A stretch of 64,000 nt of DNA from Polytrichum commune (lineage: Eukaryota > Streptophyta > Polytrichopsida > Polytrichales > Polytrichaceae), in assembly GCA_950295325.1 (NCBI GenBank), contig OX485806.1:31868001-31932000 (forward strand), read 5' to 3'. The notes under the pieces were generated by a model that made no database searches, was not told where the DNA came from, and saw only the letters and a list, made by a program, of their open reading frames with translations. Below, in pieces: positions 1-64,000 of this stretch; position 1 is the stretch's first letter, and each line of letters begins with the position of its first letter. The position numbers were made by a program, and so were the translations under genes.

Positions 1-402
1 TTATGGACATGGTGTATATTTATATTCAAACGAAAACAAGACTTCATCTCCGGTACAGTGCGTCCTAGTGATGCTCCTTTGCTAATATCCATGGAAACAA
101 CTCCACCTACCCCCTCAACTCCAACAAACTCTATGCCTACTCCCTATGTGCCAACTGCAATGTCATTGGAGTCGGGTTCACAAAGTGAGAAGCTTCCTAC
201 TAAAAGAGAATTGATTGTTACCCAAGCTAAAAATATGATCACTATGGCTAGGATTTTAGAGACCAACTAATTGAAGTGCGACAACCTACTTGAGGCAAGG
301 ATGGTAGCCGCCAAAATCAATAACTTAAGTGCAACTAAAGAGCTCGGAGTACTCGGGGAAGTGGACGTGAAAGCTCAAGTTGAATTGTTGCTAGGCTTGT
401 AG
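1..402 (+). pseudogene. Decayed coding fragment, unknown family
   Basis: One frame stays open from the window edge to a TAG at 400-402, apart from a single in-frame TAA at 268-270. The first part is rich in Pro, Thr and Ser; the second reads like a helical domain (LPTKRELIVTQAKNM, then KCDNLLEARMVAAKINNL). I do not recognise the family. It continues beyond the left edge of the window and is probably the end of a decayed gene or transposon protein. No start codon can be assigned. Confidence 0.35.
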
Positions 403-1048
403 GCTTCTTGTGTAATACCCTGGGTTACATTTTGTTATTTTGTGTGATGATTTAATTAGTGACGTTTGTTTTGTGATACATGTGATAGGTCATTTAAGTT
501 CAAGTTACGTTCTTATGATTTTAAATTGAGTAGGCTAAGTATGTGAAATGATATCTTGAGAGAGTTTTTGAAAGTTCAACTTGAGTAGGCTAAGTATGAA
601 AGTTGTCAACGTGTGAAAGCTCTTGTCACTTGAACAAGAAGTTTTTATTGCATGTAAAATGTACATATGTAGTCCTCTAGGTACCAAAGACTCATATGTT
701 ATCGTTTGTTGCTTAGTGCTCATCGCTCACATGATAGCATCCCCCATGCTTGCCATAAGGCCACATAGCTTACAAACTACCACACAACTTAATGGGAACA
801 CATAAGTTAGTGCTAGTAATTCGTGGGAAGAAGATTCACTTGTTGTACATCCGCAATCAATCCAAACTTTGCGTAGTCTCGTTGAAGTGGAAATACAAAG
901 CTTTGTCTAAATAAAAAATATTACATATTGTTGCCATAGGTGAACTTCATGTTACCGAGGGGGATGCGAAATGGGGGGAGGGAAGGGTGAAAACACTCAT
1001 TACTATAGTAGAGTCCAACAATCAATGAATGGGGAGAACCAACAACTG
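403..1048. other. Intergenic, no feature seen
   Basis: AT-rich sequence with only short random open frames. No gene, RNA gene or clear repeat was found here. Confidence 0.5.
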
Positions 1049-2233
1049 CACCATTTATGGTATTCAATATCACTTACTATTCATAGTTACGTAGTGCTCT
1101 AACTATTTATTGAGAGCATAATATTCTACCAAGCGAAGTCATTTATGTTCTCTAATGTCCAAACAACCTATTCAATGTTTGTTAGTAAAAATGAAACTCA
1201 TGAGTAAGAAGTCATTGCATTGCGTAATTCCAAATACCGTACGTTAAGGGCAGCTTCGACACATGTTAGCCGAATAATTAATTAAAGTTCAAAAAGTAGG
1301 TTCGACACCTAAAAATAGTATATTCATATTTTCGGCAAATTTCTCTTTTAATTTTCAAAAATTCAGCCTAAATTCATTTTTAATTTTTAATTTAAGCTTA
1401 TATCTTGTACATCTCTCTTGCATTGAATGACAAGTAAGATGTGAGTGAAGAGTTGAGAATGCTCTGTGCTTTATGCAAGTAGAGTGGAGTTGTGTTCAAC
1501 AATGCATATGGGATATGTAAACTTTGAGGTGAAGCACCGAGTTAGACTTCATTTTTATAACAAGCATAACTTTTGCATAGAGTCTTCAAATGACATAAAA
1601 TTCCTTGGAGGTGAAAGATTACTTGATTTCTAAACTTCTCTTAGACCAACAAAATTCCAAAAAAGTTGATCTTCTATGCACAAATGAGCTCCGAAAAACT
1701 GTTATGAACGCATTTTAATTTTTTGATCTTTACACGGCTGCAATGTTTTGTCCATATCTTTTGTATAAAGACTTATTTTGACACAAAACTTGTTGGAGGT
1801 GGAAGAAGGATTGATTTCTCAACTTTTGTTAGTTGGACAAAATTCTATAAAACTTCATCTTCTATGCTCAATTTTGACTCCAAAAATTTGTGCACAACAC
1901 ATTTGAAAAGCCTCACCTAGAGTCTTGCTACTTCTTAACCCATATTCTTTGTGGACTAATGTAAGTGAGCTTGATTACAAAAGGAGCACCTTCTCTTTTT
2001 CAAAATTCACATATGCTTCCACTGTAAGTAAAACTCTAGTGAGATGTAAGTAAAACTCTAGTGAGAAGTAAAAATTTCTTACTTTTTGGCAATTTTGAAA
2101 AATAATTAATTTTATATTCGGGAAAAAATGCCAATAATTTTCCAAAATTTTCGGCATCTATTTTTAGAATTAATTTGTGCCGAACCTGCCCTTAACGTAC
2201 GGTAGTAAGTGACACTAAATACCATAAACGGTG
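1049..2233. mobile_element. TIR element, CACCATTTATGG family (outer copy)
   Basis: The left end at 1049 begins CACCATTTATGGTATT and continues to TCACTTACTA. The reverse complement of the right end (2203-2233) reads CACCGTTTATGGTATT and also continues to TCACTTACTA, so about 30 bp of inverted terminal repeat is visible with a few mismatches. A second element occupies 1237-2202, directly against the right arm. No clear target duplication is seen. The same termini bound the element at 4035-4957. No transposase is encoded, so this is a MITE-like copy. Confidence 0.55.
1237..2202. mobile_element. TIR element nested in the outer copy
   Basis: The left end reads CCGTACGTTAAGGGCAGCTT and the reverse complement of the right end reads CCGTACGTTAAGGGCAGGTT. 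Both outer ends are flanked by TA, which fits a Tc1/mariner (Stowaway-like) target duplication but may be chance. Inside, 1575-1700 and 1745-1880 are diverged copies of each other, sharing stretches such as the one around TTGGAGGTG. No transposase ORF is present. Confidence 0.55.
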
Positions 2234-2583
2234 TAGTTACATATGAACCAGCTGAGCTTGAGAAATAACTAGTTCAAAATTCAAGACTTTAGGAAAATTA
2301 CCAACGATTTAGAAGAATTTATAAAACATTCCTCAATTTAATAAAGAAAAACCGAAAGATGTCAACATGTAACCGGTTCATGTTGGAAACAATAAGATCT
2401 CAACAGTGCCAACAATTTCTATTTGTAGCTAATTTAACCCATATATTGTGGTTACAAGACCCCGAAAACGATCTAGTTATCCCTTTCGGTACGTGTTAAT
2501 TAGGACACCAAACCGTTTGCCACCCCGCCTCCTGCAAGTTTTTGACTTTACGGACTCATCTACTTTTCATACTACGACACTAG
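2234..2583. other. Intergenic, no feature seen
   Basis: Short AT-rich spacer between two TIR elements. Nothing recognisable. Confidence 0.5.
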
Positions 2584-3082
2584 GGGCCACTTCACACACG
2601 GGACTGAGAGCCCGTGACCATCACACTTCAAGCACTCTCATTGGTGGAAAAGGCGGAGCTGGTCCAAGTTCGCTTCACACTATCCTTGAGGGACCAACGG
2701 AGTATGTGAATGCAAGATGGATGTAAAGTGTACATGAGTTCCTACATGGCATCGAATGGATCATGTTTCATGGTCACTTGGATTATCTTCAAAAACCACC
2801 TCATGAAGTTAGGTCTAACACAAAACCGGGAGACCATGGCACTCTGAATGCTCACAACCGTTGGTTTATTCTATTTCATCATGTGTGAGGACCTGCATGA
2901 ATAGAAATTCATTGAAATAGCATTTGGTTGAGGGCCCGGTCGCATATGACTTCACACTACACTTGAGGGTCTGCGACCACACTACATGACTTTGGAGGGG
3001 TGTTGGGACGGCCTTTGGACACTTTCTTTTGGGCTTTCACGATTTCATGGTCACGGCTCTTTGCTCGTGTGTGAAGTGGCCC
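2584..3082. mobile_element. TIR element A (GGGCCACTTCACACA ends)
   Basis: The left end begins GGGCCACTTCACACACGGG and the reverse complement of the right end begins GGGCCACTTCACACACGAGC. Inner parts of both ends carry GAGCC and GTGACCAT motifs. The right flank is TAA, shared with element B; the left flank is TAG. A 3-bp TAA-type duplication fits the PIF/Harbinger superfamily, which also left a dead transposase at 34.8-36.2 kb, but no link between them is shown. Non-coding. Confidence 0.6.
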
Positions 3083-3085
3083 TAA

Positions 3086-3676
3086 GGGCCACTTCACACA
3101 TGAGCCAAGAGCCATGACCTTGTAATGGTGAGGACCCTTGACTCTCATCCAAAGGCCGCACAATGGGTGTTGGGAAAGCCGTTTTATGTAGTCACGGGCC
3201 CTCAAGCATAGTGTGAAGTGAGAATGGACCACGTTGTGGGACCATTGCAAACTTTGTTGGCGGAGAAAGAGGGGAGGATTTGGTTTAATATATAACATGT
3301 CTCACACTTTATCAATTTGAGAGAATTACTTGGTGGTGTTTGTTTGTCCTAAATCTATCCTAGAATCTATTATGGAATCTGCCATGCATTCCGTCTTGTT
3401 GGAATAATATTAAAAAAAGTCATGGTGTCCCGGAATTTGCGTTAGGCCCACCTCCTGGAGGTGGGCTTGACGAAAATTCCGGAAGACCATGAAACCTTAT
3501 CCAAAGTCCGCCATGTAGGACTCCATGTAGACTTTTCATCCATGAAATCTTCTTTGGACCTTTAGGCCTTCACCTTTGTGTCTGAAGTGAACTTGGACGG
3601 TCTCCGCCCTTTCGACCAATGAGAGCCCTTAGATTGCAATGGTCACGGGCCTTCAGACTTGTGTGTAAAGTGGCCC
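3086..3676. mobile_element. TIR element B, back to back with A
   Basis: The left end begins GGGCCACTTCACACATGAGC and the reverse complement of the right end begins GGGCCACTTTACACACAAG. TAA flanks both sides (3083-3085 and 3677-3679), a clean 3-bp target duplication. It belongs to the same family as element A and shares its boundary TAA. It contains the long hairpin at 3421-3491. Confidence 0.65.
3421..3491. repeat. 71-nt imperfect hairpin
   Basis: Two arms of about 35 nt face each other. The left arm starts CATGGTGTCCCGGAATTTGC and the right arm, reverse-complemented, starts CATGGTCTTCCGGAATTTTC. Both continue to a shared GCCCACCTCC next to the apex. Roughly five in six positions match and the loop is almost absent. 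It lies inside TIR element B and could fold as RNA if transcribed. Confidence 0.6.
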
Positions 3677-4034
3677 TAACTTAACGAGTGTCTAACAGTA
3701 TATAAAGTCTTATAACCAACATAGTATTTAATTATGTGTTCATATATAGTGAAATTCAATAAGAGGGCGGAGACAGAGAGTTTGCTGGCACTTGACGCAA
3801 ACCAAGTGGCCAAAAATAAAAGGAGAAAATTATAAGCAAGTGCTAAGATAGGAAGAATCTTGTGGCATAATCTTTGGGTCCCTATTTATGAACTTTACTT
3901 GGGATTAAGCCACCGATGGACTTAAAATAAGGAAGTATGTTTTGGCCCCTTGCAAGTGACTCTAGTGGACTCACAACAACTGCGTTTCGTTTCTTCAATT
4001 TACTTATACCATGTTATTGATCATCATCCTAGTA
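3677..4034. other. Intergenic, no feature seen
   Basis: AT-rich spacer between TIR elements with no gene-like frame. Confidence 0.5.
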
Positions 4035-4957
4035 CACCATTTATGGTGTATAATGTGTCACATACATTGTGTGTTTGTGAATGGCTTAAACTAGACGCCT
4101 AGAGTTCTTAAAGTGTCACGTCCGCTAATTGCTACACTAAACATGATATTTAGTGTCATATGGTATTTTATGTCACTATGGTAATTTTTTGGATGACATT
4201 TCTTATGGATAAGTGAACAAATATTGTCATGGATGATGGATGAGGTCATCCATTGGCCATAACCCTAATTTCTCTTCTTAGCAACTTGTGATGAAATGTT
4301 GTCATGGATGATTGAAATTTGGATGAAAATTCACTTGGTAAGTGACAGTCTTTGCAACACTGTAAATCTATAAGTCTCATGAAGAATGACAGGGAATGAC
4401 AAATAATGTTGGGTTTTACATTTAGTGTTGGTGACACTACATTGCGGTTTACAATTGGTATTGAGCGAGACAATTAGAATTGGTGACACGAAATATCATG
4501 TTTGGTGGAGTATGATACTACTTGTCAACATAAGTAACTATTTAAAATGAGGATTCATGTACACTAGGACATTTAGTGTAGCACATTGGGATATGGGAGA
4601 TGATAGTTTTGCATTTTGAGTGTGTAAGGGGAGGATATCATTGTGGATACTAGTAATGGCATGTGTCATGTGTTGACATTTTAGTATGCAAGAGGAAAAA
4701 ATTCTTGAGCATACTAATGCCAAGTGTCATTTGTGTGCACTTTAGTCAACTTGTAAGCCATTATGTGATATAAGCAAACATCTCATAACACTATTGAACA
4801 TACCCATACCAGGATATTAGTTAGTGCACTTGAATACCAACTGTCACAAGGTGACACTAATGATGAAGTTGTTGGTCATTAGTTGACAACCTAGCACATG
4901 CCTCAAGATAGGGTAAGTGACAATATATGCATGTGACACTAAATGCCATAAATGGTG
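4035..4957. mobile_element. TIR element, CACCATTTATGG family (intact ends)
   Basis: The left end begins CACCATTTATGGTGTATAAT and then GTGTCAC; the reverse complement of the right end begins CACCATTTATGGCATTTAGT and then GTCAC. TAGTA lies directly outside both ends (4030-4034 and 4958-4962), a possible 5-bp target duplication; TA alone would also fit. No transposase is encoded. A truncated relative lies at about 58.54-58.90 kb. Confidence 0.6.
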
Positions 4958-7231
4958 TAGTAGGTAAAAATGCCTAAACTTAGATTATTTGCCTAACAAC
5001 TTAAATTACAAGCTATGAAAAGGCCAAGGCTAGACACCCACCTTTTGGAGTTGGGCCTCCACCAACATTACCCGAGCTATAAATGAAGTTAGTTATATAT
5101 TGTAGCATGCATTTAAAAAATAATATCCGATTCCAATTTAGCATCATATGTCCCAAATTACTTTGGGGGGACCCACTTAAGATAAACTAATCACAAGTCT
5201 ATGGGGTTAGGTTTTGTACTGGAACCCCTTACCTCGGTATTATTGGTGGGAGCCTATCTCAAAGAGGTGGATGTCTGGTAGTGTTGGATCGGTATCAATA
5301 TTTTTCCCCTATCATTCAAGTATCTATAATGAGGATTTCACATTTTGTGATACCAATGGGGTATAAGTATTACACCAAAAAAATCTATGATACTATTTGG
5401 GTCTACACACCATGCAAGAACCTTGATACGCAAAGAAAATAGCTCTCGTACAAATATGGTTCAAACTGGTATTGACCCAAATAATAACTCATGTATACAA
5501 AGATTCTCTCACCTTGAGATCGTCCTCATTGCCGTGAATGCATGTGTGTATGGGGACTTTTTGTATAGTGATTTAATGTTGGAACCATGTGAGGAGGTGT
5601 CCTATCGAGGCTTTGAGGAGTTTGCATGGGTGATTATGTTTTGTGGATAGTCATTGGATGTGTATAAGGCATATTTTGTTGAGATTGTCAATAAATATGT
5701 GTATATCATGGGGGGTAATTTGGGTGTTGGCTAGGGCTAGCCAAGTGGCGTAAAGTTTTGCAAATAGTACGTTTTGGGAACTAGGAGTCTTTATGCTATT
5801 TGCGTGTTGTTTTATTAGGCTATATACCTAGGATCTTGATAAATTTTTGTTGCCTTTGTTGTCTAGTGATATGAAGGATTTGTCTATGTATATGTTTTGT
5901 AGGGGAATTTGTGTGTAGATTTTGTGTTTTTATCTATTATTTAATTTATTATTTCATTATTTCATTATATTTTTTTGTTGGGGGGGGGAGGGGAAGGGGA
6001 GGATTTCGGTTGGAATGTTGATGGGGGATTTTATGAGTGGGGAGTGTGACCATTTATTTGAGGTGTTTGCTTTGTAGGGTTTCATAGTGGTGGTTGGGTT
6101 ATGTGTTGATATTGTTAAGTTATGAATTTCTTGGATGGCGTGTTTAGTTGTGTAGTGATTGTGTGGTGGGTGGGGTGTTTTGGTTATGTATGCGAATGAT
6201 TGTGGTGAGGGTAGTTTTGGGTTGATTGTAGTAGGCGGGCCATTGTGGGGCCATTGAGGGTGTTTGGAGGAATTATGGTGATGATGTGTATGTCTTGATG
6301 GTTTTCCAATGATAGCTTGTGGGGTGTCTAATCCTTATGGTTTAGGATCATGATTGTGATATTATGGGGGTTTTCTTTGGCTTCCATTTTGGCCCATTGC
6401 ATGGATTATGTTATGCTTTGGTAGTATGTGAGGTGCAAGTATCACGTGTTGTTCCATTGTGATGATAGTGCTTTGCCTTGCAAGCCAAATATTATGTCTC
6501 ATTGGTGGGGTGAGTTATATCTTTTGAGGGGGGTTGGACATGTGAGGGATGAGGAGTAGTATGAATGTGATTTGGCAGGATTTGATGAGAAGATTAGTTT
6601 ATTATTGGGATGTAAGATGTGGTGTTGGTTTAAGGGAAGGATGTGGTTGAGTTTTTCCCTTGGTAGTATAGTGGTGTATTTGTGGAGGAGCCATACTAGC
6701 TAGGTTTCAAAGTTTTGTGATGGTGGTTGGAGTGAGGTTAGGAGTGGGTTATTTTATGTTGTAAGAGTGCATGTCCCACAACCATTGCAACCTTTTTGAG
6801 GTTACGTAGGTTCCGGTGTGGTCAAAGATTAGGGCATTTGGAAGTTGTATTTGTATTTTGGTAGTGTGACTTGTATGTCTATATCAAGGTTGCATTCTTG
6901 GGTAATTGGGGTGAGTTGGGGTGCTTTAATGGGTGATGTATAAATTATGCGATGAGGAATATCAACCATCCAGACATGCATACGGCGTACACTATATAGG
7001 GCTAATCGCTTCCAAGCCAATTCAAGAAAAATACAATAAATCAATTTAAAATATTATGACATGTCCCAACCACAACATTGTTCTATTATGGAAGGGATTG
7101 CCCTTTCTATGTATGGGTGACACCCTGTGATAACAAAAATCATAATATGAGTTTGCCTACATTTCAAAACTTTTACATATTTATTCTAACTGAACGACTA
7201 AACTATTCCCTTTGCAAAGGCGAGTTGCACT
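4958..7231. other. Intergenic; includes a C-poor, G/T-rich tract
   Basis: No gene is supported. From about 5650 to 6830 the plus strand is strikingly poor in C and rich in G and T, with a G-run at about 5979-5990. Several open stretches between stops look faintly protein-like on the plus strand, for example around 6420-6700, but no family is recognised. It may be an old coding element that decayed by C-to-T change. Confidence 0.35.
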
Positions 7232-7577
7232 CTCGGGGGGGGGGGGCAGTGTGTTCAAAAGTTAAGGATATAGGTGCGAACAACCACTATTTTATAGGGG
7301 GGTATTACTTTCAATTCTCTTCTTTTTTTCACATGCTATCATTATGTAAATTTCTACTTTGGGTTAATAGAAAAATGTCTTGCATTACTTATAATTCCAA
7401 ATTACCTATTATTCCATACCCTATAGTACTTTAAAGATGTCCAGTGCCATTTTTGATACCCTATATTACTCTTAAGTCCATTTATAATTTTTAGCCCCCA
7501 TGTTTTTAAAATACCCTATCATTTGTTCGCACGTATATTGCTACTCCAACCAATGACTACCCCCCCCCCCCCCCCCG
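7232..7577. mobile_element. G-run-terminated element with 8-bp duplication
   Basis: The left end is CTC followed by a run of G; the right end is a run of C followed by G. GTTGCACT is present directly outside both ends (7224-7231 and 7578-7585), a perfect 8-bp target duplication. Only 346 bp long and non-coding. Its interior matches the repeats at 58.9-59.5 kb and 62.8-63.0 kb (shared motif ACCCTATAGTACTTTA). An 8-bp duplication is seen in hAT and a few other superfamilies, but the termini are not typical of hAT. Confidence 0.7.
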
Positions 7578-9404
7578 GTTGCACTTGCACCCAAACAACG
7601 TTATGTGTTTCATATATATTCTTTAATTCTAGTAAGTATTTCACTTCAAAATGCATGACATACCAATAATTATTTCAAGAAGATTAAATAAAAAATCATC
7701 GGTGTTCTTACACCGACATGGATGTGAGCCTGTGCTCCTTACGTTGATCATGTCATTATTCATACCAATTGTTGGAAATAATTGCAAGCCCTATTTGGAG
7801 CAAATAATTTGTGACTTTTCCCCTCAAAAAGCTCCTCAATCTTTGGTCGTTCCCTGCTTCTGGGGTAGGAACACAAGTTATTGAATAACTGGTGGTTTTT
7901 TGGAATGATGCATGATGTTGTTTTACGGAAATCAAGGGACTCACTTCAATAAATGTAAGGTGTAGTTTTACAGCTGTAGCTTCTCAAGTTGCAGTGTGGG
8001 GTTGGTACATTTGGTTAAGTACTCACTGACCAGTGTTGTCTCTCGATATCATTCACAACAAAAAGTACAACAGAAGGCTCTTGTTTTTATCAACAAGAAA
8101 TGGATGGATTGATCATACGAATGTGCCAGTACTTTAGATGTCAACTGATTTTTTTTAATTTGCATGACATTTGTGGACTCGGATCCTTCAGAAGTACACA
8201 CAGTGGGTCATCAGTAAATGGGAACAGGTTGGGCATGATGCACGAGCTTCATGGTTATAGGTATAAAGTTGACTCTTTTGCATTGTGCTCAAATTTCACA
8301 GCACAATTCCATTTCAGCCTTGTTCCATTTGGGGCAATTAGTTTTTGGGAGCCCCCGTCAATATATTCTGATGTTTAATAGCAGAAAATAATGAGAGTCA
8401 AGGGGATGGGTAGGGATTTATTGAAAGATCATCATCGTTGATGCATTCGGACAATCAAGACTGTCAATGGAAAAATCTCTTGTGTAAATTGATACTGCAT
8501 GCATGTCATATTCTAGTTGGTAATTTCATCGCTATTTGCATGCTTCTGTTCTTTTCTTGGAACACAATCACAATCTTGAAACTTACTGAAATTACTTGAA
8601 CATAATGTACATGAGGATAAAAAAAGAACTAAGGAATGCAAATGGAAGAATTCAGGAGAGAGAGAGGAAGAGAAATTTTCAAGCCAAGAGGAGGAGAGGA
8701 AGGATGAGGAGGTAAATTTCCCTTCTTTTTGTTAAGGTGCTTCATAGCTCATCTCGTCATGCCACAGTATAATTTCCACCTGGGATTTGAGTGGTCTCCA
8801 AACATATGGTTAGCTTAAGGCAATTTTTTTAGAATAATGATTCATTAAAATCAAATGTACGAGTTGGGGGATCTCCACTATTAAAAGCAAAGGTGGGAAA
8901 GTAAGGATTAAGATCTCCATTATTGGTGGGCATTTCCAACTCCAGACATTTCTGACCGAGGCATCAGCCTAGATATTATCTCGTTCTGTTTAGCAATTGC
9001 AAATCACAAAGATTGTCATTCCAAGTTTCAGAATGGGAGTTCAGATGGCAAAGTTATAAGAGGTCAAAGTGAAGATTCTCTTCCCCTATAATTGATCCCA
9101 TGATCCAATTTGTGTCAACTATTGCAGCCTAGAATAGTATCCATAAATTGAGCACATAGACCAATTTCATTGCAACACGAGTCATTTTAGCGTCCATTTA
9201 AACCTACAAACCTTGCCATGCACCACGCAAATTTAGGTGTCCGATTAAGGAGTGCCCACATACCTTCGAGGTTAAGAAAGAACATGTTCTATCGTTGTAC
9301 ATAATAATGTACAAAAGTCTTGGTAGCAGGATTAAGTTATATAAACAAGGGTTGAAGGGAACTTGGTAATCTGCTTCCTGCACAGGAACTACTGGATACA
9401 AGTT
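7578..9404. other. Intergenic 3' of the carboxypeptidase gene
   Basis: Only scattered short open frames were seen. The last few hundred bases before 9405 presumably include the 3' UTR of the carboxypeptidase gene. No repeat, RNA gene or other ORF stands out. Confidence 0.4.
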
Positions 9405-12400
9405 TTACAATGAAGCAAGTTTACCAGAGATCCATGCCTCAATCATGCGTTGAGTGCGGAGGTTTTGATCAGCAGGAGCTAGGTGACCAGCTCCTGCAAC
9501 TACCACATGGCTAAGAGTTCGGTGAGTCCGAATGTACCCCGCAAGAACTCCCTCCTCCTTCCACAACCTCCTCTCTGAAGCCCAGAAGGAAGGCGCATGT
9601 TCCCAGGAGATGGTGCGCATCCATGCTTCACTTGATGCCACGCCATCCTGGATGTCGAATTGGCCTTGATAAAGCAACACTGGGAGCTGCGGAATCAAAG
9701 CCTCCACCATCCACTTGGTGCTCTTCATTATGTCCACCTGCAGAGAAGCAAGAGTTTGAGCTTAACCCCCTAGGAGACAGAGAGAGAGAGAGAGTGGAAC
9801 GTGATTTTAAGTTTGTTCTGAAATTCTTTTTGGGTAGAGGGTTCATTCTTTCACTCAATTTCTACCTCCCTTAAACATGTAATAAATTGTTATCCACAAT
9901 AATCGCGACATTATTAAACATAGCAGCCCTGTAGGACTGGGTATCACGAGAAATTATCCTTGCCATATGTTGGAATATCTCATAATTTCACTTGAATCTG
10001 AGATATCTTACTACCATGCAATGATGATATGGCATCCTCACTGTAGATATAAAAAGACAAAGGACATAGTCTGCTTGCTTAGTAAGGTTATGATTTTAAT
10101 CTCACTTCATGTTTATAGCTATTTAAAATTTGTATGGATGCCATTCCACTCAAAAAAATTAAAAATTCTTTGTTGCAAATTTTATTGTATGGAGAAAGTG
10201 ATAAGGTTCTGGAAGTGATGGTTTTTCCCATTTTCAACCATGTTATGTGGCTTACATTATTAGCAATCAAACCAAGATTCAACAGATTTCAATCCTTATT
10301 GGATTTATGATAGTGTTTCGAAAGAAAATACTTGAAGTTGATTTGCTGACTATCAATGACAATGTTGCTTGAGCCTTGTTCGATTTGTACGGCTTCAGTC
10401 TAAAAATTCATCTTCGGTAGTTCTGAAAGCTACAGTAACTCCAAATTTAAGCTTCAAATCAATTTTAATCATGCATCTTTAATATGAGGTCAACTGTCCA
10501 TGCCTGTAGGGGTTAAGTATTCTGGTTTTCACATAGGCACTGACTTGGAGGCTAAGAAATTCGACAAGATTTTTAAAAGCAAAGGAGAGGCAGACCTGCA
10601 TCTTTTTATCTACAAGGTCGCTGCAGTCATACCACCGAATCTCTGGGTCAGCACCGAGTGTTTTTTTCACATCCAGAAGATTCACGAATGTGGTGAGGTA
10701 ATCTGTGCCATTGTTACTGGTGAAGTAATCTCTAGATTTCCGAACATCCTCCAGAGTGGCCAATCCACTCATATTTTGAAGCAAGTGAAGAAGGTTGGTC
10801 CTTGCATCGATTGCACCAAGCCAATCCTCTTTCTTAATGCACTCCACTGACTGCCAAAATATAGAATTTTCTTGTCAATCCACAATGTAGAATTAATAGT
10901 GCAATTTCTCAGAACTGCACATAATAACCTCCTGTATAAGTCTAACTAAAGCGTCGAATTTGCCTAAAACATTTCACTAGGCTGGCGAGATAACTGTACT
11001 GTAACCAAATAGATTTCACAGCTATACCCATATATACACAGGCACCTACCGTGAGGAACCACTAGATAACCCTACCCCAACCGACTGTACAAAATTCCAT
11101 AGGACTACCCAATGCTCCTACATTGCAAGACGCAATCCAGACAACCTGCAAGTACTGACCCATCTCTCCACCTCCATGACAACTTGAGCAATAGATATTA
11201 CTTCTGGCATCCAACTCATAGAATTCAAATTTTACCATGACCGAGACCCCGACAACAAAATCAAATACCAAATATTAATAGACCTGGATTTAAAAGTTGG
11301 TTCATCGTCTACACCATTGTGGTCTGTGTTTGCAAAGGAATACACATAAACTGCTTAACCAATTAGGAATCTCCTTAGAATTTTTATAATCATGCATGAA
11401 ACAAATCCATCTCATAGCCCTTAAATTCTCTCAAAGTTCATGCTTAATAAATGTTGCCTTAAAAACCACCAAACCCCCATACTTTTCCCCGACCAGAAAA
11501 ACCCCCAAAATGCAAGTCACGCCCGAAAGAAAATATTAGTCAATCACATAACCAAAACAATCGCCAGAGCTTTACACACTCACCCCCTCCAAGAAACCAC
11601 CTTCGACATGATGCATCACTTGACCATAGTGTAGCTCCGGTTTACCAGTTCACATACGAGCTTAGCCTATGCCCAAGGGTGAAGCATCTCTCGTTCAGGC
11701 CAACCAGAGTTTGGCGTTATCTCCCTTTCTTGCTGAAAGCTATGAAGTAAAAAACCGGTGACCAGAGAATGGAGACAAATAGCAAAGAGACATTTACCTA
11801 CTCAAGCTGTTTGTGAGACATAACTGGTCTGGTCATGGATAGAAATTGGAGGTTAGTATATATGAAATGCTCTCTGCATGGATAGAAAAGCACATGGAAG
11901 TTGTTGGAAGTGCTCTCCACTTAGATGAGCGACTGGTTATGAGGCAAGTACCTTCTTGGCAAGGGCGTCGAGTAACAGCTGCTGCCCGTAGTCTACCAAC
12001 CCCATGTTGTAAGCAGTCGCTCCGTACGTTTCCACTTGGACAATTGGATGTGTGAGGCCATTGCCAATCGCAAGACCTTTGAGCTGGAAAGGGGGATCCG
12101 AAATGTTTAGCTCGATTCCCTGGGGCCTTTTCAATTTCTGGATGATGTAGTAGCTCAAGGATGGCACATACTTGCCTGCGTAGCTCTCTCCAGTGATGTA
12201 CAGAGGTCGAAACCTATATGCTGGATTGTTGAAAAAGAGCGTGAGAGCTGTGTAAAGATCCCGTGCAATGTCCTGCTGGTTGTTCGGAATGGAATCTGGA
12301 GATGGCGCCACGCTGAATCCTGTCCCAGCCGGGCTGTCGATGAATAACAGACCGAACAGCCGGTTCCATGGGGCGCTGTTCTTGTGCAGCTGCAGATCCT

Positions 12401-13146
12401 CCTCAATTCTCCATGGACCTAATTCACCAAAATTTCCAAACAATCCCGAACACCCCGGACCACCCTGCAAAATATTTTAGCTGTCAGAACCGACCATTAA
12501 GAGATGCAGAAATAATTGCAAAGAGAAGGACAGAGTATGACTACTCGCACCTACAAAGGGAAGAACAATGTTTGCGGTTTGAAGAGGAGAGAGATTGAAA
12601 GCAAGAAAGAAAGACCTAAGCTACAATACGATTTACATCAAATTTGATGTGCAACACAAGTTTAAACGATTGGAATTGTTGCATTCAAATAAGTTACATG
12701 TCCAATCTTACTCTCACAAATTTTCATTGTATTCTCTTCGGTTATGTGTGACACTCCAGAAACCAAACTTCCATATAGATTATAAAGATGGGACTTGAAA
12801 GTAACCACATTCTATTTCTAAAGTCACTCTTGGAAGGAAAAAAAAATTCATTCACTCATTGGACTCTTTCCACTCATACGATGTTAGGACGATAAGTACT
12901 TGCCTGCAACCAGAGGATAATAGGAGTTTGTGAAAGGTCGTCAGCCGGTTCCAGAGCTTCATAATAGGCGTAGAAAAGGCGGGATGCAGTGGGCGTATTC
13001 AAATTGAGGTAACCAGACTTCGTTGGCCGTGCTTCTGGAGGGATTTCGTAGTCACCGAAAGAGAATTGCGGAGGGAAAGTGACCAGCAAGGTCACGCATA
13101 TGGCCATGACCGGATGAAAACTCGACATACGGCGACCCATCTCCAT
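9405..13146 (-). CDS. Serine carboxypeptidase-like protein (SCPL50/51 type), complete
   Basis: Four exons join in frame: 12904-13146, 11952-12464, 10596-10850 and 9405-9737, all in phase 0, giving 447 aa. The first 30 or so residues form a hydrophobic signal peptide, so the enzyme should be secretory or vacuolar. Family S10 landmarks are present: TKSGYL near the N-terminus, GGPGCSG from residue 82, the nucleophile in GESYAG (Ser175), the catalytic Asp in YQGQFD (Asp365) and the His in GAGHLAP (His422). The PTKSGYL and LSQTPIILWLQ segments resemble Arabidopsis SCPL50/51 rather than the acyltransferase SCPLs. It probably cleaves C-terminal residues from peptides; the substrate is unknown. Intron 1 has a GC donor. 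The start was chosen as the ATG at 13146, the first ATG ahead of the signal peptide. No breaks were seen, so it is probably functional. Confidence 0.93.
12898..12903 (-). other. Non-canonical GC splice donor
   Basis: Exon 1 of the carboxypeptidase gene ends CAG and the intron begins GCAAGT, the usual form of a GC-AG donor. The acceptor ends TTTTGCAG before 12464. Using the nearby GT (GTACTT) would shift the frame and destroy the GGPGCSG motif, so the GC donor is the one that keeps the protein intact. Confidence 0.85.
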
Positions 13147-13244
13147 GGCTTATCCTAGGTTCATCGACAGCATTTATCCATAGAAACATTACACTTAAGC
13201 TGATCAAAATCCCTTCCACAGTTTACAAGAAACTATTGAAACAT

Positions 13245-13950
13245 ATCCGAAAACTTCACTCATGATGTTGAAAGCGGATCTGTTAAAACAATTTCAGCAT
13301 GCATAGCTCCGAGTACAAGCTACACATCATCCTTCTGCAAGACGTTGATCCAATTCGAGAAGCGCAGACAAGATGTGAATTCATGCCATGCAATGCATTC
13401 CCGAGCTGTATTCCTACCTGGAATCTTAGCTCGAAGAAGCCACAGAATTCATAGGTACCAGCTCGTCGCGTTAATTGTACTCCTCTGCGCTCAAGCTGAT
13501 GAGAAATCCATTTCACATTAGCAAGCTGCAAACCCAATCCAATCAGATGCAAAACATCCAGAAAGGGATCGATGTACTAAGGTAGCACCCTAAACCTCAA
13601 CCGAAAACGTCAGTCGCGATCTTGGAAGCGGATCTGTTAACACAAACGCAGCCTGCAGAGATGCAAGTGAAGGCTTTCCCCCTCTGCTACAAGCCCACAT
13701 CATTCTTCTAAGATGCTCCAGTTGGAGAATTCCAGATAACTTAGTGAATTCTGTCATGCAATGCATTCTCGGACGGTGATCCTACCTGGAATCTTCGATC
13801 AAAAAGCCGTGACACAATCGATCGATATGTCTATACCAGCTCGTCGATACTGCCTCCTTAGCGCCTCAGTCCTCTGCGCTCCAAGCTGACGAGAAAGCCA
13901 TCCTCACGTGAGTAACGCGAACCCTATCCAAATCAAAATGCAAAACATTC
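13245..13950. repeat. Diverged tandem duplication upstream of the SCPL gene
   Basis: About 13245-13562 and 13598-13950 are diverged copies of one unit. Shared landmarks in order are AAGCGGATCTGTTAA, ATGCAATGCATTC, CCTACCTGGAATCTT, TACCAGCTCGTCG and TCCTCTGCGCT. The duplication lies just upstream of the carboxypeptidase start codon, where promoter or 5' UTR sequence would be. No ORF is supported in it. Confidence 0.65.
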
Positions 13951-14357
13951 TCCAATTTCGAGGCAGGAATCGAATTGTTAGCCCGTCTGCAATCAACTTT
14001 CCCCATTGAACCACATAGCGACGGCCACAAGCCATTAACAAGAACATCAGATAAATATCTATATCTGAATTTCTAAATGAGAGCGTGCTGCACGTGAAGG
14101 CATCTGTACGGGACACGCTATTCAGCTTCAGACTTTTCAGAAGGCATTCAATTCACTGAAGACTAGGTTAAGTTAGAAATAATTCACGTCCATCTTCTTT
14201 GCGGTATAATTCATAAGTTACTTGAAGTTTTCGATCGCAGCCTGAGCCACAGTTGTGATCGACAAGCTGTCGTCGACATTCTTCCTCTCTATCTGCAGCG
14301 ATTCCAACTTCCTCCACTCTTTTGCTCTTCGGCTAACAAATAACATTATAACATTAA
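13951..14357. other. Intergenic, no feature seen
   Basis: Spacer between the tandem duplication and the next TIR element. No gene-like frame. Confidence 0.45.
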
Positions 14358-15718
14358 GGGCCACTTTATACTTGGGGCCGGATTGAAGGCCGGCCGGAAC
14401 TCTCAAAATTTTGGCCAATAGGATCGCTCGATTTCATCAAATAAGGGTCCAAGGGCTTTATACTTGGGGCCTGTTCGAACACTCACTCATCCCATGTGGC
14501 GTCCTAGGTGGCACAATTTTGGTGCCAAATCATCGGGTCCTAGATGAGAGCTTTTCCTCGTCCCGAACTCCCATCTAGGGCCTGATTGGGCTCCTCCGTT
14601 AGATTGAGTTCATCTTGTCCGCCAATCACTATGTACCAGGGTAAATTATTTTCCCCTCCTCTTCACTCCACTCTTCTAATAACACAACAATTAGCATAAA
14701 TATGATTGCATTAGACTAATAAGGCAACAATTAGGGCGTTAATCACACACTTAAGATAAAAGTGAAACATTCAAGCATTTAATCAAGCATGTAGTATGGC
14801 TTAGGCTATAGGTTAGTTTAATAACGCATTAATTAGCTAAAATACGATACCATTAGGCTAATATTACAACAATTAGGGTGCTAATCACACACTTAAGATA
14901 AAAATGAAACATTGAAGCATTTAATCAAGCACATGGTATGGCTTAGGCTATGGGTCGGTCTAATAAGGCAACAATTAGTATAAGTATGTTAGCAATAGGG
15001 TAATAACACAACACTTAAGACGCTAATCATACACTTAAGATAAAAATGAAACATTTTAAGTTGTCAATCAAGAATTTGGCGTGCATTATTCATTGGGTTA
15101 GTCCACTTACATAAAGATTAGCACAAATATGGTAGAATTAGGTTAATAACACAACAATTAGGATGCTAATCACACACTTAAGATAGAAATGAAACATTTA
15201 AGCATTTAATCAAGCATATGGTATGGCTTAAGCTATGGATTAGTCTAATAAGATAACAATTAGTGTAAATATGATAGCATTAGGCTAATAACACAACAAT
15301 TAAGATGCTAATTATGCATTTAAGACAAAAATGAAACATTTAAGCCGTTAATCAAGAATATGGTGTGCCTTCTAAACCACACCCATCGGTCAATCCATTG
15401 AACATGGTAGATAAATTTATAGGAGCATTTTGACGCTAGAATAGATTCAAAGGCCCCAATTTAGTCTAGTGGGACCCAATTTCGATTCACTGACCACAAC
15501 CCTATAGATGTCATCCCTCATAGTATTAAGTGTCGTGAAACTTAATTGTCGAGAACACTGGGCATTGACCACGGTAAGTTCTATGAAACTTAACCCTCAA
15601 GACCATCGGGCCCTAGAATCAGGCCTCACCACTTTACATGCGACAAGGTTGGGCCCCAGAAAAGTTCATAAAGTGGGGCCAGTGCTCCGGCCAGCCCAGG
15701 CCGTGTATAAAGCCGCCC
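14358..15718. mobile_element. TIR-like element with internal tandem repeats
   Basis: The left end begins GGGCCACTTTATACTTGGG and the reverse complement of the right end begins GGGCGGCTTTATACACGGC, 12 of the first 14 bases matching. A second copy of GGGCTTTATACTTGGGGCC lies at about 14454, so the left end is partly duplicated. No clean target duplication is seen. The interior holds the tandem array at 14677-15373. The GGGCCACTT start recalls TIR elements A and B. No transposase is encoded. Confidence 0.5.
14677..15373. repeat. Five-copy tandem repeat, unit about 142 bp
   Basis: Units start near 14677, 14820, 14961, 15105 and 15247. Each carries ACAACAATTAG-like sequence, then GCTAATCACACACTTAAGA, AAATGAAACATT and AATCAAGCAT, then GTATGGCTTAGGCTATGG in the better-preserved copies. 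The copies are diverged. AT-rich and non-coding, inside the TIR-like element. Confidence 0.75.
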
Positions 15719-18700
15719 AAGTAGCAAGCCCGGAATGACCTTCAAAAGAACAAAGTTTGCCAGTTTGATGCTCTTTCAAGAGCAAAGGTAATACTACAAT
15801 TGAGTTTTATTTAGGCTATCTTTTATTTATTTGGGTAGTTACTTTCAATGCTTAGAATTAATTATATCGGTTTCTAAGACAAAACTAATGTCAAATGGTG
15901 ATAAAGTTTCTAATCTAACCTAAATTACAATATGAACAAATCTAACTATCTATAAAACAACGGGAAAGTTGGTGTGGTTAAAGAGGTAGTTGCATTTTTT
16001 CAAAAAGTCTCCCAACACTTGCAGTTGAAACTTCTTTCATACATTTTTTAAGCTCCTATATTTGATTAATTATCCGTTCATTCACCCTTGCTTTGCAAGC
16101 TTTTCCCTCCATGAGGTAATATTGCATGTACTCAAAGGGTGCCCTCCTAGCATTGTTACTTAATGTTATGAGAGTTCACCGCCACAATAGAGTAGCTCAG
16201 AATGTCGCGAAGATCTGAGGTCTTCTCGTTGCTAAGGTTGTCTATGTAGAAGTTTACATGTGTATTGAAACAACAAATGCATAATGGTAGAAAGACCCAT
16301 TTCCGATAACCTCCCAAATCTCAATACATAGAGTCCCCTAAAGTTGTGAAGTTCCATACATGTAGAGTAGAGGCGCCCATAACCAATCACTTAAGATTAT
16401 GCGCTAGATCTAGAGAAGTATAAGACAGTGCAAATTTTCCCATGTAAGGAAGATAAAAATAAGAAGGACTGCAATTTTTTCAGTAATTTTATTTCTTAAA
16501 TTGAAACTATTATAAATTTTCGAAACCAAATGTTGGTATGAACATATCACCAATGTCTAGAGTCTATCATAACTACTCATTTTAACTGCTCATTCTTTCT
16601 CAATTTAGCACTCTAATTTGGGACATGTGTCTGCCACTATTGGTTTTGGCTTGATCAAAATTCAATCCCAACCTAATCAAAATTCCAATACCCTATGGAT
16701 TGTTGATAGGGTCCTAATTGGGAATAGGCGCCTCTACTATAGCTATTGTTTTCTAACATGATGGAAAAAAACCTTGAAGAATCACAAATATGAGGTCGAG
16801 GCATGCATAGTCAACCAGGTTCATTTAACCGCTCACTAGGGTCATGTAATGCCGACATGGATGCAATCTATATATTTTTAGGCAAATGAAGTCAAGGTTT
16901 ATCTAGTGGCAGTTTGTGATTGATTATAGTCAAGGGTAGCAATGTCATTGATTATTGTGCCCATGCAAGAGAGGGTAACAATGTCATTGCATGGGTTGGG
17001 TAGTGGTGATAGATTACAAGGCATAAGAGATTTGCATGGAGTCCACAAGTGTACATTGTCAAAAATAGTAGAGGATTTTTGTAAAGTTGTTAGGAAACAT
17101 CTTCAGCCAGTTTTTGTGCAAACTCCAAGTGTATCCAAGTTTAGAGTCTTAGTTTCAATCCTTCAGTGACTAGCACTTGTAGGTCAAAGATTCTTTAGCA
17201 GATGCTTAGAAGTCTAGCGACCCGTGTCCACAACCCTCCACATTCTAGCGGACTGCCATAATGTGATTGGATTGGAGCTTGTGCTTAACTACATGCAAAC
17301 ACCTCTGATCCATTATTTTCTAGAATCTAGCCTTGGCAATTTAGTGAGCGAGCGGCCTACATGGAAACTCACCCTAAGTCACCACTACCTCCATCTTATT
17401 GAGCATGGCAAGAACATTCTTGCATAACCCCTAGTAGAGGCAACAACTAGGCTAAGTCACCACCAACACCTCATTGAAGATGGTAAAACTTTCCCTCATA
17501 ACCTCAAATTGTGTTAGAGTATTAAGCTCAACCTAATGATAGAGGGTGCTTATGAACCTTTCTACAAGTGCATCCCCATCCATGGGTTCTTTATAATAGG
17601 TTGAGCAAATGCAACTAGTTAGTTTGGGTTCAAACCAATTTGAAGTAGCCAAAATATTGAACCACTATGTTATTTTCCAACAAATGTAACATGATGAAAC
17701 TAATCAACAAAAATTAAAAAGAATGCAAACCATAAAAATTTAGCATAAACTAAATCTATGTAATGTACTGCAAAGAATGAAATTTCATTTAAATGAACAA
17801 GTCATTCAATGTTGATGTGACATGTGCCAATGTGATGTTTGCTGAAGGGAGGTTCCATTATAGTATTTTCTTGAGCAACTCCATTGAAGCCATGCCCTCC
17901 TTATTTGCTATTATGATTTCCATTAAATGACCAACCAAACAATTCTTATCATCCACTATGAAATCTTAATGATAATATGAATTCTCATTCATCTGACGAA
18001 CAACCCCCTAAAAAGATTCCCTAAATTTATAATGAAACAAAGAAAACATATTATTATTTTAATGTTTTAAAAAAACACTTCCAATGGATATATACATATA
18101 TATATGAAATTTCCCATAAGAGTTTTAAAGTTCAAAACAAAACCATCAGAACAAGTGTAAACAATATGTATACAATAATACTTTATGCAAAAATCATTAA
18201 TCATACATGGTCATTTACATAGTATATGATTCTACTTTACCAAGATCAAGAATGACATTATTTTATTTTTGAAGTATGTTCTTTTTAGAATATCAAAAGC
18301 ATAGATATAATTATTACTAAGAAATGGGCTTTTATTGAACTTGTCTTCAAAACTCTTGATTTCGCATCATTTATATCAAGTGTGAACTCATAAGATTTTG
18401 GTTGAGACTTGTTCGAGTACATTTGGTCCCCTAGGTGTTTCATCTTTCATCATTTCTCATGTGCTGATTATTGTGAAAAAAAGAAGTTAAAAAGTTAAAT
18501 ATTGCTATTATGGTTTGATATTGGTCACTTATAATATGAACCACCCACTTGTAACGGAGTAAGATGAATTTTAATGTTTAACAATTAAGTTACTCACCAA
18601 AAACAAGGGAAAGAAATATTATTCAAAATAATTACATGAAAGGGTGCAAATATGGTTGTCAGTGGCCATTCATCAGTCCAAAGCCCTAGTCAACCCTACA

Positions 18701-19579
18701 ACATCCACAAGCTCGGTAACACATGGTTGATCCGACACCCCAAGTGCAACCATGAGTCATAGGATTCACTTATTAACTTAAATGAGAGCACAAGTCTTGG
18801 TTATGATTAACCATATGAGCATTGTGCACAAATCATCGCACACATCTCGAGTTTCCTCTGTACACAACATTAAGTAACAAAGAAGAGTAAGCCTCCAATG
18901 CAATTTCCAATCATAAAATCCTACATAATATGGAAATTTATCTCTTTATAAATTTGCAAGCTAATTTTAATGTGCTCCCAGGTTCACTTGTCGTTTTGGC
19001 AGTGCCAGCGCACACATGGCCATTTTTGAAGCAGCGGAGCTGACGGCTGGCAGGGTGGAGCAATCACTGTGACTACACCAAAACACCCATCAAGCCAAAA
19101 ATTTATAATAAGATTGCAAGTTATTATAAGTCTCTTGTTGAGGTTGCACTGTAATCACAACGATAGGATAAAAGCTATCTCATCTCTTTGACCAGTGGAA
19201 ACAACTCCTTCGCTTTTTCATCTGGTTGCACCACCCATGCAAGTCCTTCGAAGTCTGAAATCTCCAAGTTTCATTTCAACTTTCCTGTCATCCTAAGCCA
19301 ACATCCCTGAAGTGGAAGTACAACTCTAGCCAAGGCTATAACATGCTCCTAATGGGTATACCCGCTTTCAAATCATATAGAATTACATGAAGCAACATAA
19401 ACCGATGTTGATGGTAAAAAAAACAACTTGCATCAAAGAGGGCTCACACTATTTACATGGATACTATACTTCACTGAAGACTTGCTAATCTGCCAGAGCA
19501 TTGTGAAAGCAAAGAAAGCAATCATCTGCGCGACTGGATGTAGAGTAGTGGATGCTTGTCTGTCACAGCTAACAGTTCT
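15719..19579. other. Intergenic, AT-rich, no gene seen
   Basis: About 3.9 kb with only short unsupported open frames (16942-17169 and 17224-17427 were checked). 17640-18640 is especially AT-rich. No RNA gene or clear repeat is recognised. The last part downstream of the kinase stop is presumably 3' UTR. Confidence 0.4.
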
Positions 19580-22500
19580 TCACTCAGCAATGATGCGATC
19601 CACTAGAGCTAACACATGACTGTAATATTCTCCTCCGTCTGCACCAGGCCAAGAGAAAACATTTAAAAAGAATGTCAGACAAAGACGTGTTCTCTTACAT
19701 CAAAACAGATTGTTCTGGAGAGGAGAGCATGTTGTTTTGAAAATAGATGTATAAACAGAGCCTCACATTAATTTTTATTTTCCAGCAGCACCTGAAAAGA
19801 AAGGCAGGGTCCCAGATTGCAAAATCAGGAAAGGGAGAGGAGCGCACATATAACATAGTGGTTGAGTAAGTGAAACAGCTGGTAAAGTCGATGACGCTCC
19901 TCAAATCCTGCAGCCTTCGGCAGGACATCATGGTAGGCAGTGTAGAAATCTGAAGCTGACAAGGCCACATGGAAGCAATTGTTGTGAATTAGGAACACAC
20001 AAGAGGGAAAGAACAATTGACATCAAGGTCATCAGAGGTTGCACATCTTGATTGAAATTGGTGTTGCTGCATTGTGGAGTGTGAAAACACTTACAAAATC
20101 CAGGAAAATCCTGAACAGGGGTCCAACCTTCAAACGCAAGATCTGTTGACAAGAAAAACTGGATATAAGTAGCTACTTGGGCTCAAGATTTGAAGTGCAT
20201 ACTGAGATCTTGTTCCATTAGCAGTCCATCAACGTGTCTAACCAGGATCCATGTCTTGCATGATTTCTTCCTTAGACCAAGTGTGATGATCACTAACAGA
20301 ACATCAAGAGTATGTGCAAGCTTCTAACTGAAGAGTCGAAGGTGAAGCAGGATGATCATTCAACCCTAATATAATAATAAAGCATACTTACCAAATTCGG
20401 CATCCCCAATGAAAGATGCTGGGTCAAAAATAGCAACTTCCCCTGTAGCCAAAAGCCCTGAATTGCCCATCTGATAATTGTGTAACAACAATCACCAACT
20501 GATTAGTCAGTGTGAAAGAAATAAGGAGGTCAAAATGCTTAGGCTCTCCTCAAGTCTAAAGCAATCATGATTAGGAGGGTTTCACCGAACGTACCCAAAG
20601 ATCACCATGAAGGACGCTCGGTTTGGGTGTGTGGTCCTCTAGGATCTCCTTTGCTCTAATGAGGAGTTTTGATCCCTTCTCTTCAAGGTCTGCTTTTTGA
20701 TCTCCCAGTTTATCATAAACTTGCTGCAAATAGATGAAGGAGATTATGAGAGTAAAAATGTTTCAAAGCTGGAGTAGAGAAGTTTCTTGAGTTGCTATCA
20801 CGTGATTTGCAGAGCCATTTCTAAGTAACCAGCAAGAAATAAAAGCAAACAAAGAAAATATCTAAACTGAAGCTGGACTTTAGCTGCACCTTTGTGTTTG
20901 GTATGTGGGCAAAGTTGTTACCTGAAGCCTGTCTTTCAGTCGCTGCTCGATAAAAAATTCTGACCATGAAGCATTCCAACGATTGTCCAGTGAAACCACT
21001 CCAACCCTGCAGTTCAACAAATGTCAAATGATATTCAAAACACATAAATTTTCACAATATCCCCAGAATCAATGTGTTCAGAACTTCAACAGCTCTTCAG
21101 CACTTGCGGGCAATTTGAAACATTTGTCAACAATTGCTACCCTTGAGGGTAGATTACTGGCAACTTCTTGGCCATGCGTGTGCATGCAAAGTTCAGGTTC
21201 GAGTAATCCTAGACAACAACCTACTTATGAGAATGGAAAGCTTATGATAAGGTCAACCTTGTCTCTATAGGAAAACCAAAGAGTTTGTCACACTCAGCCT
21301 GGTGTAGCCTGGCCAAGTTTTGTCCCAAAGCCATTTGACTGCTACTTTGCATCTGCTTGAAAAATTACAATAGATCAATACAGTGAACTGCCACATAGAG
21401 AAGCACACTGCAAATATTTCTTTGGAAAACATGACAGGAGGATGGAAATGCACTGACCATGCCAAAGGGCCGGAAGCGTAAATAACTCATGATGATGTAG
21501 GATCCTCCATCAGGTAAGTTGCCACATCCTAATGGACTCGGTACAACAATTGTCTTTGTAGCCTCTAGCATCCTGAGCCTGTTGTTGAATGCAACACAGG
21601 GTGCCAAATAAGGATTCCTGATTGCTTTGAAAGGCAATCACAAGTAATCAATGCAGGCATTCCATTATCTCAAAAATATTCTCGCATAGCGCAACCTGAA
21701 CATGGCGCTAAAAATTGCAGAGGACCAGGATCCGAAGCAGTAGCTGTACTAATAAGTTAAACAATCCGCTTCTGAAAGAATTTTATCTCTCCCCGAATAA
21801 GGCCTTCCCAGAAAATGTGAAAAGATTCCAACGGTAGTTCCAATTCAGAAGATTGTTGTAAGATAGGCAGAAGATCATCTTTAGGTGCCTAATAACAAGA
21901 ACATTCTCTGGTGCTTCAGCAGATTATGCGGAACACCTAATGGGAGAATATATATGCGAAGGAGTGATGAATTGGAAACAATCGAACAAACGCAAAAGGC
22001 TACATAAAGGTTGCATACCTACGCTTCAGATTCCCCAACAAACAAGCTGTCCATGTCAAATGTCCTGTATCAACATCGAAAAAATACCTCGGATTAGTAA
22101 TCACCTAGACGTCTAATAATCAAAACCTCACTTCTGAAGACATCCATTATTTGTCCTAAATGGTGGCATCCTAGCATACAAGGGGACATGACAGCACTCA
22201 AGAAGAGAACAACACCTGTTGATTTTGACGAAAAAATCTCCACCAGTAGAGTGGAACGCATAAGATTCATTGATGCAACCGCTAAAGTGAACCTCACGGG
22301 GCCTGCGCGTCAGCTCCCCGCAACCAAGTTCCTTCAAATGAGACAATATAGTGAAATCACCCGTCGTCACATTGCCTCCAGACTTGCTTGAGCTTTCAGA
22401 GCTGAATTCAAACCACGATGCTCGACATTGCCACCTACATTCAGCAGAGTAGGAAAAAATCAATGCGCGAAACTGAATCCTTTTGTGGCATACAACAAAA

Positions 22501-23019
22501 ACCTGAGTCGTAGTTTTAGTTGCTGTTCTCAAGAAGTCAATTGCGGTACAAATTAATGCTGTTGTGCAAAAATCCTTTTCTGAAAACATCATTCACAAAA
22601 GGAAATATTCGTAGTGGCGTTCGATGTTGTGTCTCTGTAATCCTCGGGATTTTTCCAAAGCAAAGCCTTACACTCTAGTAAGTGAAGAGTGCTGAAAATC
22701 TGAAACCAGCAGTTTACATGAGCACTGAACTTAGACTTCGATTGAGCAGGCGAACAAGCTAAGAAAAAATTCACAAAAGAGAGCGCAGAATGCACCTGGT
22801 TCTACCACCTCTCCTTCGAGGTTGTGGAGAACCTGAGCTCCTTCGGGACTTAAGAGCCATTACCGTGCGTCTAGGTTGATCCAAACACAAACTAGGGACG
22901 CAATTATCTCGCCTACGCAGGTTAGTCAGAAAAATGTCGCTGATTTTCCTGCTTGGAAGAGCACCGCACAAGGTGAAGCTTGGATATGATCCTGCGACGG
23001 CCAAGGTAGTGCTCGCCAT
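19580..23019 (-). CDS. Fructosamine/ketosamine-3-kinase, plastid type, complete
   Basis: Eleven exons join in frame to 402 aa: 22796-23019, 22216-22434, 22023-22064, 21458-21578, 21258-21352, 20922-21006, 20595-20723, 20392-20470, 20095-20142, 19848-19955 and 19580-19638, all with GT-AG borders. The family phosphorylates sugar amines on glycated proteins so that they come off; studied plant members prefer ribulosamines and erythrulosamines. The first 95 or so residues are rich in Ser and Arg, fitting a chloroplast transit peptide. Kinase landmarks: GCINES with Cys128, the position of the redox-switch Cys in this family; FFVKINR with Lys145 for [12 protein letters not shown] at the hinge; HGDLW with catalytic Asp303; IFDPASF with metal-binding Asp321; and [10 protein letters not shown] near the end. 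The 42-bp third exon is small but keeps frame. The start at 23019 is the first ATG, in context GGCCATGGC. No breaks were seen. Confidence 0.93.
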
Positions 23020-24348
23020 GGCCAAAACTGGACACCGCAACTTTGAAGAATGCTGGCGATGTCGGCCTCAATGTGAGCTGAATTTTTGGCTGCAAATTGA
23101 ATGCTGGCGAATGATGTCTGCCTCGAATGTGTGATTTTCTTATTTGGTGCAAACTGCCGAGAATTTTTCTATCGACGCCGCCTGGAGATCATGTCTTGGA
23201 GCAATCCGAATGAAGAAATCTCAGTCTCCCCCGCTCTCGAGAGATGAATTCCTCCTGATACGCATCCATGATGGATGAATGATAAATTTGTTCGGTGGCA
23301 TTTACCATCAGCTAGGGCAAATAAAGGGATTAGGGAAACTCATTTTCAAGGACATGAATAAATTATGCCCTAGTCCCCTGTTGGAACTTTTCAAAAGTCG
23401 ACAAAACTCTTGCGAGGGTAATCAATCACAAGCCACCATCACATGGACCTTAACTCCGTTCGTCTAATAAATATAGATCGCATCCATGTCAACATTTACT
23501 GAAGCCTGGACTTCCACACCAACCCAAAGCATCGAATGTTGAGGACCACGTTGAAATGATAGCACACGTTCACATCCTTGAGGCAAATAGGTCTTAAATG
23601 ATTACTTTCTTCCAATCAGGCTAACTTCTTCTAGGAATACAACCTAACCTTTGTAATGTCACCCTCTATAATGTCACTCCCTTCATATACCCTAAAACCC
23701 TAGGGAGCAGATGTGCTCATTGTAAAGCTCCCTCCTTGTCGTCACATTTCCCTTCCATATATCCCAAGTCTTGACATTAAAATACTCCACCCAAAAATGC
23801 AAGCCACACGCTCACATGCATAATGTTGTCATCATTGTCATTATTACAATGTTGACTTTGGTTTATTCCATAATGTCATATGCTACATTAATCCTCTATT
23901 ATCATGCATCCATGTTAACACCAAAAACCTCCTTAATATCACATGCACTTTGGTTGCCACAGTTGATATTAGGAAGGTTAGAGTGTAGTCCAAGATGATT
24001 AGCAAATACAAATTGAGATTGTAGCCACTTTTCCCATAATTGTTTTTGGACCTCGAATGAATATCTTATTCTTTATGAAAGTAAAGATTTTCATCCTTGT
24101 TAAATGGTCATATAGGTCCCCCCAATTAAGTTGACACTAGACGCTAGAAAGGTTATCATATTTTGGATATGTAGCTAAATCTCTTTGTAATACATGCCTT
24201 TTTGGTATCTGTTCTTGGAGCTGCACCAAAATGCATACAACTCAAGTAGAGGTGATTGATTAAGATAAGTAACCGAATTAGGCACATCAACATTGATCCT
24301 AACATGACACCAACCTCCCACACTGGATTTAGATAAACTTTACATATC
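23020..24348. other. Intergenic; small fragment of a duplicated sequence
   Basis: No gene is supported. 23532-23582 repeats a short stretch (CGAATGTTGAGGACCACGTT) also found at 24799-24818 in the decayed copies downstream of the bestrophin-like gene, so the duplication history reaches this far. 23020-23250 probably includes the promoter and 5' leader of the kinase gene. Confidence 0.4.
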
Positions 24349-24840
24349 ACACGAGCACCTCCCTCTGATCTTAGGAATTTTGAAGGTTCGTCAGTCATCA
24401 CGACCTAAATAAATTACAAGAACCATCTGCAATTGTTGATACATCGGAGCGCCGCTGCGAAGAATCGTCACATGAGATTATAAGATACTCTGCGTGTGAC
24501 GAGTCTTGATATATTGTTCTTGATTGTATTGGACATGGCTGCAAATCCTCATGTTCACATCGTTAACCCTAACACGAGCACAACTCCCCCCGATCTCAGA
24601 AATTTGTAAGGTATGTCTGTCATCATGACCTGAATGAATTACAAGAGCTATGTGCAACTGTTGATAAATCGGAGCTCCGGTACGAAGACTTGTCAGATGA
24701 AATTCTAAGGTTCTCTGCGTGTGCTGCCACCAGATATCTTCTAAAATTGTTGTTGGTGGTATTGGACATGGCTGCAAGTGCCAGTGTCGAGAAAGGCTCC
24801 GAATGTTGAGGACCACGTTCACATGGTGAGCAAGATCCTC
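24349..24840 (-). pseudogene. Two decayed tandem copies of the bestrophin gene 3' end
   Basis: Units starting at about 24349, 24571 and 24841 share the order ACACGAGCAC, TTAGGAATTT- or CAGAAATTT-like sequence, CATGACCT, AATTACAAGA, then ATCGGAGC or ATCAGAGC and CTCTGCGTG. The third unit is the genuine 3' end of the gene, so the two downstream units are partial duplicates of its C-terminal codons and 3' UTR. They carry indels and lack a usable frame. Spacing is 222 and 270 bp. Confidence 0.8.
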
Positions 24841-24891
24841 ACACGAGCACAACTACTCTAATGTTAGGAATTTGTAAGGTATGTCTTGTCA

Positions 24892-26151
24892 TCATGACCT
24901 TTTTGAATTACAAGAGCCATCTACAACTTTTGATAAATCAGAGCTCCGCATCGAAGACTCGTCAGATGAAATTGTTAGAAACTCTGCGTGCGCTACCGCC
25001 AGATCTTCTAAATTGCCTTTAATCGTATTGCACATGGATGCAAGTGCGAGTGTCGAGAACGGCTCCTCAATCAGCACCCCGACCTCCTCAATACAAAGCA
25101 ACGCTGCAGCGTTGAAGAAGACGGCCGGGATGGTACCCCACCTGCATATATCCCATAACCCTAACGGCAGAGCGAGGTGCCAGATGACCAGAAACCTCGA
25201 AGTTAGCCTTGTGTAAGACAACGGAATGGGAGTCTTGAAGATTCTCTCACACGCACCGACATTATCATGAAACTGCGTGATGTTGGCATCCATGCTCGAT
25301 CTTTCCATGTCCCTAATAGTTGTACTGTACACAAGTTCAGACATGATCTGTAACACGTAATTCGGTCGATGCGAAGCCATCATCACTGCTTTGAGCTCCG
25401 TCTCCTCCAAAATACCGGCCAATTCGCTCTGTAAATCATTTCTTCTGCTTGTATGGTCCTTCAAAGTGTACGGAAATGCGGCCAGGTGGCGCAGGAAGCA
25501 CTCAAGCTTAGGTGCGTCTGCTGGCGATCGCATCCACGTCAACGCTTGCCTGCACAAATCTCTGGTTCTATTTACGGTCATGCCCCATGACTTCCGGGCT
25601 TCATCAAACCTCGCGTACGAAGCATTTGTCCGAAAAACGAGTAAAAGTGCAAGCGCAGGGGCGGTGAGAGAGAAAGGAAGACTAGAGATGTGCAAGAGAG
25701 GAAACCAATGCGGTAGAATCTGCATCTCAATTGCTTCATTGTAGAATGTGATGGCTGCAGATACACCTGTGAGAGAGAACACAGGAGGCCCGAGTGCTAG
25801 AATCACTCTCGAAGATGCGATCGATAACAAATGTCGTCCGTGTCGAGTACTGCTCCTGTGCCGCATCCAGTCTCCGTGATCGAACACCATTCTCCTGTAC
25901 ACCATCGCATCTTCTTTCTCCTTGTCCGCCACCTCTGGGTTGAAATACTTCCCCACGTGCTTCGCCCGAACAACAAGAAGCATGTTGACTCTTCGAGAGG
26001 AGGGACAAAAGCATTGGTGAGTTGAAGGCCATGGTTCTCTTGATACCTTCATAGGTAAGAAAATAAAAGCCTGCTTCAAAGAGGAGATGGAGGGGGCCAT
26101 GGCCATCCCTCTAGAACAGGCATGGAAATTTTGAGAAACAGAGATCACCAT
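24892..26151 (-). CDS. Bestrophin-like chloride channel (plant VCCN type)
   Basis: A single 419-aa open frame. It resembles the plant thylakoid voltage-dependent chloride channels (VCCN; bestrophin/UPF0187 family), which move chloride into the lumen to tune proton motive force under changing light. Residues 1-65 look like a transit peptide. Hydrophobic segments lie at about 115-135, 158-173 and 315-355. Family signatures are VFRTNASYARFDEARKSWG (172-190) and the strongly conserved EEVGVLIEEPF (355-365). The length is close to Arabidopsis VCCN1. No intron is needed to read the protein end to end. The start is the ATG at 26151, upstream of the basic targeting region; a later Met at residue 16 is possible. 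The C-terminal codons lie inside a tandem repeat unit. Confidence 0.9.
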   Translation of the reverse strand: MVISVSQNFHACSRGMAMAPSISSLKQAFIFLPMKVSREPWPSTHQCFCPSSRRVNMLLVVRAKHVGKYFNPEVADKEKEDAMVYRRMVFDHGDWMRHRSSTRHGRHLLSIASSRVILALGPPVFSLTGVSAAITFYNEAIEMQILPHWFPLLHISSLPFSLTAPALALLLVFRTNASYARFDEARKSWGMTVNRTRDLCRQALTWMRSPADAPKLECFLRHLAAFPYTLKDHTSRRNDLQSELAGILEETELKAVMMASHRPNYVLQIMSELVYSTTIRDMERSSMDANITQFHDNVGACERIFKTPIPLSYTRLTSRFLVIWHLALPLGLWDICRWGTIPAVFFNAAALLCIEEVGVLIEEPFSTLALASMCNTIKGNLEDLAVAHAEFLTISSDESSMRSSDLSKVVDGSCNSKRS

Positions 26152-29100
26152 CCTACACCTTCAACAAGATCACCCTTCAAAACCCCATTGCATATCCTCG
26201 TGTCACCAAGCTGATGCATCCCCATCCATCTCGAAGTAGAAAAAATCGCCGATGCCATCACTCTCCCATCAACCTAGCAAATCTGAATTCTGCACGAATG
26301 TATTCGCGTAGCTCGACCTCCCGTTTCGTTAACTCCCTTCCATATTCTTCACCTCAGTCCATCAGAAATCAGGAGTCACAAACAACACCGCAGTGACACC
26401 ATATCAAAAGAGCAGGAAATCCACCAAGACATTCCACCTGCATCTGGCCACTTTTCCCCATTCTTCGCGCAATCATATGCTGGCTCCAAACTGGAGCTTT
26501 TGTAGTGAAGATTTCAAATTGGTCCATGAGTCATTTCAGCGACGACCATCGATATGTGCGACCTGTTTAGATAGCAACACAATCTGATGGAAACCTGCGA
26601 GACGAGATATAAAATCGGTGAATTCGAAGAGGAGACACCGAAGGTCAGAGCACTCTCGTGTTCCTCCGGGGAAGAATCTAAACCCCTTGCCAGCTCGGTT
26701 ACCTATTAACCTAAATCCTAAATCTACATGCCATCCTACATGGCATCAAGTGGATTATGTTTCATGGTCTACCGGATATAGCATTTGGCCCATCAAAAAG
26801 AAGTGGGCTTCAAATGTAGAACTAGGGGTTGTGATAATCAATTGAATTGCTATTGGCTCTTAGGAATATTATATTATCATTGTGGAGACTCAAAACCTAA
26901 ACATATGTTGGGGTCCCTCAACAAGGTCTACTTTCACTTTACACTAAACTTGGGAGTCCATTAGTTGCAAATTTTTATTTTTATTTCCCATAGTGCAACC
27001 TTTGGATGATTTTTGAGAGCCCTTAGATTTTCATGGTCCAGTCCGTGACACCCGTTGCATATGAATTAATATCCTAGGCCATCCTACACTGTATGTTCAA
27101 CATGCTCAACTATAGTGCATTCACTAGAAGGAATCGTGTCCAAATCAACCCTCCTCTGCGGTGATGGCATGGTTTGTGTCCACTGCCATTCTGACTGTAA
27201 CCCGCTGTCTGACTGCCACCGCGACTGCAGTTTGGGTATATGCCAGTAAAAGTTGGGTGTAACTTGGTTTACTTGGGTGACGGTTGCCATGTCAACATGT
27301 TCGGGTGACCGCCACTGTTTTGGTAGCCTTTGGGTGGCGTTTTTTGGGTGTCGGGTTTGGGTTTTGGGCATACAGTTGCAAGCGGGTTGGCGTTCATGGG
27401 TTGCACAATGCACTGCCGAGGGTGGCCACCATATGTGGGTGGCTTGGCACCCATGTTGGGTGTCATTGGCGCCCCCCGGGGCATTATTATTTTGGTCATT
27501 TCCTCTCTTTTCCTTTGATGGGTTTGTACTCTCCCAGGGTGTCTGCTACCCAAGCATAACCCGATTTTCCATATGAACGGGTTTTTGCACAAACAGGAAG
27601 TATTGTTCCATACGAAACCCTAAGGTGGGAGGGAACAACATTTGCCTTAATTTACACATAGAAGCTTTATTTGTGACCAACTTTGCCTCATATTTGTGGG
27701 TCTAGACCACAATGGGAGATGGTGACCGTAAGCCACCCGGTAATCGCAATTGCCATGAACATGCGGTGGACTCACATCCGCAATCCAGCTCCTCAACATT
27801 GACAGCTAGGCTCCATGGGCGTGTCCGCGGTTTGGGGGCGTTCCCTGCACACACAATGGTCGCCCTCACAATTGCTTCCCTCAGCAACGCGTGTGGAATC
27901 GAGCCATCAGGATGTGCGATTGTTGCAAGTGCGGCCAATACAGGTGGGCTATTCATTTCTTGTGTTTAAGGCTATTCATGTGGGCATGTCGCAACATCAA
28001 TTCAGAATTGAACCATGGGATTTTATTGTTGGCCGTGTGGGTCATGTGCTTTCATGTTGTGCGGCGGTTTAGGTATGTGTGATTTAGCACATGTTCCATA
28101 TCCGTGTTCAATTGTGTGCAGCACCTTTGGCATCTGAACACCATCATTTCCGGTTGTTTTCCTGGTTGTCAATCATTGTTACACAACACATCCGTCCATA
28201 TATTGTTGTCGGATTTGTGATTTGCCGTGTATCATTTGTCGTCCAGCGCCTCCCATCCTCTAACAACCTTGTGGTCGGTCCAATCCGTCCCCGCTCGTCG
28301 TGCCCTTGGCACAAAATATTCCCCGCACAAAACGGCATTTCAATTGGGCCCATGTGTCTTCAAAGCCGACATATGTGAGATGGGCAACCAATTCCCCACG
28401 TCGCGCTCATGTAAGAATATCAACACATGATTCCAGCCTTGGTGTTCGACTTGTCATTGCTCAATCTCTTGTGGTGGATGTCGAGGGGGGGGGGATGACA
28501 CAACAACGGAGCGGATTCCTCCGTGTCCCTATAATTCCTTGGATCACAAACCTACTTGTTTCACAAAACAACTAGCTATTGCACACATACCATCGCCATG
28601 ATTGCATGGGAGTCGCTGCCCATCCCTCGAATTTGTTACGCCCGACGGTTGTTGTGCACCTTTGCTCGGTCATGCACATGGAACACGCTCATGGGGTGGC
28701 GGCAACAATGCAGCAGACCCTGTGTGCGGGAGTTTCACGCATCTGCGAACGGAGATTTCGCGGCAATCAGAATACCGTCCAAGAAACTTGTGTGTGTGAA
28801 CAAAACTGTGTTGGCCACACGTGCGGAGACTTGGGTGGTCGGACATGTTTTGGAAAACTACACTTGCTTGTCGTCTGGGAGAGACCTCTATGATGCGGAC
28901 TTTGGGGATTCATATGGTCATCAAACCATTCTTGTTGGTGATTGCGAATCACTGTGCGACATAGAATAACGTTTTCGTTTCCAAAACACTTTTGCAGTTT
29001 TTTTTATTGGCAAATGACCTTCAGGATGATAGAACAACCTTCCCATATTTCTACTCTGCGATGTGTCATACACCACCACTTCTCAATGTAAATGGAATGT

Positions 29101-30061
29101 GCAGTGAGTATCGCATTTCTATTGTACTTTTTATGTTCAAATCTCGCATTACGACACGTATAGAATTGTGCAGGTCACATCGAGGTGTTGAATCTCCCAT
29201 GGCGGTGGTTTGGTCCAACAAGGTTGAATTTTTTCATGTGCCTAGTATCTCTGCAACAATTGCAATGTGTTATGTTAGATAGCCTGCCAAAATTCAATTG
29301 AGGGTGGGATGTTCACATACAAAAACGTTCTAATGTCTAAATGGGCATATTAGATAATTCCATGGCTCCATCAACTCAAGTGACTTGGTTCGACAACATT
29401 GGTGTGACCTACAATGGGTGCCACCCAATCTAAACACAGAATCTGATGGTCATATGTTTTAATGCACATGTTTGTTGGGTGCCGATTCCATGCTCTATTT
29501 TGAATGTATGTGCAATTAAAGTGTTGGTTGGCTTTTGCCGAGAATTTTGGGATTGCTAGGAAACATGTTTCCACGAAGGTTGTAGTGCGCCAAAATTTCA
29601 AATGGTATGGTCCAAAAACATGCACGTGCATTTCTGTTTCAGTTTTTTCTTTTGTTTGTACATACACATTGCTTGTTGGTGAACATTATGGAGTATGCGG
29701 GCATGAACTGTACCCACTACAACCACACATATGTTCAATATGGATAAGTCTATATATATATGTTCAATTGACTAAATTGTGACTAATGCCGGCAAAATCA
29801 TTTTGAACGCACAGAATGTACCATTGTGTGATTTCCACAATAATGTCCAATCATCATTGGGTTCTTGGCAAAGAAATATGAGCATGATCGGATGCCGTGC
29901 AGGCTGCAAGTACTTGTGATGTGTTGTCCGCCCACACGGTTACCGATGTGGGTGACAGTCACCAAATATGGTGAATGTGGCACCCACCTCAACCATGTCC
30001 TCAGCTAGAGTATTGTATGTGCCCAGGTTAGTGTGTTGTATGCATATAATCCTTCCCTCGC
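26152..30061. other. Intergenic, decayed repeats, no supported gene
   Basis: 26700-27060 resembles parts of TIR elements A and B (shared ACATGGCATC and GAGAGCCCTTAGATT motifs). From 27100 to 30000 base composition is richer in G and C and many overlapping frames are open on both strands, but none is conserved in character. The best is 28730-28969 on the plus strand. A G-run lies at about 28486. I treat these as decay products. Confidence 0.35.
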
Positions 30062-30570
30062 ATGGAGAAATCTTCCATGCCTACCTGCTTGGGATTCTTT
30101 AGGTGTGCCAAATTATTGCGGCCTGCTGGCGTTGGAGTTGTCAGGGCGAATGGGGAGGTCGAGTTTCTTGCCGCTATCTCCTTGCAACCTCTATTACAGT
30201 GCATCGAAGTGAGAGGGCAATGTGAATTGAGTCATGCAGATGAGGGAAGAGGAGAGGTGGGAGGGGACAATTGCGACCAGGGGATAAAGGATTGGGAGGC
30301 CAACTTGAACGACCAAGGGCAAAGGGAGGCGGAAAGGCAGGAGGCCAAGTATAGGCGAGTGTTTGTGGAAGGAAGGGAGGACATAGAGTGCATCAGGGAC
30401 TGTGGAGGTGGCGCGCAGGAGGAGGGGCACGTAGAGGAGGAAGGGAGTGTGGAAGAGGGAGTAGGCGCTCAGGAGGAAGGCTTTGTTGTGCAACAACCAA
30501 AAACCTACGAGGCCGAGCGCAACAAATGTGTGGCAAAGGTCCAAGAACGACTCCAACTACTATTAAGTGC
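30062..30570 (+). pseudogene. Coding-like remnant with acidic middle and charged helix
   Basis: The plus-strand frame from 30062 is Glu-, Gly- and Arg-rich in its middle and then reads PKTYEAERNKCVAKVQERLQ, a charged helix of a kind common before an exon end in plant transposon-associated proteins. Beyond about 30570 the frame loses this character and passes into low-quality sequence. No domain is recognised. It may belong with the frameshifted remnants at 30.85-31.60 and 33.10-34.04 kb, which lie in the same orientation. Confidence 0.35.
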
Positions 30571-30851
30571 AAAATTCAGCATGTGGGCTGGATCAATTTG
30601 TGGGTTTTTGTTATTCTTGGGTTGTGGGTGTTCTTTGTCTCCAATTCGCCTGAACCGTAAACATGGCATATGGTCAATGGTCGCCCGCACAATCACACCC
30701 GCCCATTCCCCTCCAAACCCTAAAACTACATACCTAATTCTCCCCTGTGCAACTTCTATCAACGCCATTTTTTGGAGGACCAGCAGGGTTTAGGGTTTCC
30801 CCGTTCCACTGTTTAGTGAGAGGTGCAGCTGATGCTTAAATTGTTGTTTGT

Positions 30852-31601
30852 GTGTCAAATTGGAATCTGATTATGGGAGGAGACTGTGGGTTCTTGGAAT
30901 GCAAATCTAGGCAACCTCTTCAAACCTTTGTTTGTTGTGCGCCTTTCGTGATGTCTGACTCTGAGGGTGAGAAGATTGAGCATGAAATTGTGGTTGTGGG
31001 TCGTCATCTTGCATTTGTGAACCACAAATTGCAGAGCCAATTGGAACCATGAAAGATCTCATATACGAGTACGAGGCTTCTCTGGGGGTGGAGGGAATGC
31101 TCAATTGCTTGGGTTTCCCATCTCTGTTGGGATGCCTTGGGATCGAGCCCGTTGGGAGTCCTGTCCCCGCTCAGCGAATGTTAATTCCTTCCCCCTCTCT
31201 TGCAAGCATTGTTCTTCCGGACATGAATATGGCAAACCTCCTTGCGGCTATCCTCCCCTTGGTTCAGTATGACATGTTTTCGTGGAGAGAGGACAAATTT
31301 TTAGCCAAGCTTGGAAAAAAACCCAGATATGCTTGCACCCGGACCAACCCCCTGCAATTGCATAGGTTTCCAGCATGTGCCTGTGGCAGTATTGGGAGGG
31401 AAGGAGGTGGACATGCCCTATGGGTTGTGGGAGGACTTGCAACGACAAGTCGTGCGCACGGACAATGCGCAATTCCTGAAGATTAACCACCCAATGCTTC
31501 ATGTCTTCTACAAATCAATGGAGGCGCAACTTTGTGTTGTCACCAAATGCCGCCCGAAAATGCATCGCAAAACCCTGCCAGTTCCCAAGTTTTTTGGATA
31601 G
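30852..31601 (+). pseudogene. Frameshifted protein remnant, unknown family
   Basis: Three frames join into one sensible protein if two one-base shifts are allowed. The first segment, around SEGEKIEHEIVVVG, runs to 31048 and overlaps the next at 31049. The second, MKDLIYEYEASLGVEGML onward, runs to an A-run at about 31314-31320. The third, from PTPCNCIGFQHVPVAV, runs to a stop at 31601. The shift at the A-run is typical of an indel in a homopolymer. I do not recognise the family. It is most likely a dead transposon or gene copy. Confidence 0.4.
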
Positions 31602-33099
31602 GGCATGCAATGGGGACTGCAATTATTAAGGTATCCTTGTATTTTAGTGTTTGTCCAGTGCGTGCCAGATTCCAACTTCATTTTAGGGAGAGTTGCGCAT
31701 ATCTTGGTTGCATTTGTGGTTGTGTGGGATCAGATACACTTTTGCAACGTTCAAGATTGTTGCACATGAGTTTAATTCTTGCCATTAACAATTGCCACAA
31801 CACCCACCCCCAACCCTTCTGGAGGGTGCATGTGGATGAGAAAATTTTCTTTGCTCCCAGTCCCACATGTTGGAACATGTGCCCCTTCATAACTTCAAGG
31901 TTTGTGTGGAGGTTGATGTCTTCGGTGGTGTTTTGCCTCCAAACAATTGGGTTGTTCCATGTTTCGACAATTGACCCTTCAATTTGTTTCCATGAATATT
32001 AAATATGCATAGAAATTGAACTGAAATGCACGATGCCGGTGGAGGTGCAGATTCACTATCCCCAAGAAGTCAAAAACCAATAAACCCGAGCCTTCGTCTA
32101 CATCGTTCCAGAAATTGCCCAGGCGACGCAGTTCGAGACTCGCACAATTAACAACGTCTACCATGGTAGAGGCAACAACCCCTTTGGCTGACACCACACT
32201 AGAAAAATGCATGCACGTCCTCACAAGAATGTGGGATGGACCCCCATGTCCATGCCGGAGTCGGGTGCTCAGCTACAAAGCCTGCAGGGGCACAACACAA
32301 GTAGCGGTAAACGCCAATATGCAACACCGGCAACCCATGTTATATACAAAATGATGTTTGTGCGCAACCATAGTCCAACATTTGGTGTCTTTGTTGTTGT
32401 TGGTTGAGTGTTGTGAGGATAGTGGTTGTCCATGTGGCTATGAGGTTCAATTTCCCAATTTTATGTGCAATCCTGCTTCTTCAAATGGGTTGGGAGAACG
32501 GTTAGATATTGGGGAGTTTGCTACATGTTGCCATGAAGTGGAAATTGCCAGTCACGTGTGCATTCTTGTTGTTTTGGGGTTGTGGGGAGAGTGCTTATCA
32601 GAATGGGCAAAATGTATGCGCCCGTTGGTAGAGTTGGCCATGCGTCCGTGTGGGCATGAACATCATTTTGGCATTCCTTAACGTGCATTCTTGGCGAACC
32701 CCATGTTAGAGGATTGTGCTGGTGGAGGGCAGTGTGTTCTATGTGCCCATGGCCACCGCTAAGGCGTTTTAATGTGCCATCGCTCGAGTTTGTGCTAAAG
32801 AGAGGGCTGACACAATATAAGTTTTGCCCTTGTTGTCTCGAGGAACATTCTGGCACTCTGAATGTGGCCTTCATGTGCATTCCAATTCACTTCCTTTGCA
32901 TGTTTGTTGAGGTTTGCAAATAAATAGAGTTGTTCAATTGGTTGTTCAATACATCAAAGTGGTGAGGATCGTAATAGTGTTCCTGGGAGACAACTGGCAC
33001 TTGGGTTGGACCCCGTTGTGTTTCCTGTAGTTATTGTGAGTAATGTCCAGGGGCGTTTGCAATTTAATGTGCCTTGTCGATGATTTCTTGGTGTAGCCT
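31602..33099. other. Intergenic or intronic remnant, no supported gene
   Basis: Many short overlapping frames but none persuasive. It may hold introns or decayed exons of the plus-strand remnant on either side. Confidence 0.3.
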
Positions 33100-34046
33100 C
33101 CTTTGGAGAAGCGCCCGCGGGTGGAAACGTTAGAACCTCAAGATACAGAGGCGATGGCATGTGAGCAACCCATGCATAGGAACCATCCACCATCCGAGTT
33201 GTTGTCACAACGGCATGATACAGTGGAAGACGGGATGGAAACGTGGGCGGCGGAACCCCATTTCTTGCAGGGACCACCTCCACGTCGAGGTTGGTAATCA
33301 GGTGAGCACATTGCATATAGAGAGTCCATATCGGAGGGGACAATCACAGACCCAACATATGCAAATATTGGGGACCACACATATCTTCCCAACATCCATC
33401 AACAATCCCGGGGACAACCTTATCAAGGAAGTCAAGAGCGTGCGGCTTGGAGCCAAGATGTCAGTGAAGAGTATGATGAAGGTGGCTATATGTTGGGCGC
33501 CCGGTCACAAAATTGGCAGGAAGGGTCTTGGAATGCGGACATTGGGAGCATGATGGTCCTGGGTGTCCATCTCAATGTGGTGGGGGATGGAGAGGCAGGC
33601 CTTCCTCTGCACATATTCCATCGAGTGGCTACCCTTCACATCCTTCGAGGCCACCCATTGCGAGGCCCATCCAACAACGTAGAGGACATTATCTGGATTT
33701 TGAAAGCATAAGAGATCCCGTGTATGTGGATCGCGACGGTTTTCAGGTGCAGCCTTTGCAGCGGAGGGTTTTCTATGACGAGGGCGACCGTTTTGGATAT
33801 GATCGACCAACTATTGGATATAACAACACCCAATCTCTTGGATTGTCCACTCCTCCCTTGCAAGGGTTGGGGCCCAATATGGGTGGACCTTACCCCATGG
33901 CTGCACCTCCGCAAATGGTGTTGTTTGCCAGTGATAGGCGAGCCCAATGTCCCATTCCTATGCCTTCAGGACACCATGTCCCGAGCAGTGAGTCCTTAAA
34001 CCCCGACAATTTTACAACTCGTGAGTGTGGACATGCAGGGATGTAA
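33100..34046 (+). pseudogene. Gln/Tyr/Gly/Pro-rich coding remnant with frameshift
   Basis: An open stretch from about 33103 (KRPRVETLEPQDTEAM) stops at 33296-33298. A new open stretch then starts near 33301 (GEHIAYRESISEG), passes QQSRGQPYQGSQERAAW, and shifts frame near 33550 into one that reads to a TAA at 34044-34046. The composition suggests a disordered protein tail. The final TAA is itself the start of a telomere-like repeat. Family unknown; at least one frameshift and one stop make it a remnant unless short introns intervene. Confidence 0.35.
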
Positions 34047-34064
34047 ACCCTAAACCCTAAACCC
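34044..34064. repeat. Interstitial telomere-like repeat (about 3 units)
   Basis: TAAACCC repeated three times, directly overlapping the stop codon of the plus-strand remnant. The motif is the plant telomere unit in CCCTAAA orientation. Confidence 0.85.
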
Positions 34065-34150
34065 TTGACACTTGAAAAACACTTCAATATTCCAAACAAA
34101 CAAAGGATTGATGTGGGTTGGCGTAGGTCGGTTGAAGTGGGTAGGAGTGG

Positions 34151-34180
34151 GTTGGAGTGGGTTGGAGTGGGTTGGAGTGG
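34151..34180. repeat. 10-bp tandem repeat (GTTGGAGTGG)
   Basis: Three perfect units of GTTGGAGTGG, with related G-rich partial units on either side (34107-34195). Confidence 0.9.
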
Positions 34181-34840
34181 GTCGCGTGTGGGAAGGAGAG
34201 GGTTAGGGTTCCGTGGGAGCCTTGAATCGCTTCTGCGTCTGGAGCCTGCAGAGCGACAACGTACATGGTGCAGGTTGCGCTTGGCCGTGCGCTAGGCTTA
34301 GGTACACGTGGCGTCCCACGGTTGGCCGGCAGGACGCTGTCACAAAGGCCCGAAAAATAGGCGGGGGTGGCAGCCCGCAAGCGGACTACCTGGCGGATGG
34401 GTCCCGCCTTGCGGTTCCCGCCTCTGCCTCATTAAAAATCCACTTTTTAGCTGCAACTTTTCACATAAAGATTTTTTTTCCAAGAAGGTTCTTCGGTAAC
34501 TCCCTTGAGTTACCACTGCCTCTTAATGCAGATCATAGCTCTGGGGCATATAAGCCCAGCAAAGTTCCATGTCAAGTATATAAGTTGAATAGAGCTCCAT
34601 CACATGCTTTGAAGTCCAACACATTAGATTTTGAAATATGAGTTGGGAGATATTATATTTTTGGGTCCCAGTGATTATTATTTTAATGTGGTTAAGATTT
34701 TTGAGCTTTTAGATTTGAAACATTTTTTAACTTAGGGATTGTGAGGATTTTTTAGCTTCTAGATTTTAAGCATTTTTAGCGCATAAATGTGTGAGATCTA
34801 AGACATATTTTTTTGCTTCCTTGTGCCGTGTCTATAAAAA

Positions 34841-36158
34841 ATGGCTCTGATAGAGGAGGAGTTAATTTTAGTTTTTTTTGCCATCATGGTGGTATTTTTG
34901 AAATTTCCAATTCGTAGAGCGCGTGTGCAACCAACATTAGATTTGTTGGATGAAAGTGTAGGGGCTAGGTATTTTCTTATAGTTGCTGTTTATTCGTGGA
35001 TGCGACGTTTCCTACAAAGATTGTAATGGATAGAACCGAAATAAAATATTCATTATGATGTTGTTGAGGGAGATGTGTGGCATACTACCCCGGATATGTT
35101 AGATTGGAAATACCGGCAAACTTATATGATGAATTTTCTAGCATTTGAGCAGTTGGTTGCCGAACTTACACCATTTTTGCGTCCTACTACGCAGATGTTT
35201 GTCAAACCTCTTATACCCAAATGGGAAGTAAGTGTGTTTAGTTCTGTACCGATTAGCCCATGGTTTTTTTTGCAAAACCATGAATATGTTGTATGGTTGT
35301 GGGGAATCTACCATTAGAAAATATACCCTAATTGTTTGTAGAGTATTGTCTTCTAGAAATGGATTATTTTGTGCGTACATTCACGTACTTAAAGGGCATA
35401 GACTAATGGATATTATCCGTAAGTCTAGGGATCTTACCGGTTTGCCCAATGTGGTAGGTGCTATAGATGGCATCCACATTCTTTTGTCGACTAGGCCTCA
35501 AAGGGGTTTAATCCCTATGCCTTGTGATTTTTTCAATAGGAAAAGTTTTCGTAGTGTGTTATTACAAGCAGTGTGCGATGCAGATGGATTTTTTTGGAAT
35601 GTGTGTGTAGGACAACCCGGTGGAGTGCATGATGCCGCTCAGTTTGCTTGGTCAAAAATCTATACGCAACTGAGGACACGAGTGATTTTATCAGAGCCAG
35701 TTTTGGAGATTGGTGGATTAGAAATTCGACCGTATTTGCTTGGAGATGCCACTTATTCTAGCCGTCCCTATCTGCTGAAGAGTTTCAAGCCCAGTGTTAA
35801 TGATCCCAGGTTCCAAAATAAAAGAAGGTTTGATGAGTCCTTGAATTCTGGCAAAGTTGTGATTGAACAAACTTTTGGAGTATTGAAGAATCGATGGAGG
35901 ATTTTGAAAATTTTGAATATGGAAGTAGACAGGGCTGCTACAACCACTCTTGCGTATTGTGTTATGCATAATTACTGCGAGATATTCTCAGAGGGAATTT
36001 CATTGCTAGACAATTTCGATCAACGTGCCGATCATTTTGTTGGAGTACGTAGGGGACCTCTAAGAGTGTCTGGGGATGGTCAGGCTGGTAAAGTAACGGG
36101 GGAACAGATGAGGGTAATCATGTTTGAAGCTTGGGTTGCAAGAAACCCATCTTTATGA
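34841..36158 (+). pseudogene. PIF/Harbinger transposase (HARBI1-like), inactivated
   Basis: The C-terminal two thirds (35232-36155) matches the DDE nuclease of Harbinger transposases: LYRLAHG and GESTIRKY in the DNA-binding part, then catalytic Asp in GAIDGIHI, second Asp in LLGDATY, and Glu in IEQTFGVLKNRW. The N-terminal part is in another frame (34841-35230: MALIEEELILVFF, then IHYDVVEGDVW) and holds TAA stops at 35024-35026 and 35042-35044. The two frames join at about 35229-35231 by one extra base. Two stops plus a frameshift mean it cannot make transposase as it stands. TIRs were not found, so the element borders are unknown. Confidence 0.9.
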
Positions 36159-38585
36159 TGTATAAGATTAGTCTATGTTATACTGTTCTATTTTATATTA
36201 TATAAATGATTTGTATAAACATTATGAAATGTGCCTTCAGTAATTCTCTTCAAATAGTGATAAAAAGATAATATGTAGATGTTAAAGTTTGAAAAATATC
36301 ATGACTATAATGATATTGTTCTTCCTCTTTAGTAAGACACATCTGGGAAACGCAACAAATGTTGTATTATGGAGGTGTTGTCTTCTCTTTAATATGACAA
36401 ATGACCTAAATTTTTCTTACTATCAAGGGAACACAAAAACACAAGAAATATGATCTTCAAAACATATGCAACGAGTTTAAACAATATAGATTATATGAAA
36501 TAATAACTTACACCTCCAAACAAATACAAATATTATAAAAAATTCTTGAAATAAGAGTTCAAATTTTTTGGGTGTTGTCCACCTAAGTTAGGATTTGTCA
36601 TTTTATCCAAATTTACTACTAGCTTTTAAGACCAATGATTTCATCAACAACAAAATGTAATGAGTTGTATACTAAGAAATTAGATAGTAATGATGCATGA
36701 CGTTTAGCATCACTAAGCAAATTGCTGTTGCAAAACAAAAATAAATTGTATTTGTCTAGCGATTGTAAATTAGGGTGGTCAAAATAACCACAATGGGGAC
36801 CAAATTTGCGGTCATTTTTTGCATAGTTTTCTACTACATTAAGTAGGATTTGATACACTTCATACGAACACATACACTAAATAACAATAACCCTGTGAAA
36901 GTAAGTAACATGAAATGTAAATTCAAACACTAAATATGAACTATGGTAATATGTGGAAGTTACATGTTTTAATTTAGTTCTATTAGGGACATGAAAAATA
37001 CTAACTACGATAAAAGAAGAGTCCCAACATATCTTATAGCAAATGTTCCAACATAAATTACTAACGAATTGAGAATTAGTGTTAAGCAAGATACGGTGGT
37101 AGCAACATGAAATGTAAACAAACATTAAATATTCTATTTAATGTAGTGCCAACACATGGTACATGTCACATGTACCTTACATTGAACATGCACAAATTAA
37201 ATTGCTCTTAATTTTTGTAAGAATTGTTGTGAAAAGATTTGCGAGGCACATCTTCGACACATTAACAAGAAGTGAGGACAAGTGAAGCCCAAGAGAAGAC
37301 AAAAGGTAGGTCAAACTTGAATTTTTCTCAAAATGACCCTCTTTTGGGCATGTATTAAAAGAATCAATACGTTCATTTTTTGGTGCATGGTCATTCTTCT
37401 TGGTCCACATTCGGTTTACATGTAGTGAGGGGCCCAAGGCTTTAAATTTTTTTTTAGAAAGTCGGACCATGAAAGTTGGACCATGAACTTACCATGTCCA
37501 TTGTACATTAGGTACCCTAATTATCATGAAGTTTCCAATGACAAGTGAAGTTCTCAAGTAGTTCCCAAGTGAAAATGGATGTAATCGAGATGTACATACC
37601 ATGGATGAAAGGAATTGTAGCATTTATTCCCTTTTGAATATGACAAAATGTAAGCTCTAAATGTTGTATTATCGAGTGCTGCAGACATATGAAAGTGGGA
37701 ATTTTGAACCAAGAAGTTCGGTCGCGCAAAAATATGTCGTAATATCGAGATTGTCGTAGAAACTAGTGTCGTACTAACGAGGTAACTAGTATAGACTGTA
37801 TAGGAGTTAACACTTTTTAATAATTATACAATGTGTATATTGTAACAAATTCATAAAATGTTGTTGAACGTATGCTTGAGAATGTGACATTGATACTGTA
37901 AAGACAATTATATGGAATAATTACACAATTGTAAGAAAAAACCTTTATGTAGTAGGTGCATTGAATCAAGTGTATAGGTAATTATAAACACACATTTTTC
38001 TAGTGACTCAAAATGTGATTGTATTAACATATAATATTCATGATGTGGGTGTAATTTGCTAAGAAACCGAATACACTTGATTATGTATATTGTAGATGTA
38101 TGTCGTGCATTAACATTCATTGTATAATAGAAGCATGTACATTTTTATTGAACATGGTAATTTTTATTAAACATCTACATATGATATGAACTCAAAGAAA
38201 AAATAAAAAAAAATAAAAAATAAAAAAATAAAAAATATATTAACTATGATATGTAAATGTATGGCAAAGAGATATTGTTATATTGCATCAAAATAGCAAG
38301 TAGAATGAAATTGGAAACTTCCAATTACAACATTGCCATATCTACTTCTTTAGATTTTGCAGCACACTTGCACAAAGACCTGCCATCCTCTCCTGTGATG
38401 CCTGAGTCAGTTTAAACATCTCCAATTCCAATTGTCTATTCTCTTTGGGCATTTCAACAGCCGCCTCTATTTTCAACTCTTCAATTCTACGGGTAGACTC
38501 TCAAAACCGATCCAGAGAAGCTGCCATATCACTTGCCAACCTTCTCCTCTTCATAGGTTGTCCCCGGACTCCAGGCAAGTTTGCA
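36159..38585. other. Intergenic, AT-rich, no gene seen
   Basis: Short open frames only. An A-rich low-complexity stretch lies at about 38200-38237. No RNA gene or TIR pair was recognised. Confidence 0.4.
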
Positions 38586-38673
38586 AGAAACTAATCATAC
38601 TTGTCTGGTATGTTATTTACTAAGTTGGAGCTTAAAATATTACTGGTTGTATGTGCTATTCGAAATTGGTCGC
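38586..38673. repeat. 88-bp direct repeat, left copy
   Basis: Matches 40230-40317 with two mismatches in 88 bases (shared core begins CTAATCATACTTGTCTGG). Its right edge is exactly where copine homology stops. Confidence 0.9.
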
Positions 38674-39262
38674 ATGCTCATCTTGATTGGATTCCATCGA
38701 GGATTCAAGTTGTTGTTGACGTGCTCTGTTTCGTAAACAGGCGTGCTGATCAGGCCATCTTGCTGAGCTCTTGAAATCTTCAAGAGCGGATCACTTTTTG
38801 AAAACATTTCTTGATTTTCCAAATCAGAGCAGCGCAAATGCATCACCAACTCCTCAGCCTGTGCGCCAGACGCCATCTTTTCAACTCGAACTGTAAGTGA
38901 ACCTAGACCACTTACACCACCGCTAGCACCCTGAAGTGGCCTGGTTAGCACCTGGTGCGGTGAAGTTGCAATCTCTGCAAGCATGCACTTCATTTCGCCG
39001 AGAAACTCCTGATTTTTCAGATTCAACTTTTCTACAGGTGTATTTTTGTAATCTGTGTCCACATCATAAATTACAAACTGAAGCGGCTGAACCTCCTCAA
39101 AGTGGTACTCAATGATGAATTCCTTCACCCACTTGGGGTCCAATGTATTTGCAATCACTTCCGTGCGTCCAAGCTCAACAACTTGGGCTTCTACTGTGGT
39201 GCAGTATACCACCAACATGGGATCACTTTTTGACATTATGTCCCTATTCCGCAAGCCGTTTG
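38674..39262 (-). pseudogene. Copine (BONZAI-type) fragment, C2A end and C2B start
   Basis: An uninterrupted minus-strand frame reads NGLRNRDIMSKSDPMLVVY, then DPKWVKEFIIEYHFEEVQ, YDVDTDYKN, QEFLGEM, and in a second repeat LRCSDLENQEMFSKSDPLL and NNNLNPRWNPIKM. This is the C2A-C2B region of plant copines (BON1-like calcium-dependent membrane-binding proteins). The C2 Asp residues of the SKSDP loops are kept. The start may be a splice acceptor (TTTGCAG before 39262). The rest of C2B and the von Willebrand A domain are missing: homology ends at the 88-bp repeat. No other copine exons were seen nearby, so this is a captured or leftover fragment. Confidence 0.85.
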
Positions 39263-40229
39263 CTGCAAACGATAACCCCCATTTTGTATAAAGGCCTCAT
39301 GATCCTCCATGTCGTGGGTTTTGGCTAAAGGCTGGAGAGAAAGAGAGATTATCCATTGTGCTTGTGGAAGTTCTACTTGAGTTGTTACAGCTAAACACTG
39401 CCTCCTTTCGAAGCCCTTGCACCTGAGAACATGTAGACATTTTGTTAATTGCTGCCATGCAACTCCTAGCTCTGTACCTAAACGCCACTCTTTCAATAAT
39501 TACCCTGACTTCTATGACAATGCTCCTAAACAAAAAGTAGGGAGATCACTTCAATGTATGGAGGTGGGCTGTTCATTTGACATGATATATGCAATTGGAC
39601 CAGACACAATTTCTGTAAAATTCACGACTGTAGTTGAAAGCTTCGAGTTCTTAGTGGTGATGCCTGAGAAGATGGGTCATGTCATTCAACCTTGTGCCAG
39701 TTCTAAAAAGGCATTGGTAGTAGTACTGCCAGATTGCAAATAAGTTAAGATTAGAAGTAGGTAGGTAGCTTTCGATCATCTCTTTGGGGTAGTAGTACTG
39801 AGGATTAGGCTCAACATTTTTATATATTCGAGCAGCTAACCTCTTACTGGTCATGTCTGGGAAGTAGGGTTAATAAGGTGCAGTATGGTTGTGGAGGGTT
39901 GCAGCTGCAATCAGGATATGGTGGTGTCAGAGTCGAAGTTCGCTAGACAGCTTTGTCTCCTGGTGAAGAATGCTACCTCTGAATGTTTTGTTGCACGCAG
40001 AGTCTATGCTTGGGGGCAGCATGCATGGTAATTTTCTAAGATGTTGATGAATCACGGCACATTGTGCCAGGTTTGGCAAACTGATTAGAAATGGGCTTTC
40101 CTGATGTTAATGTTGAAGTGATCGCAGCATCATCATCTTCAATCTGGCAGGTTTAGGAGGTATGAATGCTCGGTTATGCATATTGCAAGGTCCATATTGT
40201 CTTCATGAGTGTGTCGTCGTCTCCGTGCC

Positions 40230-40317
40230 AGAAGCTAATCATACTTGTCTGGTATGTTATTTACTAAGTTGGAGCTTAAAATATTACTGGTTGTATGTGC
40301 TGTTCGAAATTGGTCGC
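40230..40317. repeat. 88-bp direct repeat, right copy
   Basis: Partner of 38586-38673, 1,644 bp away. The flanking sequences of the two copies differ on both sides. Confidence 0.9.
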
Positions 40318-40644
40318 TGCTTACATGTAGCAGAAGGATTAGGAGGCGGTGCATTGAAATGACTTTGAGTGGGGTGTGCCAATCCTTTAGTAGACGAAGA
40401 GCTGCAGACTTCTCTACATTTGATGCTTAGACATTTAGTGTATGGTATTAAAGTAGTTGATGGCTAGGCTATGGTGGTGTCTGTTTCTCTACTCTTTGAG
40501 CTCCATGGTTTGTATGAAACGCCATGGCTTGTACGTAGCTGTTCTCTAACGCGATAACCAACACTCTGTTAGCAGCTCAAGAATCCTTTATCACACATAA
40601 GCCAACTGAGCTGGAACAGACGTAAGACTCTCTCCAGGGTTACT

Positions 40645-40661
40645 CCTAAACCCTAAACCCT
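40645..40661. repeat. Short telomere-like motif
   Basis: Two and a half CCTAAAC units. It could also be a telo-box, a promoter motif in plants, but no gene start was found beside it. Confidence 0.7.
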
Positions 40662-42293
40662 TTCTTCCGCCGCGAAGCACTCAAGGTGAATTTAGCACTG
40701 AAATCATCAAATCTGGATTTATGAATATCCGAGGCGGAGGGGTCTTGAATTGTTGTCGATGTTGTTGTTGTCTTCTTTTTTTTTTTTGGTGTTTTTTTCT
40801 TCCGATAAGCCCACTTCGCCTGGACTATAAAACATGTGATTAGCACACGATGGTTGGCAAATCCGCATTGAGGGTGTGGCCACTTTGCTCAATATTGTCG
40901 GATTCCATATGATCATCTTATTCATTATCAAAGTGGAGACTCTCTCGTGCTATTGGTTATTGGTTCAAATCTCCACAGCAACTCACCAGCCGAGGATATT
41001 TAGTGTCATTTAGTGATGTTTCGTCCAAATTTCAATAATCCATGACAATATTTAATGACATATTCGTTAGGATGCAAATTGTACCAAACTTTGTTTCAGT
41101 AATTGGCATTTGGATGAGGGTTTAGGTTAGGGGGAATGACAGTTTTTCATCATGCGGACAACATGAAATAATGCAGGTGGACAACAAATAACTTGGGAAT
41201 AGTGCAAGAGCATCTTCAACACAAGTGGCCGTCCTCGATTGCCGGTTCAAAAGTTGACAGGTAGGCCCCGTGGAGGTAGGTACTAACCGTCTTGGTTATC
41301 GCGTGGGGTGCAAAACATCAAATAATGTTGTGTCCATTGTGCAGCTATCAGCCACATTGCTGCAGGGGTCGTCGCTGGTACACGCATGCTTCCCTAGCCA
41401 GTAGCCGTAGCCAACTTCAAAGCATGGTATAGGGCAATTGGCTTGAATCTTCCCCCTTAACTCTGGAGATATCGCACAAACCCAAGACAAGGATCCACTG
41501 TCGTGAGCTTATGAAGTCTGTGAGGATGTCGTAGAAGGTTTTCTTTTGTCAAAATTGAGGTCTTAGTACACATGCCATCCAACAAATTGCTTGAATCTTC
41601 CCAGTACCTAAAGATGTAGCAAAAACTCAAGACAAGGATGCAATTCTTATTTTATGATCTACTGGTTATCTTCATTTGTAAGTGTTGATGTTTGAGCATC
41701 GATACTTACAAGGATAAGGATATTGATTTGTTGGAATCTATCCTGTATAGTCCTATTGTGACTCATTTGTAACTCTTCGAATTCTCTTAGGCATGGTAAT
41801 GTATTGGTGGACCAACTACTTGTGTTTATATAGTATTTACAGTTTGCTGTGAAGACTTTCGTAGACGCATTTGGAAGCCATATATCCAATTGTGCCTGAA
41901 TTCTAAACCAGCAATTTTGAATTTGTTCTTCACTCCTAGTTTGTTTCTGGATTGCAGCTTAGTAATTTGTTACATACTTACCTCTCCACCGTGAAATCTC
42001 CGTTAACCACCATCCGCATTGCCTTCTTTGGATTTTGATAACAAGCATCGGAGAGATAAGCAAAAAAATTATAATCACGAGAGCAACTGTTTGCTCATCT
42101 CGTGTACTGTGATACAGTGCATGATTGGTCGTGTAATAGATATTAGACTACTTAGATGCAATTGACTATTCAGAAACCATATTGATAATTTCATAGCTGC
42201 GATGACGAGGAGCCACCGTGCATGCTGGCCGAAACGTCTTTTGAAGGCCTCAAAGAGTGATGTCTTAAGGTTCCTTACCACATCTATGATATA

Positions 42294-42660
42294 ATGTTAA
42301 CTTGACACATAAACTTAGAACTGCAGGAATGTGCAGAATCACATGTGTCAAGTGACTCTGTGCATAATTTCTGATGGCCTTTGCGACAGCCGTACCAGGT
42401 CTCCTTTTGATAGACGGATATCATAACCAGATGGACGTATCTTTGGGAATTCAAATAACGCTCGTGTTAGGTTTCCTGTACAATCAAAGTCTCTGATGAA
42501 ATGTTGTCTTGACACATAAACTTAGAACTGCTGCAAGAATGTGCAACATCGCATGTGTTAAGTAACTATTTTTGCATCATTGATTCCTGATGAGCTTTGC
42601 GACAGCCGTACCAGGTCTCTCTTTCGTGAACGGATACCACAACCCACACAAGGTGGTCCC
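42294..42660. repeat. Diverged direct duplication
   Basis: About 42294-42440 and 42500-42660 share TTGACACATAAACTTAGAAC, then AATGTGCA, then TTTGCGACAGCCGTACCAGG. The second copy leads into a coding-like exon; the first decays after the same start. Confidence 0.75.
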
Positions 42661-44110
42661 CGTCCCAGGGTCAAGCAAACTCGGCGACGCCGTAGCACTC
42701 CCATCCCTCATCAACCACGACTACCTGGTGCTCGAAGTTGGCTACGGCCAGGGAACTTTAAAGCAAACAAAGTTCCTTGGTAAATGTCTTAACTTTGAGT
42801 TCATTTTGACTACATGATGAGCAATCGATAGACTACTTGATTCCTTTGGCCAAGAAGCTAGCTTGTTGTAAAGTTGGGCGGTGGTTTAGCAGCTGTAGGA
42901 GCAAACAAGAACAAGAGTAGGGAGTTCGTGGCGGCTCGCCTGATTAGAGTTCTTTACAAAGATTGGGAGATCAATTTCAAAGGGTACTTTTACACAAGGG
43001 ACTTCATAGTTATGTATTAGCAGGGTTGTCTATTGTGTCGTGACAAAGGGTAATCCCGACATAATGTCGTGCCGTCACGACACGTATCCGTCACGACATT
43101 ATGCCGGATGATGTCTTTATCCTGCCGGACTTGAATTTTACCGAATTTTTTGTGTATTTACATTACCCCATTGCGGACACGTAGGAGTTACGATGTCCAC
43201 GTGTGATGACATGTCAGCAAAGTAGAGGTAAAGTGGGGAATAAAATTACTAGCGCCCGTCCGCCCTCCCGTCCGCCCCCGTTCCCCGTACCCTAACCCTG
43301 CTCCCTTAGCCCATTAACATGTTCCCTAACCCGTTCCCTACGTTCCCTCCCGTCCGACCCCCCCGTCCGACCTTTTCCCGTCCGACCCTCCCCCCCGTCC
43401 TCCCCGTCCTCCCTCCCCGTCCTCCCCCCCCGTCCGACCCTTCCCCCCCCCCCCCCCCGTCCGACCCATCTAAACCCCCGTCCGACCCTTCCCCCCCCCC
43501 CGCCCCCCGCCCGACCCTCACCCCCGTCCGACCCCACGTTCCCACACGTCCGCCCGCGCTCCCCACCCGTTCCCCCCGTCCGACCTACACCCTCCTTAGT
43601 AATATTTTATTACTTTGATTTTAACAAAATGGTAAACACAATGGCAAAATGGTTTACATGCCAAGGGAAATATGCACATCCACGTCGGCATTTTTTGCCA
43701 CATAGGACGCCACCTTGGCAAGAAGGTAAGTATTTTACCCACCGTACTAGGTTGACCCTAGTTTGACCCTACGAGGAGCCTATTGTGTCGTGACGGAGGG
43801 GTCCGACCCGACACGACGCGTCATGACGGCACGACCCCGTCATGACGTCGCGATAGACAACCCTACGTATTAGCCCTTCGAAGAGTTGCATATCCCTTAG
43901 ACACTTTGGCCAGTAAGAGCTACAGGAGAGAGAAAATTCCCAAGAATACGGGCCATAACCTATCACCAAGTCCGGATGACCGTGTCTCTAAAAAATATGG
44001 CCATGATCCTGCTAAGGAAATGCTCCCTCTCCTTGCAATCCAAGTCGGAAGAAGAATTGATGTTCTTCTCCGCTCGACTGACAAACAGAAGGGTGTCAAG
44101 CGTATGTCGT
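42595..44110 (+). pseudogene. Coding-like exons split by a hAT-like element
   Basis: 42595-42780 reads FATAVPGLSFVNGYHNPHKV, then LPSLINHDYLVLEVGYGQGT, and ends in a plausible donor (TTG then GTAAAT). Open frames resume from about 42853 and 42958 up to 43020, where the element at 43021-43865 interrupts them. Frames continue after it (RRVAYPLDTLASKSYRREK) to a possible donor near 44101. The frame across the insertion cannot be fixed, and the family is not recognised. A small open stretch at 44191 may be another exon. Treated as a dead gene. Confidence 0.3.
43021..43865. mobile_element. Non-autonomous hAT-like element with C-rich core
   Basis: The left end begins CAGGGTTGTCTATTGTGTCG and the reverse complement of the right end begins TAGGGTTGTCTATCGCGACG, matching the hAT terminal rule (C/T)AGGG. 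The flanks are TGTATTAG (43013-43020) and CGTATTAG (43866-43873), an 8-bp duplication with one mismatch. Sub-terminal regions hold many GTCGTGAC/GTCACGAC motifs. 43250-43590 is a low-complexity tract built from CCGTCCGACC and C-runs. It encodes no transposase. Confidence 0.8.
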
Positions 44111-45346
44111 TGTTTCATAATTTGTTGATTTTGGTATCATTGGTGCGTTGAGCTCGCGTCTGTGTGTCTCACTATTGAATTTCTGCATACAGATCCAAGA
44201 CCCTGAATACACAGGAAGAAACAACCATCTCCATCGCTAGCCGTTACCACACCACGGACTTTGGGTGGTGGGTCTTTTGAAATTACTGGCTGTGCTTCGG
44301 AATCTCTGCGCTTGGTGTTGAAAGATGATGGTTCGTGGGGATGCGGACTTGGTAGAATTTGGAGGGCGATCTCAGTACACACATATCTGCCTGCATACAT
44401 AGGTATGCGCAACTCCTTCCAATTTATAGGCTACATGATTGTCTCTCCAGTTCAGTTTGTTCAGATCCTCACGCACGCTAGTAGTATGATTTGGCGACTT
44501 AGTTGTGAAGTGCAGACTTGAGTTTTAGAAAGGCGTGCAAGTGCGTTAAGGTATGTGGATGTTGTGTGGTTCCTCTTTCATGTTCTCAAACTTCTACTGA
44601 TTAGATACACGGCAAAATTTGCATTAGATTAGCAATTCTACAATGAAACATCTATAAAAATTGGACCTCCATTGATTTTAGTTACGGTTATCAGAAGTGC
44701 ATGTTTGTTGATTTCTTCATTGGATACATATGTACTCCCGATTGTGTTTACTATTGAGTGTAGAATAATATGAACCGAGGAGGGTTTGACATCCAGTTGG
44801 CTGGAGTCCCAAATAAAATTTCTACTCATTTTGTGCTTCTGGCCACTGGTAGCTCGCGGCAGGTTGAAATTTGCTCTCTTGAAAATTGCTATGTATTTGT
44901 AATTTGCATTTTCATGCAGTATTGTAATCACTTCATCATAGGTCATTTGCATCTCGTTGTCACAGTGTTGTGGAGGCAGTTTGTAATATTGTGGGCCCAA
45001 CAAAGTCGAAACTATCATGAATAACATACTTAATCTTTTAGCGTCTTTTGACTCTTCATTCTCTGATCTCAACATTTTTATAGATTGGACACAAGATCTA
45101 GTATGAACGCCATAACCAGTGTTGGTCTAGTATATAGGTGACTGCATGGTATTGATAACTAACACCCACAATGTTCGCGAAGAACCTACCTGTGTGTTAG
45201 GCACAGTCTGATACCAGTCAGTTATTCATATTTCAAAGGATATGTCAAGGCGAAAGAATTTTTACATGGGGATATTAACTAAAATGAGCCAATTGGGCCA
45301 TTATGAGACAATTCGTACCGATGGGAACGTGCATTGGGAACGTGGT
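44111..45346. other. Intergenic, no supported gene
   Basis: A minus-strand open frame at 44638-45075 (145 codons) was examined; its composition is plausible but no family is recognised. Otherwise nothing. Confidence 0.35.
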
Positions 45347-45716
45347 TCACGAGTAAATACCCGTGAATTGCCATCATTGACAAGGTTTAGAACAAGAGGA
45401 AGGTCATCAACATAGACTAGGGCACTATTTCATGCACATTGGTGTATATATATAAGCTAAAATAATGCTTATTCTAGCCCACATAAAAACTTAGCCCAGT
45501 TGTCACCACGGGTGTTCACTCGTGACCAACCAACACCCCGCAATAGATGAGCCTAGTATATCCATAATACAACATAAGTCGACACCACTAAGGAACAACC
45601 ATGCGCATGTCAACAACTGTATGCAAATATAATGGGTCTAATCATAAAAGCTATCATGGGCACTTAATACTACTCAGAGAATACAAATACATCTAACCAC
45701 GAGTGAACGCCCGTGA
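45347..45716. repeat. Three degenerate palindrome copies
   Basis: 45347-45366, 45505-45526 and 45697-45716 are imperfect versions of the 22-bp palindrome common at 45.9-54.0 kb, with one to four changed bases. They mark the left edge of the island. Confidence 0.7.
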
Positions 45717-45878
45717 CCAATCAACGCCATGCAACACACGATGCAAGATCCATAACACATGAAGGAAGGTCTACATGTCATATCCGACTACACAAATGAG
45801 GGTCAAAAAATCATTTGATTGAATCATAGATGCCACAGTGGGCCCAAAAAATGTGAACAAAGTATATGAATTGTTGTA

Positions 45879-45900
45879 TCCACGGGTGAACACCCGTGGA
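45879..45900. repeat. 22-bp palindrome near a stop codon
   Basis: Perfectly self-complementary, arms TCCACGGGTG and CACCCGTGGA around AA. It lies 24 bp downstream of the stop of the coiled-coil gene. Confidence 0.9.
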
Positions 45901-45924
45901 AAATCTATCACCATAAAGGTCCGG

Positions 45925-46509
45925 CTATCTACAAGAGGAGTATGAATCCTTAATCATTTTCAACATCTTGTCATGAGGTTGTCTTTGAGCTATAGTACAT
46001 TGCTTGCGCTTGACTTCTTCAAGCCGTTTTTTCTCCTCCATCAAAACTGTAGCTTCTCGAAGTTGTTTCACCCTTGCAGCCACGTAATTAGACATGGATG
46101 AGGTGGTATTGGGTGAACTACACCTCCAACATCCAGAACTATTTCCCGAGCCCGTGGGCTCACTGGGGTGAGTGGTTTGGAGAGAAAGGTGTCTCTTCAC
46201 CCGAGCGCGTGTGACCGGACCCACAACATCGACCGGAACAGCCTCCTCAACCGCGACCGGAACAGCCACCGCAACCGCGAGTGCAACATCGTGTGTTTGG
46301 AGCATATGTGTCTACCACAAGAAACGACAAATTGATATTAGAATCCCTGGGATGAAACACAACTAAAAAAATTGGGATTCAGGTGGAAAATGAATTACCT
46401 TAGGGCATGGAGATGTCACTTCGGCGAAGTCGGCGTTAGCATCCGGAGGACGTTGTCGACATGGTGGACTGGCAATATAGTTCTTAGGTCGCGTTTGGAA
46501 TGGGGAATG
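45925..46509 (-). CDS. Coiled-coil protein, 3' exons only
   Basis: Two exons join in phase 0: 46399-46509 (37 codons, acceptor CCTAACAG, donor AAG then GTAATTC) and 45925-46311 (acceptor GTGGTAG, stop TAG). The product begins HSPFQTRPKNYIAS, passes a low-complexity stretch of Ala, Val, Pro and Glu (VAVAVPVAVEEAVPVDVV), a basic RARVKR, and ends in a charged helix (AARVKQLREATVLMEEKKRL) likely to form a coiled coil. No family is recognised. The 5' exons were not found. It lies in the palindrome island, on the same strand as the large gene upstream, whose own stop at 46994 separates them. Confidence 0.5.
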
Positions 46510-46993
46510 CTGTTAGGATACAATAACATAAGAGTCCATGGAAGAAGGACATTATGTGCAAGAGGAGCCCGTCCGTTGCCCTTTAGTAAAGATGAACATG
46601 TTCAAAACATATGAATTATAGCCGACTAAGTCCTACATATTAAAATTCGCTATGACAACCATAATTCCCAAAAACACAACTAACATTGTCCAAGTGGCCT
46701 GATACATTCATTGAATCAACTACCACATTGCCACGGGTGAACACCCGTGGGACAATGCCAGACATTCACTGTGGTCGGAAATAGTCGGGTATTCTCTAAC
46801 ACCGCAGTGTTGCAAAGTAGTAGACTCCCAGTGAGATACATTCATGACCATGACATGTTTGCATGAAGAAAATCCACAAAACCAAAACAAGTTTCAAATG
46901 AAGTTGAAAGGCAACAAAGTTTCAGATCCACTCATTTCAAATACAATGTACCGATAGTGCAAATGTGCACTATAGGCGGCCCCAATAGGGAAT
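46510..46993. other. Spacer between the two island genes
   Basis: Holds the palindrome at 46730-46751 (CCACGGGTGAACACCCGTGG core). It may contain 5' exons of the coiled-coil gene or the 3' UTR of the large gene. Confidence 0.4.
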
Positions 46994-49900
46994 CTACATT
47001 AACATCTGAGCCTCTGGAACCATACGGGCAGAAGTCAGTATTTTATGTCTAACTAATGATTGCTTATAAATCAGAGAACTTGGCAGCTCTAGATTGAAGG
47101 GTCCCTGTCCTGATGGATAAGGGTTGCTCCCCACAAAATCTGGCACATACTGTTGAGAACTCAAGAGCCTTTGCAGGTAACTATGCAGAGTATCCAAGCT
47201 TTGGTTTGACATAAATGGTACAGGGTTAATGTAGCTCCCAGGAGGGTTTGGGATGCATTTGTAAGGGGAGTCATCAACAAGTAATGTAGTCCTATGACTG
47301 GGTTGCTTCGTATGTGGCACTGGATGCGTCCGGCTCCACTCAAAAAATGCGCACAGGTCTTTCATGAAGAAGCTTGAATCAACATTCATAGGACTAGGAA
47401 GAACTTGTCCTCTCTCATCCTTCAGAGTGTGACACAATTCTTGCCCAAACACATACTCTGGATGTCTACAACCATTGAAGAAGTGCCGGACAATTGGCTG
47501 AAGATTCTTCATAAGCTTCGACGACCAGATGACAACATTGAAGTTTGAGAGAACAAAACGCAGAAAGCGTCCCAGTCCTCTCCTAGGTATGAGGGCACTA
47601 TATGGGAGAAAGAGTGGAGCCAACTCCCCAGTTATCTGAGGGCTATGTTGTGATTCAAGAGTCTTCCTGGTGTTGACATTGTCGCACTTTGTTGACCTCA
47701 CCAGGATCTCGTTCACATCCAGCACTAACCATATCTTCTCTCTCCGATGGACAACAGTGGTTGGAGAGGTGAGGATCTGGCGATGACAAAATTGAAAGTC
47801 ATTGTAAAGGATTTCTATCTAAGGAAAAAGTATATTCTACATGATTTTTATCGAATGAAACAACACGTTGGGTACACATGAGTATGCAAGATAAAAGAAT
47901 GCCTCCACATTTATGGATTAGTTTTGCGAGATCGAGGAAAATATCGTACCGAAGGTGGTATTCCGGCAGTGGCTGTATGACCTGTGACCACATGCACACA
48001 TGACTTATGAGATCCACACGCTCAAACCCATAATCTCCCACGGGTGAACACCCGTGGGCACAATATCAAAAGTCCCTTATATAAATATTACTCGAGAGAT
48101 AACAATTTGTATGGAAATTGAAAAGTATAAACAGGTGGTCCCACGGGTGTTCACCCGTGGGACCAATTGCATTCAAATAACACTATATATGATACCTTGA
48201 GCTTGGCTTAGGGGGGGATCCCCACCATGTGCAGGGTCGTCATGAGAACTCGGTGGAATGACATCCCGTTCTGCCGCAACCAACACCTGTTGCAAAGACA
48301 CTTTTAGAAATCTTGACGAGTTTGCTTCCACCGCCAAACACAATATAGCATTGGAAAGGGAGTATGTATTACCATTTCGGACGATGCCGGTTGACCCTCA
48401 GCAACATGTTCGACATGAGGGCTTGAGGACTCCGCAACTGCAACATCGACTTCCCTCCTTGGAGACTCTGGCACTCCAGTAATGTCAATGATCTCCAACG
48501 TAGAGTCCACAACACTGCCGGCTTGAGCGGCCGATGATCCCGCGAATTGACCTCGTTCATCACGATGTTTGGGAGCTTCGAACGTTGTCCATCTCTTTCT
48601 CATTTTCTTTAATGCAGCGGCATGAAGAATATGTTTCACCTTCACTGCTTCACAAAACGCTGGTGTGGAGAGATAAACGAACATCTTGTGATAGTCGTAC
48701 GATTTGTACAAATGCGCAAGATTCAATCGCACGTTCTCGGGCACATCTACCAAGTATTTGTCCACAAATGGGGCAAAATGCACCTTGTCCTTCCCATCCG
48801 ATTCCTTGCCCATGTCAGGTCTCCCAGCAAACACCGGGTGAGGGTCATCAACAAAGTTGAGTTTCACTCTGTTGTACCCAGACTTCCCATAATCCTCATC
48901 CTCGGAATCATCCGTCATGTAGTCAGCAAACGTCCCCCGAACCCGATGTGGAACTCGATCTCTCACCTTCACCCTCACGTCTAGTTCTACGCATTTTTCG
49001 GGCACATCGTCATCACTATCCAAGCATATGAATTCGGTTCGAATAACCTCCTCTGCTTCATTGGATGGTGCCGCTACAGTAGGCTCTTCTGCAACCACAA
49101 CACCAGGTGAATCACGATTTGATCGCCCATGTCCTAGCACCTCGAGAACGGCAGCGGCAACGTCCTCAACAGGTGAGCTGACGTTCAAATCTGTGTTTGT
49201 CCCTTCAACATGCACAGCTTCAGACATGATTGCATCCCGCGGAACATCCTCCACATCTGCTTGGCCAGATTCAACATCGCGATAAAGACCAGAATGCTCT
49301 GTTGCCTCCGAAGACCGCGAGTGATCTCCAACTCTAGCAGGACGTAGAGATGACCTTCCCCTTCGAGGAGCTTTCATTTTCTTTCTTGCAGTCGGTTTCG
49401 ATGCAGACCTTGCAGCATGATTAGCTGACTGCGGACGCTCATCCTCCTCATATTCTTCCATAGGTTGAACATCTAGTTGTTCTTGACTTCGTCTAGATGT
49501 GTCAAACTGTGCAAACCCGCGGCCGGGTGTAGATGGGATCCCAGACGAGAAAGATCCCACAGGGTGATGGACACTGTGCTCGGCTTGTGGACGACCAACT
49601 TCCTCTAAGTTGGAAGCATCCTCTTGCCGCTCCTCCTCACCCTCCCCCTCCCCCACGGGTGAACACCCGTGGGGAACCTGCTCCGGGGACATGGCCTCCA
49701 AAGAGGCCTCCGCCATGGCTGACGCCTTGTAATTGAAGGCCTCCTCCTCCACCTCTGCCATGACCTCAGCCATGGCCTCCGCCAGTGCGTCGTCCATGAC
49801 CACCTCTTCCTCTTCGTCGGCCACTTCCTCTTCCTCCGCAGACTCCCCTAGGACAAGAACTAGGTCATCTTCCTCCTCCACCTCTTCCTCCTCCTCCTCC

Positions 49901-52900
49901 TCCTCCTCTTCTACGTCCTCTTCATTTGTGTCATTCGCACGCTTTCTTCCAATCTCGCGCTCAATGATGGAATCCACATCGATACGCCCTTCTTCCTCTT
50001 CCAAATCCTGGGCAGCGAATTTTCCTTCCTCATTCCACCTTTGTATGCTCCAGTCAACTGCGGCAATCATCTTCGTCTTCGCCACCTCTAGCATCTCTGC
50101 CGGCACAATATTCAACACCTTCATACCCAATGCCTGTAAAAACCAAGGCATGAGATAAATAACTTCTCAATCAAATTAGTCTACATCCAAAAGCGAATAG
50201 AATTAAACCAATAGTCCCAACTATTTGTCAACCAACTAATTGTCAGGAAAGCTATCGAGAAGGTGGCTATCAACCAGGTGGATATAAAGTAGGTGGATGT
50301 CTAGGCCCACGGGTGTTCACCCGTGGGCCTCCCAACCTGGTTTATGGTTAGGTTATCCAAAACACCATCCAAACCAACGATAATATTCAGAAATTCAAGA
50401 ACCACTTAGGGGAAAGATGCTCATTACTTACATGTGCCACTATGTGCGCCTTATTGCCTCCACAAATATTGAGAAAAGAAGACCCCTCAAGACATGAAGG
50501 CTTGATGATATCTATGTAGGTCTGCATCCTCAACTCCCCCTTGAATAAACACTTAGCCTCCTCATTGGAATACGCCCTTTTCACTGAATAACGTTTATAT
50601 CGCCCCGGATCATGGACGTCCAACATCTTCCGGCCTCCACAGAGCCGCACAACCACCTCCGAACTTGATTCGCCCCTATTGGGAAAAATGCAGTTTGTAA
50701 CCCGAAGAGCATTTGATTCGAAGAAGCAATCGCGAGATGCAATTTTCTCCTCTTTAGTGCCATGGTATAAGGCGTCACAAAATCTGGCGTTACTCGGAAG
50801 GTGCGCCTTCAGCACATTGTGAATGAAATGCCGATCCGGATATTCTGAAATTACAGTCCACAATTGGGGGAGTTTAAAATGTCTGGGAAATCACGACGAA
50901 GACCTTGCAGAGTGGAATCCATACACTCCTTCACACGCCCCCCAGTGTCTTTTCCCGCCTGGACTCCGGGGAGAAACCTTGTGTCCATGTACGCGTGCAG
51001 GACTGGTGCAAGCACTGTCCCACCACTGATCTTGTAGTTGTTGTCAATAGACAACACGACATGCTCGGGTGTAACCTCGGTATTATGTGTACCTAAAATG
51101 TTCCTCACTCCTTCTTTAAACCGGTCCGGAATAGGTACTCTCTTCCTTGTGGGGTTCATAGCGCCAAGAAGGTACTCCGCTCCAAGCAAGTCTACAAGTC
51201 GTTCTCGCTGGAGTTTACCAAATTTATTCGCATATTTCCATACTCTCCAACAATCACGATCAATGGTCTCTTTCTGATCGACGTGAACAATGTACAATGG
51301 AGTCGGGTCTAGACACTGTGCCATCGCGATATAAGTTTCATTCTTTTTTTTCCTGTTCATCGCCCAATCGCGCACAGTCTTCAAGGTATGTCGAGGGTGC
51401 TCCTCTCCATCTCTGGTGGTGAGGATTTGATTCGCTGCCATGTCGAGCTCCATCTCTATCAAGCCCCGAAATTGTTTCAGATCGTTCTTGACCACCTTCT
51501 TCGACTTAAACCCCTTTGTCTCTTTCATAAGAGCTCCGGTCTTCGGGTCTACATAGTCACCACTCTCGTAATCCTTGAATATCCGCTCCCACTTCCTCCA
51601 TATGTCATCGCTCAATACAGGCAAGACGTGCTCCATGATCAGGTTGGTCTCCTTCTCCACGCGGAACGTCCACATGACGCACGTAATAAATGCCTGTATC
51701 AAACACCGGCAATGTATCAATCTCTATGAAAAAAACCTCCATGTATTTCTAGCAATCACCAACAACATGATAGTCGCCCACGGGTGAACACCCGTGGGAG
51801 TCACAGAAATGAGAAATTCAAAAGTCACAGGTTTGAAAAATACCTTCCACTTCTTAAAAGCTTCCGTGTTGCTGGCCTTCTCGCGTACAGTTCGGTCAGG
51901 TCTTCCTCGCCTAATCCAGGTCTTCCTAGCGTGTTGAATGCACTCCGTAAATGACGGAAAGTGTTTCCTGTACTCACTATCCAGGTTCAGAACACCAGAG
52001 AGGTGGAACAGAGGGTCGTCATCACCTTTAGGGGCCCAGACCACATTACAAGGCCATTTCGAGAAAAACCTCTTCACCTCATCTGTGCTGCTAGGGTCAT
52101 TCACATACTCCAAACAAGCTGCTAACGTGTGCTGTCCATTTACCACGTGGAACGATTTGTCCTTCACCTCCTCAAAATTGAATGGTTTAGTTCGCCTATC
52201 CGAAGGAACGATTGTCAAGAAGTTGGGATGAATCTTCGGAATGAAGGTATAGTTGAATAACCATGTCTTGATCTCCTTCAAATGCGCCTCGGATATGGGT
52301 CGGCAATTATACCCTGCATCTCCCCGCTCTATATTGTCAATATTGACATAGCCATTCACGCCTTCACCGAATATCCACACCCTTTGGTACTTGTTCTTGA
52401 ACAACTCCATATCCATCAACCTGTCTCCAACCGATTTGTCTGGAGGCCCATGCATTGATCGCTTGGGAATCTTCTCGAATTCAAGAAATGGACTATCCTC
52501 GGGTGTTTTCTTCTTGCCTCTCTTGGAGACAACATCCTGGCCGTCAGTGTCTTCGACAATCAGTGGTTGTCCTTCATCGGGTCTCGTCTTCTTCCTAGAC
52601 GAGGTGGCACGTACATCAGCAAGATCCTTCCTCTTGCCATCGCGGATTTCCTTCTTCTTCAAAGATGCTTCCAACCTTGCCGCCTTTGCCTCCTCAACTA
52701 TAACCTTCACTCGTGCTAGAGCAGACTTGTAGTCCTGCTCGATCATTACTGACCTCTCCTCCACGGACTTCGTGTGCACATTGGTCTCGCAATATAGTAT
52801 ACAATAGGTGAGGAAATCACCGTTCAATAAGCGGATGTTCTCTCCCTCATTGTTGAGCTCTTCATTCACATCCGCATATGAGAAAGTCTCCACGAGTGCT

Positions 52901-53278
52901 GCAACCTTGAAGTCCTTCTTCCGTTCAGGAGACTTGCACATTATCAATACCCGGCTCCCATCCGCTTGAATGTCCAGTACATGTTTTGCCTTCATGTACT
53001 TTCTCCATGTGGAATTGGGCCCAGTCCTCGTGTAAAGCGAGAGCACCGTTGTCTCTCCGAAACCACTATACTGCATGAACCATTGCAAATCTGGGCCCAA
53101 AACTTCAACATCGTAATTCACCCGTCTGCCCACACCTCCCGATACTGCAGAAGACAATGCACATGTTAGTACTCAGCATAGCCCAATATTATCACGGATT
53201 CTATAATTCATATAACATTGACGTGCACATAGGTATTGTGGTTATACCTTTACGGGTTGTTTGCTTAGTTCTTGCCAT
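46994..53278 (-). CDS. Large protein: H3-tail-like N-terminus, ParB-like and FCP1-like domains; one frameshift
   Basis: Seven exons join with matching phases: 53248-53278, 51844-53144, 50432-51693, 48373-50133, 48196-48286, 47950-47981 and 46994-47776, about 1,753 aa. Exon 1 encodes only MARTKQTTRK plus one base, close to the H3 tail (MARTKQTARK); its ATG has context GAGATGG with a TGA two codons upstream. Exon 2 holds Lys-rich coiled coil (about 145-195), basic nuclear-signal-like KRGKKK, and a ParB-like stretch (about 292-356, CRPISEAHLKEI then VVNGQHTLAA). Near residue 851, FLNICGGNKAHIVAHALGM resembles methyltransferase motif I without a visible DPPY partner. Exon 4 is acidic (about 940-985). 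The last exon is FCP1/NLI-like: LDVNEIL (Asp1513, Asn1515), VVIWSSKLMKN and LLVDDSPYKC. Exon 3 needs one added base in a C-run at about 50866-50870. The single-gene model is inferred; two genes remain possible. Confidence 0.65.
48037..48058. repeat. 22-bp palindrome in intron 5
   Basis: Arms CCCACGGGTG and CACCCGTGGG around AA, perfect. It lies in the intron between the 91-bp and 32-bp exons of the large gene. Confidence 0.95.
48140..48161. repeat. 22-bp palindrome in intron 5, TT centre
   Basis: Perfect copy with a TT centre, in the same intron as the copy at 48037 and in the opposite orientation. Confidence 0.95.
49652..49673. repeat. 22-bp palindrome inside a coding exon
   Basis: Perfect copy, read in frame by the large gene as PHGCSPVG (about residues 1018-1026) within Glu-rich low-complexity sequence. 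The exon stays open through it. Confidence 0.95.
50306..50327. repeat. 22-bp palindrome in intron 3
   Basis: Perfect copy with a TT centre in the intron 50134-50431. Confidence 0.95.
51777..51798. repeat. 22-bp palindrome in intron 2
   Basis: Perfect copy with an AA centre in the 150-bp intron 51694-51843. Confidence 0.95.
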
Positions 53279-53442
53279 CTCAATTCAAATGAGAGAACAC
53301 TTCGACACCTCTATGTACCTGAATGAAACACCAACTGTCTATCACATGTTTATGTCTAAAACCTTCAAATGCTTACAGAGACACACCAAATTTGTCTACA
53401 TAGAAAATCAAAAAGACATTTATCAAACAAAATCTCCCACCC

Positions 53443-53609
53443 AGGTGAGTGCAAAGGCTCACGGGTGAACACCCGTGGGCACTCCTAACCAGGTGAGGGC
53501 AAAGGCCCACGGGTGAACACCCGTGGGCACTCCTAACCAGGTGAGTGCAAAGGCCCACGGGTGAACACCCGTGGGCACTCCTAACCAGATGAGGGGAGAG
53601 GCCCACGGG
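53443..53609. repeat. 48-bp tandem array carrying the palindrome
   Basis: Three full units and a broken fourth. Palindromes start at 53458 (first bases changed), 53506 and 53554; a half-site lies at 53602. The period is exactly 48 bp. The linker reads CACTCCTAACCAGGTGAGTG and then CAAAGG. It starts about 165 bp upstream of the large gene's ATG. Confidence 0.95.
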
Positions 53610-53822
53610 AGGGCTGATTTTTCACAAAGTTTAAGCTCGTCCACGTCGAAAAACATTGAATTGAAAGGCGAAAAAATCTCAACCCGTCCCGAAACCGGTA
53701 ATATCTATACAAGTTAAGTCTCCCTCAAGTTGGTACAAAATTAGGAAAAAAGAACAGAAAAAAACGAAGATGTCGACATATGACCACGGACATGTTAGGG
53801 ACCTTGTGAAGAATCACCACTG

Positions 53823-53986
53823 CCCACGGGTGTTCACCCGTGGGACTCTCCACCTGGTGAGTGCAAAGGCCCACGGGTGTTCACCCGTGGGCCTCTCCAC
53901 CTTGTGGGTGCAAAAGCCCACGGGTGAACACCCGTGGGCACATTCAACCGGATGGGGGGAGAGGCCCACGGGTGTTCACCCGTGGG
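53823..53986. repeat. 47/48-bp tandem array carrying the palindrome
   Basis: Four perfect palindromes start at 53823, 53870, 53917 and 53965 (spacing 47, 47, 48). Three have TT centres and one AA. The linker resembles that of the array at 53.45 kb but is more variable. Confidence 0.95.
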
Positions 53987-54412
53987 CACTTCAAATATCC
54001 ACTTTCAGATAACCGCGTTCACACTAACAGAAAAACTGGGATTTATGTAATGGACACTCACCAGGGTTCTTTGGGGGGACCATGTCAAAATTCTTTCAAT
54101 ACGAATGTGGTTTCCTGCACAAAACAAAACACAAGAGCATTTGTTTCAAACTATGCCTACATGTGCAATACATTCATACTCTCAAACATCTCAATAGGTA
54201 AATTCTGCCCTCACATTCTTCTTGCATTCTGGTCTCACATTTTTATGAACATAACCTCTTGTCATTCATCTTGCATTCTGATTTGAGCATTTTTCTCACA
54301 TTTCAATCAACTCTTCACACCCAAGCATCACACAACTCACATGCAAATCTCTAGTATTTCTGGGTTTGAAATTCTTCAAGCAATTCAAACCCTAGTGCAC
54401 CAGAAATTTGAA
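53987..54412. other. Upstream flank of the island, no gene seen
   Basis: AT-rich sequence with no further palindromes. It marks the right edge of the palindrome island. Confidence 0.45.
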
Positions 54413-54539
54413 ATGCAAGCAAGAGGAAGAATGCAAGCAAGAGGAAGAATGCAAGCAAGAGGAAGAATGCAAGCAAGAGGAAGAATGCATGCAAGAGGAA
54501 GAATGCATGCAAGTGGAAGAATGCAAGCAAGAGGAACAA
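54413..54539. repeat. 18-bp minisatellite, 7 units
   Basis: Units of ATGCAAGCAAGAGGAAGA start at 54413, 54431, 54449, 54467, 54485, 54503 and 54521, with a few substitutions. The repeat is open in all reading directions and so produces spurious ORFs. Confidence 0.95.
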
Positions 54540-55149
54540 TGAAATTGAAAGAGAAAGCAAAAGAGTGAAAGAGAGTGCAAAACATTGAAAGACTTCAGAA
54601 ACTTACAAGCTTGTGGGTTCTCAATTCTTCATGATTGGAACTTCCCTCCACTTGCTTCAAGGTCGTCTTCCTCTTCTCCACATCTCACCTCTACCACATG
54701 CTGGATTGAGCAAGAAACAACTATGCTCACGAAGAAACTATCACATATTCCAAGAAAATGCACACTGAATCTATTCCAGAGTTTTCTTGAGAAGAGAATC
54801 AAGACAAGGAGTACAATAATTGAATGAAGAGAAGAGAATGAAGAGAATGAAGAGAAGCAAAGCAAGTTCAGAATTGTGGGAGAAGAGTTTTGCAAGAGCA
54901 TTCCAGAAAAATGGAGAGTGGTGAAGGAAAGAGAGAAAGAATTGGGAGAGGAAAATGAGAGAGAGGGAGAGAGAGGGTGCGAAATGTTGCCATAATGACG
55001 AGCGGGTGGAAGTCGCATGACACATAATGCCTCATTAGTACGAAGGGACATGATGGAGGAAATCTCGGGACGCGAAGAGATATGCGATTTGGCGGCTAAA
55101 GTACGTTTTGAGGAGGGATGGGCGGTATGATGGTATTAGGACGTAGCGA
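54540..55149. other. Purine-rich intergenic sequence
   Basis: 54820-54980 is rich in GAGA and GAAGAGAATG motifs. No gene is supported. Confidence 0.4.
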
Positions 55150-55680
55150 TAAAAAATTATTGGTACTTTGTAAGGTTCGCCCTATTGGTATGATAATTAT
55201 TAGTACTTAGTAAGATATCTAAGTATTAGTGAGATAATTATTAGTACTTAGTAAGATATCTAAGTATTAGTAAGACAATTATTAGTAATTAGTAAGATAA
55301 CTGCGTATTAGTAAGATAATTATCAGTACTTAGTAAGATAACTCATATTAGTAAGTTCATTATTAGTACTTATTAAGATAACTCATATTAGTATGATTGA
55401 TATTATTTTTATTGTTAGTAAATTGTCATATTCACTCTATTGTTAATATTAGTAATATTAGTAAAAATGATTTATAGTAATTAATAGTAATTACCAGTAA
55501 TAGTAACTAATAGTAACTAATAGTGACTAGTAGTGAATAATAGTGAATGCTAGTGCTTCATAGGTCATTATAGTCATTAATAATGTTTAATAGTCATTAA
55601 TAATTATGAATTACTAATGGCTGACTAGTAGTGATTTATAGTAATAATAATAATCACTTTCAATCGATAAATGGTAATAG
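55150..55680. repeat. Degenerate AT-rich tandem repeats (TAGTA-type)
   Basis: 55160-55400 is built from units like TTATTAGTACTTAGTAAGAT with drift. 55440-55680 continues with TAATAGTAA- and TAGTGA-type short repeats. Non-coding. Confidence 0.8.
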
Positions 55681-57033
55681 TATTGATAATGCTTAAAATA
55701 GGTTCATATTATAACATAGATTCCTATTATAACATACCAAAGTCAATTGCACATTCTCATAATATGCGTGTAAGATGCTCAATCGCGCTTGACATCAAGC
55801 ATAGCTATGATTTCCAATTCCTTATTGATGAAGTCGTGAGCATCCATAATAGGCCCACTTTCACCATAGCCCATGAACTCAAGTTCGATTGTTCTCTTGT
55901 TTTCTCTTGGACTATGAACCATTAGAGTTCCAAGAATTCAAAATTTTAAATATAACATATATTATGGCAACGAAAATAATGGCATGACATAAGAAGCGGC
56001 CATGGATACTTATAAAGCATCAAAGTTGCTGGCCATTAGAAATCATCACACATAATACTTGCCGCGCATAATGGGTACATGCCCACCTCCTATATCCAAT
56101 AAACCCTACTGGATAGGTAAATACTACTAGGAATGAACATAAATCGTTTAACATAAAAAAAAAAATTAGGCAATTTTAGCATAAATCTCTTTGTGGCTTT
56201 GCCCTCACCCCCATGCATTGAGAATCACTTCATAACTTGGTTTTAAAGTCATTCTCCTAGCGTTTATTCTTGTAATTGTATCTTAAGTTATATTATTACT
56301 AGATTCATTATGTGCTCTTCATTGGCTAAGATTTTTGACGTTCATAGTCAACATCTAATATGAACACACATGCTTGCGATAACACAAATTCAAGAATGAC
56401 CTTCTCAAAGGCACTAGAGTTATCATTTATCCCACTCAAATTTTTGGGTGGGGGTTGGTTGTTTTGCATGCAACACATATGGACTTAGCCAAAATTAGCG
56501 GTCAACTAAAGAGAAAGGACTTTGGAAACTAACATATTGAAGTACAAGGTGATATGCAAGGCCGCGGGAGACATCGGAATCGAAATCATATTGAGAGGAT
56601 GACAAAGGAGGTGGCCAACAAGTGGGCCACATCAAGCACCACATGAATCTCGAGCAATATTAAGATTGCATCTCCATAACCATACCTCATCGATTAAAGG
56701 GAATTCTAAATGATGGCATAAGATTTACGGAAATGAGAACTTGAATAGGAAATGGGTCAAACACTTCAATGAATGAATTCATGTAAATCATGTGTACTCT
56801 ATGAATTGAATGGTTTGTGGAATCTCGTAAAGATACTTTAGCGAGGAGTAGGTTAGGAATACATAAAGTCTTGAGACTCTTTCAAATTGAAATATTGAAA
56901 TATAATTGAATAGAGGAAGAATAATACGTAGGTCATTCAATCCATGAAAGAGATAAAAATAACTCCATAAGTTATTAGAGATGAGAATGATTTACATGCA
57001 TGAACACTTAGCTTGACATTAATGTCTTAGGGA
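55681..57033. other. Intergenic, no gene seen
   Basis: AT-rich with short unsupported frames only. Confidence 0.4.
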
Positions 57034-57270
57034 CTCGGGGGGGGGGGGGGCACTGGCGAAAAACGTAGGAACTACGTGCGATAAAATATAGGGTCTTGTA
57101 TAAAAATTTGGCGTAAAATTTGTAAAATTATTAGATGTAGTATAGGGTGCTTTGGGATTGTGAAACATGATTATATGTAATATAGCATTTGACAAAACAT
57201 GATTAAATTACCTAAGTGGTACATATAAAATAGCATGGACAAAAAGTGATAGTTTCAAAAATTAAATACT

Positions 57271-57567
57271 TTGCCACCAAAATATGGCATGTTCTATATA
57301 GGAAGGGTTCAAAAGATAAGGGTGAAGGTTGGTACTAAGTGGGGCAATTGTTGGCAACCCATTGACTTGATGAAACGTGTAGTCCAGAACGGAAATAGAG
57401 AGACGCTCTTCCCAACTACTATGGCTTACCTCCATTGGTTAAAAAAACAGTTGGGTCTCAACAAATACAAGTATGTTGAGAGTGATTGTGTGTGGGTTGA
57501 TGTGGATGCTATTCTCTCAACAGTGTCTCTAGTAACAATGAATCAACTAGCAAAATCTACACCTTAG
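57271..57567 (+). CDS. Protein-like ORF inside the G-run element
   Basis: A 98-codon frame with balanced composition: GTKWGNCWQPIDLMKRVVQN, then RETLFPTTMAYLHWLKKQLG, then VWVDVDAILSTVSLV. It looks like part of a real protein rather than random sequence, but I do not recognise it, and no ATG starts it in this frame (the first codon is TTG). It could be an element-encoded protein fragment or a captured host exon. Confidence 0.35.
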   Translation: MPPKYGMFYIGRVQKIRVKVGTKWGNCWQPIDLMKRVVQNGNRETLFPTTMAYLHWLKKQLGLNKYKYVESDCVWVDVDAILSTVSLVTMNQLAKSTP

Positions 57568-58030
57568 ATGAGGTAGATGCAAACTCATTGAGTGAGTTCA
57601 TTTCAAATAAAAAATAAAACCTGCTAAATTTGTACTATCTCACACATGTGGGGATATAATTTGGAGAAAGGGCTGAATGATCATTAGTATACCTTGAAAT
57701 CTGTAGTAGCCATTTCAGTTCGATTACCCTCATATCTCCCACATGTGTAAATGGTAGCCTAGCTAGTTTAGGTGGATTTTGCTTGCATGGCGTGGGATTT
57801 TCTACCAATGTGTAGGATTGGAAGATCAAGGCATCAATTGTAGGGCTTCTGCAAACCTTATAAATGTGACTTTGAGACACATGTGGTTGGCCTGTTCCCT
57901 AAGACCTCAAGGTTTTTAACTGTGTTATCCAACACAACTTTCATTCGTTGGCTCGTGTTGCTTAATGACATGTAATTGCAATCTTTTGTTGTTATTGTTT
58001 AGTGTTTTGCTTTGCCCGGACTTCAGTGTG

Positions 58031-58051
58031 ACCCTGAACCCTAAACCCTAG
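58031..58051. repeat. Telomere-like motif inside the G-run element
   Basis: ACCCTGAACCCTAAACCCTA, about three units with one changed base. Confidence 0.75.
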
Positions 58052-58539
58052 TAAATGTTTGTTTCTCTTACTTTGTACACGTGCTTCTAACGAGAATTCT
58101 ACTGTATCATACACTTTAAGGAATGGGGGCAATCAGGGGGGAAAAATTGCATATAAGTAATATAGGGTACCATAAAATCAACCATCCAAGAATTTATAAT
58201 TACCAATAGGGTGCAAATAATCACAACAATTTACCATTATTTCAAAAATTAGCATCCCTTATAATCCTTTCTCATAGGTAAATAGCCCCCATTTTAATAG
58301 GTCATTATCGCAGGTGTATGCAAAATATACAAGGGAATCCCCCCCCCCCCCGAGCTTAGGGAACATCAACTTGAATTCTAAAGGCACTGACTCACTTAAG
58401 AATTATTGGACAAGGATATCATATTGAGATTGGAAATTAGTAAACATATGATCACAGATCCTCAACATAGTTCACATGCCAACCCATACCCCATTGTATG
58501 CCAGACTATCTCTTCATATGTGAACGCTACATGAGGTAT

Positions 58540-58900
58540 AACTTAGAGCCATGTCATGATGATGGATGAGTTCATCCATTGACCTTCTCATGTTAGCAAC
58601 TTGTGATGCAACATTGTCATGGATGATTGCTATATTGTCTACTGTGATATAGTGATAACGTACATGTTCATATTAAACGGTTTTGTTAATTCCCACTACA
58701 TTCCCAAGGGTAAGATGCTTAAGCTCACTATTGGCAAGTGTCATGTGTTTTATTTTAATATTTAAGAGGAATACATCCTTAAGCATACTAATGGCATGTC
58801 ATGTCAAGATTTTAATAAGTGCACTCAAACACCCAGTGTCATGTGACGACACTTACGGTGTTGTTGTTAATCTGCAATATAACATAGCATACCCTTCAAA
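58540..58900. mobile_element. Truncated relative of the 4035-4957 TIR element
   Basis: Shares GTTAGCAACTTGTGATG-like sequence and TTGTCATGGATGATTG with 4280-4316, and further stretches around GGCAAGTGTCATGTG and CATACTAATG. The termini are missing. Confidence 0.6.
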
Positions 58901-58919
58901 ATAGGGGTTTCCATTACTG

Positions 58920-59500
58920 TGGGTTTTTCATCTGTATATTTGGATGAAAATCCAATGTAAGGCAAGGAAAGTACAATAATATTACAGTGGGCCACACTAA
59001 AAATGAACAACAGGACTTAGAATAATATAAGGTTTCAAAAATGGCAATGGACATCTTTAAAGTACTATAGGGTATGGAAGAATATGTAATTTGGAATTAT
59101 ATGAAATGCAAGGCTTTTTCTATTAACCCAAGGTTGAAAATGCTAATGAAATAAATAACCCTAAACCCTAAACCCATTAGTGTGGTAGTCCACTTAGTGT
59201 TGGACCTTACTAGTTGCTCGCCATCTATTTGTGTCCTACTCATATGCAATTAGGAGTCTAGTAACAACTAATTCTCTTTTATCGCGCATCCATGTGCAAA
59301 CAACCACTATTTTATATGGGGTTATTACTTTCAATTTTTTTCTTCACATGCTATGATTATGTAGTTTTCTTAGTCGGGTTAGTAGAAAAGGGCCTTGCAT
59401 TAATTACAAATCCAAATAATCGATTTGTTCCATACCCTATAGTACTTTAATGATGCCTAGTGTCATTTTTGACACCCCATATTATATTTGCTTTAACATG
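58920..59500. repeat. Inverted copies of the G-run element interior
   Basis: About 58990-59130 and 59380-59500 are inverted copies of one sequence (shared CATCTTTAAAGTACTATAGG and its complement). The same sequence is the interior of the element at 7232-7577. The left copy ends at the telomere-like repeat at 59158. Confidence 0.75.
59158..59175. repeat. Telomere-like repeat at an element end
   Basis: CCTAAACCCTAAACCC directly after GAAATAAATAA, the same junction as at 63.05 kb. Confidence 0.85.
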
Positions 59501-62500
59501 GGCGGACGTTAAATACCCCCTCACGAACTTTTGGAGGTATCTAATCTGGGTTGGGGCAATCTTGTAGAGAAAATTTCTAAACCCGACCAAAAATTGCATT
59601 CTTGAAGGCCGCTTGACTACAAATCCCATATTGAGTGCACTAAAATCCGCTTGACTTACCATAAATAACTTATATTTGTCATTCTAATGATAGATTAGTG
59701 CAAATGTTTATAAGAGAATAAGGTATAAATAAATGATATGTTATTTGGAATTAGACTCGTGGGACAACGTTATAGATGGGGTATATATTACTGAGAAAAT
59801 CATAAGTTTCTGACTATAGCCTATCTGAATTATTTAATAATTTATCCTCATCACATATTGTATTATCTTTCAAATCACATAGTGTATAACCGTTACTTTT
59901 AAATAAATATAATTATATGATACTAATACTAATATTAATACTAATACTAATACTATTATGCAAATACTAATAATAACAATACTAATACTAATATTGAATT
60001 GAGTTTTTTAGTTCACCAATTTATCATAAGGTGATATATATTATTGTGCCATATTACAAATGTTTGAACAATCACACATGTGCAAAATAAATGAATTATG
60101 AACAAAAAGATGTCTATGACAACACTTCATAATTATATATTGCACACATTGATATCTTACAATATTTATCAAAATAACCATGTGAAATTCAAAGCCACAT
60201 CATGGCCTTGGAAACATCTCATGGGAGGTTGGAAAATAGGCTTAGAGCATCCAAGGCCACATCATTGCCCCTTGCCAACAAATTAATATTTATAAAATAA
60301 CTATGATGGAGAAAGTAGGTCTTACATGCCAACTCGGAGGTATTTCACTAAAGTAAGCTCCATCCGAGCTTCTTGATGGACTCATCCGATTTTTGTTACC
60401 GGATGACTTTACTTGAGTGCCACGAATCCCCGGCCATTTCAAGTGGGCTTGTACGGTTAAGGTATTTGTTGACTTTCATATTTACCGCCTCGAATGTCCT
60501 TCCCAAAGTGCACATCTAAGGGTACTCATGTAAGTATAACCATGCTATCACATAGAGCCTTATTATAACCTAACATAGTCAATCGCACACTCTCAAAATA
60601 TTTTCGGTCATTGTAGGGTCGATAGTGCACATGGATTGACAACCTAAGTACCAAAGTACTAAATTTGAGCAACAACAAATCCCACATGGATGCAACATCT
60701 ATGGCTACACGGTCCAAAATTGAGCTTTTATATTCTCCTTAAAGGTGATTTCAAAAATACTTTATGGCAAGTCCACAAGTCATACCCATGGATTGGAGCA
60801 TGACATTATGGAAAGGTTACTTAAAGGTTACTCAAAGGTATTTGACCCCGATTTTAAAGAGTAGTTTAATAATCTCTAAATAGAAATCTCTAGTCCTATT
60901 GTTACCAATGCTTTCGACTTCCCCTCCCTTGGTCTCCCTCCCCTTAGTAGATGTTGTATTGAATCATCCCATGATACCTACCTATGGTGCAACAATTAGA
61001 GTTTATTGCATTGAGTACGACTGTTGTTTTGAGAGCTCACATGCTACATAACTAAATAAATTCATTTTTTTATTTTAGCAATTAGTTAAAAAAGACAATT
61101 AGTTAACAATTAGTTAACAAAGATAATAAATTCATTTTTTTATTTTTTTTCCCAAAGCGGGTCATGGGGGCTTATGAGTGGGGCTATGTGCGTACATGCA
61201 CATGAAGGTTTTACAGGGGCATGGGCATATGGTTTGCAAGGGTTAATGTATGTGGTTGGGTTCATGCAAGATATGAACCCAAAATGATTCATACGGACTG
61301 GTGTAATGGGTCAGGATGGCACATGCCCAAACTAATAAGGTATGTGGGGCTCATTGATAGTTGTAGTTTGAGGAGGGAAACTTGACTAGCTTGGTATTCT
61401 AGCACATGGAAATTGATTTTCATTTGAGCGGAGAAACCTTGGTTTTTATATACATTGTTAGTGTGAACCATAATTTGTTGTATTTACATTGAGAGTTCAT
61501 GATGCCATGTTCTTACTATTCAAACCTTGCCCAAAGTTTTCTTAATTTATGGAGATTTTGTTTTTCATTTTTCTAGCATCCCATGATTAAAAATCAATCA
61601 GTCTAGTCAATCAACAACTAAAGTGCGTCAGTACAAGGATGGCCACGTTTCAACTTGTGTTTTGGGCAACGAGCCGAATCTGCTACGGTACCCCCCCAAC
61701 CACCATTGCCACTCCACATGGAAGTGCTCAGTCCAAAAGATGCTTGAAGATACCGGCAAAACCTTCACCAAAACGATTGGTACATGAAAGTGTGCCCTAA
61801 CTTGGGCTAGACTAATTTGGGGTCAATTCAACTAAATAGGGTTTCCAATAAACTTTGAAAAATAACCTCCTTACTACATACTAGTTTAAAGTTTCATTGT
61901 TGGATGAATGAGAGTAATATGCTCATATGCGATAATCCCATTTCGTTGGCCAAAAAAACATTGATATGTATATAGGGCCTCACATTAGAAGCCCAAGCCC
62001 TTGAGGATGTAAATGCTATCACAAATTCCCCATGCGTAGGCAAAGCCTATCAATCCGAGGGCAAAGACAAGAAAACCTGCTCACATACAAGCACACCCAA
62101 CATTCATCCAAAAACATTTTATTTAAAAATTCAATTGGTTTGACACCGTAATTAGCTTCAAAGTTACGGAATTAGTCTAAACCAAGGGGGTTTAGTTTTA
62201 TATTTTCTGTCGGATCGATGAGAGGTACTCTTGAATGTGAGGTTTTTCTCCACATATGGAAGAGCACATCCTGAAAAGGGGAAGAAATTTTTATTAGGAA
62301 AAATTGAGTATGTTTGCTCTATAATGTACATGAGTTTGGGGGTGGTGGTGGGGGGGGGCTCATTATAGGGCTTATTGCCTTCCTTTTGGAAGCCGGGCTA
62401 TGTTGGGTGCAACTATCTATTTGGGGCATCCAAGTTTGGGAAGAGGGGGTTGACATTGCAACCATTGTATCTCATTGCATCTATTAAGGGGTTGTATGTG

Positions 62501-62817
62501 TTTGTTTTGTATTGTTGTTTCAATGTATGTGTTGTGGCATAAGGTTTAGGTTAAGGAGTATATGTCCTCTAGCTGCATTGGGAGTTCCAATCACACACGT
62601 GGTGTCCAAACTAAGTCTACCCAAACATGTGCATTATCCAAGGACATGTCAAATGATTGGAGTCGCGTTTTTCTACAGCCTTGTCGATCGGTCAGCCTTA
62701 AGCCATCATTTCGACATGGGATCTCAAAACGGTCATCCAAAGGGCATAAGTGGTGGGCCCATAAGTATATAGCGTAAAACCTAGGAAGTGCAGCTAGAAA
62801 TGTAGTGGACACATACC
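59501..62817. other. Intergenic, no supported gene
   Basis: 59920-59995 is an AT-rich array of ACTAAT-type trinucleotide repeats. A G-run lies at about 62350. No gene, RNA gene or TIR pair was recognised; the frames at 62512-62777 were checked and not accepted. Confidence 0.4.
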
Positions 62818-63079
62818 GGGGGGGGGGGGGTTGTGATGTATTGGAGTAGAAATATACGTGCGAAAAATTGAGAGGGTATATGGGGACGTAAAATGAACAA
62901 AATGATTTAGAATAATATAGGGTGTCAAAAATGGCGTTGGGCATCTTTAAAGTACTATAGGGTTTGAAATAATAGGTAACTTGGAAATATAAGTAATGCA
63001 AGGCCCTATCCTACTAACCCAGAGCTGAAAATGCTAAGGAAATAAATAACCTTAAACCCTAAACCCTAAACCCTAAACC
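62818..63079. mobile_element. G-run element copy ending in telomere-like repeats
   Basis: Starts with CGGG and a G-run, then follows the reverse complement of the 7232-7577 element (GGAGTAG.AATATACGTGCG, then GTACTATAGGGT). It leaves that alignment after GAAATAAATAA and ends in about three to four CCCTAAA units. The other G-run end is absent. No target duplication was found. Confidence 0.7.
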
Positions 63080-63171
63080 GGTTTATAAATGGATCAACAT
63101 CTCTAGCGTAGTGCTATAAATTTGATGATTTCCCCAGTGTAAATAGGGCATTGACGCCCGAGTTGGCCACA

Positions 63172-63173
63172 TA

Positions 63174-63204
<31 letters not shown>

Positions 63205-63250
63205 ATATACATACATACATACATACATATAGACACACACACACATATTT
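63172..63250. repeat. Compound microsatellite (AT, CATA, CA)
   Basis: An AT run, then GTATAT and CATA units, then ACACAC. Confidence 0.95.
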
Positions 63251-63688
63251 GTGGCAAAGGAACTCTATGGTATGTTGCTACATGTCCAACATCATGATTG
63301 ATAAGAATGACAAGTGATGCTAAAAGATGAAAAATGGGTTGTGCAAATCAAACAGGTGCCATGAAAATGGACTCTCTCTCCCTCTCTCTCTCTCTTTGGT
63401 GGCATTTTGCATGTTTCAGTCAATACATGCAAATTCATTTTGTAACATGTGGCGCTTTCAAGTCAAAGATGGATTAACCCTAGGCTTGAGCTATTGGGAG
63501 AAGGGTCGAATTGTCAAATTGTGTATAATGTCATAGTAGGAGTCTAGGTAGGTATTGAGTCATCACATCCTATATCATACTATTAATGGGGGTGGGCGAG
63601 GCAAGGTTGTGGCAAGTTGACAAGGCTGGGCATGGTCACGAATCATTGGTGCTAAATTTGAGGTCACATGAGAAAGTTATTAAATGGG
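63251..63688. other. Intergenic, no gene seen
   Basis: A short CT-rich stretch lies at 63371-63397. Otherwise nothing recognisable. Confidence 0.4.
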
Positions 63689-63875
63689 CATCTTGGATAA
63701 CTTAACTTGATAAAACCACCACAAGCCATTGTGAACCGTTGATGATGAGGTTGAGGTTGTTTGGGAAGAGTGTTCAACAATCATCTTGGATAACTTAACT
63801 TGAAAAAACTGCCGTGAACCATCGGGGTTTAGGTTGAGTTTGAGGTTAAGGTTGAGATTGTTTGGGAAAGGTGGT
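63689..63875. repeat. 93-bp tandem duplication
   Basis: Units at 63689 and 63782 share CATCTTGGATAACTTAACTT, then GTGAACC and GAGGTTGTTTGGGAA-like sequence. A third partial unit starts near 63938. Confidence 0.75.
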
Positions 63876-64000
63876 CCACTTAACTTCATAATTATAAATT
63901 CAAGGTTTTATGTTTTGATGTAATAATTCTCAATGGTCATCTTCGATAACTTAAGTACATGATTGTGACCTTAGGGTTTTGATGTTTAATGTTTCAAAGT

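Follow-up and report, generated by a model that had tools for sequence, protein, structure and literature searches.

The window that we analysed, a stretch of 64,000 nucleotides from Polytrichum commune, contains on its minus strand a gene with a short coding exon, here called exon B, that specifies a near copy of the histone H3 tail. A sequence-only reading of this DNA had placed the exon, and its coordinates, codons, splice donor and splice acceptor were borne out when we re-read the minus strand over 53278-53248. Exon B consists of ATGGCAAGAACTAAGCAAACAACCCGTAAAG, which encodes MARTKQTTRK plus 1 nt; at the junction it is followed in the window copy by gtataa...ttctgcag and then by TATCGGGAGG, with exon 2 running from 53144, and splicing the two exons in silico gives MARTKQTTRKVSGGVGRR. 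The match to the H3 tail at nine of ten residues, also proposed earlier, was confirmed, the one difference in the window copy being a Thr for Ala7, numbered as in H3 without its Met. After these ten residues the protein continues V-S/P-G-G where H3 has S-T-G-G: H3 Ser10 is replaced by Val, and the G-G that opens exon 2 matches H3 G12-G13.

That the downstream protein is not a histone had been claimed as well, and this stands: the PF00125 histone fold was not matched in the downstream frames scanned, and a predicted ParB-like core is found instead. Histone H3/H3.3 and the encoded protein thus have the first ten residues and G12-G13 in common, with the histone fold absent downstream. An FCP1-like domain, the other domain named in the earlier reading, fared less well. 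A PF03031 match does lie 4 kb downstream (Table 1), but where the DxDx catalytic motif of FCP1/SCP phosphatases is expected the frame has DVNEI, in which the second aspartate is missing; judged against that motif, the phosphatase-like domain at 46997-47818 is probably inactive or substrate-trapping. Pfam gave no match for the acidic region of probable exon 5 or for the minor frames.

About 0.8 kb upstream of exon B we observed a second candidate first coding exon, exon A, of 22 nt, which ends in G directly before the gt donor and has the same phase as exon B. It could be joined to exon 2 to give a tail-less isoform, and the gene may thus produce two forms, tailed and tail-less, which is the chief caveat to the view that the protein bears the tail. 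Pattern searches recovered exon A as MVPPKNP, MVPPKKP, MAPPKNP and MTPPRKP; a fifth form, MSRPKKT (copy L094), was missed by the pattern and found by eye, which brings the exon to all five of the subfamilies read.

Table 1. Positions of the transposon, its H3-tailed gene and its palindromes in window coordinates.
Feature	Position	Strand	Remarks
Transposon, part inside the window	45266..64000	-	Strand is that of the H3-tailed gene; continues to window-equivalent 70299 (C4:31938299)
Terminal inverted repeat (TIR) ATGGGGATATTAACTAAAATGAG	45266..45288	+	Target-site duplication ttac at 45262-45265
FCP1/NIF (NLI interacting factor-like phosphatase) open frame	46997..47818	-	PF03031, E=8e-12; same gene or separate
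Probable exon 5, acidic, Glu-rich	48307..50133	-	Open frame; 3' end tentative
Probable exon 4	50432..50844	-	Open frame and splice signals, by reading
Exon 3, after the ParB-like core	50904..51693	-	Open frame and splice signals, by reading; end tentative
Exon 2: VSGG..., basic linker, ParB/sulfiredoxin-fold core	51844..53144	-	Core 51844-52440, predicted
Phase-1 intron, 103 nt, gtataa...ttctgcag	53145..53247	-	Copies read retain gt..ag and the frame, at 97-108 nt
Exon B, coding part: MARTKQTTRK + 1 nt, H3-tail mimic	53248..53278	-	53318-53248 with leader, by reading
Alternative first coding exon A, ATGGTCCCCCCAAAGAACCCTG followed by gt, MVPPKNP, phase 1	54062..54083	-	54114-54062 with leader, by reading
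Seven palindromes CCACGGGTGnnCACCCGTGG between exons A and B	53459..53985	.	Two clusters, spacing 47-48 bp within each; starts 53459, 53507, 53555, 53824, 53871, 53918, 53966
Nine further palindromes	45506..51797	.	Starts 45506, 45697, 45880, 46731, 48038, 48141, 49653, 50307, 51778
H3-like tail sequence preceding exon 2: MARTKQTARKVSGG			
H3-like tail peptide, Ala7 and Thr7 forms: ARTKQTARKVSGG			

Similarity between the window copy and another copy of the same sequence stops at 45266, where ATGGGGATATTAACTAAAATGAG begins. This sequence is one of a pair of terminal inverted repeats (C4:31913266 and C4:31938299) flanked by the target-site duplication ttac/ttac, and the whole window-copy element spans C4:31913266-31938299, or 25,034 bp, its far end lying beyond the window. 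The repeat occurs 97 times in the genome at up to 2 mismatches (control, 0), and the 4-bp target-site duplication was perfect at all ten TIR pairs that we selected from these matches. Close to the far end, the opposite strand carries an open frame of 692 aa containing PF25273 DUF7869 (E 2.4e-46), which we read in the copy at C5:45513543-45538642 and which matches the window copy at C4:31934811-31936886. We regard this frame as transposase-like, DUF7869 being a domain of unknown function. Many copies of the exon 2 protein and of the DUF7869 frame are 98-100% identical to one another, and the family has therefore been active recently. On sequence criteria, the coding exon for the tail belongs to a DNA transposon of ~25.0 kb, a point that the sequence-only reading had missed, as it had exon A, the palindromes described below and the commonest form of the peptide in the family; a host gene was rejected on account of the copy number, the inverted repeats and the target-site duplications. 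A related transposase family, with a frame of 1031 aa that is 40-52% identical to the DUF7869 frame, is found at C6:36391997-36394159 and C5:52457920-52460079.

The genome that we searched was the window's own alone (407.8 Mb, 64 contigs). The degenerate pattern M-A-R-T-K-Q-T-[ASPT]-R-K has 70 matches there and the reversed control none; of these, 17 fall on histone H3 genes and the other 53 are exons of the element type, assigned by pairing with exon 2 copies and by reading, so that every match belongs either to an H3 gene or to the H3-tail element. A chance match was rejected on these numbers and on the silent-site pattern described below. A pattern search in viral contigs returned 44 matches, with no relative of the element among them. 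Searching the genome with exon 2 listed at least 100 matches, from which we used the 58 that reach the N-terminal part, leaving out 17 fragments from the interior or C-terminus and 25 distant matches (23-27% identical). MARTKQT[A/T/S]RK lies 97-174 bp upstream of exon 2 in 51 of these 58 copies, as MARTKQTARK in 37 (10/10 identical to H3), MARTKQTTRK in 13 and MARTKQTSRK in one; the commonest form of the peptide in the family is the one identical to the H3 tail at all ten positions. The seven other copies comprise one with the tail exon 2.3 kb upstream, three with one or two substitutions (MARTKQIARK once, MAKTKQTTRK twice), one with a broken frame and two for which we did not find a tail exon. 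Conversely, one element-type tail exon, at C6:42679128, is unpaired with the exon 2 matches listed; alignment of this locus with the window breaks off inside the intron.

The arrangement of exon B and exon 2 is well preserved. A phase-1 gt...ag intron is kept in all 20 copies that were chosen across the subfamilies and read, and V-x-G-G starts at the resolved junction in 23 of 24 copies, where the script chose the acceptor giving G-G and the tblastn boundaries, by reading, agree. An in-frame stop lies within six codons ahead of the ATG in 28 of 29 rows read, a set in which the window copy was entered twice (as the window and as L009); in the sole exception, L013, the stops lie further up. Given these stops just before the ATG, the peptide would be the true N-terminus of the protein when exon B is used; its use in transcripts is presumed.

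Comparison of far subfamilies shows introns that are 46-55% identical and exon B DNA that is 84-94% identical, with a peptide that is unchanged save for one Ala/Thr site, the Thr variant occurring in one of six. Among five subfamilies, all five variable sites of exon B are third codon positions (counted with the family codon GCC instead of the ACC of the window copy), as are 7 of the 9 variable sites among nine subfamily sequences. Fitch counts on a tree of 24 copies, which omits L048-L051 (decayed or with the exon missing) and includes L056 with its exon 2 start set by hand, give 12 silent and 9 replacement changes against a neutral expectation of 74-78% replacement (P 0.0005-0.0025), a test based on 30 bases in related copies. 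Of the nine replacement changes, six swap Ala and Thr at H3 position 7; the remainder, R2K twice and T6I once, fall on tips of the tree. With so variable an intron, an unchanged peptide and variation mostly at third positions, the pattern of substitution indicates that the likeness to the H3 tail is under purifying selection. Mean pairwise identity over the ten tail residues is 0.97, whereas stretches of that length across the protein average 0.76, and the tail ranks 14th among 391; it is among the best kept stretches of the protein and not the sole one.

The sequence-only reading had called the downstream protein ParB-like. The Pfam ParB models do not bear this out, since at E up to 1 none of them matched exon 2 in any of 11 members, and a sequence profile search of the PDB with exon 2 gave no match either. 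An AF2 model of all of exon 2 reached a pLDDT of 41, and Foldseek returned nothing below E 0.4 with it. The label finds its support in the fold of a second model of middling confidence, that of the C-terminal core of exon 2 built from 12 sequences of this genome (pLDDT 67, pTM 0.69). The 13 best Foldseek rows for this model are all ParB, Noc or ParB-like PadC (best E 3.9e-4, TM 0.39-0.40), although only three rows reach E 0.001 or better and the TM-scores are low (0.38-0.42). VIA-align gives Z-scores of 9.8 for Noc (96 residues, rmsd 2.4), 9.6 for ParB and 8.6 for KorB, and lower ones, 5.6-6.6, for sulfiredoxins. We therefore predict that the exon 2 core folds like bacterial ParB/Noc. The canonical nucleotide box of ParB is GERR; it is absent from the element protein, which has NGQHT instead, and the alignments show NGQH[ST] at that place (NGQD in one member).

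Homologues without the H3-like start had been named as evidence against the mimic. We found them only outside the family, at nine distant loci (L041-L046 and L098-L100, 24-27% identical; L097 is an additional stretch upstream of L045), where a MARTKQTARK-like peptide with up to 4 changes is absent from the ~3-6 kb read at each. At four of six such loci the distant relatives have their start near M[DE]REVLW, and the other two are similar. A DNA search of the six for H3-tail-like stretches (up to 7 changes) gave two matches, both at chance level: one, in L042, contains a stop, and the other is KAPRKPPATK in a basic linker of L046 (minus strand, around base 2259 of the reverse complement). This last peptide resembles H3 residues 14-23, KAPRKQLATK, and L041, the sister of L046, has GPRKPPATK; the likeness is probably chance in a basic, Pro-rich linker.

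The element also carries a repeated palindrome, CCACGGGTGnnCACCCGTGG. At up to 3 mismatches there are 16 sites in the window, 13 of them perfect, all within the element and none in window positions 1-45265; perfect sites number 819 genome-wide (control, 0). An array lies between exons A and B in each of the five subfamilies read, and in copy L047 sites stand directly upstream of the transposase-like frame. The site at 49653-49672 falls within the acidic open frame, where it is translated PHGCSPVGEG. In the subfamilies of 71-74% identity the T-type motif CACGGGTG..CACCCGTG is changed symmetrically to the C-type CACGGGCG..CGCCCGTG. Within the upstream 500 bp of 20 copies, 11 have the T-type, eight, from the subfamilies of 71-74%, carry ACGGGCGnnCGCCCGT, changed on both sides, and a single copy (67%) shows neither type; longer stretches, from two copies per type, agree, with 2 of 13 L094 sites fitting both types within one mismatch. 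The palindromes fit a DNA-binding protein that acts in trans, for which the ParB-like protein is the simplest candidate. Repeats of other palindromes, 2 to 15 sites at up to 1 mismatch, lie upstream of the ORF at all nine distant ParB-like loci (CCACTCG..CGAGTGG, TCACTCG..CGAGTGA, CTCTCG..CGAGAG), which are perhaps a set of related palindrome-protein pairs; their spacings in L041-L046 and L098-L100 are often about 65, 73-75 and 100 bp.

A second repeat family, L104-L108, carries CACGGGTG..CACCCGTG as well, once or twice 70 bp apart (C1:28021650, C1:47965100, C1:2256400, C1:29501750, C1:46838450). These are five fetched of the six places off the clusters among the first 50 of the 819 sites. Members are 95-99.6% identical to one another over pieces of at least 150 bp and resemble the H3-tail element in the palindrome stretches only (up to 33 bp); the family is possibly a parasite of, or a target for, the same putative binding protein.

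From these observations, we hypothesize that the tailed ParB-like protein is a regulator that binds its own element, displays H3-like tails there and counteracts silencing in the manner of VANC, a reading to which we assign a probability of roughly 45%. The protein would bind the palindrome arrays, found within the introns of its gene and ahead of the transposase gene, rather as ParB/KorB bind their palindromic sites, DNA binding being suggested by the predicted fold and the arrays. Removal of the initial Met would expose Ala1, and the array-bound protein would then present many tails that begin with the first nine residues of mature H3 (ARTKQTARK); many H3K4 readers need the tail at the very N-terminus. 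The displayed tails would engage, in cis, host proteins that read, write or erase marks on H3 K4/K9, and this engagement would keep the genes of the element out of silencing, giving a VANC-like platform with sequence specificity. Whether activators would be recruited at the tails or silencing enzymes diverted, either is possible from the sequence; modification or reading of the tail, and the anti-silencing outcome, are what we would expect of such a display.

We prefer anti-silencing because the layout is VANC-like. VANDALs are Mutator-like elements. According to excerpts of two papers (PMC5735166, PMC10398659), the VANC proteins of Arabidopsis VANDAL elements bind noncoding parts of specific copies, which leads to loss of silent marks; their targets are tandem repeats of a motif whose type depends on the subfamily, with arrays both within VANC and VANB introns and upstream of VANA. 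VANA is, in the excerpted text of one of them (PMC5735166), better conserved than VANC. As far as these excerpts describe VANDAL, the present element agrees in having a companion of the transposase, arrays of motifs in the introns of the companion and upstream of the transposase, a motif that differs by subfamily and a companion that diverges faster than the transposase: in the same elements the DUF7869 frame is 86-88% identical and the ParB-like protein 71-74%. It is unlike VANDAL in its DUF7869, its 4-bp target-site duplication, its palindromic sites, its predicted ParB/sulfiredoxin-like core and its H3-tail N-terminus, and Pfam found no match to the VANC domains DUF1985/DUF287 in the element frames scanned. 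With bacterial ParB/Noc/KorB it has in common the predicted core fold and repeated palindromic sites on the encoding element; it differs from them in belonging to a eukaryotic transposon, in the addition of a histone-like tail and in a DNA-binding role that is putative.

More tentatively, the protein may form on the palindromes a binding or spreading complex like ParB-parS that acts as artificial chromatin, offering perfect H3 tails without nucleosomes and thereby recruiting or decoying the H3K4/H3K9 machinery in cis, with the choice of first exon around the array serving as a switch for the tail; we lean somewhat against so specific a scheme. Histone mimics are known in viruses and in a few host proteins, such as influenza NS1 and G9a. 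Like these, the element protein is a non-histone with a short stretch resembling H3; unlike them, for they are short and internal or C-terminal, its mimic covers ten residues at the exact N-terminus of a putative sequence-specific DNA binder encoded by a multicopy transposon. We found no transposon-encoded H3-tail mimic in the open-licence PMC literature (for part of it, among the best matches only), nor in that literature on DUF7869. The element seems to join histone mimicry with sequence-specific anti-silencing. If this is right, a transposon counters silencing by mimicking what the silencing machinery acts on, nature has provided an H3-tail fusion aimed at a defined DNA palindrome, possibly of use as an epigenome tool, and one could test which readers of the H3 tail determine what becomes of a transposon.

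Alternatively, the tail may be a targeting device that docks the protein, together with the transposition complex, on H3-tail readers and so steers integration or tethers the element. The conserved tail fits this as well, recent activity is evident from near-identical copies and from the perfect duplications at the ten chosen pairs, and chromatin features guide other integrating elements, as an excerpt of PMC4176367 reports. The transposase-like frame lacks the tail, however, and palindromes in introns and upstream of genes look more like regulation than like recognition of ends; we consider targeting unlikely.

Equally doubtful, in our view, is that exon A is the main first exon and exon B minor, regulated or part of a leader, most of the protein then being tail-less and the tailed form rare or due to a switch of promoter or splicing that the array between the two exons controls. 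In favour are the conservation of a 22-nt phase-1 exon A, with the array between it and exon B, in every subfamily read (one by eye), and the finding, by reading, that splicing exon A to exon B meets a stop at once in the window copy. Yet exon B is the better conserved of the two, with variable sites among five subfamilies at codon positions 1, 2 and 3 numbering 0, 0 and 5 as against 2, 3 and 5 in exon A, and exon B would therefore be used often enough for selection to act on it.

It is improbable that the peptide is kept for another reason, for instance as a basic N-terminal signal for localisation or stability, and resembles H3 incidentally. It is short and basic and its position 7 varies between Ala and Thr, as such a signal might; but a localisation signal would tolerate many sequences, whereas here ten of ten residues are identical at the exact N-terminus and are followed by G-G at the place of H3 G12-G13, and all 70 pattern matches in the genome are H3 genes or the element.

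A functionless passenger fragment recently captured from a host H3 gene can be dismissed as very improbable: transposons do capture pieces of host genes (excerpt of PMC13317346), but the tail is common to the subfamilies and under apparent purifying selection, the seven element forms are 6-8 of 30 bases from the nearest of the ten host H3 forms, the silent-site pattern contradicts recent capture, and neither of the two intron-bearing host H3 genes read has an intron at codon 10. The base differences between element and host H3 are, by reading, silent save for the Ala/Thr codon. In those two host genes, L037 and L038, the first coding intron comes after codon 24 or later, compared with codon 10 in the element, and we rejected plain duplication of an intron-bounded H3.3 first exon since their first coding exon extends beyond codon 10; the end of the host H3.3 (L038) is what we take to be a plant-type sequence. 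An old capture with later silent drift and convergence both fit the origin of the tail. Three H3 genes lie at C4:31676541-31684925, ~230 kb from the element copy in the window.
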